Source of the DNA: Tannerella sp.
GTDB taxonomy: Bacteria; Bacteroidota; Bacteroidia; Bacteroidales; Tannerellaceae
Direction of reading: 5' to 3'
DNA: 42,511 nucleotides
Assembly (NCBI RefSeq): GCF_030528505.1
Contig: NZ_JAUMYS010000021.1
Span: forward strand, 1-42,511
Below the pieces are notes generated by a model. The model searched no databases and was not told the DNA's origin. It saw only the letters and a program-made list of their open reading frames with translations. A program made the position numbers and the translations under genes. Shown here in pieces: positions 1-42,511 of this stretch; positions within the stretch are counted from its first letter, which is position 1; each line of letters opens with the position of its first letter.

Positions 1-11
1 TAACAAACTAA

Positions 12-836
12 ACAGATGGTATTATTCTAATAAACATTATCCCGAACTCACGTAATAATTACTTAAGAGTATCAACAAATATAGAAGAGCCTATTGCTCT
101 TGATGATGTAAAAAGTGCTGTTTCGAAATTACCCTCAAAAGCAGAACAAGCTGCTGAAGTATTTAATACAAAGTTTAAACAGTTAGTAGAATTAAAAGAA
201 GATAAAATACATACATACAAAATTTAGAAAGAGAACAATTAATTCCTGATTATTTAATAAAAGAAACTGGTCTTAAAGCTTTTTTCCCATCTAGAGATTA
301 TTACAATTTTAGAAGTGATGCTAATAGTATTCATGCTTACGTTGCCTCTGCTCAAAAGAAGTTAATAATGGTAAGCGTAAGCTTAGTAAAAGGGATTAAT
401 TTTGATGATTTAAGAAAAGTTCTTGAGCAAAAGCTTGAAAGTAGGCAAAAAAACTTTGAAGCGATTATATCCTTTTTGAATCCAGATAAAGATTGTCTTA
501 TGGAATCTTTATGTTCTGTATTTGAAAAAGAAAAAGCAGATATAATTAAGGATATTAAAAATGGCATTTCATTAATTAAAAATTTTAAAAGTAAACTTTC
601 TTCAACCGCTCAAAAAAAATTAACTTTAAAAGTTCACAATTCTATTCCTTTTGGTAGTACAATAATAATGGATTATGACAAGCCATATGGCAAAATTCAA
701 ATTGAAACAAAAGCCTATAAAGTGCCAATGGGCAAGAGTTTTGCTTTTGAGGTAATTCCGTACAAAAAAAGATGGTTATTATGATACACTTTTAGAAGGG
801 TATTTGAATTTAGTAAATAATGGTCAAACAATTTAA
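12..836 (+). pseudogene. Frameshifted gene of unknown function (PLD-like or sensor-type domain suspected)
   Basis: Three consecutive reading-frame segments read as one protein. Frame A is open from about 12 to 227, frame B from 218 to 784, and frame A resumes to the stop at 834-836. The first break is at a three-copy ATAC repeat (207-218 region); one extra copy would join the frames. The second is in a run of seven A near 765; removing one A gives a continuous end ...DGYYDTLLEGYLNLVNNG. No start codon is visible, so the 5' end is probably outside the window or lost. The middle part (DANSIHAYVASAQKKLIMVS...) resembles phospholipase-D-like sensor domains seen in stress or defence proteins, but I cannot name a family. 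The base composition is much more AT-rich than the chromosome to the right, which suggests acquired DNA. Confidence 0.5.
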
Positions 837-873
837 AATATACAAATGTAATGAATAAAAAAGTTCAGGGATA

Positions 874-1380
874 TTGCTTTATCGTTTAATAAATGGATAT
901 TTAGAAATTCTACTACTACATCCTGGGGGACCATTTTATCTTAAAAAAGACTTGGGAGTTTGGTCAATTCCAAAAGGAGAATTTGAAGATGAAGACCCCA
1001 AAATTGCAGCATTAAGAGAATTCAAGGAAGAAACTGGTTTAACCTTATCGGATGAGTTGCTTTACTTAGGTGAAATAAAAATGAAAAGTGGCAAATTAGT
1101 TTATTGCTGGGCAAAGGAAGGAGGCTTTGATATTTCCCTTTTCAAAAGTAACCTTTTTGATTTAGAATGGCCACCAAAATCAGGCAAGATTCAGCAGTTC
1201 CCTGAAATGGACAAGGCTGAATGGTTTATTTACAATGAAGCAAAAAACAAAATTCATCCAAGCCAATTCTCATTTGTTGATAAGTTAATTGATTTACTTA
1301 AATTAAGTAATTCGGAAATCTATCCTGTCGTTAGACAACCAAATACAAATAAAGGTAGGCAATTGGATTTGTTTTCATAG
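874..1380 (+). CDS. NUDIX hydrolase with damaged start region
   Basis: The protein has a NUDIX box: WSIPKGEFEDED followed by ALREFKEETGL, which is one residue shorter than the textbook spacing between G and the first E. This wording is typical of small NUDIX enzymes that cleave nucleoside diphosphates linked to other groups; the exact substrate cannot be read. The only in-frame start is TTG at 874, which cuts off the first beta-strand. An ATG at 851 would give MNKKSSGILLYR..., the expected N-terminus, if the A run at 857-862 had one more A. The gene is therefore either started at TTG, freshly frameshifted, or affected by a sequencing error. It lies just after another frameshifted gene and just before an attC-like structure, so it may be a mobile gene cassette. 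Confidence 0.75.
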   Translation: MLYRLINGYLEILLLHPGGPFYLKKDLGVWSIPKGEFEDEDPKIAALREFKEETGLTLSDELLYLGEIKMKSGKLVYCWAKEGGFDISLFKSNLFDLEWPPKSGKIQQFPEMDKAEWFIYNEAKNKIHPSQFSFVDKLIDLLKLSNSEIYPVVRQPNTNKGRQLDLFS

Positions 1381-1389
1381 AAAAGCAGC

Positions 1390-1524
1390 AGCTAACAGTA
1401 CCTATACGCAAATGGGGGTTCAGTCCTTCGAATGAAAAATAAGTGCTATATTTGAAGTGTAGTTCTTCGTAGGAATGTTTGGTACAAGAAAGCTCCACCT
1501 GCGTATAGGTGCAAACCGTTGGGT
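1390..1524 (+). repeat. attC-like inverted-repeat element after the NUDIX gene
   Basis: AGCTAAC (1390-1396) and GTTGGGT (1518-1524) bracket a perfect 11-bp inverted repeat, ACCTATACGCA (1400-1410) and its complement (1500-1510). GTTGGGT fits the integron core site GTTRRRY exactly; AGCTAAC fits RYYYAAC except at one position. The 135-bp length, paired outer arms and poorly paired centre resemble an integron attC site, and it starts 10 bp after the NUDIX stop codon, where a cassette attC would be. No integrase gene is in the window. It could instead be a Bacteroidota interspersed palindromic repeat with no cassette role. Confidence 0.45.
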
Positions 1525-1631
1525 GCAAGCTAAAACAAACAGCGTACCTCACGATAACAGAAAAGTGCCGAAGGTGTTTTCCTGATATTGTAGCCGAATT
1601 AAAATAAAAGTAGTAATTTTGCAGTTCATAA

Positions 1632-2188
1632 GAAATAAATAAACTGGACGAAGGTTATTTTTCCACAGAGACCCCTGAAGCGGAAAAAGATAAGCCCTTG
1701 AAACGGGGACGTGGCAGCCAAAGAAAAAGCAAAGTGCTGGTTATGGCGGAAAATGAAATGGTTGCATCGCCCGCAAGGGGTCAAAAACCCCGCAGTGTCG
1801 GCTATTTGAAAATGAAAGTAATCGATGACTTGAAGAAAGAAACGATCAATGAGGCGGTTAAGGAATTAGCCGCAGATGTGCGGGAAGTTGACACGGATCA
1901 CTCTACCTCTTATGTGGAATTGAAAGACTTTGTACTTGGAGACACAACTCTCAGGTTATCCCCAAAGAGAAAGTGGGGGAAGCCTTGCCCTGAGTTCATA
2001 TCGCCATCAGCAATGCTAAGAGACAGTTGATAAATACGTTCCATGACATCAAGCCCGAATTCCTGCAAAATTACCTGGATAAATTCTGTTACAAGTTTAA
2101 TCGCAGATATGGGGGAGAAGCACTCTTTGGAAGATTGCTCGTAGCTTGCGTAAGCTATAGAAATGAATTTAGGTATAAATACGGATAA
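1632..2188 (+). pseudogene. IS1595-family (ISXO2-like) transposase remnant
   Basis: This is the C-terminal part of an ISXO2-like DDE transposase. The first segment reads KLDEGYFST...KRGRGSQRKSKVLVM...GYLKMKVI...DHSTSYVELKDF. After a frameshift near 1950 the second segment reads QVIPKEKVGEALP, stop, VHIAISNAKRQLINTFHDIKPEF...CYKFNRRY. The in-frame TGA stands where the family has TGG (Trp). The N-terminal half and recognisable terminal inverted repeats are missing. With a truncation, a frameshift and a nonsense codon it cannot encode a working transposase. It marks the edge between the accessory segment and normal chromosome. Confidence 0.85.
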
Positions 2189-2219
2189 TCATATAAATTA
2201 AACATACATACAAATAATT

Positions 2220-3155
2220 ATGAACAGAAATTACACTTATATCGCAATAACTTTGGCATTTGTGATAACGACAGTTTGGGGATGCCAGAGCAATAAGCAA
2301 AAAAACAACGCTTCGGAAACTACGCAAGACAGTCTGACAGTTACTTATTCGAACCTGCTGGATAAGCCGACGCAGGAAGAAGTGGCACAAGTCATGAGCG
2401 AGGCGGGCATATCGCCCGAAAACGTCGCATCGTTTCTGCAAAACGTCAACCAATTCAACGATGCCGTCGAAGGGCAGAATCTGGTGTCAAGCGGTTTCGT
2501 GAAACTGGACACCCTTCTGCCTCATTACGACGAGATGACCATCGAAACACGGTGGAATGAGAAGCATCCGCATTTCTTCGGTTACAATTGCCGCATCACC
2601 TCTTTCGACCTCTTGCACGACTTTATTACCGTAGACCAACCGCTCGATGAACGTTCGACCATATTGAACTTTGACGAAGAAACGCTCGACAATTGCGGTC
2701 GCACCCTCTTTTCACCCTCAGAGCGGAAAGCTTTCAGGACGCTTTTTGCCCCTGTGCCCACGCCTTACAAAAAAGACATCGACAAACACCTGCAAAACAT
2801 GCAAAGTTACTGGCAGAGCAGAGGCATCCGCTTCATTCACAAGGGTGATTCGACCAAAGCATCACTGATTTCCGTAGTGCTGCACTCGGCCATTACGCCC
2901 GATGAGAGCTACCTTTTTGTCGGACACGTCGGTGTCCTGATTCCGACAGGCAAGCAACTGCTCTTTGTCGAAAAGCTGGCATTTCAGACGCCCTATCAGG
3001 CCATCCGTTTCAACAACCGCAGTGAGTTGAACGATTACCTGATGAGATTATACGACGTCGAATGGAATCAGCCCACCGCATCGCCTATCCTGATGGAAAA
3101 CGACGAATTGCTCGAAGGCTACCGCCCCAATCCCGATAAGAGAACAGAGAACTGA
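2220..3155 (+). CDS. Lipoprotein, probable DUF4300 family
   Basis: A 311-residue protein with a lipoprotein signal: a hydrophobic stretch ending TTVWGC, with Cys22 as the likely lipidated residue, then a low-complexity linker rich in N, Q and T. The body (TYSNLLDKPTQEEVAQ..., FFGYNCRITSFDLL, DESYLFVGHVGVLIPTGKQLLFVEKLAFQTPYQAI) fits the DUF4300 family of secreted proteins of unknown function. No catalytic motif is evident to me. It is transcribed alone, just downstream of the transposon remnant and convergent with the PorT-like gene. The first ATG follows an A-rich leader with no clear Shine-Dalgarno, as is usual in Bacteroidota. The family call is from memory of the wording, not a search. 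Confidence 0.7.
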   Translation: MNRNYTYIAITLAFVITTVWGCQSNKQKNNASETTQDSLTVTYSNLLDKPTQEEVAQVMSEAGISPENVASFLQNVNQFNDAVEGQNLVSSGFVKLDTLLPHYDEMTIETRWNEKHPHFFGYNCRITSFDLLHDFITVDQPLDERSTILNFDEETLDNCGRTLFSPSERKAFRTLFAPVPTPYKKDIDKHLQNMQSYWQSRGIRFIHKGDSTKASLISVVLHSAITPDESYLFVGHVGVLIPTGKQLLFVEKLAFQTPYQAIRFNNRSELNDYLMRLYDVEWNQPTASPILMENDELLEGYRPNPDKRTEN

Positions 3156-3197
3156 AAACGAGGACAAAGAATTTTAGCTCGGCCAAGCTGTTCTATA

Positions 3198-3233
3198 CGT
3201 TTCGATCGGTCAGTCGGCATCACCGACGAAACG
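3198..3233. terminator. Hairpin between convergent genes
   Basis: CGTTTCG (3198-3204) and CGAAACG (3227-3233) form a 7-bp stem with further CGGT/ACCG pairing inside. It lies between the convergent ends of the lipoprotein and PorT-like genes and overlaps the latter's stop codon. There is no long T run on either side, so termination is only likely, not certain. Confidence 0.4.
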
Positions 3234-3912
3234 GGATCAGGTAAGACAGTTTGGCTGAGAATACCTGTGACGAGGCTTTGGAAAAAACGTCTTGACGGCG
3301 AGTGTTATAGAAGTCACCTAACGCATAGTAGTAGCGTACTTCGAGCTGGAAACAGCCGATTCCGGTACGCACTTCAACTCCCGGTCCGCCACATAGTCCC
3401 CACGCAAATTTCTTTTCGGCCGCCATCGTATGCTGGGCGTTCGTCTTGTTCGGGGTTGCGCCGCGAAGATTTTCTTCGGTGCTCTCACCGATCAGCAACC
3501 CAATCTGAGGGCCCATATTGAAGATAAAACGTACCCGCTCGCTACCGAAATAGATATGCGTCAGAAACGGCAGCTCCAGATAATTCATCCGGCGGATATA
3601 CCGATAATCGGGATACGTTTCAGGATTCGGATAGCCTTCGGGCACTTCGAAGCGTTCGTTCCAACCTTGCTGCTTGAAGTTGGCTTCGAGTTGCAAACCA
3701 AGGTTTTTTTCCGTAATCCAGCGTACAGTGAATCCGCCGTTATACCCCATCATCAACTGCTGTTGTACCTTGGGAGCAAAAAAGACGGACGAAGCGTTGA
3801 GCCCCCCCGAAACTCCGGCTGCCCACTCCTTACGAAACGTTTCCTGTGCTTGGGCTGGAGGAAAGAAGACGAACGTCAGACCGACAAAGAGAAAGACCAA
3901 TCCTTTCATCAT
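3220..3912 (-). CDS. PorT-like outer-membrane beta-barrel protein
   Basis: A 230-residue protein with a signal peptide (MMKGLVFLFVGLTFVFFPPAQAQ) and alternating amphipathic strands (GVSGGLNASSVFF, GYNGGFTVRW, LGLQLEANFKQQGW, YLELPFLTHIYFG, FIFNMGPQIGLLIG, FQLEVRYYYALGDF). It ends in an aromatic/charged strand, the pattern of an eight-stranded outer-membrane barrel of the PorT/OMP_b-brl type. The family includes T9SS component PorT and many barrels of unknown role, so this should not be called porT without a search. Its ATG overlaps the stop of the upstream LysM gene (ATGA), so the two are translationally coupled and probably act together in the envelope. Confidence 0.8.
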   Translation of the reverse strand: MMKGLVFLFVGLTFVFFPPAQAQETFRKEWAAGVSGGLNASSVFFAPKVQQQLMMGYNGGFTVRWITEKNLGLQLEANFKQQGWNERFEVPEGYPNPETYPDYRYIRRMNYLELPFLTHIYFGSERVRFIFNMGPQIGLLIGESTEENLRGATPNKTNAQHTMAAEKKFAWGLCGGPGVEVRTGIGCFQLEVRYYYALGDFYNTRRQDVFSKASSQVFSAKLSYLIPFRR

Positions 3913-5699
3913 TCGGCTCGTATGATGGATAAGTCTTTATTATAACGCACAAAATAAAGGTTCATGTTCATGAATCCCCCCCAGTTGTTGGTGCGCGTAT
4001 CGAAGTGTAAACCGGTCTGTAAACTATTATATTGCATCTGCCGGAGATGGTCTTCGAAATTGGAGCCAAGCTTGCTGATTGCACTCATAAAATACATGCC
4101 CGTGTCGAATCCCAACATTGCATAGCGGGGATACGTCTGGCTCATATTTTTCTTATACCAATATCTGTACTTAGCGTTGAAATTTTGTGCCTGAGGCGAA
4201 AGGCTGTTCACATAAAACGGCGTATAAATATAGGTATTGAGCGCAAAGAAATCTTCGATACATTCATTGGCATACGTTTGCCATTCCGGATAGCCAAAGA
4301 GCGTCAATTGGTAGCCCTGACTCTTGTCGGCCAACATCCGTAACGGTCCTTTAATTTTCACGAGCGCCTCGAGCGACCCGGACAAAGGCATAACGAGATT
4401 CGGTTTCGTGGTACTCAGCATGCCCGCGATATCATTTCGGAACGTCCGCTCATTGTAGTTGATCTCACGGAACGGTATATTTCTCTGAGACATATCGGCC
4501 TTAAACGTGCGAATGAACTCCGTTTTAGGATCTTTGTCGCCCGTATTAACCAATATCACATTGTAATTCGCAAATAACGTGCAGGCGCGCATCGTAGCCA
4601 GCGAATACAGATACGAATGTGGGGTGTTGACCTGAAAAACATAGGCATTTCCCGATGTCACACGATCGCTCTTCGACGATAACGGGATCACGTATTTGAT
4701 TTCATGCTTTCTGGCATGATTGGCAATCAGTTCGATTTGTTCGTTCGTAACCCCTCCGATCATCAGATGCACGTCCGTCAGACGGTCATTCTTGAGGACT
4801 TCCTGCGTCTTCTGCGTGCCGTCGCCGATATCAAACACCGATAGGTCGATCGAATAGCCCATCTTCTTCAGACTGTCCACCGCCAGCAGAAAGCCTTCAT
4901 AATATTCGATGATACGAGCTGAATTCTTGGTATCGCCCGTTTGAAACGGTAGCAGCAAAGCTATCTTTGCTACGTCTACCCGTTGCATTTCTTTCCGGTA
5001 CTTGATCAGAGCATTGATATCGAATTCATTCACTTCATGGGCTTGTGTCGTGACGGTCTCTTCCGTTTCCACCGGGACCTTGATGATCATCCCTGCTTGC
5101 AGCCCACCTTTCAACTCCGGGTTGAGTTTGATCAACTCGGTGCTGGTCGTGTTAAATTTCTTGCAGAGGCGATACATCGTCTCTTTCTTTTTGACTTTAT
5201 ATTCAATTTCTTTCGTAATTTTTTGAATCGCTTTCGTCGGTAACAACTCGATTTGGGTGGCGGGAATACGGATCGTCTTTCCGGCAGAGAAAGTCAGAGA
5301 CGTCAATCCGGGATTAGCCTTGGTGAGGGCCTCAGCCTGCACGTTATATTGTTTCGATATGCCGTACAATGTCTCACCGGCGCGAATGGTATGATACGTA
5401 TGTAATTCTTCTGTTCCCGTAGCAGGATGATCAGCGACGTGTTTCTGAGGAATTTTTAATCTTTCACCCACTTTGATATAGTCTCGACTTGTCGGGTTGA
5501 GTCGATAGATATCTTCTTTATCAACATTATACATGGCCGAAATAGCATATACCGTCTGTCCGCGTTCGACCGTATGGTGAAATATATTTTCGTCTTGTGC
5601 GTTATTCGTATGAGTTTGTGACCGATTTTCCTGTGCCGAAACGAACGCTATCGACAAGCTAAATAATAAGGTAAGCAGATGAATGGTAAATCTGTTCAT
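3909..5699 (-). CDS. LysM-repeat protein with periplasmic-binding-protein-like domain
   Basis: 596 residues. A signal peptide (about 1-22, ending FVSAQ) is followed by three LysM repeats: about 40-84 (HHTVERGQTVYAISAMYNV...), 99-145 (YHTIRAGETLYGISKQYNV...) and 166-209 (YKVKKKETMYRLCKKFN...). LysM modules bind the N-acetylglucosamine backbone of peptidoglycan. From about 240 to the end there is a type 1 periplasmic-binding-protein fold (KIALLLPFQTGDTKNSARIIEYYEGFLLAVD..., VIPLSSKSDRV), as in LivJ- or LpoA-like proteins. The product is probably a periplasmic, wall-associated protein, perhaps a sensor or regulator of wall synthesis; no enzyme motif is seen. It is the first gene of a two-gene operon with the PorT-like barrel. 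Confidence 0.85.
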   Translation of the reverse strand: MNRFTIHLLTLLFSLSIAFVSAQENRSQTHTNNAQDENIFHHTVERGQTVYAISAMYNVDKEDIYRLNPTSRDYIKVGERLKIPQKHVADHPATGTEELHTYHTIRAGETLYGISKQYNVQAEALTKANPGLTSLTFSAGKTIRIPATQIELLPTKAIQKITKEIEYKVKKKETMYRLCKKFNTTSTELIKLNPELKGGLQAGMIIKVPVETEETVTTQAHEVNEFDINALIKYRKEMQRVDVAKIALLLPFQTGDTKNSARIIEYYEGFLLAVDSLKKMGYSIDLSVFDIGDGTQKTQEVLKNDRLTDVHLMIGGVTNEQIELIANHARKHEIKYVIPLSSKSDRVTSGNAYVFQVNTPHSYLYSLATMRACTLFANYNVILVNTGDKDPKTEFIRTFKADMSQRNIPFREINYNERTFRNDIAGMLSTTKPNLVMPLSGSLEALVKIKGPLRMLADKSQGYQLTLFGYPEWQTYANECIEDFFALNTYIYTPFYVNSLSPQAQNFNAKYRYWYKKNMSQTYPRYAMLGFDTGMYFMSAISKLGSNFEDHLRQMQYNSLQTGLHFDTRTNNWGGFMNMNLYFVRYNKDLSIIRAE

Positions 5700-5721
5700 T
5701 GTTCTTCAATTGTTTTTTAGG

Positions 5722-5753
5722 CAAAGATAGCATATATTTTTTCATCCGAGCAA
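5722..5753 (-). promoter_or_regulatory. Bacteroidota-type promoter for the LysM operon
   Basis: On the minus strand TATCTTTG (5729-5722) is a perfect TAnnTTTG -7 box, with TTG (5753-5751) 21 bp upstream as the -33 element. Transcription would start around 5715, a few bases before the LysM ATG at 5699. Confidence 0.65.
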
Positions 5754-5798
5754 CCAATGGAAGAAAAAAGCTCGTGAGGGAAAGTTGGTGAAGCCTCC

Positions 5799-5828
5799 TT
5801 GTCGTTGTGGGATAATGTTGTACTTTTG
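5799..5828 (+). promoter_or_regulatory. Bacteroidota-type promoter for the T9SS cargo operon
   Basis: TTG (5799-5801), 19 bp, then TACTTTTG (5821-5828), a TAnnTTTG -7 box. It points rightward to the gene starting at 5843 and lies back to back with the LysM promoter. Confidence 0.6.
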
Positions 5829-5842
5829 TAAGCTGATTCGAA

Positions 5843-7183
5843 ATGAGTATGCGAAAAAGAATGTTTAGGATGATCATGAGCAGTATGCTCGCACTGATGC
5901 TTTCGGAAGCTACACTCTGGGCGCAGTATCAGGTAGCTGGTGGCGCTAAAAAGCCTCTGAGAGTAGTAGAAAATACGGCATATAAGTTGCAGGTTTATTT
6001 GGTCTACGGCATGGAAGGGGTGACGCTCAGTTATACCTCGGCATCTGCTTCGCACCGTTGGTACCGCTATAAAACAAAAGCAGCCGTCGAAGATGAATGG
6101 GAAGCTGTTCCCTCAATGCAAAACGGCACTACTTCGACCATAACCAATCTGAGCGAAGGGTATGGTTATTTCGTGAACGACGGCGGGATGAAACATTATA
6201 TCTGGCTGATTGATTACAGCAAATATCCGTTTAAAATCAGTCATCTGAAGGTAGGCGAATCGTCCGACCGCTGCTCCGGTCTGCGGTTGGACGGCTCGAC
6301 AGATATGCCAACATTGAAATATTTCCTTCCAGACGGTAAAGAGATGGAAGTGAAACGCGAATTTGAAGTGAGCTACCTGACGCAAACATGGAGTAAATCC
6401 GGCAAAAAGTTTATCGAAGAGCTGGCCATCGATACGCTCAGGGGCAATCCCTTCGCAACACAGATTCGTCCGCCTCTGCGCGATACAAAAATCGAGCTGA
6501 CAGGCGACTTGTTTGCACGCCACTTTGGAGTAGAGCAATCGGCTGCGATCGATTTATTCGAAACCGTTGCCATCGAGGTACATGCCGATACGCTTGTTTC
6601 GTCGGAAAGTAAAACGAATTTGTCACGAAAGGCCGGCGAGTTGCTGGCTCCGGCTGATGTTCATTTCAAAGCTTATGCCAATACTCCTGTCGCTTCGCTG
6701 TTCGTCTGGCAGATTGTAAAGAAAGAGCCCACAGGCGACAGACCGCTCGTACGCTTTACTGAGGCAGAGATGGATTATACGTTCGACACAGCGGGAGAAT
6801 ATAAGGTAACGCTCGAAGTAAGCGATCGCTCAGGAAAATGTACGCACAACGAAACATCATACAACATCCACATTACGGAGACCATCGTCAAGGTGCCGAA
6901 TGTTTTTACTCCGGGTGACTCGCCGGGGGTAAACGATATTTTCAAGGTGGTTCATAAGTCGGTCGTGCGTTTTCGGGCGTGGGTCTTCAACCGCTGGGGG
7001 AATGAGTTATATCACTGGACTGACCCGAATGGAGGATGGGACGGTAAATATCGCGGAAAGTATGTGCCTGCGGGAGCTTATTATTATGTAATTGAATATA
7101 CAGGAACCGACGGAAAAACACATAAACTGAGTGGAGATATTAATGTAGTAAGATCTAGTAGAATAAACAGTCAAACACCTTAA
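5843..7183 (+). CDS. Secreted protein with PKD-like region and type B T9SS sorting domain
   Basis: 446 residues. The N-terminus (MSMRKRMFRMIMSSMLALMLSEATLWAQ) is a signal peptide; a second ATG two codons on is an alternative start. The middle contains a PKD-like beta-sandwich (MDYTFDTAGEYKVTLEVSD around 307-325). The last 90 residues (VPNVFTPGDSPGVNDIFKV, FRAWVFNRWGNELYHW, GGWDGKYRGKYVPAGAYYYVIEY) are the gliding-motility-associated/type B C-terminal domain used for export by the type IX secretion system. The protein is therefore predicted to cross the outer membrane and stay at or leave the surface. Its role is unknown. The stop overlaps the start of the lytic transglycosylase by one base (TAATG), so the two are coupled. 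Confidence 0.85.
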   Translation: MSMRKRMFRMIMSSMLALMLSEATLWAQYQVAGGAKKPLRVVENTAYKLQVYLVYGMEGVTLSYTSASASHRWYRYKTKAAVEDEWEAVPSMQNGTTSTITNLSEGYGYFVNDGGMKHYIWLIDYSKYPFKISHLKVGESSDRCSGLRLDGSTDMPTLKYFLPDGKEMEVKREFEVSYLTQTWSKSGKKFIEELAIDTLRGNPFATQIRPPLRDTKIELTGDLFARHFGVEQSAAIDLFETVAIEVHADTLVSSESKTNLSRKAGELLAPADVHFKAYANTPVASLFVWQIVKKEPTGDRPLVRFTEAEMDYTFDTAGEYKVTLEVSDRSGKCTHNETSYNIHITETIVKVPNVFTPGDSPGVNDIFKVVHKSVVRFRAWVFNRWGNELYHWTDPNGGWDGKYRGKYVPAGAYYYVIEYTGTDGKTHKLSGDINVVRSSRINSQTP

Positions 7184-8157
7184 TGAAAAAAGATATAAAA
7201 ACAATAAGCTTAGCGATTTTGCTGACCGGTGGAATTGGCCTGACAGCATGTCTGTCGGTCGGTTCGCAAGATTCGGAACAAGTAATGCAGGAACGGCCGG
7301 CCGTTTCGTCAGTCACCATGACGCCTGCTGTCCCTACGCACGTTACGTTTTGCGGAGAAACAGTCGATCTGACACGATACAATATGTATGAAGGCATGGA
7401 CAGGGAGTTAAGCAGTTTCACCTACTTTCATTCAACGACCATGCTGATGATCAAACGGGCGAACCGTTATTTCCCCGTGATCGAACCGATTCTGAAAGCC
7501 AATGGCATTCCGGACGATTTCAAGTACCTGGCCGTTATCGAGAGTCATCTCGATCCGCGCATCGTGTCTCCGGCACGAGCCGCGGGCATGTGGCAATTTA
7601 TGGAGGCGACCGCCAAACAATACCAATTGACCGTTACCCAGACAGTAGACGAACGGTACCATGTGGAACGTGCTACGGAAGCCACCTGCCGTTACCTCAG
7701 AGACGCGTATGCCAAGTATGGTGACTGGATTTCGGTAGCCGCCTCGTACAATGCCGGAATGGGACGCATTTCAAACGAATATGCCCGTCAGAACGAAGCC
7801 TCAGCGCTGAATTTATGGTTAGTCGAAGAGACATCCCGCTATGTGTATCGGATTTTCGCTATCAAGCAGATTTTCGAGAATCCGTATAAATATGGTTTTG
7901 TGATGCATGCGAAAGACTTATACCGTCCGATTTCCTGCGAAAAAGTAGTCGTATCGAACGATATTCCCGATTTGGTGGCATTTGCCAAATCGCATGACAT
8001 CACGTATGCCGACCTGAAACGTTTTAATTCGTGGCTGAGAGATACGAAATTAGTTGTTAACGGGAAAAGTTTCACCATCTCAATTCCGCGCAAAAAAGAT
8101 ATGTATTATAACGAACCGAATCAAACGGTGCACGACAAACGTTGGGTGGTACGGTAA
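7183..8157 (+). CDS. Lytic transglycosylase (SLT/MltD-like)
   Basis: 324 residues with a lipoprotein-type N-terminus (LAILLTGGIGLTAC, Cys near 23). The SLT domain spans about 95-230: YLAVIESHLDPRIVSPARAAGMWQFM carries the catalytic Glu (ESHLDP), then CRYLRDAYAKYGDWISVAASYNAGMGRIS carries the AYNAG-type motif. The enzyme cleaves the MurNAc-GlcNAc bond of peptidoglycan and forms 1,6-anhydro ends, probably from the inner face of the outer membrane. There is no clear C-terminal LysM repeat as in MltD, but the tail resembles the linker before one. It is co-transcribed with the T9SS cargo gene upstream and probably uvrA downstream (32-bp gap). Confidence 0.88.
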   Translation: MKKDIKTISLAILLTGGIGLTACLSVGSQDSEQVMQERPAVSSVTMTPAVPTHVTFCGETVDLTRYNMYEGMDRELSSFTYFHSTTMLMIKRANRYFPVIEPILKANGIPDDFKYLAVIESHLDPRIVSPARAAGMWQFMEATAKQYQLTVTQTVDERYHVERATEATCRYLRDAYAKYGDWISVAASYNAGMGRISNEYARQNEASALNLWLVEETSRYVYRIFAIKQIFENPYKYGFVMHAKDLYRPISCEKVVVSNDIPDLVAFAKSHDITYADLKRFNSWLRDTKLVVNGKSFTISIPRKKDMYYNEPNQTVHDKRWVVR

Positions 8158-8189
8158 ATACCGGCTATGAAATGTTTCGGTAAATAATT

Positions 8190-11063
8190 ATGGCGAAAAA
8201 GAAAGAAAACAGTCAAAGCGAGCAAGTCGAAAAGGGAAGTATCGGCGTCTGGGGAGCACGTGTTCACAACCTGAAAAATATTGATGTCGTACTGCCCCGT
8301 AACAGTTTATCCGTGATCACGGGAATGAGTGGAAGCGGTAAATCGTCGTTGGCGTTCGATACGATTTTTGCCGAAGGTCAACGGCGTTATATCGATACGT
8401 TTTCGGCTTATGCCCGGAACTTTTTAGGAGCCATCGAACGGCCCGATGTCGATAAGATAACCGGATTGAGCCCGGTCATCTCGATCGAACAGAAAACGAC
8501 GAACCGGAACCCGCGTTCGACAGTGGGGACAACCACCGAGGTATACGACTTCTTGCGTCTGCTCTATGCGCGTGCCGGCGATGCCTATTCCTATCTGAGC
8601 GGAGAGAAGATGGTCAAATATACCGAAGAGCAGATTCTGGAACTGATTCTACAGGAATATAAAGGCAAAAAAACGTATATGCTTGCTCCGCTGGTGCGTA
8701 ACCGGAAAGGGCACTACAAGGAGCTGTTCGAACAGATACGCAAGAAAGGCTATCTGAATGTCCGTGTCGACGGCGAATTGCAGGAGATACGTCACGGCAT
8801 GAAGCTGGACCGTTATAAGATGCACAGTATCGAGGTGGTGGTCGACAAGATGATTGTTTCCGCAACCGACGGACAACGCCTGAAAGAAAGTCTCCGTACG
8901 GCGATGAAGCAAGGCGACGGATTGATTCTTCTGCTCGATCCCGACAGTGGCCAGACACGCTATTACAGCCGGCGATTGATGTGCCCCGTGACGGGACTAT
9001 CTTACAGTGAACCGGCGCCGCATAACTTCTCGTTCAACTCTCCGCATGGCGCGTGTCCGCGCTGCAAAGGACTCGGAGAAGTGAATATTCTGGATATGGA
9101 AAAAATTGTCCCGGATCCTTCACTGAGTATTTATAACGGAGGCATCGTGGCATTAGGGAAATATAAAAAATCACTCATCTTCTGGCAGATCGAGGCGCTT
9201 TGCGAAAAGCATGGCGTCACGATCAAAACGCCCATTAAAGATATTCCCGAAGAGGCTATGGATGAGATTATGAACGGTACCGAAGAGCGGATTCATATTC
9301 GGAACGAATCATTGGGTAGCTCCAATTATTTTTATTCGTACGAAGGAGTTGCCAAATACATTCTGATGCAGCAGGAAGATGATGCTCCGGCTTCGGCGCA
9401 GAAATGGGCGGAGCAGTTTATCAGCATGACCGAATGCCCCGAATGTCATGGACAACGCCTCAATAAAGAGGCCTTACATTATCGTATCGATGGAAAAAAT
9501 ATTGCCGAGCTGGCTCAGATAGATATTGCCGAATTAGCGAGATGGATCAACGCGGTAGAGAAAAAGATGCCGCCATCGCAACAGAAAATCGCGGTGGAGA
9601 TATTGAAAGAAATTCGCTCCCGACTTCAATTTATTCTGGAAGTCGGCCTCGATTACTTGTCTCTGAACCGACCTTCGGCCACGCTTTCGGGCGGAGAGAG
9701 CCAGCGCATCCGACTGGCTACGCAAATCGGTAGCCGGTTGGTCAATGTACTGTACATCCTCGACGAACCGAGCATCGGATTACATCAGCGGGATAACAAG
9801 CGGCTGATCGATTCGCTCAAGGAACTACGTGACATGGGCAACTCGGTCATTGTGGTAGAACATGATAAAGACATGATGCTGAATGCCGACTACGTGGTCG
9901 ATATGGGGCCTAAGGCCGGTCGTCTGGGTGGGGAAGTCGTCTTTGCCGGCACTCCGCAAGAAATGATTGCAACCGACACGCTAACTTCTTCATACTTGAA
10001 CGGAAAAAGATCGATCAATGTACCAGCCGTTCGCCGTAAAGGAAACGGCCATTGGCTTGTTTTGAAAGGAGCTACAGGAAATAACCTGAAGAAGGTCGAC
10101 GTGTCGTTTCCGCTGGGTACGCTGATTTGCGTCACCGGCGTTTCGGGAAGCGGCAAATCGACCCTTATCAATGCCACCCTTCAACCGATTTTGAGCAGAC
10201 ATTTCTACCGTTCGCTCCGCTCGCCTCTCGGCTATCAGTCGGTCGAAGGATTGGAACATATCGATAAGGTGGTGGATGTGGATCAGTCGCCGATAGGACG
10301 ATCTCCCCGCAGCAATCCGGCCACTTATACCGGAGTGTTTTCGGATATCCGTAATCTGTTTGTCGAACTGCCGGAGGCGAAGATACGCGGGTATAAACCG
10401 GGACGTTTCTCGTTCAATGTGTCGGGAGGACGTTGTGAAACGTGTAAAGGAAACGGATATAAAACGATTGAGATGAACTTCTTGCCTGATGTATTGGCTC
10501 CTTGCGAAGACTGTCACGGCAAACGTTATAATCGTGAGACGCTGGAAGTACGCTATCGCGGCAAATCGATCGCAGACGTGCTGGATATGACCATCAACAT
10601 GGCTGTCGAATTTTTTGAAAATATACCTTCTATTCTAAATAAAATCAAAGTGCTGCAAGATGTAGGATTGGGGTATATCAAATTGGGGCAACCTTCGACA
10701 ACATTGTCGGGAGGAGAAAGTCAACGGGTGAAACTTGCGGCCGAACTGTCGAAGCGTGATACGGGACGCACACTCTATATTCTGGATGAACCGACTACAG
10801 GATTGCATTTCGAAGATATCCGCGTGCTGCTTGGCGTACTGAATAAACTCGTCGACAAAGGGAACACGATTATCGTGATCGAGCATAATCTGGACATCAT
10901 CAAATGTGCGGATTACCTTATCGATATGGGTCCTGACGGTGGAAAGCAAGGCGGCCAGGTACTGTTTGCCGGAACACCGGAAGCACTGGTAAAAGCCCAT
11001 ACAAAGAGTTTTACGGCACCGTTTCTAAAAGAAGAACTAACTGACAATATTCATATTAAATAA
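8190..11063 (+). CDS. uvrA: Excinuclease ABC subunit A (UvrA)
   Basis: 957 residues, the usual UvrA length. UvrA is the damage-scanning ATPase of nucleotide excision repair, working with UvrB and UvrC. Two ABC modules are visible: Walker A GMSGSGKSS at about 45-53 and GVSGSGKST at about 650, and signatures LSGGESQRIRLA near 498 and LSGGESQRVKLA near 838, each followed by LDEPS/LDEPT. Zinc motifs CPRCKGLG (about 288) and CETCKGNG with CEDCHGKRYN (about 748-775) are present. The first zinc module starts CPVTG rather than C-x2-C, so its first half is irregular. No LexA-type site was evident upstream, and the gene sits in an operon-like run. Confidence 0.97.
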   Translation: MAKKKENSQSEQVEKGSIGVWGARVHNLKNIDVVLPRNSLSVITGMSGSGKSSLAFDTIFAEGQRRYIDTFSAYARNFLGAIERPDVDKITGLSPVISIEQKTTNRNPRSTVGTTTEVYDFLRLLYARAGDAYSYLSGEKMVKYTEEQILELILQEYKGKKTYMLAPLVRNRKGHYKELFEQIRKKGYLNVRVDGELQEIRHGMKLDRYKMHSIEVVVDKMIVSATDGQRLKESLRTAMKQGDGLILLLDPDSGQTRYYSRRLMCPVTGLSYSEPAPHNFSFNSPHGACPRCKGLGEVNILDMEKIVPDPSLSIYNGGIVALGKYKKSLIFWQIEALCEKHGVTIKTPIKDIPEEAMDEIMNGTEERIHIRNESLGSSNYFYSYEGVAKYILMQQEDDAPASAQKWAEQFISMTECPECHGQRLNKEALHYRIDGKNIAELAQIDIAELARWINAVEKKMPPSQQKIAVEILKEIRSRLQFILEVGLDYLSLNRPSATLSGGESQRIRLATQIGSRLVNVLYILDEPSIGLHQRDNKRLIDSLKELRDMGNSVIVVEHDKDMMLNADYVVDMGPKAGRLGGEVVFAGTPQEMIATDTLTSSYLNGKRSINVPAVRRKGNGHWLVLKGATGNNLKKVDVSFPLGTLICVTGVSGSGKSTLINATLQPILSRHFYRSLRSPLGYQSVEGLEHIDKVVDVDQSPIGRSPRSNPATYTGVFSDIRNLFVELPEAKIRGYKPGRFSFNVSGGRCETCKGNGYKTIEMNFLPDVLAPCEDCHGKRYNRETLEVRYRGKSIADVLDMTINMAVEFFENIPSILNKIKVLQDVGLGYIKLGQPSTTLSGGESQRVKLAAELSKRDTGRTLYILDEPTTGLHFEDIRVLLGVLNKLVDKGNTIIVIEHNLDIIKCADYLIDMGPDGGKQGGQVLFAGTPEALVKAHTKSFTAPFLKEELTDNIHIK

Positions 11064-11076
11064 AAACATTCAAAAA

Positions 11077-11295
11077 ATGAAGAATCCGATACAGATGATC
11101 AAGCAATGCAACGAGAAGGACGAACCCTACTTTCTGTTGCGCGGTCAAGATATTTGTGCGCTTCCTGCCATCGAAACTTATTACGAAAACGTCAAAGACA
11201 AGGTGAAAGATCCGCGTTTTATCGAAGAGATCGAAGAAATCATGAAAGACTTCCGCGCCTATTTGGAAGAACAGCAAACGCACGTGCCAGACTGA
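11077..11295 (+). CDS. Small conserved-looking protein of unknown function
   Basis: A 72-residue, charged, soluble protein (MKNPIQMIKQCNEKDEPYFLLRGQDICALPAIETYYENV..., ending in an acidic helix KDPRFIEEIEEIMKDFRAYLEEQQ). It lies 13 bp after uvrA and 39 bp before yigZ on the same strand, so it is almost certainly in the same transcript. I do not recognise a named domain. Codon use matches its neighbours, and its well-formed start and position make it a real gene. It may be a Bacteroidales-specific small protein. Confidence 0.75.
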   Translation: MKNPIQMIKQCNEKDEPYFLLRGQDICALPAIETYYENVKDKVKDPRFIEEIEEIMKDFRAYLEEQQTHVPD

Positions 11296-11334
11296 CCTGC
11301 TGACGAGAGAAAACAACGCAGGATAACCGTAACG

Positions 11335-11934
11335 ATGTCCGATCTTTACAAAACCATTCGTGCCGCAAGCGAAGGCTATTATACGGAGAAGCGTAGCCGT
11401 TTTCTTTCGTTCGCTATCCCTGTGCGTACACCCGAAGAGGTGAAGGTGCAGGTGGAGGCCTGCCGAAAGAAATATTACGATGCGCGTCACGTCTGCTGGG
11501 CTTACATGCTCGGTCCTGACCGTTCCACATTTCGAGCCAATGATGACGGAGAACCTTCGTCGACAGCCGGCAAACCGATACTCGGACAGATCAATTCAAA
11601 CGAACTGACAGACATTCTTGTCATTGTCGTGCGTTATTTCGGGGGTATCAAACTCGGTACGAGCGGCCTGATCGTTGCTTATCGCTCGGCCGCGGCCGAA
11701 GCGATCGCGGCTGCCGAAATAGAAGAGCGTACGGTAGATGCAGAATGTACCGTGGTTTTCGAATACCCTTCTTTGAATGACATCATGCGTGTAGTAAAAG
11801 AGGTGCAACCCGCTATCGTTTCACAGACCTTCGAAGCGAATTGCGAGATGACACTCCGTATCCGCCAAAGTCAGGAAGAGATGTTAAAGAACCGTTTATG
11901 CATGATCGAAGGAGCTTATCTAAAAGACGGCTAA
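11335..11934 (+). CDS. YigZ/IMPACT family protein (UPF0029)
   Basis: 199 residues with the IMPACT N-terminal domain at about 15-125: KRSRFLSFAIPV, ARHVCWAYMLGPDRSTFRANDDGEPSSTAGKPIL, VIVVRYFGGIKLGTSGLIVAYRSAAAEAI. The C-terminal part (EYPSLNDIMRVV...FEANCEMTLRI) is the ferredoxin-like YigZ tail. The family binds nucleic acids or ribosome-linked factors, but its bacterial role is not firmly established. It is the last gene of the run starting at 5843. About 190 bp of gene-free DNA separate it from the decayed end of the CRISPR array. Confidence 0.92.
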   Translation: MSDLYKTIRAASEGYYTEKRSRFLSFAIPVRTPEEVKVQVEACRKKYYDARHVCWAYMLGPDRSTFRANDDGEPSSTAGKPILGQINSNELTDILVIVVRYFGGIKLGTSGLIVAYRSAAAEAIAAAEIEERTVDAECTVVFEYPSLNDIMRVVKEVQPAIVSQTFEANCEMTLRIRQSQEEMLKNRLCMIEGAYLKDG

Positions 11935-12122
11935 TCCGAAGCAATCTGCTGGGCAACCATCGCCCATCACTCCCCTACTCACCTTATGAAGGTATCTTTT
12001 CATCATTTAGCAATCTAACCAATACACAGCAAGTAGCCATATAGGCCAAAATCAATCAGTAGATATTTTTTGAAGTTATAACCTCTGATGGTTATCATCT
12101 ATTTCTGGTAAAGAGTATCAAC

Positions 12123-15100
12123 TGGTCAATTCTACAATAGTGCGATTAAAAACGGGGTTTCTATGTCTTCTGTTGTAAAAACAATAGTATTTCAATTCTA
12201 CGATAGTACGATTAAGAGGATGCTTACGCTTTTTTTTGTCCGACTTCGGAGCGTTTCAATTCTACGATAGTACGATTAAGAGTTCGAGTGGTGGTGTATG
12301 CAGCTTATGTCGAAGGGGTTTCAATTCTACGATAGTACGATTAAGAGTGGCCGGTTACGATCTGGATATAGCGGAAAAAAGTGTTTCAATTCTACGATAG
12401 TACGATTAAGAGACATCGGCCGCACGACGGGATGCCTCCCCAACCATCGTTTCAATTCTACGATAGTACGATTAAGAGGGGCTCAGAGAGGAGTTGCTAA
12501 AGCGCGGCATTACGCGTTTCAATTCTACGATAGTACGATTAAGAGCAGGAAGTAGCTCGTCTATCAAGCTTAGGTGTAAGAGTTTCAATTCTACGATAGT
12601 ACGATTAAGAGCCAAGGCGGAAGCCAAGAAGCAGGCAGACCAGGCCAGTTTCAATTCTACGATAGTACGATTAAGAGCTTTTTCAGGGCCGTTTTTTTTA
12701 GATCATAGAGATGTTTCAATTCTACGATAGTACGATTAAGAGCGATCCCCAAAAACCGGGACAGAGCGGCCTGCCCGCGTTTCAATTCTACGATAGTACG
12801 ATTAAGAGAGTTGTTTACAGTCTTGCAAAGTCTATGCCTCCGCGTTTCAATTCTACGATAGTACGATTAAGAGGTTTTCTTCGCCCCACGCTTCCAGCTC
12901 CCGGAACGCGTTTCAATTCTACGATAGTACGATTAAGAGACTTTGTCGCCCCAAAAAAACGGATGCACGATCTGATGTTTCAATTCTACGATAGTACGAT
13001 TAAGAGCTTCAAGCAGCATCCCCTGCTCTTTCGATTCTTCGGTTTCAATTCTACGATAGTACGATTAAGAGATGGGTAGCCTTGCCAGGCTATCCGGGGT
13101 CAAGGTCGTTTCAATTCTACGATAGTACGATTAAGAGAAATGTAAGGGGTGTGACGAATATTCTTGCGTATGCGTTTCAATTCTACGATAGTACGATTAA
13201 GAGTAAAAAAAGCGATCGGATATGACGTCGCCCGAATCGGTTTCAATTCTACGATAGTACGATTAAGAGAGATTTCTGACAGAAATAACGATCTCGCGTC
13301 TTGCGTTTCAATTCTACGATAGTACGATTAAGAGCCGCACCGGCTTCGGGAAACACGAGCGTCTGCCCGTGTTTCAATTCTACGATAGTACGATTAAGAG
13401 GGGGTAAAAGGAGAAGTGCTTGTAGAGCGCACGGTGTTTCAATTCTACGATAGTACGATTAAGAGGGACAGATCAGCGCGAACAGCTGTTCCGTCTTGCG
13501 TTTCAATTCTACGATAGTACGATTAAGAGGCTGAAAGGTCGATTTGAAACCGGAACGGAAGGGAATGTTTCAATTCTACGATAGTACGATTAAGAGAGCG
13601 CCCGTGCAATCTTTAAATTCGCCCCACGCTCAGTTTCAATTCTACGATAGTACGATTAAGAGCGCAAAGCAGGCATGGTGCAACGGTGTGCAGTTTATTG
13701 GTTTCAATTCTACGATAGTACGATTAAGAGATTGTTATTTCTATATCAATATCGCAAGACATGTCATGTTTCAATTCTACGATAGTACGATTAAGAGATG
13801 CAGTCCGTCGAAGGTCATTTGCGAGAGCAGCGTTTCAATTCTACGATAGTACGATTAAGAGATTCCGAAAGTTTTATGAAAAGAATGACAATTAAAGAGT
13901 TTCAATTCTACGATAGTACGATTAAGAGCGTCAGCGGCGCGATACGTTCGAGGATGCCGATCGCGTGTTTCAATTCTACGATAGTACGATTAAGAGCTGA
14001 TCCGCCTGCATCAGCAGCGCGGCGTAGTGACTGGTTTCAATTCTACGATAGTACGATTAAGAGAGTTTCAACTTCTACGAAAAAATCGCGATTGCAATTG
14101 TTTCAATTCTACGATAGTACGATTAAGAGAGCTCATCCTTATGCTTTTTCGTGTTGATCATCGTAGTTTCAATTCTACGATAGTACGATTAAGAGCAAAA
14201 GAGGTGCACGGGCTGTTAAAACTTCCGGATTGTTTCAATTCTACGATAGTACGATTAAGAGATACAGGCGATGAGAGAGGGTAAGAGGATAACCCACGTT
14301 TCAATTCTACGATAGTACGATTAAGAGGGTCTGCGAGTGTAGCAAATGCGGGTATATGATTCAGTTTCAATTCTACGATAGTACGATTAAGAGTTAGTAA
14401 AAGTAGAAATTCAGGAAAGCGACCTCGAATGTTTCAATTCTACGATAGTACGATTAAGAGGTAATGTCCGGCCTTCATTGCGAAAGTTTCATCTTTGTTT
14501 CAATTCTACGATAGTACGATTAAGAGCAGTACTGTACAAGCTCAATCGCATAAGGATCACGTTTCAATTCTACGATAGTACGATTAAGAGAAAGCAAAGT
14601 AGCGGAAACCGTTCTGCAAAGGCCGGGTTTCAATTCTACGATAGTACGATTAAGAGCGCCGCCGGAGCCTCTTGTAGAGGTGACGATCGCCGGTTTCAAT
14701 TCTACGATAGTACGATTAAGAGTGCTGAGGAGGCGAGCCAGTTAACAGCTCTTCTAAGTTTCAATTCTACGATAGTACGATTAAGAGCTGGCCGCTACGC
14801 CTTTCATTTCGTCAAAACTAAAATTGTTTCAATTCTACGATAGTACGATTAAGAGTGATTTGATGTTCACGCGACTAAAAGCGGCGAAGAAGTTTCAATT
14901 CTACGATAGTACGATTAAGAGTCTTGACGTCAAACGAGTACTTCAAAATCTTCCCATGTTTCAATTCTACGATAGTACGATTAAGAGGCACCCGATCTTT
15001 TACCCGCCCGATCATATCCGAGGTTTCAATTCTACGATAGTACGATTAAGAGCGAGAACGTGCGCGAAAAAATGTCTGCTTATGCCGCGTTTCAATTCTA

Positions 15101-16637
15101 CGATAGTACGATTAAGAGTACATGAGGTATAAAAAAATAAAGACGTGTGCTTGTTTCAATTCTACGATAGTACGATTAAGAGTATGCTTTATTTAAGCTT
15201 ATTTCTTTTTCTAGTATGTTTCAATTCTACGATAGTACGATTAAGAGCCTCTTTCGCTTGCTTCCGAATCGCACGAGAAGCCAGTTTCAATTCTACGATA
15301 GTACGATTAAGAGTCCATGATTACGGGTTTCAGCTTAATCAGGTATTCGTGTTTCAATTCTACGATAGTACGATTAAGAGAATTTACAGGTGAGTTTAAC
15401 ACTTTAGGAGATTTACGTTTCAATTCTACGATAGTACGATTAAGAGAAGCCTTACCCGCTCCACTTCAGGAAGAAGACGAGGGTTTCAATTCTACGATAG
15501 TACGATTAAGAGCAAGCAATCCTCGCGCGTGTAGCGTTCCGGCCACGAGTTTCAATTCTACGATAGTACGATTAAGAGTGGATATGTATTCGCGGTTGAA
15601 AGACCCCGAACATCGGTTTCAATTCTACGATAGTACGATTAAGAGACATCGAAAGAGGTTGCTCTTTTCACTATACAGGGAGTTTCAATTCTACGATAGT
15701 ACGATTAAGAGTATGCTGAGGAGGCGAGCCAGTTAACAGCTCTTCTAAGTTTCAATTCTACGATAGTACGATTAAGAGGCTGCACGGCAGGCTTTCATTG
15801 CCCGAAAAACGGCGTTTCAATTCTACGATAGTACGATTAAGAGAAAAAAACCGACATTCAGAGTAAATGGATAGAAAAGCGTTTCAATTCTACGATAGTA
15901 CGATTAAGAGTTCGGCTTCGGCTCCGGAAAACGTCGCCGAGCAAAGTTTCAATTCTACGATAGTACGATTAAGAGCCGGGAACGAGTTTGGCATCGCCGG
16001 GCAATACGTACGTTTCAATTCTACGATAGTACGATTAAGAGTTGAATATCGTATATTCTCTGATATTCAATTCCAATATGTTTCAATTCTACGATAGTAC
16101 GATTAAGAGCATTTTATTCGGTTCTTTTAAGTCTGTATAAAACGTTTCAATTCTACGATAGTACGATTAAGAGCTAAGAAGAAAGTTTAAGCATACCGGA
16201 TATGCTATCGTTTCAATTCTACGATAGTACGATTAAGAGCGTTTACGAACAGCGACTCGTCGATCCGTATCACGGTGTTTCAATTCTACGATAGTACGAT
16301 TAAGAGACCAAATACTAACTCTTTATACAAACAATGAAGAGGTTTCAATTCTACGATAGTACGATTAAGAGCGAAGCCGTTGCCGGCTCGACGTCGAACG
16401 TAAACGGTTTCAATTCTACGATAGTACGATTAAGAGTTAATATACCTTCCTGATTTATAGAAGCGTTGTAGCTGTTTCAATTCTACGATAGTACGATTAA
16501 GAGTCATACTCCTTATGCGCTCCGCCGGTTAAGCTGTCGAGTTTCAATTCTACGATAGTACGATTAAGAGGATTGAAAAAAGAAGAATTGTACACAAGAC
16601 TTTTAATGTTTCAATTCTACGATAGTACGATTAAGAG
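12123..16637 (-). CRISPR. Type I-B CRISPR array: 69 repeats, 68 spacers
   Basis: The repeat is 30 bp. On the plus strand it starts GTTTCAATTCTACGATAG and ends TACGATTAAGAG. I counted 67 identical copies, one at 12189 with A for the first G, and one decayed copy at 12123-12152 (7 mismatches). Spacers are 34-38 bp. The decayed copy marks the old end, so the leader is on the right beside cas2 and transcription is leftward. In that sense the repeat ends ATTGAAAC, the classic 8-nt 5' handle of type I-B crRNAs. The left-most intact-spacer region is the oldest and 16571-16607 the newest. Open frames in the array on the plus strand are artefacts of the repeat. Near-perfect repeat identity suggests a maintained array. 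Confidence 0.99.
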
Positions 16638-16849
16638 CCGTTAGAAACGACAAAAAATATAACTGATTTTCAAGCAATCAGCTTTTAAATACATAAACAA
16701 TTCAACAAGTAAAGTTGTCGAAGTGCAAAGATAGAAAAAACCCCGCACTTCGACAACTGTTTTTATATTCTGATTTTCAATATGTCAAAGAACGCATAAC
16801 AGCGATGCTCCCATTCTTTTTTCGGGAAGAGACGTCCACCGACAACCGG
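16638..16849 (-). promoter_or_regulatory. CRISPR leader
   Basis: The AT-rich, gene-free stretch between the newest repeat and cas2 is the leader. It contains an 11-bp direct repeat CTGATTTTCAA at 16663-16673 and 16770-16780, a CTGATT/AATCAG hairpin at 16663-16681, and the array promoter within a 13-bp inverted repeat. The copy of CTGATTTTCAA nearest the array starts 26 bp from the first repeat, a distance at which leader motifs recognised during spacer insertion often lie. Confidence 0.8.
16714..16757 (-). promoter_or_regulatory. CRISPR array promoter framed by a 13-bp inverted repeat
   Basis: On the minus strand TATCTTTG (16733-16726) is a -7 box with TTG (16756-16754) 20 bp upstream. GTTGTCGAAGTGC (16714-16726) and GCACTTCGACAAC (16745-16757) are perfect inverted copies that cover the -33 element and the expected start site (about 16719). 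The array transcript would begin about 80 nt before the first repeat. The inverted repeat could be an operator or an adaptation-factor site. Confidence 0.65.
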
Positions 16850-17113
16850 TTACAAAAAGTTATCGACACTACTCCACTCTTTTCCAAAGATTTGTTTATC
16901 CAACCATTTTTCTTGTCGACTCGAAAAAACAATCAAAGAGTCTTCATCGCTATTCATTATTTTCTCGGCTTTCAAAGTTAACTCTTTTAATTTAACTTCG
17001 CTAATTTCACCTTCAAAAACCGAATTTTGGATCCAATTCAGGTATTTCCGACAGAGCTTGAGCATTTTCCCAACCCGTTTCTCGCCGCAATCATAGACCA
17101 GGATCACATACAT
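16850..17113 (-). CDS. cas2: CRISPR-associated endonuclease Cas2
   Basis: An 87-residue protein with a ferredoxin-like fold start MYVILVYDCGEKRVGKMLKLCRKYLNWIQNSVFEG; Asp8 of VYD is the conserved acidic residue. Cas2 dimers bridge two Cas1 dimers in the spacer-integration complex. The ATG overlaps the cas1 stop by one base (TAATG). It is the last cas gene before the leader. The length is normal for the family. Confidence 0.95.
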   Translation of the reverse strand: MYVILVYDCGEKRVGKMLKLCRKYLNWIQNSVFEGEISEVKLKELTLKAEKIMNSDEDSLIVFSSRQEKWLDKQIFGKEWSSVDNFL

Positions 17114-18129
17114 TACCAGTACATTTTAAACGGTTTATAGTCTTCCATCCCAAGCAGATGTTTTGCCAACTTGTAGCATTCGAGCTTAATCAGGTGTTTG
17201 TAACTTACGCTGCGATTAAGCGACCGATGCTTAATCGTCTCATTAAGACGCTCCTCCATCGCTTTCACAAAAACCTTCTTCCCGGAAGGATTCAATAAGC
17301 AACTATTTAATCGCTTATCGAAATGACGTTCCTGTATCTCTTTCTTATTAAGAAGTTTAAAAATAACCCTGTCGACAAGAATCGGTTTGAAGATTTCGGA
17401 GATATCCAACGCCAGAGAATAGCGCCGCTCGCCGGGTGTATGCAGATAGCTGACCGTAGGATTAAGCTGCGTTTGATGAATGGCACGTAAGCACTGTGAA
17501 TAGCACATCATATTTCCGAATGAGATCAAGGCATTCACTTCGTTTCGTGGAGGTTGTTTCGTACGCCCCCCCATCTCAAAATCGTTGAGTATAAGCTCAA
17601 ATGCATCGTAATAAACCTGACGGATGTTTCCTTCGATACCCATCAGTTCGTCTGGGGCGGATGCTTGCTCAATACCATCGGCATAGATTTTTATCTGCTC
17701 TAATAATGGTTCCATATCTCTGCCTCGCCGATTGTAATATTGCAGATTTTTCTGCATATTATAGGCCGCTCCGTGAATAAACTGCCGGGCGATTGCCATG
17801 CGCCGTTTTTTATCCTGAAAGGCTTTGGTCTGTGCCAAAATCATTCGCCCCGAAAGTAACGAATCCCGCGGCATAAACGATCCGGTATAATTCTCGTAAT
17901 AATCGAAGAAGTGCAAGGCAATATCATTTTGTCCGAGGAAATTATACAAAGCGCTATTGGCATCGAGCGAGCCGAAAACATAGAATTGGTCGACGGTTTC
18001 GACCGGAATATACCTCGGCTGTCCTTCCCGTTCGATACCGTTTCCGTCCTCCTCCATCGGCACGAATTTCAAAGTGTTGTCTTTGCGCGACAAGCGACCG
18101 GGATTGAAAAGATAGTAAGTCTTTTTCAT
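17113..18129 (-). CDS. cas1: CRISPR-associated integrase Cas1 (type I-B)
   Basis: 338 residues, the Cas1b type. The N-terminal beta domain begins KKTYYLFNPGRLSRKDNTLKFVP. The catalytic C-terminal domain has the conserved Glu in PRNEVNALISFGNMMCY, the His in SYLHTPGERRYSLALD, and the acidic DISEIFKPILVDR segment. Cas1 inserts prespacers at the leader-repeat junction together with Cas2. It follows cas4 by 3 bp and overlaps cas2, so the adaptation genes form a tight block. All key residues appear intact. Confidence 0.97.
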   Translation of the reverse strand: MKKTYYLFNPGRLSRKDNTLKFVPMEEDGNGIEREGQPRYIPVETVDQFYVFGSLDANSALYNFLGQNDIALHFFDYYENYTGSFMPRDSLLSGRMILAQTKAFQDKKRRMAIARQFIHGAAYNMQKNLQYYNRRGRDMEPLLEQIKIYADGIEQASAPDELMGIEGNIRQVYYDAFELILNDFEMGGRTKQPPRNEVNALISFGNMMCYSQCLRAIHQTQLNPTVSYLHTPGERRYSLALDISEIFKPILVDRVIFKLLNKKEIQERHFDKRLNSCLLNPSGKKVFVKAMEERLNETIKHRSLNRSVSYKHLIKLECYKLAKHLLGMEDYKPFKMYW

Positions 18130-18132
18130 GAT

Positions 18133-18663
18133 TTATTCTTCTTTTGAGTAACAAAAATCAAAATAACTGCAACTCTTACAAATTTTTGTATTGAGCGTCG
18201 CCGGACAGGATTCGTTTTCAATAAGGGATCGGATTTCTGCAACCGATTTCTGCAATCCTTCCCGGTCTTCGGACGAGAATAGGACTTCGTCCGTTTTTCG
18301 CAGTTTGGGATATTCCAAAATGCCCGTCGCTCCATCAACTCCATTAAGCTCCAGAAGCCAAAGATAGAATTTCACTTGCCGTATATGAGCCTCTTCCACC
18401 TTGTCGCTACGCTTGATTTCGTGAATAACCTTATTCCGTGCATCGAAATAATCGATTTGTCCTAACAACGTAACATCTTCGTACTCGGCAGAAATGAGCA
18501 TCTCTTCGTAACGTTCGGCACGTTGCGGGTAGGAACTTTCGTGCAACAATTTCCCGTCGTACACGGTATCGGACGTATGTTCCATATTGATGCCGTTGGC
18601 GAAAAGCCAAAGTTTACGCTTGCAAACTTCAAGATAGTTGATATGTGTTGCTGTGAGGTTCAT
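18133..18663 (-). CDS. cas4: CRISPR-associated exonuclease Cas4
   Basis: 176 residues of the Dna2/RecB-type Cas4 family. The nuclease core is visible: GQIDYFDARNKVIHEIKRSDKVEEAHIRQVKFYLWLLE, giving the Asp, Glu-x-Lys and Gln-x-x-x-Tyr motifs. The iron-sulphur cysteines are one in YLEVCKRKLWLF and three in ICKSCSYFDFC. Cas4 trims prespacers and helps choose the PAM and orientation of new spacers, which fits a type I-B system. It lies 7 bp after the DUF6155 gene and 3 bp before cas1. Confidence 0.95.
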   Translation of the reverse strand: MNLTATHINYLEVCKRKLWLFANGINMEHTSDTVYDGKLLHESSYPQRAERYEEMLISAEYEDVTLLGQIDYFDARNKVIHEIKRSDKVEEAHIRQVKFYLWLLELNGVDGATGILEYPKLRKTDEVLFSSEDREGLQKSVAEIRSLIENESCPATLNTKICKSCSYFDFCYSKEE

Positions 18664-18670
18664 TGAGTGT

Positions 18671-19210
18671 TTATGAGTTTCCGTACTGCGCCGACTCTCC
18701 GTAATAAATCAAAAAGAGTTCCGCCATTTCATCGGCGAAACCGTATCCACAAAATGATGCATACTTCACGCAATCGGTGCAGCGAAGTTTGAAGTTTTCC
18801 AACAAACCATGCTTTGCCATAAAGTCCAAGGCTCGCTTGAAATTATTTGCGGCACCATTGTAAAAAGGCTCGTCCATATCGCCAAACTCACGAGTAAAGC
18901 GGCAAGCAGCCTCCGGTAAGGAGAGCATTAAATCGGCCAAAGCATCAGGCGAGGGTTTCAACGAAGCAAAATCGGATATCGCCTTCTTGGCAACAGAATA
19001 CTTCAATCCGGCTTTCATCGGATTTCTTATACCAAATTCTTTTTCAATAATGGCTTTGTACTTCTTTATCTTTTCTTTTTCATTCGGCTGAAGATAAAAA
19101 TCAAAGTACTCTTGGACGGCTTTACTGTTATCGTAAGCATCTAACACCACCTCGACGATTTGTTCTTTCGTGAGAGATTCGAGGAGTTTTTTGAGACTGA
19201 TTTTGGACAT
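18671..19210 (-). CDS. DUF6155-like protein inside the cas operon
   Basis: 179 residues, mostly helical: MSKISLKKLLESLTKEQIVEVVLDAYD, AVQEYFDFYLQPNEKEKIKKYKAIIEKEFG, YSVAKKAISDFASLKPSPDALADLMLSLPEAACRFTREFGDMDEPFYNGAANNFKRALDF. The wording matches what I know as DUF6155, a family of unknown function. It lies 3 bp after cas3 and 7 bp before cas4, so it is part of the operon, between the interference and adaptation genes. A late Cys pair (RCTDCVKYASFCGYG) might bind metal. No known cas family matches. It may be a passenger or an accessory factor; the sequence alone does not decide. Confidence 0.7.
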   Translation of the reverse strand: MSKISLKKLLESLTKEQIVEVVLDAYDNSKAVQEYFDFYLQPNEKEKIKKYKAIIEKEFGIRNPMKAGLKYSVAKKAISDFASLKPSPDALADLMLSLPEAACRFTREFGDMDEPFYNGAANNFKRALDFMAKHGLLENFKLRCTDCVKYASFCGYGFADEMAELFLIYYGESAQYGNS

Positions 19211-19213
19211 AGA

Positions 19214-21514
19214 TTATAAAATATTATTAGTTATATGCATTTCTACCTCATTTTCTTTAATTTGAAGACCTAATTCAGAAGTGTATTTTCTATCAATTAC
19301 AAAATAAGTATTCAGGAAGCTTCTTCCATTTTTATTTATTTCACAGACTCTTTTTTCTATGGTTCCTACTTGTAGCAAACTTACAAATCTTCTTTTTGAT
19401 ATCTGTACTTTTAAAGATTCTGCCTTAATAAACTCATATTCATTCAACAATGATTTATATTTTTCTTCATGAATTATGGGAATAACTTTGATTCCATCAA
19501 ATCGAGCATAGAAATCTTCCTCTGTTTGCGAGGAAAACATAAAAGGAGCTAATTGTGTTTTCGTCAAGTTGCTTAACTCTCTGTAAATAAATTCGAATTC
19601 ATCTTTTTCTTTTTCATTCCAATCAGGATATACAAAATCAATAGCTTCTTGTAAACGCTTTTCATCAACAAACTCGTCGAATATAGAAAGAGCTTCAAGC
19701 GTTCTGTCAATAATTTCTTGACTTTTGTAAATGTATTTGTCCGCTTTATTTCGCTCTTTGAAAACATAACAGCTACATATCCCTTTTCGCCGTCTCCGAT
19801 TAACCCGCCCAAAGCGCTGTATTAAAGCATCAATAGGAGCAGGTTCAGTGTAAATCACGTCAAAGTCAATATCCAAACTCACTTCAATAGCCTGTGTACC
19901 AACTAATAGTTTCACATTTTCCTTTCCTAACTCTTGTTCTTTAAAATTCCTGTCAGTCGCATTGAAACTTCCGTGTAATAAAACCTTATTCTTACAAAAA
20001 ATTCGGTCATATACCTGCTGTGATTGCTCTACGGTATTACACACAACCAATACTTTCTTATCACTATTTAAATCGTTTTGTATGATATCTACACTATTTT
20101 CCAGCAGTCCGTCCAAGAGCACAACTCGGTGTCGCGTAAATTGATGATATAATTCATCTGTGGCTTTAATCTCACAATGCTCTCCTACCGCCTCTTTCAA
20201 TATTGTTTTCAGATAATGGGGCAGTGTTGCTGTCATTATAAAAATATTTACTTTTAAATATTTTATCGCAAATTCTATCAAAACAATTATCTGGGCAAAT
20301 ACATCTGGTTGATAAGCATGTATTTCATCGAATATAAAATAACCGCCAGCCCATTCAAATAAACCTTTTTCAAAGTTTTTCAAGCCAAAAATGCTTTTCA
20401 ACAACTGAAAAGGTGTTACAACCTTTAATGGTGTTACTATTGTTTGATAATCTTCTTTTAACTTACGCACCAAATACTGTCTTTCAGATGAAGAAATGGT
20501 GGAGTTCCTTCGCTCAATCAAGTTCTCAAGATATTCACTCAATTTCCCGTGCTGCAGCCCTACTTTATTTTTATTTCCTATATCATTTCCCAAGCGTTCA
20601 TACATTGCATTAATGGATGCAGTAAAAGGCAACACATAAAAGACTCTCCCTTGTCCAGAACATTTTAGTTGGTTTTGAAGCCAAAGAAGAGCCGTTTCTG
20701 TTTTTCCGGAACCCGTAGGTGCCGTCAAAATGACATTTCCTTGCTGTCGATCAGCTTGAATTTGGTGTGAATAGAAGTCAAATCCCGATTGCTTAAGAAG
20801 TCGCCTTTTTTCCGATAGGAACTTAAAATCGGCTGTACTTAAGTTTTCAATATTAGAAATACCAGCTGACGACAAATGGTCGCATTGTTTGAACGCTCCC
20901 GACATCAAAAGCAAATCTAAATAACGAGATTCGGATAGCATCACAGGGTTACGCTTATAGTCCAAAATGAATTTGCGTGGCAATGAGCTACTGAGAGGTC
21001 CAAATGCTAAATCAAAAGAAATCAATAGCTCTTCTACAAACTTGACATTGACATTTTTCTTAAACTCATCTTCATAACTGAGTTTCCCGTCATCTTCATT
21101 CTCAAAACCAAAATTAAATCCGTTTGCTTGCCGATAAGTTTTTTCAATCCTTAGAAATAATTCGTTGAAATCTTTATGGTGTCCAGCTACAACCAATCTG
21201 ACAATCTCTTTTTCACTGGCATCTATATACATACTATTGATGAATGGTATTGAAAATAGCTCGTGTCGCTGTGAAAACCACCGGTTTTTCTCTCCTCTTA
21301 ACACATGCTGGAATTCGGAATGCACTTTGCCTAAATCATGGCAAATAATGCAAATACGTAAAATGTCCCAAAATCTTTCAGAACAAAGTTTTGTCAGAAT
21401 AGGAAAACTTGTTTGCAGGCAATCCAAGACTCTTAGCCCATCGTCAATATGCTCTTTCAAAGTAACCGCAGGTTCGGATTTTGCCCAAACCTGCAGTTTA
21501 TTTGTATCATTCAT
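19214..21514 (-). CDS. cas3: CRISPR-associated helicase/nuclease Cas3
   Basis: 766 residues from the ATG at 21514, which follows the cas5 stop by one base; a longer frame from 21580 would overlap cas5 and is less likely. The N-terminal HD nuclease has LKEHIDDGLRVLDC, ICHDLGKVHSEFQH, QRHELFSIPF and VAGHHKDF. The superfamily 2 helicase follows: LTAPTGSGKTETALLW (motif I), IFDEIHAYQPD (DEIH), FIMTATLPHYLK (III), LIQRFGRVNRRRR (VI). Cas3 is recruited by target-bound Cascade and degrades the displaced strand. All HD and helicase motifs are intact. Together with cas5, cas7 and cas8 it is clearly more AT-rich than cas1, cas2, cas4 and cas6. Confidence 0.97.
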   Translation of the reverse strand: MNDTNKLQVWAKSEPAVTLKEHIDDGLRVLDCLQTSFPILTKLCSERFWDILRICIICHDLGKVHSEFQHVLRGEKNRWFSQRHELFSIPFINSMYIDASEKEIVRLVVAGHHKDFNELFLRIEKTYRQANGFNFGFENEDDGKLSYEDEFKKNVNVKFVEELLISFDLAFGPLSSSLPRKFILDYKRNPVMLSESRYLDLLLMSGAFKQCDHLSSAGISNIENLSTADFKFLSEKRRLLKQSGFDFYSHQIQADRQQGNVILTAPTGSGKTETALLWLQNQLKCSGQGRVFYVLPFTASINAMYERLGNDIGNKNKVGLQHGKLSEYLENLIERRNSTISSSERQYLVRKLKEDYQTIVTPLKVVTPFQLLKSIFGLKNFEKGLFEWAGGYFIFDEIHAYQPDVFAQIIVLIEFAIKYLKVNIFIMTATLPHYLKTILKEAVGEHCEIKATDELYHQFTRHRVVLLDGLLENSVDIIQNDLNSDKKVLVVCNTVEQSQQVYDRIFCKNKVLLHGSFNATDRNFKEQELGKENVKLLVGTQAIEVSLDIDFDVIYTEPAPIDALIQRFGRVNRRRRKGICSCYVFKERNKADKYIYKSQEIIDRTLEALSIFDEFVDEKRLQEAIDFVYPDWNEKEKDEFEFIYRELSNLTKTQLAPFMFSSQTEEDFYARFDGIKVIPIIHEEKYKSLLNEYEFIKAESLKVQISKRRFVSLLQVGTIEKRVCEINKNGRSFLNTYFVIDRKYTSELGLQIKENEVEMHITNNIL

Positions 21515-21515
21515 C

Positions 21516-22190
21516 TTATTCACTAAAATTAATTTCGTGAAAGTAGATGTGCACTTCTCGTTCTTTATCGGGAAAGTCAATGTATGCGGGTAAACTCGTA
21601 GGGATATCCATTGTCTTAAAATTTATGACTGAATAAGCTTCCGTTCCGATATTTTTTCGGGGAATAGTATTTGTAAAATATTTAGGTAAAGGTTGGATAG
21701 TTCCGGGTAGATGATTTCCATTAAAAGGGATGATTTGCCCTTTTATTTTTGATGCATTACCTACGGATTCCATCTCTATCTTTTCGATACTATTTATGGT
21801 TGCTAAATCACTGGAACGCCCCAAAAGCAGTTGAAATACCGGTCTATTGAAATGGTCAGCCAAATCTTTATCCGCTAAATAAACCACCAAATGATTATCA
21901 TACAAAAACTCTCTGTTTATGACATTAGATTTGGAAGTATTTTTGGGATAACCCTTATCATGCAATTCAATTTGATAAATTGTCTCTAAATCTACTTGCT
22001 TTGATTTAAATTCAAAATAATAACCGATTGTCAACTTTTTGTGCTTGATGTATTTACCCGCCGCAGCATTGATAAGTCCTAAAATTGTGCTAATTGGCGG
22101 GACTTCAAGTGTAGGTTGGTATCCCGATATTAAATTAGGATATTTGAAACTTGAAGTCCACGCTGTTATGTCAATCTTAAAAACTTCCAT
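21516..22190 (-). CDS. cas5: Cascade subunit Cas5 (type I-B, Cas5t-like)
   Basis: 224 residues. The N-terminal RAMP strand and loop read MEVFKIDITAWTSSFKYPNLISGYQPTLEVPPISTILGLINAAAGKYI, the hallmark of the Cas5t/Cas5b group. The rest (YQIELHDKGYPKN, REFLYDNHLVVYLAD, FQLLLGRSSDLATI) carries the thumb and second fold. Cas5 caps the crRNA 5' handle in Cascade. The gene lies one base after cas7 and one base before cas3. The handle in this locus is ATTGAAAC. Confidence 0.93.
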   Translation of the reverse strand: MEVFKIDITAWTSSFKYPNLISGYQPTLEVPPISTILGLINAAAGKYIKHKKLTIGYYFEFKSKQVDLETIYQIELHDKGYPKNTSKSNVINREFLYDNHLVVYLADKDLADHFNRPVFQLLLGRSSDLATINSIEKIEMESVGNASKIKGQIIPFNGNHLPGTIQPLPKYFTNTIPRKNIGTEAYSVINFKTMDIPTSLPAYIDFPDKEREVHIYFHEINFSE

Positions 22191-22191
22191 T

Positions 22192-23256
22192 TTAGAGTTG
22201 TGTTTTTAACTGTTCGGTGTATTGGTCTATGGCTTCATTGATTGTAAGCACCTTCACGTTATTTAACTCTTTCTCCAACGCTGCCAATTCGGTCGCTTTT
22301 TCATCCATAAATCCACTCCTACGACCAATAAATACAGTACCTTTTATATTATTTTTGTAATCCAAAAGCACCTCTTTTAGAGCTTCAATATTTAAATTAA
22401 CAACTTCATTGTCTTTCCCACTTGCCGAAGCAATGTGAGAAAAGGGATGATTTCCGCTATCAAATGTGGCAAGAACAATAAATTTAGGTGTTACATCGCC
22501 TAAATTATTCGTTTGCATTGCACCACCCGATATATTCTTCAATGCTAAAATTGTTTCGGATATTCTTTTTTGACGAATGTTTTTGTCCAAGCGAACCAAT
22601 TTATAAGGATTTCCCTTTTCATCTTTCATATATGGATCGTCAATTTCTGCGGCTTGATTTTCCAACGCTTCTTTCTTGAGAGCCTCCGTTAAATTTTTAT
22701 AACCCGTTTTATTGTACGTAGCAAACGTACCAGCCTGTTCCAAATCCAAGCTGAACATTCCTTTCATAACGGCACTATATTCTTGTTTTCCATAAGGAAC
22801 AGAATCTCCATCTTGCCGTGCCATACTCGACCAGTTTTCAATTGGACGAACAGAACCGACAGAAATTAATACCGAATTTTTGAGAGGAGAAACCCTTGTT
22901 ACAGTAACATTTTCTTTTTTTGTTTTGCCTTTTTTATCAATCACTTCCTCCGATGCGGCTTTCATATATCCAAAGATGTCGTCATCGGCATATTTAATCG
23001 GATTAGCAGCCGTAAAGGCAACTTTACTGTCGCGTGTTATGGGCGACAAATCCCAATTAAATGTTTTTTGCAAGGTATCACGCCACCAATAGCGCCACGC
23101 TTGTCCCGATACATAAACATAACTTTTCCCTTCTTTGTAGATTTTTTTGGTTTCAACCGCATTATCAAAATTGCTTTGATTATTCTTACCGGCGTTGTTT
23201 AACGCTACCACATCTACATCAATAAGAACAAACCCCTGAGTTTTAATATTTTTCAT
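22192..23256 (-). CDS. cas7: Cascade backbone Cas7 (Cst2/DevR family)
   Basis: 354 residues. The start MKNIKTQGFVLIDVDVVALNNAGKNNQSNFDNAVETKKIYKEGKSYVYVSGQAWRYWWR is typical of the DevR/Cst2 Cas7 family of type I-B. Later blocks VTRVSPLKNSVLISVGS and SGGAMQTNNLGDVTPKFIVLATFDSGNHPF are also family-like. Six or so copies coat the crRNA spacer, with thumbs that flip out every sixth base. It follows cas8 by 22 bp and leads into cas5. DevR proteins were once noted as autoregulators in Myxococcus, which is of interest given the promoter region described at 24831-25028. Confidence 0.95.
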   Translation of the reverse strand: MKNIKTQGFVLIDVDVVALNNAGKNNQSNFDNAVETKKIYKEGKSYVYVSGQAWRYWWRDTLQKTFNWDLSPITRDSKVAFTAANPIKYADDDIFGYMKAASEEVIDKKGKTKKENVTVTRVSPLKNSVLISVGSVRPIENWSSMARQDGDSVPYGKQEYSAVMKGMFSLDLEQAGTFATYNKTGYKNLTEALKKEALENQAAEIDDPYMKDEKGNPYKLVRLDKNIRQKRISETILALKNISGGAMQTNNLGDVTPKFIVLATFDSGNHPFSHIASASGKDNEVVNLNIEALKEVLLDYKNNIKGTVFIGRRSGFMDEKATELAALEKELNNVKVLTINEAIDQYTEQLKTQL

Positions 23257-23278
23257 ATTCTATTGTTTTTTTTATTAA

Positions 23279-24706
23279 TTAGTTATTCTCTAAATCTTCA
23301 TCTTTGTTTTCCTCTTCTGAGTTCAAAAGCTCCTCTATCACGCGGATATTTTTTGCATGAAGTTCTTGATAAACTGCAAAAAGTAAAATATCCCGAACAT
23401 CTTTCCAGGATAAATCATCGGGGAACAAGTAATACACTAGTTCTTCAACAGTAATTATAGGATCCTGCGCCCCATCATTATAATTCTTTCCAGTTACATT
23501 TTTCAAAAAGAATCTACGTAAGTCGTAAGCTGTTTTAGCTCCATCCAATTTACGGATATTCTTTTTTATAGCATCTTCATTACCTGCCGTAAGAAAAAGT
23601 GCCAATTCCTTGATTTTGTTTAATGTTTCTTTTTTCATATACTGTATGTTTATTTGATAAATTTCAACGATAGACAAGGGGAATTTATGACGTTTACCCC
23701 AATTCAAAAAGAGCTTTAAAAGTGGTTTTCCGTCCAATAGGCTTTCCAATACAATATTCTTCCATGTCCTATAGTCATTATATTCAACTTTGTCAATTTG
23801 CCCTTTTCTCTCTAATTCGTATGCCGTGGATGAAATATTGTATTTTGCATTTTTGAACTTTGAATTTCGGTAATGAGCGAAGAGGAATGATTGCCAATCC
23901 TTTCTAAACATTGCATTTTGACATGTTGAATAAAATCTGAAAACGGAGGAAGGCAACGTATAGATACTTATTTCGGGACTTGCGCCAAAATTAGTAAAAT
24001 GATACAGTGTAATTGCGAAACCCTCTAAACTATCCATGACTTCTTTTATTTTATTGGTAAATAAATCATCAATAAAATGAAAAAGTGCATTTGCCGGAAT
24101 ACCATAATCCGATTTCAAAACTCCATCCGACGCAGAAATAGCCAAATTTGCAAAGTTCTCTTTGCAAGTTTGAATCACAAAAAACTCATTTACAGAATCA
24201 TTATTACTCTGAATCACACCTATTCGTCCACCAATGAATGTAGATCCAAAAGGAATGAAAAACATACGAATCAACATCTCTTTGGATAACATCAGTCCTA
24301 CCTGAAAAGAGTGGTGATAATTCACAAACCCACCCGATCCGGACAACAATGTGTTGTCTCTGCCGGATTTAAATAATTTGGTCTGCTGTCCTGAAATCCG
24401 ACAATAACCCTCTTCACAAGGTATTGTTTCATCTATTAATGATGAAAAATATTTTATGGTTTCATCAATTTTGCGTTCTCCTTTAAAGGCCGGCTGAGTA
24501 ATCGCCGAATTAAGAAAAAAAGGATTGATTTTTCCATCCCATTTCTTCACATAGATATCGGCAATTAGTTTTATCAACTCCAAAATATCTTTGTCGGGAT
24601 ATTTCTCCGACAAATATTTAATCACGTATCCACCAACATCGGCAAAAGGATCACCGGTAAGGCGAATCAACCAATCATAATCAACTGTCTTACAATTCTT
24701 TTTCAT
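23279..24706 (-). CDS. cas8b1: Cascade large subunit Cas8b1/Cst1
   Basis: 475 residues from MKKNCKTVDYDWLIRLTGDPFADVGGYVIKYL at 24706; an upstream ATG at 24730 would add 8 residues. The start and the blocks INPFFLNSAITQPAF, GSGGFVNYHHSFQVGLMLSKEMLIRMFFIPFGSTFIGG match type I-B Cas8b1 (Cst1). The large subunit reads the PAM and anchors the crRNA handle. Only one cysteine pair (PCEEGYC) is seen where related Cst1 proteins have CXXC-CXXC, so the zinc site is degenerate. A highly acidic tail ends the protein. It is the first gene of the main cas operon. Confidence 0.9.
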   Translation of the reverse strand: MKKNCKTVDYDWLIRLTGDPFADVGGYVIKYLSEKYPDKDILELIKLIADIYVKKWDGKINPFFLNSAITQPAFKGERKIDETIKYFSSLIDETIPCEEGYCRISGQQTKLFKSGRDNTLLSGSGGFVNYHHSFQVGLMLSKEMLIRMFFIPFGSTFIGGRIGVIQSNNDSVNEFFVIQTCKENFANLAISASDGVLKSDYGIPANALFHFIDDLFTNKIKEVMDSLEGFAITLYHFTNFGASPEISIYTLPSSVFRFYSTCQNAMFRKDWQSFLFAHYRNSKFKNAKYNISSTAYELERKGQIDKVEYNDYRTWKNIVLESLLDGKPLLKLFLNWGKRHKFPLSIVEIYQINIQYMKKETLNKIKELALFLTAGNEDAIKKNIRKLDGAKTAYDLRRFFLKNVTGKNYNDGAQDPIITVEELVYYLFPDDLSWKDVRDILLFAVYQELHAKNIRVIEELLNSEEENKDEDLENN

Positions 24707-24830
24707 AAGGATTTGTATAAAACCAACCACAAAAACATTAAATACAACATCTTGGTTCTATTATAATTATATATATTTCTCATATCAACAAATCAATCTC
24801 TGAATTTATTTTCATGATTAATTAATACCG

Positions 24831-24865
24831 CAAAAATACAAAATCCAATTGATATAAATCAATTA
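24831..24865 (-). promoter_or_regulatory. cas8 operon promoter with palindromic element / crRNA-like target
   Basis: On the minus strand TATTTTTG (24838-24831) is a -7 box and TTG (24862-24860) a -33 element 21 bp upstream. The -33 region lies in AATTGAT-ATAA-ATCAATT (24847-24864), an inverted repeat with 7-bp arms. The segment 24848-24865 is matched at 17 of 18 positions by the small RNA at 24926-25028, with CCA (24845-24847) at the PAM position. Binding of Cascade or of a repressor here would block the promoter. Confidence 0.6.
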
Positions 24866-24912
24866 TTATCATAAAAAATGATTGACTTTTTTTATCAAAG
24901 AAAAATCTTCTA

Positions 24913-24920
24913 TATCTTTG
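24913..24920 (+). promoter_or_regulatory. -7 box for a small RNA upstream of cas8
   Basis: TATCTTTG is a perfect TAnnTTTG box on the plus strand, divergent from the cas8 promoter. No good TTTG stands about 20 bp upstream, only a T run, so strength is uncertain. Transcription would start near 24926 and end at the terminator at 24992-25028. Confidence 0.55.
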
Positions 24921-24925
24921 CATCG

Positions 24926-25028
24926 CTTTTAATTGATACACAATCGTCCCAATATTGGATTTGAAAAATTGACATAAATCAATTAAGAGTCAATCCTTTT
25001 CATTTTTATTTTGAAAAGGATTTTTTTT
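24926..25028 (+). ncRNA. Predicted crRNA-like regulatory RNA (CreR/CreA-like)
   Basis: No open frame of note is present. From 24926 the sequence resembles the transcript-sense CRISPR repeat with short insertions: CTTTTAATTGATAC (repeat CTCTTAATCG-TAC), AATCGT (TATCGT), a small CCAATATTGG palindrome not in the repeat, then GGATTTGAAAA (repeat AGAATTGAAAC). About 24 of 30 repeat positions can be aligned in order. The last eight bases, TTTGAAAA (24960-24967), would be the 5' handle. The following ATTGACATAAATCAATTA (24968-24985) matches the cas8 promoter at 24848-24865 except at position 6, the position not paired in Cascade. A strong intrinsic terminator ends the unit. Such RNAs are known from other type I and V systems as self-repressing guides; for this repeat family it is inference. 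Confidence 0.55.
24992..25028 (+). terminator. Strong intrinsic terminator of the small RNA
   Basis: AATCCTTTTC (24992-25001) and GAAAAGGATT (25012-25021) form a perfect 10-bp stem with a 10-nt loop, followed directly by a T run (25020-25028) on the plus strand. On the minus strand there is no T run, so it is specific for the rightward RNA. Confidence 0.8.
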
Positions 25029-25101
25029 ATCAATCCAAGCTAAAGCAAATCTTTTAACATTGCTAATTCCTATTTGATCAAACGAATTAAACATCTTACT
25101 T

Positions 25102-25737
25102 TCAGTTTTTACTCCTACACATTCTCTCAATACTCGTCCAGACCTCCCTTAAGACTTCATTTGTTTCTTCGAGGTCGAAGAAGTTTATGTCCCATTTTTC
25201 ACCCTTCTTCATACCGAGCCATTGGCGGTATTCGTTATGTTCAGGATGTTTAGGGTTGTTTACGGCTTCCACCATATTGTAAAAGCCTCCAATACCGCCA
25301 CAATCCTCCTCCAGATTAGAGCCTTTTCCGGCAAGACAGAGCGGCAGAAGAACCGTATCGTCGGTGATATCCACCAATTCAACAATATGCTGCCAATCGT
25401 CACCAAAATCGTAGATATAGACGATCTTTTGTTTGACCTCCTTAAAATAGTCGCTTAGTCGGATTTCGTCGGCACGGTAAAGTTCACCATAAGGGAATGT
25501 GTCCCGCTCCGAAAAACTTTCATCCGGCTCATATTCTTCGTCAAAGCTGAGTGTTATTCTCGGATTGCTACCCCATCCTTTAGGTGTGAACTCAAACAGA
25601 TGTGAATCGGTCCATCCGAAAAGAATTTGAATAACTAAATGGAAATCATCGAACGTCATCGATTCGTTCACCTTCACTTTTCTCCATATCGGAGGTTTTG
25701 CACTGCCGTCGATCTTGATTTTAAATATAAATGCCAT
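25102..25737 (-). CDS. Plasmid pRiA4b ORF-3-like protein next to cas6
   Basis: 211 residues of the pRiA4b ORF-3-like family: AFIFKIKIDGSAKPPIWRKVKVNESMTFDDFHLVIQILFGWTDSHLFEF, then KIVYIYDFGDDWQHIVELVD and CLAGKGSNLEEDCGGIGGFYNMVEAV. The family occurs on plasmids and mobile elements and has no settled function. It starts 25 bp after the cas6 stop on the same strand, so it is probably co-transcribed with cas6. Downstream lies only the small RNA unit on the opposite strand. It might be a passenger or an accessory component. GC is like that of cas6, not of cas8. Confidence 0.85.
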   Translation of the reverse strand: MAFIFKIKIDGSAKPPIWRKVKVNESMTFDDFHLVIQILFGWTDSHLFEFTPKGWGSNPRITLSFDEEYEPDESFSERDTFPYGELYRADEIRLSDYFKEVKQKIVYIYDFGDDWQHIVELVDITDDTVLLPLCLAGKGSNLEEDCGGIGGFYNMVEAVNNPKHPEHNEYRQWLGMKKGEKWDINFFDLEETNEVLREVWTSIERMCRSKN

Positions 25738-25762
25738 GGAACTAATATGTTGAATTTCTATT

Positions 25763-26563
25763 TTATTGATCCGCTCTTCGTTTTACATCTGTCTCTTTCA
25801 CACAACCGAAGCCTTGACTACACTCTTCTCCAATGCCACTTTCGTACATAATTTTCATTAATTCAAGTGGGGCTTTCATCCTGAACCGGCACATGTAACC
25901 GCGCACTTTTGTTTGTGCCGGAGTATCGGATTTGATTTTCACTAACACAGACTTGGGTTCGTTAAGCACGGTAAAGTCAAAGGTATTCTCTCCGGCATAA
26001 GGTTTTCCGTAGAACGCTTCATATCGCCTCGACAAACCGGTTAGTATCGCATTGCTTGCGTAAGGAGAGACAGGCGAAAGATAGTCAAAGCCTCGATCTT
26101 CACGTCTCATCCTCAAACAGATCGGCGACATGGTTGTAAATTCCATCTCTTCAGTAAAAGCAGGAGTAGGCAAGACTTCTATATTTTTCACAATGAAACG
26201 AACGGTCGATTGGCGGTCTCCGATTTCAAACACCTGATTGGTGAAGAGTCCTTGAATAAATTTTTCCGTACTTTTTTCGGGCAGGAAAGAGATTTGCCAT
26301 TCGACCGAGTCGGACAAAATACGTATCCGTTCATTCCGCGGTAAGATTTGTCGATTATCGATTTTCAAACGGGAGAAGGTAAACAGCTTGAACGGCCGTC
26401 CAGACTCAAGTTGAAAACCATTCTGATGCAACCAATCGGCATATTGTTCACTGGCACGAGATAGGACACGATAAATCACAGCCGACTGTTCATATTGGTA
26501 ATTAATTGGCAGTAAGTCGCCGAATGCACGACGGTCGACTGTAAGCATTAATTTAAATCTCAT
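25763..26563 (-). CDS. cas6: CRISPR pre-crRNA endoribonuclease Cas6
   Basis: 266 residues with two RAMP folds: MRFKLMLTVDRRAFGDLLPINYQYEQSAVIYRVLSRASEQYADWLHQNGF at the start and the glycine-rich loop YESGIGEECSQGFGCVKE near the end. His46 (DWLHQNG) is the likely catalytic base. Cas6 cuts the repeat to leave an 8-nt handle, here ATTGAAAC. It stands apart from the main operon, separated by the pRiA4b-like gene and the small RNA, and has its own promoter. It would also be the enzyme to process the crRNA-like RNA if that RNA is cut. Confidence 0.95.
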   Translation of the reverse strand: MRFKLMLTVDRRAFGDLLPINYQYEQSAVIYRVLSRASEQYADWLHQNGFQLESGRPFKLFTFSRLKIDNRQILPRNERIRILSDSVEWQISFLPEKSTEKFIQGLFTNQVFEIGDRQSTVRFIVKNIEVLPTPAFTEEMEFTTMSPICLRMRREDRGFDYLSPVSPYASNAILTGLSRRYEAFYGKPYAGENTFDFTVLNEPKSVLVKIKSDTPAQTKVRGYMCRFRMKAPLELMKIMYESGIGEECSQGFGCVKETDVKRRADQ

Positions 26564-26595
26564 GGTAGTTCTTATTCTTCATTCGTTTTTTTTTG

Positions 26596-26626
26596 CAAAG
26601 ATGAAAACATTTTTTCACTTGTCAAA
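26596..26626 (-). promoter_or_regulatory. Promoter for cas6
   Basis: On the minus strand TTTG (26626-26623), 19 bp, then CATCTTTG (26603-26596), which differs from TAnnTTTG only in its first base. It lies 33 bp before the cas6 ATG. This makes cas6 and the pRiA4b-like gene a unit separate from cas8-cas2. Confidence 0.6.
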
Positions 26627-26793
26627 AAAAATAGATGTATTTTTTTACATGCAAACAATAAAAACCGATCCAAAGCAAATAGTCTGAAACAGAACAAGCA
26701 GCTTTACATCATAATGATAATCAATTTTTCTCTTATTTGTATTATTTTTCCAGTATTAGACTGTTATCTTTCAAACAAACTCCTCTGTGATCC

Positions 26794-27387
26794 TCATAAT
26801 ATACAGCCCCAAAACAAGGAGATATAATATTTTCGGATCGACTCGCCGATTTTCGATAGTGCGATTCTGATTTGCCCTCTGACTGTACTCGACGTAACAC
26901 CATTGAGATGAGCAATTTCATCATACGTTCGGTTTTGATAGAGGTACTGTTTAAAGATCGTTCTGCACCTGTCAGGAAGCGCCTCGACAGCTTCGGCAAT
27001 ATGCTTTTCGAGTTCAAGGTTTTCCAAATACGCCAAAGGGTGTTCTTCGGCAGTAACGGCTTGCTCACAGATCGCCAGTAACTGTTCCTGTACGTCGGAA
27101 AGCGGAAGTTCCCTCGTTCGTTTCCGCTGCAAATGGTTCAGACTCCGATTCTGTACGGCACGAATAAGGTAAGCCGTCACAGGATTCGTAAGAGAAAACC
27201 GGTGATGCCAAACATTCAGAAACACGTCATTGACAATCTCCTGTGCCACCTCCGGATCAAAAACGTATTTTGTTGCTACGGCACACAGATAGACATAATA
27301 GGCTTTATACAATTCACTGAAAGCATTCGTATCTCCCCGATTAATACGCCGAATCACCTCCTCGTCTATCATGTATGTCTGTTTCAT
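26794..27387 (-). CDS. ECF-type RNA polymerase sigma factor
   Basis: 197 residues. Sigma region 2 is RINRGDTNAFSELYKAYYVYLCAVATKYVFDPEVAQEIVNDVFLNVWHHR; region 4 is EAVEALPDRCRTIFKQYLYQNRTYDEIAHLNGVTSSTVRGQIRIALSKI, with a helix-turn-helix. This is the Bacteroidales sigma-70 expansion type that is usually followed by a FecR anti-sigma factor and a SusC/SusD pair. Here none follows: the next gene downstream is cas6, after 230 bp. It lies 25 bp after aguB and may be read from the queH-agu operon. Confidence 0.92.
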   Translation of the reverse strand: MKQTYMIDEEVIRRINRGDTNAFSELYKAYYVYLCAVATKYVFDPEVAQEIVNDVFLNVWHHRFSLTNPVTAYLIRAVQNRSLNHLQRKRTRELPLSDVQEQLLAICEQAVTAEEHPLAYLENLELEKHIAEAVEALPDRCRTIFKQYLYQNRTYDEIAHLNGVTSSTVRGQIRIALSKIGESIRKYYISLFWGCIL

Positions 27388-27412
27388 GGATACATTTCGA
27401 AGAGTTTATTTG

Positions 27413-28303
27413 TCAGTCGTCAATATAGCGGCGCGTGAGCAGATTAAATTCTTCTATTCGGCGGTCGCGTAAGAATGGCCACCAGCGACGGACCTGTTCG
27501 CTACGTTTCAAGTCCACCTCAACCACACAGGTTGCTTCACTGTCGTTGGGAAGTTCACGGAGCAATTCGCCCTGCGGTCCACAAACAAAGCTATTTCCCC
27601 AGAAACGTATGCCGTTGGTTTGTCCCGACGGGTCCGGCTCGTGTCCCGTACGATTGACCGCGATAACAGGCAATCCGTTGGAGACGGCATGGCCTCGCTG
27701 CACGGTGCGCCATGCATCAAGCTGTCGCCGCTGCTCGTCGGTCGTATCGCTACTTTCCCATCCGATGGCAGTCGGATAAATCAACAACTCGGCTCCTTGA
27801 AGTGCCATCAGGCGTGCCGCCTCTGGATACCACTGATCCCAGCAGACAAGCACACCGAGCCTCCCCACCGAAGTACGAATAGGAACAAACCCCATATCAC
27901 CCGGAGTAAAATAGAACTTTTCGTAATAAGCCGGATCATCGGGGATGTGCATCTTTCGATACTTGCCGGCAATCGTTCCGTCCTTTTCGATGACGACAGC
28001 CGTATTATGATACAGTCCGGCCGCCCTTTTCTCGAAGAGCGAGAGCACGAGGACAACGCGCAATTCACGAGCTAACGCCCCGAAATGTTCGGTCGAAGGC
28101 CCCGGGATCGTTTCGGCCAGGTCAAAGATGTCCGTATTTTCCGTCTGACAGAAGTAGAGACTGTTATGTAGCTCCTGTAGTACGATCAGTTCCGCACCCT
28201 GCTGAGCACAATCGCGTATTTTTCGTGACAAGTTCGCGATATTTGTCTCCGTACAAGCCGAATTTTGCTGTTGTATAATTCCGATTTTCATTGCTTTTAT
28301 CAT
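27413..28303 (-). CDS. aguB: N-carbamoylputrescine amidase
   Basis: A carbon-nitrogen hydrolase of 296 residues from the ATG at 28303, which overlaps the aguA stop (ATGA); a second ATG at 28291 is equally possible. The catalytic triad is visible: Glu in VLQELHNSLYFCQTENT, Lys in GKYRKMHIPDDPAYYEKFYF, Cys in GVLVCWDQWYPEAARLMA. The sequence is very close to AguB, which converts N-carbamoylputrescine to putrescine, carbon dioxide and ammonia. Together with AguA it turns agmatine into putrescine. The enzyme is cytosolic. Confidence 0.95.
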   Translation of the reverse strand: MIKAMKIGIIQQQNSACTETNIANLSRKIRDCAQQGAELIVLQELHNSLYFCQTENTDIFDLAETIPGPSTEHFGALARELRVVLVLSLFEKRAAGLYHNTAVVIEKDGTIAGKYRKMHIPDDPAYYEKFYFTPGDMGFVPIRTSVGRLGVLVCWDQWYPEAARLMALQGAELLIYPTAIGWESSDTTDEQRRQLDAWRTVQRGHAVSNGLPVIAVNRTGHEPDPSGQTNGIRFWGNSFVCGPQGELLRELPNDSEATCVVEVDLKRSEQVRRWWPFLRDRRIEEFNLLTRRYIDD

Positions 28304-29334
28304 GTGGGATTGTTGATTACCGAAAGAGGATACTGCATCGTTACGCAATGCAGCGACCCATGTTGTTTGATAAGCGGCCGACAGTCAATGCCTACGATTT
28401 CACGGTCCGGAAAAGCGATTTGCAACGTTTGTCGTGCGATTTCATCTTTCTCGCTACGATAGAAAGGAACAAGCACGGCATCGTTGATAACCAAAAAATT
28501 CGCATACGTAGCCGGCAGTCGTTCTCCCTCCTCAACGATGTAATCAGCCATAGGAAGCGGCAGGAGACGGTAAGGTTTTCCGTCGACGGTACGGAATGCT
28601 TTCAGTTCTTCCTCCATCATTTGCAGTTCGGCAAAATGTTCGTCCGTCTCATCGGAGCATTGCACATAAGCGATTGTTTCCGGGTTACAAAAGCGTGCCA
28701 ATGTATCGATATGACTGTCGGTATCGTCGCCTGCCAGGTAGCCGTTTTCGAGCCAGAGGATACGGTCGAGGCCAAAGATTTCCTTCAGATGGATTTCGAG
28801 CTGTTCGCGGTTCAGATATTCGTTCCGATTGAGAGACTCCAAACATTCGGATGTCGTCAACAGCGTTCCTTTGCCGTCGGACTCAAGACTTCCCCCTTCG
28901 AGCACGAAGGGCTGCATGTTTACCACACGGACTTCGTCGGCAAATGTTTCCGTAGCGGCAAGCGTGCGCGTAATCAGATTGTCGTGATACGCGGCATATT
29001 TCATCCCCCAACCGTTGAAGACAAAGTCGTAAACCATCGGTTCCCCTTCGGCAAAGACCGTGATTCCCCCGTGGTCGCGTGCCCACGTATCGTTCGTTTC
29101 CATCTCACGGAAGATGATACGCTGTTCATCAATGTCACCGAGTTGACGACGTACCTCGGCAGCGTCCGGGCAGACGATCAGCAGGTTTTCGCGTTTCACG
29201 ATCTCGCGAGCGATGGCAACAAAGCAAGGCGTTACCTCATGAAGGATCGGCGCCCAGTCGGTCTGCTCATGCGGCCAAGTCAGTTGCACGGCGCTTTGTG
29301 GAGCCCATTCGGCAGGAAAAACAATTCGATTCAT
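28300..29334 (-). CDS. aguA: Agmatine deiminase
   Basis: 344 residues of the peptidylarginine-deiminase-like fold: FPAEWAPQSAVQLTWPHEQTDW at the start, NDTWARDHGGITVFAEGEP, LEGGSLESDGKGTLLTT, GDDTDSHIDTLARF, and the catalytic Cys in QHGSLHCVTMQYP near the C-terminus. It hydrolyses agmatine to N-carbamoylputrescine and ammonia. The start overlaps the queH stop (ATGA) and its stop overlaps the aguB start, so all three are translationally coupled. Length and motifs are complete. Confidence 0.96.
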   Translation of the reverse strand: MNRIVFPAEWAPQSAVQLTWPHEQTDWAPILHEVTPCFVAIAREIVKRENLLIVCPDAAEVRRQLGDIDEQRIIFREMETNDTWARDHGGITVFAEGEPMVYDFVFNGWGMKYAAYHDNLITRTLAATETFADEVRVVNMQPFVLEGGSLESDGKGTLLTTSECLESLNRNEYLNREQLEIHLKEIFGLDRILWLENGYLAGDDTDSHIDTLARFCNPETIAYVQCSDETDEHFAELQMMEEELKAFRTVDGKPYRLLPLPMADYIVEEGERLPATYANFLVINDAVLVPFYRSEKDEIARQTLQIAFPDREIVGIDCRPLIKQHGSLHCVTMQYPLSVINNPT

Positions 29335-29981
29335 TCGTTACAATTAGATGATAAATAGTTTGCCATACGCTTTTGCTGTTCTCTTCGTGCCGAAGAGAGG
29401 CTGAATTCACAGCCACAATACGTCTGATTATAAAAGTCGTAAGATTTGACAAGCGCGTTTCGCCGTTCGCTTAGTCCGCCTTTGCGCCAATTCTGTGCCC
29501 AAAACATCAGTCCGGGGTATCCGGCGGCACTTATTTGGCCGGCTTCGGTGATCTGCTCAAGATTCTTCCAGCGCGATGACGCCAGCGTCGTCGTAAAGAC
29601 TCTAAACCCATGCTCATGCGCATACTTTGCCGTTGCTTCGAGACGTACGATAAAGCATTGCCGGCACCGTGCTCCACGTTCCGGCTCGTGCTCCAACCCG
29701 CGTATACGTATAAGCCACTCCGTATGATCATCATCGGCATCGACAAAGGGTACCTCCATTCGATCGGCATGACGCATCAACTCCTCCTTACGTTTTACGT
29801 ATTCTTCGTACGGGAAGATGTTCGGATTACAGAAAAACAACGTCGGATAAAGCTTCTGCTCTACCATCCATTCGACAATGGCACCCGAACAAGGCGCGCA
29901 ACACGCATGTAGCAGCACCTTATCCGTTCCTTCGGGAATGAGAATGGGAGATTTCGATCGTTTCATTTTCGTCGGCAACAT
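29331..29981 (-). CDS. queH: Epoxyqueuosine reductase QueH
   Basis: 216 residues from the ATG at 29981; the frame runs further upstream but that part has no family similarity and precedes the promoter. Family motifs are VLLHACCAPCSGAIVEW, LYPTLFFCNPNIFPYEEYVKRKEEL, RCRQCFIVRL, FTTTLASSRWKNLEQI and YCGCEFS. The CC, CxxC and CxC cysteines bind the iron-sulphur cluster. QueH does the last step of queuosine synthesis, reducing epoxyqueuosine in tRNA, in place of QueG. It is the first gene of the coupled queH-aguA-aguB operon; a metabolic link with agmatine use is not obvious. Confidence 0.93.
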   Translation of the reverse strand: MLPTKMKRSKSPILIPEGTDKVLLHACCAPCSGAIVEWMVEQKLYPTLFFCNPNIFPYEEYVKRKEELMRHADRMEVPFVDADDDHTEWLIRIRGLEHEPERGARCRQCFIVRLEATAKYAHEHGFRVFTTTLASSRWKNLEQITEAGQISAAGYPGLMFWAQNWRKGGLSERRNALVKSYDFYNQTYCGCEFSLSSARREQQKRMANYLSSNCNE

Positions 29982-30003
29982 ATCGGATGTTTGATTAAGG
30001 CAG

Positions 30004-30034
30004 CAAAAGTAGGTAAAAATAGAGGTGTTTCCAA
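30004..30034 (-). promoter_or_regulatory. Promoter for the queH-aguA-aguB operon
   Basis: On the minus strand TACTTTTG (30011-30004) is a -7 box and TTG (30034-30032) lies 20 bp upstream. The expected start site, near 29997, is 16 bp before the queH ATG, which supports the start chosen there. Confidence 0.6.
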
Positions 30035-30158
30035 GTGGGTGAACATAAAAATCACAAAGCCTCGGCATACATAAGCTGATAAAACGATATGAATGCCTTG
30101 AAAGAAACGTCAATTTGTTAAAGCAAGGAAAAAGTAGAGAAAAGAGAAACAAAAAGAG

Positions 30159-30232
30159 TGACCGCGACAGGATTCAAACCTGTAACCGGCTGATCCGTAG
30201 TCAGCTACTCTATTCAGTTGAGCTACGCGGCC
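30159..30232 (-). tRNA. tRNA-Arg (anticodon ACG)
   Basis: On the minus strand, from 30232 down: a 7-bp acceptor stem (GGCCGCG with CGCGGTC, one G-T pair), a D arm (GCTC/GAGT), an anticodon stem GCTGA/TCAGC with loop CTACGGA giving anticodon ACG, and a T arm ACAGG/CCTGT with TTTGAAT. The discriminator is A, and CCA is not encoded. It reads the CGN arginine box after A34 to inosine editing. Confidence 0.95.
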
Positions 30233-30301
30233 AATTACTCTTTCAAAATTTCGACGGCAAAGGTAAGGCTTTTTTTGAAACTACCAAACAAAAAAATGAT
30301 T

Positions 30302-32605
30302 TTATTCTAAAAATCCCGAATTAAAAATGAGAAAGCCGATATTCACCCCTACGTTAAAATCGTTCTTGGGATAGCTGTATCCATTGGCAAACAAGCTGAC
30401 AGAGACGAATGGAAGATTCAGCACCAAGGCTGCTTCACCCATATAATGGAACGTCTGAATCATTTTTCCATAACGGGGGATATCAGTATAAGGTTCCGGT
30501 ATAAACCGCTCCTTTTGGATGGGGTAAAGAGGCAGAAATCCGTACCCTTCGATACGCAGATGCAACATTTCATTCAATGTAATGACAGGGATGATACCGG
30601 CGGCAACGTATTGATTGGAACGAAAGCCTTCGTTGAAGCTGATCTTACTGTGCGGTGTCGGCGTGAAAGCCGGCGCCTGCAAGATGGAAGCCGTATAGTT
30701 ACTCATCAGATTCTTACTCGAAAGCAGTACTTCAGCCATCATCCCAAGCCGGAAACGACGACTTATCACGGAGTAGTTTTCGAGTCGTCCTTTCACCTGC
30801 AACCAGCTTTGTACAGCTTGTTTAGTGCGTCGTCCTCCTGCGGGATGATACGTTTCCTTTCCGGAGACATAATGCGCCATAAGAACGTGCTGCCGACCTC
30901 CGGTAGGATATTGTTTTGCGTTGAGCGAGTTGCTCTCTATTCGTACGGATGCGTGAAAGAGGTCGTACCAGCTTTTATCGAACTTTGATTCGGCAAACGA
31001 GATGTCGCTTCGCTGGTAGTAATCATCGCTCAATCGTCCGTATCCTAGTCCGAACTCCGCTTTGGCTTTGGTCATAAAAGGGAGTCCGAGTTTGAGTTTG
31101 GCAAATTTCTCGCGCTTTTTGATGAAGGCGGGAAGGAGGTCTTCATAGAACAGCGACTGGTTCTGCATATATTTACGGTACGAGAAAACAGTTTGTAGAT
31201 GCAGATACATCGGAATGGAAGTCTGTAAGTAAACACGTCCGTTAAGGGAGATACCACTGAACGAATTCCCCATCTGCACATTCGCATTGAGATCGACGGC
31301 CTGTTCGCCGAGACTCTGATAGTCCAGACCGAGGAACAGCTGGTTAGCCTGATGAGAAGAGATATTTCCACCGATACTGACGTTCAGTTCTTCTCCGATT
31401 CTGATGTCGAGGTAAAGATCAAAGTTCTTATTTTTTCGGTTATATACGGCATGAGGAATGATTTCTTTGATTTTCGAATCCGAGAGCATCTTGAAATAAG
31501 CCTGTTTGAATTCCTCCATCGAAAATTCTCCGTTGATGTCGCGATGCAATTGCTCCCGCACATAGCGACGCTGCGCATCGGTCACACCCGTGATGTAGAT
31601 ATTCTTGAATTTGAGTGGCGGGAGGCTCTCTTTATAAGCCTTACGGAGCTCGTTAAGCTCGCTTTGAAGCACTTCTCTGGGGACACGCTGCTTGATGGAA
31701 TCGATCATTTCGAGTGTACGGCGATAGCCGATGTCCATCAGTTCTTTGGCACGTTGAAAATCGAGCAGCGAAACATCCGGAAAATCAAATTGCAGCATCA
31801 TGCCGTCCTCTTCATCCACGTGATAGTCGGTAGCCTGCATGACCATGGTTTCGATCTGTTTCATCGGATCGGTCGAGGGTTTAGCCGCTCCGGCCACAGA
31901 CGATCCGAAAATAAAATCGGGTTCGAAATCCGACTTCATGACATCGACCGGGAAATTATTATAAATTCCACCGTCGAAAAGCGGAATACCATCTTTCCAG
32001 ACAGGCTTAAAGAAAAACGGGAAGGTCATGGACGAACGTACGGCTTCGCACAAGTCGCCGTTGCGCCAGATGACAGCTTTTTTGTTATAGACATCCGAGC
32101 TGATACAACGAAACGGAACGAAGAGATGGTCGAAATTCCATCCCGATTTGGCGGTAGATTGCGCATACAAGGCCATAAAAGCCTGATTCATCTGAATGGG
32201 ATTGATGATACTCTGCGGGAGAAGGTGGGTACGGATCTGCATGGAATCGGAGAAATCGATCGAGAAGTGCATGAAATCCGGTGTATCGTCCGGTTTCTTA
32301 AAGTAATAGACATACTCGTCCTCGACGGTTCCTTTCTGCCAGTAGCCGAACTCGTCCGAGAGCATGAGCTCGAGCATTTCGTCGGCCGTATAACCCATTG
32401 CATAGAGGCTGCCGACGATTGCTCCGATGGAAGTGCCCGTCACATAATCGATCGGAATATTATTTTCTTCAAGCGCTTTGATCACCCCCAGATGGGCAGC
32501 GCCTTTCGCTCCACCTCCACTCAAGACAACCCCCACGGTCTGCGCCTTGAGTACGGACAGGCAAAGCGTCATACACAACAGGCAAAGTATGTTCAGACGT
32601 TTCAT
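30302..32605 (-). CDS. Patatin-like phospholipase with POTRA and outer-membrane barrel
   Basis: 767 residues from the ATG at 32605, preferred because MKRLNILCLLCMTLCLSVLKAQ is then a signal peptide; the frame opens four codons earlier. The patatin domain (about 23-220) has the oxyanion motif GGGAKGAAHLG, nucleophile Ser59 in GTSIGAIVG, and Asp of the dyad in FDGGIYNNFPVDV. A POTRA-like region follows (FKNIYITGVTDAQRRYVREQL), then a BamA-like beta-barrel to the C-terminus. This resembles type Vd secretion proteins (PlpD) and the RssA/YchK family. The lipase could be surface-exposed or periplasmic. All catalytic residues are present. Confidence 0.9.
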   Translation of the reverse strand: MKRLNILCLLCMTLCLSVLKAQTVGVVLSGGGAKGAAHLGVIKALEENNIPIDYVTGTSIGAIVGSLYAMGYTADEMLELMLSDEFGYWQKGTVEDEYVYYFKKPDDTPDFMHFSIDFSDSMQIRTHLLPQSIINPIQMNQAFMALYAQSTAKSGWNFDHLFVPFRCISSDVYNKKAVIWRNGDLCEAVRSSMTFPFFFKPVWKDGIPLFDGGIYNNFPVDVMKSDFEPDFIFGSSVAGAAKPSTDPMKQIETMVMQATDYHVDEEDGMMLQFDFPDVSLLDFQRAKELMDIGYRRTLEMIDSIKQRVPREVLQSELNELRKAYKESLPPLKFKNIYITGVTDAQRRYVREQLHRDINGEFSMEEFKQAYFKMLSDSKIKEIIPHAVYNRKNKNFDLYLDIRIGEELNVSIGGNISSHQANQLFLGLDYQSLGEQAVDLNANVQMGNSFSGISLNGRVYLQTSIPMYLHLQTVFSYRKYMQNQSLFYEDLLPAFIKKREKFAKLKLGLPFMTKAKAEFGLGYGRLSDDYYQRSDISFAESKFDKSWYDLFHASVRIESNSLNAKQYPTGGRQHVLMAHYVSGKETYHPAGGRRTKQAVQSWLQVKGRLENYSVISRRFRLGMMAEVLLSSKNLMSNYTASILQAPAFTPTPHSKISFNEGFRSNQYVAAGIIPVITLNEMLHLRIEGYGFLPLYPIQKERFIPEPYTDIPRYGKMIQTFHYMGEAALVLNLPFVSVSLFANGYSYPKNDFNVGVNIGFLIFNSGFLE

Positions 32606-32630
32606 CGTTACATTCAAATAAACAGCCCCT

Positions 32631-32638
32631 CAAAGATA
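32631..32638 (-). promoter_or_regulatory. -7 box for the patatin gene
   Basis: TATCTTTG on the minus strand (32638-32631) fits TAnnTTTG. The start site would be near 32624, about 20 bp before the ATG at 32605. No clear -33 TTTG is seen. Confidence 0.45.
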
Positions 32639-32776
32639 GCGTTTTTTTCATTTCATTATCATAAAGTAATCGATTTGTTATAACCCGTTCGTCCATGCCG
32701 TCGCACCCAACCGAATGAGACAGGTATGGAAACTGCCTGCTTCACGGATACCGGCAAAGCTCCTGACAGTTATCCC

Positions 32777-34708
32777 CTACAGGTTTTCGACCTCTTTGAG
32801 CCAGAGCGCTGCTGAAGCGTCGCTGGGCATGCGCCAGTCGCCACGGGGTGAGAGGCTGACGGCACCGACTTTCGGGCCGTCGGGCATGCAGTTTCGTTTA
32901 AACTGCTGCGCGAAGAAACGGCGCACGAAGGTTCCCAGCCATCGTTTGATCTCTTCGGGCGCATAGCTTTTTCCGAAGGCTTGACGAGCTAAGAAGAAGA
33001 TTTTGGCCGGCGATGCACCAAAGCGCATCAGGTGATAGATGAAGAAATCGTGCAGTTCGTACGGCCCGATAAGGTCTTCCGTCTTTTGGTGATTCGTATC
33101 GTCGGCAGCGGCCAGAAGCAGTTCGGGACTGACGGGGGTATCGGCAATGTCGAGAAGGGTCTCGCGGGCTGCCTCCCCTACCCGATGAGTTGCGACCCAC
33201 TTGACCAGACAGCGGACGAGCGTTTTGGGGATGCTGGCGTTAAGGGCATACATCGACATGTGATCACCGTTATACGTTGCCCAGCCGAGCGCGAGCTCGG
33301 ACAAATCGCCGGTACCGATAACGAGTCCGTTCTTAAGGTTGGCCAGATCCATGAGTATCTGTGTCCGCTCACGCGCCTGCACATTCTCGTACGTCACATC
33401 CTGCGTCACGCCGTCATGACCGATGTCTTTGAAGTGCTGTTGACAGGCAGCCTTGATCGATATCTCGTGCATAGTGACCCCCAACGCTTCCATCAGGGCA
33501 ACGGCGTTGCGGTACGTCCGACCGGTAGTGCCAAAGCCCGGCATCGTGACACCGTGAATTTGTTTGCGCGGCAGATTAAGGGCATCGAAGGTCATCACCG
33601 TAGCCACCAGCGCCAGCGTAGAGTCCAACCCGCCGGATACGCCGATGACGGCATGCTTGATCTGCGTATGTACCAACCGCTTGGCCAACGCACTCGTTTG
33701 AATGTGGAATATTTCCTTACAACGTTCGTCACATGCGGCATCGGTCGAGGGTACGAACGGATGCGGATCGATAGGCCGTGTCAGGGCTGTTTCCTTTCCT
33801 TCGGGCAGCCGAAAAGGAATGCACAGCGGCTCATCACAACGCAATACGGAAACGCCTTTCGAGAAAGTCGTCTTCACGAGCCGATCGTGGCATAACGCAG
33901 CGACGTCTACCTCGCTGATGAGCAATTTCTCGTTCAGCGAAAAACGTTCGGACTCGCCCAGCATCGTCCCGTTCTCGGCGATAAAAGCTTTTCCGGCATA
34001 CACAAGGTCGGTTGTCGACTCGCCGAACCCCGCCGAGGCATACACATAGCCCGCCGCACAACGTGCCGACTGTTGCCGGATCAGCATCTTCAGGTAATCG
34101 TTCTTCCCGGTCTGTTCGTTATCGGCCGAGAGGTTGAGGATGATGTTCGCTCCCTGTAAAGCCATCACCGAGCTGGGTGGCACGGGCATCCGGAGATCTT
34201 CGCCGATTTCAATTCCCACGATTACAGAGCCGGAGGTAAAGAGCAAACGTGGCGCCATCGGGCAGATCGTCGTGCCGATACGAGCAGTTCGCGCCGTTAC
34301 ATCCTCGCCCGACGTGAACCACCGCATCTCCTGAAACTCTCCGTAATCGGGCAAGTATGTTTTCGGTACGACTCCGAGAATCTCGCCGCGATGGAAAACG
34401 ACGGCCGCATTAAGCAAACGGTTCTCAACCGCCAGCGGCATGCCTACCACACAGACGATGTCAACGGTTTTCGTGCGTCGAACGAGTTCCAGCAACGCCT
34501 GTTCGGATTCGCGCAGCAAGCATTCCTGCATCAACAGATCCATGCACGTGTATCCGGTCACAGACAGCTCCGGGAACACGATCAACTGCACGCCCTGCGT
34601 TTCCGCCCGACGAATCATCTGCTCGATCTGCATCGTATTGTAATGGCAGTCGGCCACCCGTACCAGCGGCACCCCTGCCGCTACCTTCACATATCCGTAT
34701 TTCATCAT
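32777..34708 (-). CDS. nadE: NAD+ synthetase, glutamine-dependent type lacking the glutaminase cysteine
   Basis: 643 residues. An N-terminal nitrilase-type glutaminase domain (about 1-290) is followed by the NAD synthetase domain with the P-loop GVSGGLDSTLAL and GTGDLSELALGWATYNGDHMSMY. It amidates nicotinic acid adenine dinucleotide to NAD+. In the glutaminase triad Glu47 (FPELS) and Lys116 (VVPKTYLPDYGEF) are present, but the Cys of the usual EICEDLW motif is Gly169 (EIGEDLR; codon GGC at 34204-34202, one base from TGC) and the Trp is Arg. Glutamine hydrolysis should be lost, leaving an ammonia-using enzyme. The synthetase half looks intact. An assembly error is possible. Confidence 0.95.
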   Translation of the reverse strand: MMKYGYVKVAAGVPLVRVADCHYNTMQIEQMIRRAETQGVQLIVFPELSVTGYTCMDLLMQECLLRESEQALLELVRRTKTVDIVCVVGMPLAVENRLLNAAVVFHRGEILGVVPKTYLPDYGEFQEMRWFTSGEDVTARTARIGTTICPMAPRLLFTSGSVIVGIEIGEDLRMPVPPSSVMALQGANIILNLSADNEQTGKNDYLKMLIRQQSARCAAGYVYASAGFGESTTDLVYAGKAFIAENGTMLGESERFSLNEKLLISEVDVAALCHDRLVKTTFSKGVSVLRCDEPLCIPFRLPEGKETALTRPIDPHPFVPSTDAACDERCKEIFHIQTSALAKRLVHTQIKHAVIGVSGGLDSTLALVATVMTFDALNLPRKQIHGVTMPGFGTTGRTYRNAVALMEALGVTMHEISIKAACQQHFKDIGHDGVTQDVTYENVQARERTQILMDLANLKNGLVIGTGDLSELALGWATYNGDHMSMYALNASIPKTLVRCLVKWVATHRVGEAARETLLDIADTPVSPELLLAAADDTNHQKTEDLIGPYELHDFFIYHLMRFGASPAKIFFLARQAFGKSYAPEEIKRWLGTFVRRFFAQQFKRNCMPDGPKVGAVSLSPRGDWRMPSDASAALWLKEVENL

Positions 34709-34725
34709 CGTATCGTTTTTTCCGG

Positions 34726-34757
34726 CAAAATTAATAAAAGTCCGAACGCTTTACAAA
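34726..34757 (-). promoter_or_regulatory. Promoter for nadE
   Basis: On the minus strand TTTG (34757-34754), 20 bp, then TAATTTTG (34733-34726): a full -33/-7 pair, 18 bp before the nadE ATG. nadE is therefore expressed separately from glnN although the two are on the same strand. Confidence 0.65.
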
Positions 34758-34777
34758 GAATTTTCTTCGTGTCAGGC

Positions 34778-36973
34778 TTATCGGATAAAGAGCAACTCAC
34801 GGTATTTCGGCAGCGACCACATCTCGTCGTCGACGATCAGTTCCAGCTTGTCGGCATGGTAACGGATCACGTCGAAATACGGCCACACCTTATCGTGGTA
34901 AGCGACCGCTTTCGCATATTCGTCGGTGAGTTTGTTCGCCACCTTACGTGCTTCGATCATCGCATCCACATTGCTCTTGATAGCCCCCACATGCTCGGCT
35001 ATTTCTTCAACCAGCGCAGCGTCCATCGACGCTAGTTCTTTCGCCCGCTTGGGAGGATAAACAGCCTTGATTTTATACACATTATCGAGCAGTAGCGACT
35101 GATAACGCGTAGCAATCGGGATGACGTGGTTAACGGCCAGATCGCCCAGCACACGCGCCTCGATTTGAATCTTTTTCGTGTAGATTTCCCATTTCACCTC
35201 GTTACGCGCTTCCAGTTCTTTACGGTTCATCACGCCGGTCGAAGTAAACATCTCCACGCTCTCGCGGCTCGTATACATGCGAAAGATTTCAGGTACGCTC
35301 GTCTCGCAGTTCAGCCCTCGCTTCTTGGCTTCATTCCTCCATTCCTCGCTGTATCCGTTGCCTTCGAAACGAATCGGTTTCGAGATACGGATATATTCTT
35401 TAAGCACCTCGAAAATAGCCCGCTCCTTCGTCTCGCCTTGCGCAATCTTCGCATCGACCGACGCTTTGAACTCCATGAGTTGCGCCGCCACTGCGGCATT
35501 GAGCGCCGTCATGGCCGATGAGCAGTTGGCCGACGAGCCGACAGCGCGGAACTCGAACCGGTTGCCCGTAAAAGCAAAGGGCGATGTACGGTTACGGTCG
35601 GTATTGTCGAGCAGCACCTCCGGGATATGCGCAATGCCCAAACGCAGCTTTTTCTTTTTATCGAGGATGATCACCTTCTCCGTCGTGCTTTGCTCCATCT
35701 TGTCGAGGATATCGTTCATGTGAGTACCGAGGAAGGCCGAGATGATGGCCGGCGGAGCCTCGTGCGCTCCCAAACGGTGCACGTTCGTAGCCGAGCTGAT
35801 GGACGCTTTGAGCAGACCGTTGTGTTTATAAACAGCCATCAGCGTATTGACGAGAAACGTGATAAAGCGGAGGTTCTCTTCCGGCGTCTTGCCCGGGGTG
35901 AGCAGCCCCACGCCCGTATCCGTACCGATCGACCAGTTGCAATGCTTGCCGGAACCGTTCACGCCGGCAAACGGCTTTTCGTGCAATAAGACGCGAAAGC
36001 CATGGCGACGGGCGACTTTTTTCATCAGCAACATGATCAACTGGTTCTGATCGATGGAAAGGTTCGTTTCGTTGTAGATCGGCGCCAACTCGAACTGATT
36101 CGGAGCGACCTCGTTGTGGCGCGTTTTGAGCGGAATGCCGTATTTATAGGCTTCAAATTCGAGGTCTTTCATATAGGCCGTGACACGCGTCGGGATCGAG
36201 CCGAAATAATGATCTTCGAGCTGCTGGTTTTTGGCCGACTCATGTCCGAGCAGGGTCCGCCCGGTCAGCAACAAGTCGGGACGCGTAGCGTAAAACCCTT
36301 CGTCCACGAGAAAATACTCCTGCTCCCATCCGAGGTAAGACGACACCTTTTTTACGTTCGGATCGAAGTAATGACACACATCCGTCGCGGCCTTGTTGAT
36401 GGCATTGACGGCCTTCAACAGCGGCGCTTTCAGGTCGAGCGCCTCGCCGGTATAAGAGATGAAAATGGTGGGGATACACAACGTGTCGTCCATGACAAAG
36501 GCCGGCGACGAAGGATCCCAAGCCGTATATCCGCGTGCCTCGAACGTGCTGCGGATACCTCCGCTCGGGAAGCTCGAAGCATCGGGCTCCTGCTGCGCCA
36601 GCAATTTGCCGGAGAATTCTTCCGTAATGCTCTCGCCCGGCCCATCCACGTAATCGATGAACGAGTCATGCTTCTGCGCCGTCCCATCGGTCAACGGCTG
36701 AAACCAGTGCGTGTAGTGCGTGGCGCCCAGCTCCATCGCCCACATCTTCATGCCCGCGGCTACATGGTCGGCAATGCCGCGGTCTAACGTCTGTCCTTTT
36801 TCCACGGCGTCCTTGATGACGTTGATCGTATCTTTCGACAGATATTTTTTCATGACGGAATACGTAAAAACATACTTTCCGTAAAACTCGGACATCGACC
36901 CTTCCGGCGCCTGCACGTCCAGCGCTTTCTTCTTGAAAGCTTCTTCTACTGCTTTAAATCGTAGCGTACTCAT
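34778..36973 (-). CDS. glnN: Glutamine synthetase type III
   Basis: 731 residues, the usual length of GSIII. It makes glutamine from glutamate, ammonia and ATP in the cytosol as a dodecamer. Landmarks are YGKYVFTYSVMKKYL, HYTHWFQPLTDGTAQKHDSFI, FSGKLLAQQEPDASSFPSGGIRSTFEARGYTAWDPSSPAF, CIPTIFISYTGEALDLKAPLL, HNEVAPNQFELAPIYNETN, GVNGSGKHCNWSIGTDTG and NRTSPFAFTGNRFEFRAVGSSANCS, which hold the ATP, metal and glutamate sites. It begins 20 bp after asnA, so the two form an ammonia-assimilation operon. No truncation or motif loss is seen. Confidence 0.97.
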   Translation of the reverse strand: MSTLRFKAVEEAFKKKALDVQAPEGSMSEFYGKYVFTYSVMKKYLSKDTINVIKDAVEKGQTLDRGIADHVAAGMKMWAMELGATHYTHWFQPLTDGTAQKHDSFIDYVDGPGESITEEFSGKLLAQQEPDASSFPSGGIRSTFEARGYTAWDPSSPAFVMDDTLCIPTIFISYTGEALDLKAPLLKAVNAINKAATDVCHYFDPNVKKVSSYLGWEQEYFLVDEGFYATRPDLLLTGRTLLGHESAKNQQLEDHYFGSIPTRVTAYMKDLEFEAYKYGIPLKTRHNEVAPNQFELAPIYNETNLSIDQNQLIMLLMKKVARRHGFRVLLHEKPFAGVNGSGKHCNWSIGTDTGVGLLTPGKTPEENLRFITFLVNTLMAVYKHNGLLKASISSATNVHRLGAHEAPPAIISAFLGTHMNDILDKMEQSTTEKVIILDKKKKLRLGIAHIPEVLLDNTDRNRTSPFAFTGNRFEFRAVGSSANCSSAMTALNAAVAAQLMEFKASVDAKIAQGETKERAIFEVLKEYIRISKPIRFEGNGYSEEWRNEAKKRGLNCETSVPEIFRMYTSRESVEMFTSTGVMNRKELEARNEVKWEIYTKKIQIEARVLGDLAVNHVIPIATRYQSLLLDNVYKIKAVYPPKRAKELASMDAALVEEIAEHVGAIKSNVDAMIEARKVANKLTDEYAKAVAYHDKVWPYFDVIRYHADKLELIVDDEMWSLPKYRELLFIR

Positions 36974-36993
36974 AACGATTACCGGGATTCGTT

Positions 36994-38028
36994 TTATTTT
37001 AAAATGATATGATTTGCTTTACACTGTTCGATCATCTCGTCCGACCATAACGAGGCCTGCACCTCGCCGATATGCGCACAACGGAGGAAGTACATGCACA
37101 GGCGTGACTGACCGATACCTCCGCCTATCGAAAGCGGAATCTCACCGTTCAGCAAGGCTTTGTGAAACGTCAGCGACCGGCGTTCCATACAATGTTCAAG
37201 TTCGAGCTGACGAAGCATCGCTTCCTTGTCGACCCGAATCCCCATCGACGATATTTCGAGCGGTGCATCAAGAATCGGGTTCCATAAAATAATGTCGCCG
37301 TTCAGTCCTTTGTGTCCGTCAACCGTCGGGGTCGACCAGTCGTCATAATCCGGAGCGCGTCCGTCGTGTTTCTCTCCGTTCGAGAGCGTCGCCCCGATTC
37401 CGATGATGAAAATCGCTCCGTATTTCTTGGCCGCCTCATGCTCCCGGTCTTTCGGCGACATATCGGGATAGGCTGCCAGCAGTTCTTCCGCATGCAGGTA
37501 CGTGATGTTCTCCGGCAGAAACGGAGTAATATGCGGGAAAGAGCGGTACGTTTTTTCCTCTACCGTCTTGAGCACGGCATAAATTTGATCGACGATCATA
37601 CGCAGAAAATCGAGGTGACGGTCTTCGGGGCGAATCGTACGTTCCCAGTCCCACTGATCGACGTAAATCGAATGAATATTGTCCAATTCCTCATCGGCGC
37701 GGATCGCGTTCATATCGGTATAAAGTCCCTGACCGGGCGGGATCTTGTAAAAGCCGAGCTTCATCCGTTTCCATTTGGCCAGCGAATGCACCACTTCGGC
37801 GCGACGGTCGTTCATATCCTTGATAGGAAACGATACGGCACGTTCAATACCGTTCAGATCGTCGTTGATTCCCGTGCCTGAAAAAACGAATAACGGAGCC
37901 GTCACCCGTCGCAGATTCAACGTGGCCGCCAGTTCTTCCTGAAAGACCCGTTTCAACATTTTGATGGCCTCTTCCATATCTTCGGAAGCCAAAGTCGGCC
38001 GGTAATTGGCCGGAATGTACAGTTTCAT
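36994..38028 (-). CDS. asnA: Aspartate--ammonia ligase
   Basis: 344 residues from the ATG at 38028 (MKLYIPANYRPTLASEDMEEAIKML); an in-frame extension upstream has no family similarity. AsnA is a class II aminoacyl-tRNA-synthetase-like enzyme that makes asparagine from aspartate, ammonia and ATP. Family blocks: LNLRRVTAPLFVFSGTGINDDLNGIERAVSFPI, WKRMKLGFYKIPPGQGLYTDMNAIRADEELDNIHSIYVDQWDWE, KYGAIFIIGIGATLSNGEKHDGRAPDYDDW, ISSMGIRVD, SIGGGIGQSRLCMYFL. It strictly needs free ammonia, which fits its place with glnN. Confidence 0.97.
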   Translation of the reverse strand: MKLYIPANYRPTLASEDMEEAIKMLKRVFQEELAATLNLRRVTAPLFVFSGTGINDDLNGIERAVSFPIKDMNDRRAEVVHSLAKWKRMKLGFYKIPPGQGLYTDMNAIRADEELDNIHSIYVDQWDWERTIRPEDRHLDFLRMIVDQIYAVLKTVEEKTYRSFPHITPFLPENITYLHAEELLAAYPDMSPKDREHEAAKKYGAIFIIGIGATLSNGEKHDGRAPDYDDWSTPTVDGHKGLNGDIILWNPILDAPLEISSMGIRVDKEAMLRQLELEHCMERRSLTFHKALLNGEIPLSIGGGIGQSRLCMYFLRCAHIGEVQASLWSDEMIEQCKANHIILK

Positions 38029-38120
38029 GTCACTCTTGTTTTCTGTTTTAATGTATATTAAGGAGATGAATGTCGTTCTCACCCCCCTATGTAAAGACGA
38101 TACAAAGCGCTAACGCCCGA

Positions 38121-38128
38121 CAAAAGTA
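38121..38128 (-). promoter_or_regulatory. -7 box for the asnA-glnN operon
   Basis: TACTTTTG on the minus strand (38128-38121) fits TAnnTTTG and would start transcription near 38114, giving an 85-nt leader before asnA. No TTTG at the right distance is seen, so an activator may be needed. Confidence 0.45.
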
Positions 38129-38290
38129 GTATTCCTTCCGGAAATACGGCATGCCGGATGCCTGTTTTTTGGCTTGCCCGGTCAATCGAGGATTTGATTT
38201 TCGGAAAGAAACGATTCGATGAGGGCGATCCGTACAATGTTTGTTAGCGATCAGCCGTCAGCCGTCAGCATTCAGGGGTAATTCCGCCCC

Positions 38291-38392
38291 CTGTTGTAAG
38301 CACAGCGCTTACACTGTTGTAAGCACAGTCCGTGCACCGTTGCACGGACGGAACGTACACTACTGCACGGACAGTCCGTGCAACGGTGTACG
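38291..38392. repeat. Cluster of perfect palindromes and direct repeats
   Basis: Between divergent asnA and the S8 protease lies a 454-508-bp gene-free stretch. Within it: a 15-bp direct repeat CTGTTGTAAGCACAG (38291-38305 and 38314-38328); hairpin TGTAAGC/GCTTACA (38295-38313); hairpin GTCCGTGCA/TGCACGGAC with a 4-nt loop (38328-38349); and palindrome TGCACGGAC-A-GTCCGTGCA (38364-38382) enclosed by CGTACAC/GTGTACG (38354-38392). No coding frame explains it. Function unknown: a REP-like repeat, a cruciform binding site or a terminator array are options. Confidence 0.75.
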
Positions 38393-38509
38393 GATCGCAA
38401 TTGGGTTTACCCATGCAATCCTCATGGACGACCGGATCATCCTTCTTCACCTCTACTGTTAAAATAACAAAATACAACGAGGATCAAACCGGCGCCTGCC
38501 GTTTTATAT

Positions 38510-38517
38510 TATTTTTG
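38510..38517 (+). promoter_or_regulatory. -7 box for the S8 protease operon
   Basis: TATTTTTG fits TAnnTTTG. The start site would be near 38524, leaving a leader of about 13 nt before the GTG at 38537. The -33 element is weak. Confidence 0.45.
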
Positions 38518-38536
38518 TGCGAAAATAGAAAACAAG

Positions 38537-39937
38537 GTGAGAATAAGCGAACGATGGAAATATCTGGGCATGCTGACAGGGCTTTATTGGTGCATGTGCA
38601 TGCCGGAGAGTCTCCCGGCCGCTGACAGCGTAAGTTACTGTTTCCGGGTGTATTTGAAAGATAAGGGCGTGGAGGCTCCGAGCGAAGCCGATGCTCCGCG
38701 TTATCTCTCGGCCGAGTCGGTCGAACGGCGAACGCGGCGCGGGGTCGAGCTGTCGGTTTCCGACGTCCCGATCTCGCCCGAATATATCGGCACGATTCGT
38801 GCTACGGGCGGACAGGTAATCACGCAAAGCAAATGGATGAACACCGTCGTGGTGGAACATACCGACAGCCTGATCGCCGACCGCCTGAGAGCCTTGCCGA
38901 TCGTCGATTCCGTCCGGTGCGTATGGAATGGGCAGAACCGGTTGCAACCCGTCGATTGTCCGGACGATACGAGCACCTTCGCGTCGTACGATACCCGCTT
39001 GGTGCAAGCGCATTACGGACATGCCACGACACAGATCGAGATGCTGAACGGCGTGCGGCTGCACGAGGCCGGTCGACACGGGAAGGGCATGCGTATTGCC
39101 GTTATCGATGCCGGTTTTCTGCATGTAGACAAGATCGCGGCGTTTGCCTCGACCGATATTATCGGGACGCGTAACATGGCCTTTCCCGGCAATAGCGTCT
39201 TTTGTGAAGACGATCACGGAACGAAAGTCTTATCGTGTATGGCGGCCAACCTGCCCGGCGTGATGGTCGGCACAGCGCCCGACGCGTCTTATCTGCTCAT
39301 CAAAAGCGAAGATACAAGAGGCGAATATCCGATCGAAGAAGATTTCTATGCCGCGGCGCTGGAATATGCCGACAGTGTCGGGGTCGATCTCATCACCTGC
39401 TCACTGGGCTATTTTCAGTTCGATGCGGAACCCGTCTATACTCGCTCCGACCTGAACGGAAGAACGGCATTCATTACCCGTGTGGCACAGGAAGCCGCCC
39501 GAAAAGGGATGCTGATTATTTGCAGCGCCGGCAACGAAGGGAGTAACGAATGGCAGAAAATCACGTTCCCGGCCGACGCGCCGAACATACTCACCGTAGG
39601 CGCCGTGACCACTGAAAAAACGAAAAGCGCTTTCAGCTCAACAGGGTTGACGGCCGACTATCGCGTGAAGCCCGACGTCGTCGCCTTGGGTACGAACGTC
39701 TGCGTCATTAACGCCGCCGGCCGCGTACAATGGGTCGACGGCACATCTTTTTCTACGCCCACACTGGCCGGACTCTGCGCATGCCTCTGGCAGTCGCTCT
39801 CGTGGCTCAAAAGCGAGGAACTGATCGACCTGATCCGACAGACGGCCTCCCGCTCGAAGCGTCCGGATGCCGAACTGGGCTATGGCGTGCCCGACCTCTA
39901 CAAAGCATACAGAAAGGAGATGAATGGACTTCTTTAA
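38537..39937 (+). CDS. S8 family serine protease (subtilase)
   Basis: 466 residues from a GTG start; an ATG at 38570 is possible but would remove part of the signal-like segment (YLGMLTGLYWCMCMPESLPAADS). The subtilisin triad is complete: Asp in MRIAVIDAGFLHVD (about 192), His in CEDDHGTKVLSCMA (about 227), Ser in VDGTSFSTPTLAGL (about 401); the oxyanion Asn is in ICSAGNEGSNEW. The region before residue 170 resembles an inhibitor-type propeptide with KWMNTVVVEHTDSL. The product is a secreted or periplasmic protease. No T9SS C-terminal domain is seen. The stop overlaps the xseA start by 14 bp, so it heads the operon xseA-xseB-ispD. Confidence 0.9.
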   Translation: MRISERWKYLGMLTGLYWCMCMPESLPAADSVSYCFRVYLKDKGVEAPSEADAPRYLSAESVERRTRRGVELSVSDVPISPEYIGTIRATGGQVITQSKWMNTVVVEHTDSLIADRLRALPIVDSVRCVWNGQNRLQPVDCPDDTSTFASYDTRLVQAHYGHATTQIEMLNGVRLHEAGRHGKGMRIAVIDAGFLHVDKIAAFASTDIIGTRNMAFPGNSVFCEDDHGTKVLSCMAANLPGVMVGTAPDASYLLIKSEDTRGEYPIEEDFYAAALEYADSVGVDLITCSLGYFQFDAEPVYTRSDLNGRTAFITRVAQEAARKGMLIICSAGNEGSNEWQKITFPADAPNILTVGAVTTEKTKSAFSSTGLTADYRVKPDVVALGTNVCVINAAGRVQWVDGTSFSTPTLAGLCACLWQSLSWLKSEELIDLIRQTASRSKRPDAELGYGVPDLYKAYRKEMNGLL

Positions 39938-41255
39938 CGACATCCGAAGCGAACGGCCGAACGCTCTCTCGCTGACGGAGCTGAACCGGTTGGTGAAGAC
40001 CGCTATCGACGAGGCGCTGCCCGAAACGTACTGGGTACGTGCCGAAACGAGTGACGTGCGCGTCAACGCGGCCTCCGGACATTGCTACCTCGAATTTGTG
40101 GAGAAGAACGAGACTTCGGGACAACTCGTCGCCAAGTCGCGCGGCACGATCTGGGCGCGTAATTTCGCGATATTGAAAACGTATTTCGAGCACGAAACGG
40201 GACAAACGTTTATCTCCGGCCTGAAAGTACTGGTCAACGTCTCCGTCGAATATCACGAACTGTACGGACTTTCGTTGACGGTACACGATATCGATCCGTC
40301 CTACACGGTGGGCGACATGGTCAAAAAACGCATGGAGGTGATCCGCCGTTTGCAGGAAGAGGGCGTATTCGACCTGAATAAAGAACTTACGTTAGCCATA
40401 CTCCCTCAACGCATCGCCGTGATTTCCTCCCCGACGGCAGCCGGCTACGAAGACTTCGTCAACCAGCTGACCCATAACGACTACGGCTTTCCGTTCTACG
40501 TCAAACTTTTTCCGGCACTGATGCAGGGCGAGAAGACGGAAGAAAGCGTAATCGCCGCGTTAGACCGGATCTACGTGCATCGCGAGCTGTTCGACGCCGT
40601 CGTACTGATTCGCGGCGGAGGATCGGCGGCCGATTTAAGCAGCTTCGACTCGTACGCGCTGGCTGCCAACTGCGCGCAATTTCCCCTGCCCATCCTCACC
40701 GGTATCGGACACGAACGCGACGATTCGATCGTCGACAAAGTAGCCCATACACGCATGAAAACCCCAACGGCCGTGGCCGCGTTTCTCATCAGTCGCATGG
40801 CGGAGCAACTTGCTCTGCTCGACGAGCTGCGGGAAACCGTCTGCGAAGCGACACGCAACCAACTGACAGCCAAGAAAACGACCTGGCAGATGCTCGCCAC
40901 GCGTTTTCCGGTGTTCGTCACCGGACATCTTGAGCGTCATCGGACAGGTTTGCACACGCTGGCAGCCCGTCTGTCGTCCGTGCCGCAGCTCCTCGAGAAG
41001 CACGCGGAACAACTCGAACAGGCTCCCACGCATATTCAAAAGGCAGTCCATGCGATGCTGACCCGTCATACGCACGAGCTTTCACTCAGCGAACAGCATA
41101 TCAGGCTGGCATCGCCGGATCATATCCTGAAACGAGGCTATACGTTGACGCTCAAGGATGGAAAAATCGTCAAACATGCGGCCGACTTATCAGCAGGCGA
41201 CGAAATATCCGTCAGGTTTACCGACGGCGAACGAAAAGGAAAAATAGTAACATAA
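39924..41255 (+). CDS. xseA: Exodeoxyribonuclease VII large subunit
   Basis: 443 residues. The N-terminal OB fold (about 1-115: LSLTELNRLVKTAIDEALPETYWVRAETSDVRVNAASGHCYLEFVEK) is followed by the catalytic core with PQRIAVISSPTAAGYEDFVNQL, VVLIRGGGSAADLSSFDSYALA, PILTGIGHERDDSIVDKVAHTRMKTPTAVAAFLI, a coiled-coil stalk, and the C-terminal SPDHILKRGYTLTLKDGKIV. With XseB it degrades single-stranded DNA from both ends. The ATG lies inside the end of the protease gene, which points to translational coupling. Confidence 0.97.
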   Translation: MDFFNDIRSERPNALSLTELNRLVKTAIDEALPETYWVRAETSDVRVNAASGHCYLEFVEKNETSGQLVAKSRGTIWARNFAILKTYFEHETGQTFISGLKVLVNVSVEYHELYGLSLTVHDIDPSYTVGDMVKKRMEVIRRLQEEGVFDLNKELTLAILPQRIAVISSPTAAGYEDFVNQLTHNDYGFPFYVKLFPALMQGEKTEESVIAALDRIYVHRELFDAVVLIRGGGSAADLSSFDSYALAANCAQFPLPILTGIGHERDDSIVDKVAHTRMKTPTAVAAFLISRMAEQLALLDELRETVCEATRNQLTAKKTTWQMLATRFPVFVTGHLERHRTGLHTLAARLSSVPQLLEKHAEQLEQAPTHIQKAVHAMLTRHTHELSLSEQHIRLASPDHILKRGYTLTLKDGKIVKHAADLSAGDEISVRFTDGERKGKIVT

Positions 41256-41273
41256 ACAGATAGAGAACCGACC

Positions 41274-41477
41274 ATGGCAGAAAAAAAGGAATCATACAAT
41301 AAGGCGATCGAAAAACTTCGGGGCATCATCCGCGATATCGAAAGCGGTGAGCTGGATGTAGACGTGCTTTCGGAAAAGGTGAAAGAAGCCAGCCGGCTGA
41401 TTAAGCTGTGCAGAGAGAAGCTCCTCAAAGCCGACGAAGAGGTAAAGAAGATTCTCGAGACATTGGAGCAGGCATAA
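41274..41477 (+). CDS. xseB: Exodeoxyribonuclease VII small subunit
   Basis: A 67-residue, two-helix protein (SYNKAIEKLRGIIRDIESGELDVDVLSEKVKEASRLIKLCREKLLKADEEVKKILETLEQA), the normal size and pattern of XseB. It wraps the stalk of XseA and is needed for a stable enzyme. It starts 18 bp after xseA and ends 5 bp before ispD. Confidence 0.95.
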   Translation: MAEKKESYNKAIEKLRGIIRDIESGELDVDVLSEKVKEASRLIKLCREKLLKADEEVKKILETLEQA

Positions 41478-41482
41478 TATAC

Positions 41483-42157
41483 ATGAAACGTACCGTCATT
41501 CTTGTGGCAGGCGGCAAAGGCCTGCGTATGGGCGGCGAGCTGCCGAAGCAGTTCATCCCCCTGCACGGTCGGCCGTTGCTGATGCACACCATGAACGCTT
41601 TCTTCCGTTGGGATGCGACGGCCGAACAAGTCATCGTCCTGCCCCAAGAACAACAGGCTTATTGGCAGATGCTCTGCCGCGAATTAAACTGTGCGATACC
41701 GCACCGTGTAGTACATGGAGGAGAGACCCGCTTTCATTCGGTGCGTAACGGATTGCAAACGGTCGATGGAGACGGATGGATCGCCGTACACGACGGCGTA
41801 CGTCCTTTCGTTTCGGAAGCTGTGATCGACGCGTGCTTCGCGGCAGCCGGGCAGTTCGGTGCGGCAGTTCCCGTCCTTCCCATGATCGACTCCGTGCGCG
41901 AAGTCGACGGTACGCAAAGCCGTCCGTTCGACCGGGAACGATTGCGCATCGTGCAAACGCCTCAGGTCTTTCGCGCCGACTGGTTGCGTGATGCCTACGA
42001 ACAACCTTACCAACCACACTTTACCGACGACGCGTCACTCGTCGAGGCTGCCGGATATCCCATTCATTTAGTCGACGGTAACCGCGAAAATATCAAAATC
42101 ACCACGCCCATCGATCTGCAATGGGCCGAAATACTGACGGAATATTATAATGGTTAG
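41483..42157 (+). CDS. ispD: 2-C-methyl-D-erythritol 4-phosphate cytidylyltransferase
   Basis: 224 residues from the ATG at 41483 (MKRTVILVAGGKGLRMGGELPKQFIPLHGRPLLMHTM); the frame opens further upstream inside xseB but has no family similarity there. CTP-binding motif VAGGKGLRMG, PKQF, then WIAVHDGVRPFVSEAVID, RIVQTPQVFRADWL, FTDDASLVEAAGYPIHLVDGNRENIKITTPIDL. It activates methylerythritol phosphate with CTP in the non-mevalonate isoprenoid pathway. It is the last gene of the operon; a GCCC-TTCG-GGGC hairpin follows within 15 bp. Confidence 0.96.
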   Translation: MKRTVILVAGGKGLRMGGELPKQFIPLHGRPLLMHTMNAFFRWDATAEQVIVLPQEQQAYWQMLCRELNCAIPHRVVHGGETRFHSVRNGLQTVDGDGWIAVHDGVRPFVSEAVIDACFAAAGQFGAAVPVLPMIDSVREVDGTQSRPFDRERLRIVQTPQVFRADWLRDAYEQPYQPHFTDDASLVEAAGYPIHLVDGNRENIKITTPIDLQWAEILTEYYNG

Positions 42158-42178
42158 CCCTTCGGGGCAATGTAGGAG

Positions 42179-42335
42179 GGTGTGTCAAAATGCAATGTTT
42201 GGGCCCACCCTCTTTAGGTGTGTAAGAATGGGTAAAAAGCAAGGCGCTAAGGATGAGGGTAAGGGAGCATACTAAGGGATGTGACCGAGCTCTCATTCCG
42301 CAAGCAACGAAGCAGTTTGCCCGTTATGACACACC
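42179..42335. repeat. Inverted repeat in the gene-free right end
   Basis: GGTGTGTCA (42179-42187) and TGACACACC (42327-42335) are perfect 9-bp inverted copies 139 bp apart. No coding frame of substance lies between them or in the rest of 42158-42511. The unit might be a small non-autonomous element or an IS scar; no target-site duplication was evident by eye. Confidence 0.35.
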
Positions 42336-42511
42336 GCCGACATGGCGTTGATATGACCATCCCCCCCTCCCTTCAAAGGGGAAAAGAACATAAGCATCGA
42401 CTTCTTGTATCATCCTTTTTCTTCGGAGTTCTATGATGTCAGCATACGAAAAGTTTAACCCGGATTCCGCAATAGAAAGTATAAGAATGAATTTCATTCA
42501 GGCTTTCAGCC

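Follow-up and report, generated by a model that had tools for sequence, protein, structure and literature searches.

A putative CreR-type guide RNA upstream of cas8 in a Cst-type I-B CRISPR-Cas locus

The cas locus and the element upstream of cas8

The DNA analysed, hereafter the window, is the whole stretch of 42,511 nt from a host genome of 2.9 Mb, and it holds a type I-B CRISPR-Cas locus on its minus strand, in the order cas8b1/Cst1, cas7/Cst2, cas5t, cas3, a DUF6155 gene, cas4, cas1 and cas2. The array lies downstream of this operon and cas6 upstream of it:

23279 to 24706, minus strand: cas8b1 (Cst1; TIGR01908), the gene that immediately follows the targeted promoter
22192 to 23256, minus strand: cas7 (Cst2; TIGR02585)
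21516 to 22190, minus strand: cas5 (Cas5t; TIGR01895)
19214 to 21580, minus strand: cas3 (TIGR01587, TIGR01596)
25763 to 26563, minus strand: cas6 (TIGR01877), upstream of the targeted operon and, barring read-through, not part of it
12190 to 16640, minus strand: CRISPR array of 68 repeats CTCTTAATCGTACTATCGTAGAATTGAAAC and 67 spacers

The DUF6155 gene (18671-19210, minus strand) occupies the interval between cas3 and cas4 within the operon, and a plasmid pRiA4b ORF-3-like gene (25102-25737, minus strand) sits between the element described below and cas6; ORFs of similar size stand ahead of cas8 in two related loci (L038 and L040). Two spacers of the array (13 and 28, numbering from 0) are near-identical. 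Elsewhere in the same genome a lone ectopic repeat TTTTAATCGCACTATCGTAGAATTGAAAT, almost identical to the array repeat, was located (L057; G000:C44:5621-5650), with no second copy within the 3 kb examined and with no clear genome target for the sequence downstream of it (besides itself, one match with three mismatches, versus one in the control). The closest named Cas8 relative, at 64% identity, is that of a Prevotellaceae bacterium (L003), the sole genome_contigs match for Cas8, in which the sequence ends inside cas8 and no promoter is visible.

The element under study sits in the gap upstream of cas8 (24707-25101), where it faces the proposed cas8 promoter:

24831 to 24838, minus strand: -7 box TATTTTTG assigned to the proposed cas8 promoter; 24707-25040 has no other TAnnTTTG on this strand
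24845 to 24847, plus strand: CCA at the PAM position of the target
24848 to 24865, plus strand: target ATTGATATAAATCAATTA (protospacer side), covering the -33 region of the cas8 promoter
24913 to 24920, plus strand: -7 box TATCTTTG (TAnnTTTG type) belonging to the promoter of the small RNA, the sole one on its strand in 24707-25040
24926 to 25028, plus strand: proposed one-repeat CreR RNA of about 103 nt, bounded by box and terminator, its start being deduced
24926 to 24937, plus strand: 5' arm, predicted to form 12 bp (11 Watson-Crick, 1 G-U) with 24978-24989
24942 to 24967, plus strand: pseudo-repeat core with a possible hairpin CCA-ATAT-TGG and an 8-nt handle TTTGAAAA at 24960-24967
24968 to 24985, plus strand: 18-nt guide (pseudo-spacer) ATTGACATAAATCAATTA
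24992 to 25028, plus strand: intrinsic terminator AATCCTTTTC...GAAAAGGATT followed by a T-run, by sequence and fold (11 pairs, loop of 9)

In Bacteroidetes, the primary sigma factor is described as having TAnnTTTG for its -7 consensus (PMC7366714); in shuffles of 24707-25040, 0.25 such boxes are expected per strand. The box at 24913-24920, pointed out in a preliminary description of this DNA, proved correct in letters and position upon re-reading of the sequence, and the strong terminator that the same description had placed at 24992-25028 is likewise there, as an inverted repeat with its T-run; a simple terminator scan missed it, since its loop has 9 nt and the scan accepts loops of 3-8 only. 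Judging from the TAnnTTTG box on the cas strand, the matched stretch would be the active cas8 promoter. A sigma-70-like site, TTGATA-17-TATAAT (11 of 12 positions), is also present on that strand nearer to cas8 (24760-24788), 4.1 such sites being expected at the threshold of that scan; boxes of the sigma-70 type are reported to be missing from Bacteroidetes promoters (PMC7366714). If cas8 transcription started at 24760-24788, Cascade bound at 24845 would not block it and the model proposed below would fail.

With regard to the fold of the RNA, the 12-bp helix between 24926-24937 and 24978-24989 is reached in 34 of 2000 shuffles, and in 64 of 5000 when the guide is kept, so the predicted pairing of the 5' part CTTTTAATTGAT with the distal half of the guide is suggestive only. 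The stability of the hairpin CCA-ATAT-TGG is no better than that of shuffles (98/200). Upon comparison with Rfam, every listed match fell below its gathering score.

The preliminary description had taken the beginning of the RNA for a degenerate copy of the CRISPR repeat, which holds for 24942-24967 relative to the repeats of related loci and does not hold relative to the local array repeat. When the window's own repeat was compared with the element, scores as high came from 70 of 100 shuffled versions of a 1.9 kb region and from 120 of 1000 shuffles of the gap, and the likeness is not significant. On the contrary, against eight repeats or pseudo-repeats of relatives (single-test figures each; L033-L036, L044 and L047 were left out) only 0 to 15 of 1000 shuffles were as good as 24942-24967, and it is by this comparison that the element presents the repeat-like sequence outside the array and near cas genes by which CreR genes are recognized. 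In a repeat profile from which the window's own repeat was withheld, 24942-24967 is the top match of the window outside the array, with a score of 16.2, the best scores in five whole-window shuffles ranging from 9.7 to 16.5. The repeat-like core ends exactly at the first base of the guide. The array repeat would form a hairpin CTA-TCG-TAG, versus CCA-ATAT-TGG in the pseudo-repeat, so that, going by the letters, the stem would be kept with one changed pair. The 5' half, CTTTTAATTGATAC, equally described beforehand as a repeat copy, turned out weakly repeat-like, its first 12 nt being those able to pair with the guide. Divergence of the pseudo-repeat from the array is common among CreTA modules (PMC9458426), and the greater closeness of the present one to the repeats of relatives than to its own suggests that such RNAs can escape comparisons restricted to the local repeat.

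Guide, target and PAM

Guide ATTGACATAAATCAATTA and target ATTGATATAAATCAATTA were verified to agree at 17 of 18 positions with the lone mismatch at position 6, as were the presence of CCA at 24845-24847 and the location of the target over the -33 region relative to the box at 24831-24838. Pairing of seed positions 1-5 and 7-11 with position 6 left free is reported for the CreA RNA of Haloarcula hispanica (PMC8501985), and all ten of these positions of the guide pair with the target here. None of 4000 shuffles of the gap equalled the match, the best reaching 16, or 14 when CCN was required. With CCN and the seed taken into account, the target is the top site in the 42.5 kb window (10/10 in the seed, 18/22 overall), followed by a CCN-flanked site with 9/10 and 13/22. 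No second strong target, such as the promoter of an adjacent toxin, was detected in the window, the sole strong one being that upstream of cas8 (tiny RNA toxins fell outside the search). Between the end of the match and the -7 box of the RNA itself there are 47 nt, so that the small RNA promoter may stay free.

The PAM was deduced from matches of the window array to one IMG/VR virus record of 34 kb (IMGVR_UViG_2808606708_000001, G1246), which contains 13 protospacers with 1 to 6 mismatches; these remained out of 15 rows after two in the own genome with 9 mismatches were dropped. Their flanks read CCG in six cases, CCT in two, and CTC, CGG, CAG, CTG and ATT in one each, with C at -3 in 12 of 13 and C at -2 in 8 of 13, consistent with a CCN PAM with exceptions, although the record is GC-rich around the protospacers and a bias at the last base is possible. 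CCA at the target is thus compatible with the array PAM, an incompatible one having been named beforehand as a refutation of the guide reading, although CCA itself is absent from the 13 flanks. One spacer of another array with a similar repeat (L048) matches microviruses in three records, with CCA in both of the two that were inspected. When single spacers were scanned against viral_contigs, one of four matched an IMG/VR contig and three gave no match, and the window and L041 arrays gave no match in the phage collection. Since 13 of the 67 array spacers match G1246, that virus or its kin likely infects the host.

Occurrence of the element in related loci

Cas8 relatives were found in 1 of 41 genomes of the genus (the own one), 5 of 123 of the family, 17 of 393 of the order, 1 of 395 of the class and 9 of 395 of the phylum, as well as in 1 of 21, 1 of 5 and 2 of 6 genomes of three small families. 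A second draw from the order gave 14 of 393, mostly repeats of the first, and contributed one new near-full-length Cas8; neither viral_contigs nor plasmids yielded any. The comparison set comprises the window and 19 relatives with a near-full-length Cas8 (20 loci), genomes with partial or weak matches (G205, G285, G303, G453, G458, G518, G540, G560, G568, G665, G382) being left out. A made-up consensus repeat stood in for seven loci with no detected array; L085 received lighter scans, the best 12 windows per strand being considered, those on the plus strand corresponding to its array. Several contigs end near the locus, and that of L039 provides 515 nt upstream of cas8.

Elements were identified in 4 of the 20 loci (the window, L041, L044 and L042), while repeat, profile and guide-target scans gave none in the remaining 16. 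In L041 the layout is that of the window with unrelated letters, consisting of box, pseudo-repeat, guide, second pseudo-repeat and terminator:

L041, 3603 to 3635, minus strand: pseudo-repeat, preceded by box TAATTTTG
L041, 3564 to 3586, minus strand: second pseudo-repeat
L041, 3541 to 3564, minus strand: terminator

Its guide matches its own cas promoter at 20 of 21 positions behind CCA, which none of 4000 shuffles achieved, and its pseudo-repeat resembles the L041 repeat better than 100 of 100 shuffles do. The mismatch affects a seed position (7), and the match extends into the second pseudo-repeat, both of which count against a creR reading. Comparison with homologues had been put forward beforehand as a way to tell a guide from a palindrome, and it came out on the side of the guide: L041 retains the repeat-like part, the handle, the guide-target match and CCA, and its gap holds no palindrome of the kind seen in the window. 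With guide and target being equal in other letters and the FNR-like palindrome absent, the two appear to change together. A 71-codon ORF (L041:3767-3982), with a Pfam match below the cut-off, lies between the targeted promoter and cas8 and is possibly the first gene of that operon.

The pairing in the window and L041 was also approached by an unguided scan of all 20 loci for a handle-like 7-mer followed by an 18-nt guide with a CCN-flanked target within 1.5 kb. Only the window and L041 reached 17/18, the maximum in 40 shuffled loci being 16, and the offset from guide to target is 120 in the former and 112 in the latter. At 15/18 or above there is no excess (11 matches among the 20 loci, versus 18 among the 40 shuffled ones). 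These two loci thus stand out in the scan, nothing below them doing so.

In L044 the element occupies the same place and strand, with pseudo-repeats 36 nt apart, of which the first is not significant alone (570/1000 shuffles) and the second is (2/1000 and 0/100). No convincing target with PAM and seed was found for its guide, the best candidate, with 9/10 in the seed and CCG, lying some 190 nt within cas8. The window, L041 and L044 each have exactly one TAnnTTTG on the RNA strand of the gap, directly before the pseudo-repeat (0.30 per strand expected from shuffles for L041, in a stretch overlapping its gap in large part), and on the cas strand there are one in the window, two in L041, one of them near its target, and none in L044. 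In L041 the distance from the -7 box to the start of the target is 30 nt, and the target lies somewhat farther upstream than in the window.

The element of L042 (7270-9260, minus strand) is a mini-CRISPR with a 36-nt guide that, inside the cas locus, separates cas3 from an AbiEi-like/AbiEii pair, the AbiEi-like gene matching under the Pfam cut-off. None of 1000 shuffles was as good as its pseudo-repeats (9231-9260 and 9170-9194), and from its arrangement it may be considered a candidate CRISPR-guarded toxin-antitoxin. No target with PAM and seed was found for its guide; an ungapped 17/20 match just before cas6 was disregarded, as it lacks a CCN flank. By eye, a similar run of about 22 nt occurs ahead of the AbiEi-like gene and ahead of the first pseudo-repeat.

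In the Cas8 tree, L041 and L044 belong to different well-supported groups, the branch of the window being unresolved, and close relatives of both are without an element at that place. This patchy presence among near relatives seems to indicate that the element has often been gained, lost or moved. A repeat at a contig edge (L043:68-95) was interpreted as an array terminus and not as creR, and weaker repeat matches (L042:11732, L050:4773, L047:18874) were likewise set aside. The stretch upstream of cas8 in L046 holds several inverted-repeat copies around GACCTGTCAGG.

Proposed function and alternative readings

Taking these observations together, 24926-25028 is probably a creR gene of the one-repeat form by which Cascade would repress its own operon, a reading to which we assign a probability of about 0.8. 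The idea of a Cas-regulating guide RNA acting on its own cas promoter by CreR/CreA logic was already contained in the preliminary description, and it gains support from the PAM and from L041. In the proposed model, Cas6 would cut before TTTGAAAA and release an RNA beginning with this handle, which would load into the Cas8-Cas7-Cas5 Cascade and direct it to 24845-24865, where it would cover the cas8 promoter around -33 and block RNA polymerase. As pairing would stop after about 18 nt, Cas3 would not cut; competition of crRNAs for Cascade, or a disabled Cascade, would free the cas8-to-cas2 operon. Beyond the match itself, these steps are what we infer.

Some quantitative background is available for the type I-B system of Haloarcula, for which it is reported in PMC10989794 that (i) CreA works with an 11-bp seed, (ii) 24 bp of pairing repressed with neither interference nor priming, and (iii) repression was weak with spacers of 16 to 20 bp, which left 44 to 67% of the transcript. 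Pairing in the window (18 nt) and in L041 (21 nt) remains under 24 bp, a limit that comes from another organism. The weak repression by short Haloarcula spacers, the FNR-like palindrome in the match, the insignificant likeness to the local array repeat, the 16 loci in which no element was found, the lack of a convincing target in L044 and the absence of CCA from the 13 protospacer flanks count against the creR reading.

That palindrome is the basis of an alternative in which the two matching stretches are sites (TTGAT-N4-ATCAA) for a Crp/Fnr-type regulator, one over the cas8 -33 region and one downstream, with no guide RNA involved. Both 14-mers fit TTGAYNNNNRTCAA, which we take to be the consensus of that regulator type, and they are the only two in the window, at least two being present in 3 of 100 shuffles. 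However, the match runs past the palindrome to 17/18, and the second copy would lie about 40 nt inside a terminated transcript, directly after the handle-like TTTGAAAA. Moreover, neither L041 nor L044 has the box in its gap; it is found nowhere in the L044 locus examined and only at 9408 in L041, about 5.4 kb past the cas8 start, whereas L041 keeps guide and target equal in other letters. We therefore regard a regulator pair as very improbable. Judged similarly improbable is a structured RNA with no CRISPR ties, acting as an antisense to cas6-to-cas8 read-through or as a leader or attenuator made of the 12-bp helix and the terminator. That helix is uncommon among shuffles, as given above, and a cas6 transcript could conceivably cross the region, but the repeat-like core, the handle, the CCN ahead of the match and L041, predicted to fold with no such helix, would be left unexplained, and the listed Rfam matches all score below gathering level. 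Lowest of all we place a decayed remnant of an array or leader, a lone old repeat beside a duplicated stretch with no present function. A pseudo-repeat nearer to the repeats of relatives than to the present array, and the other lone repeat on contig C44, would suit such decay; the retention of promoter box, terminator, PAM and all ten seed pairs together, and the recurrence of the layout in L041, which belongs to another Cas8 group, argue against it.

Coming back to the creR reading, CreR stands for Cas-regulating RNAs (Liu et al. 2023, Cell Host Microbe; via PMC13131331, PMC12737573, PMC12948488), and autorepression by them is reported for types I-B, I-E and V-A (PMC13131331; also PMC12737573, PMC12948488). 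The mechanism itself is therefore not new for type I-B, but the host lineage (Bacteroidales) and the Cas8 family (Cst1) may be. No title on a Bacteroidota CreR appeared among the literature matches listed for CreR-like RNAs, including those for CreR combined with Bacteroidetes terms, and words beginning with Bacteroid- are absent from the main texts of PMC12737573, PMC8501985 and PMC9458426. The window element shares with CreR the ectopic mini-CRISPR, the partial match to the cas promoter and the proposed Cascade-guided autorepression, and differs in the said lineage and Cas8 family. Its architecture is that of the one-repeat creA of the H. hispanica CreTA, in which a terminator replaces the second repeat (PMC8501985), having pseudo-repeat, guide and T-rich terminator and no second pseudo-repeat; the target is the cas8 promoter region here and a small RNA toxin promoter there. 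L041, L042 and L044, with two repeat-like segments flanking the guide, rather resemble the two-repeat CreA of Halobacterium hubeiense (PMC8501985), L041 departing from it in its short spacer and in a match that enters the second pseudo-repeat.

If correct, the present reading would extend RNA-guided Cas autorepression to Cst-type I-B systems, probably of Bacteroidales, with L041 as a second case in other letters that acts as a natural covariation, and with PAM and exact coordinates available for reporter work. A broader proposal, which we consider rather unlikely as a whole, is that of a family of ectopic mini-CRISPRs in the type I-B loci of this lineage that would have been redeployed repeatedly, as creR over the cas8 promoter (window, L041 and perhaps L044) and as guard of an AbiE-type toxin-antitoxin (L042); the 5' half of the window pseudo-repeat would then form a 12-bp lock over the guide, cutting by Cas6 would both mature and unmask the RNA, and the circuit would sense free Cas6/Cascade. 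Outside type I, autorepression of type II-A Cas9, presumably through the RNA named tracr-L, likewise shuts its own cas promoter by means of a natural guide, differing in class and in the RNA. Autorepression by SpyCas9 is mentioned in PMC13131331.
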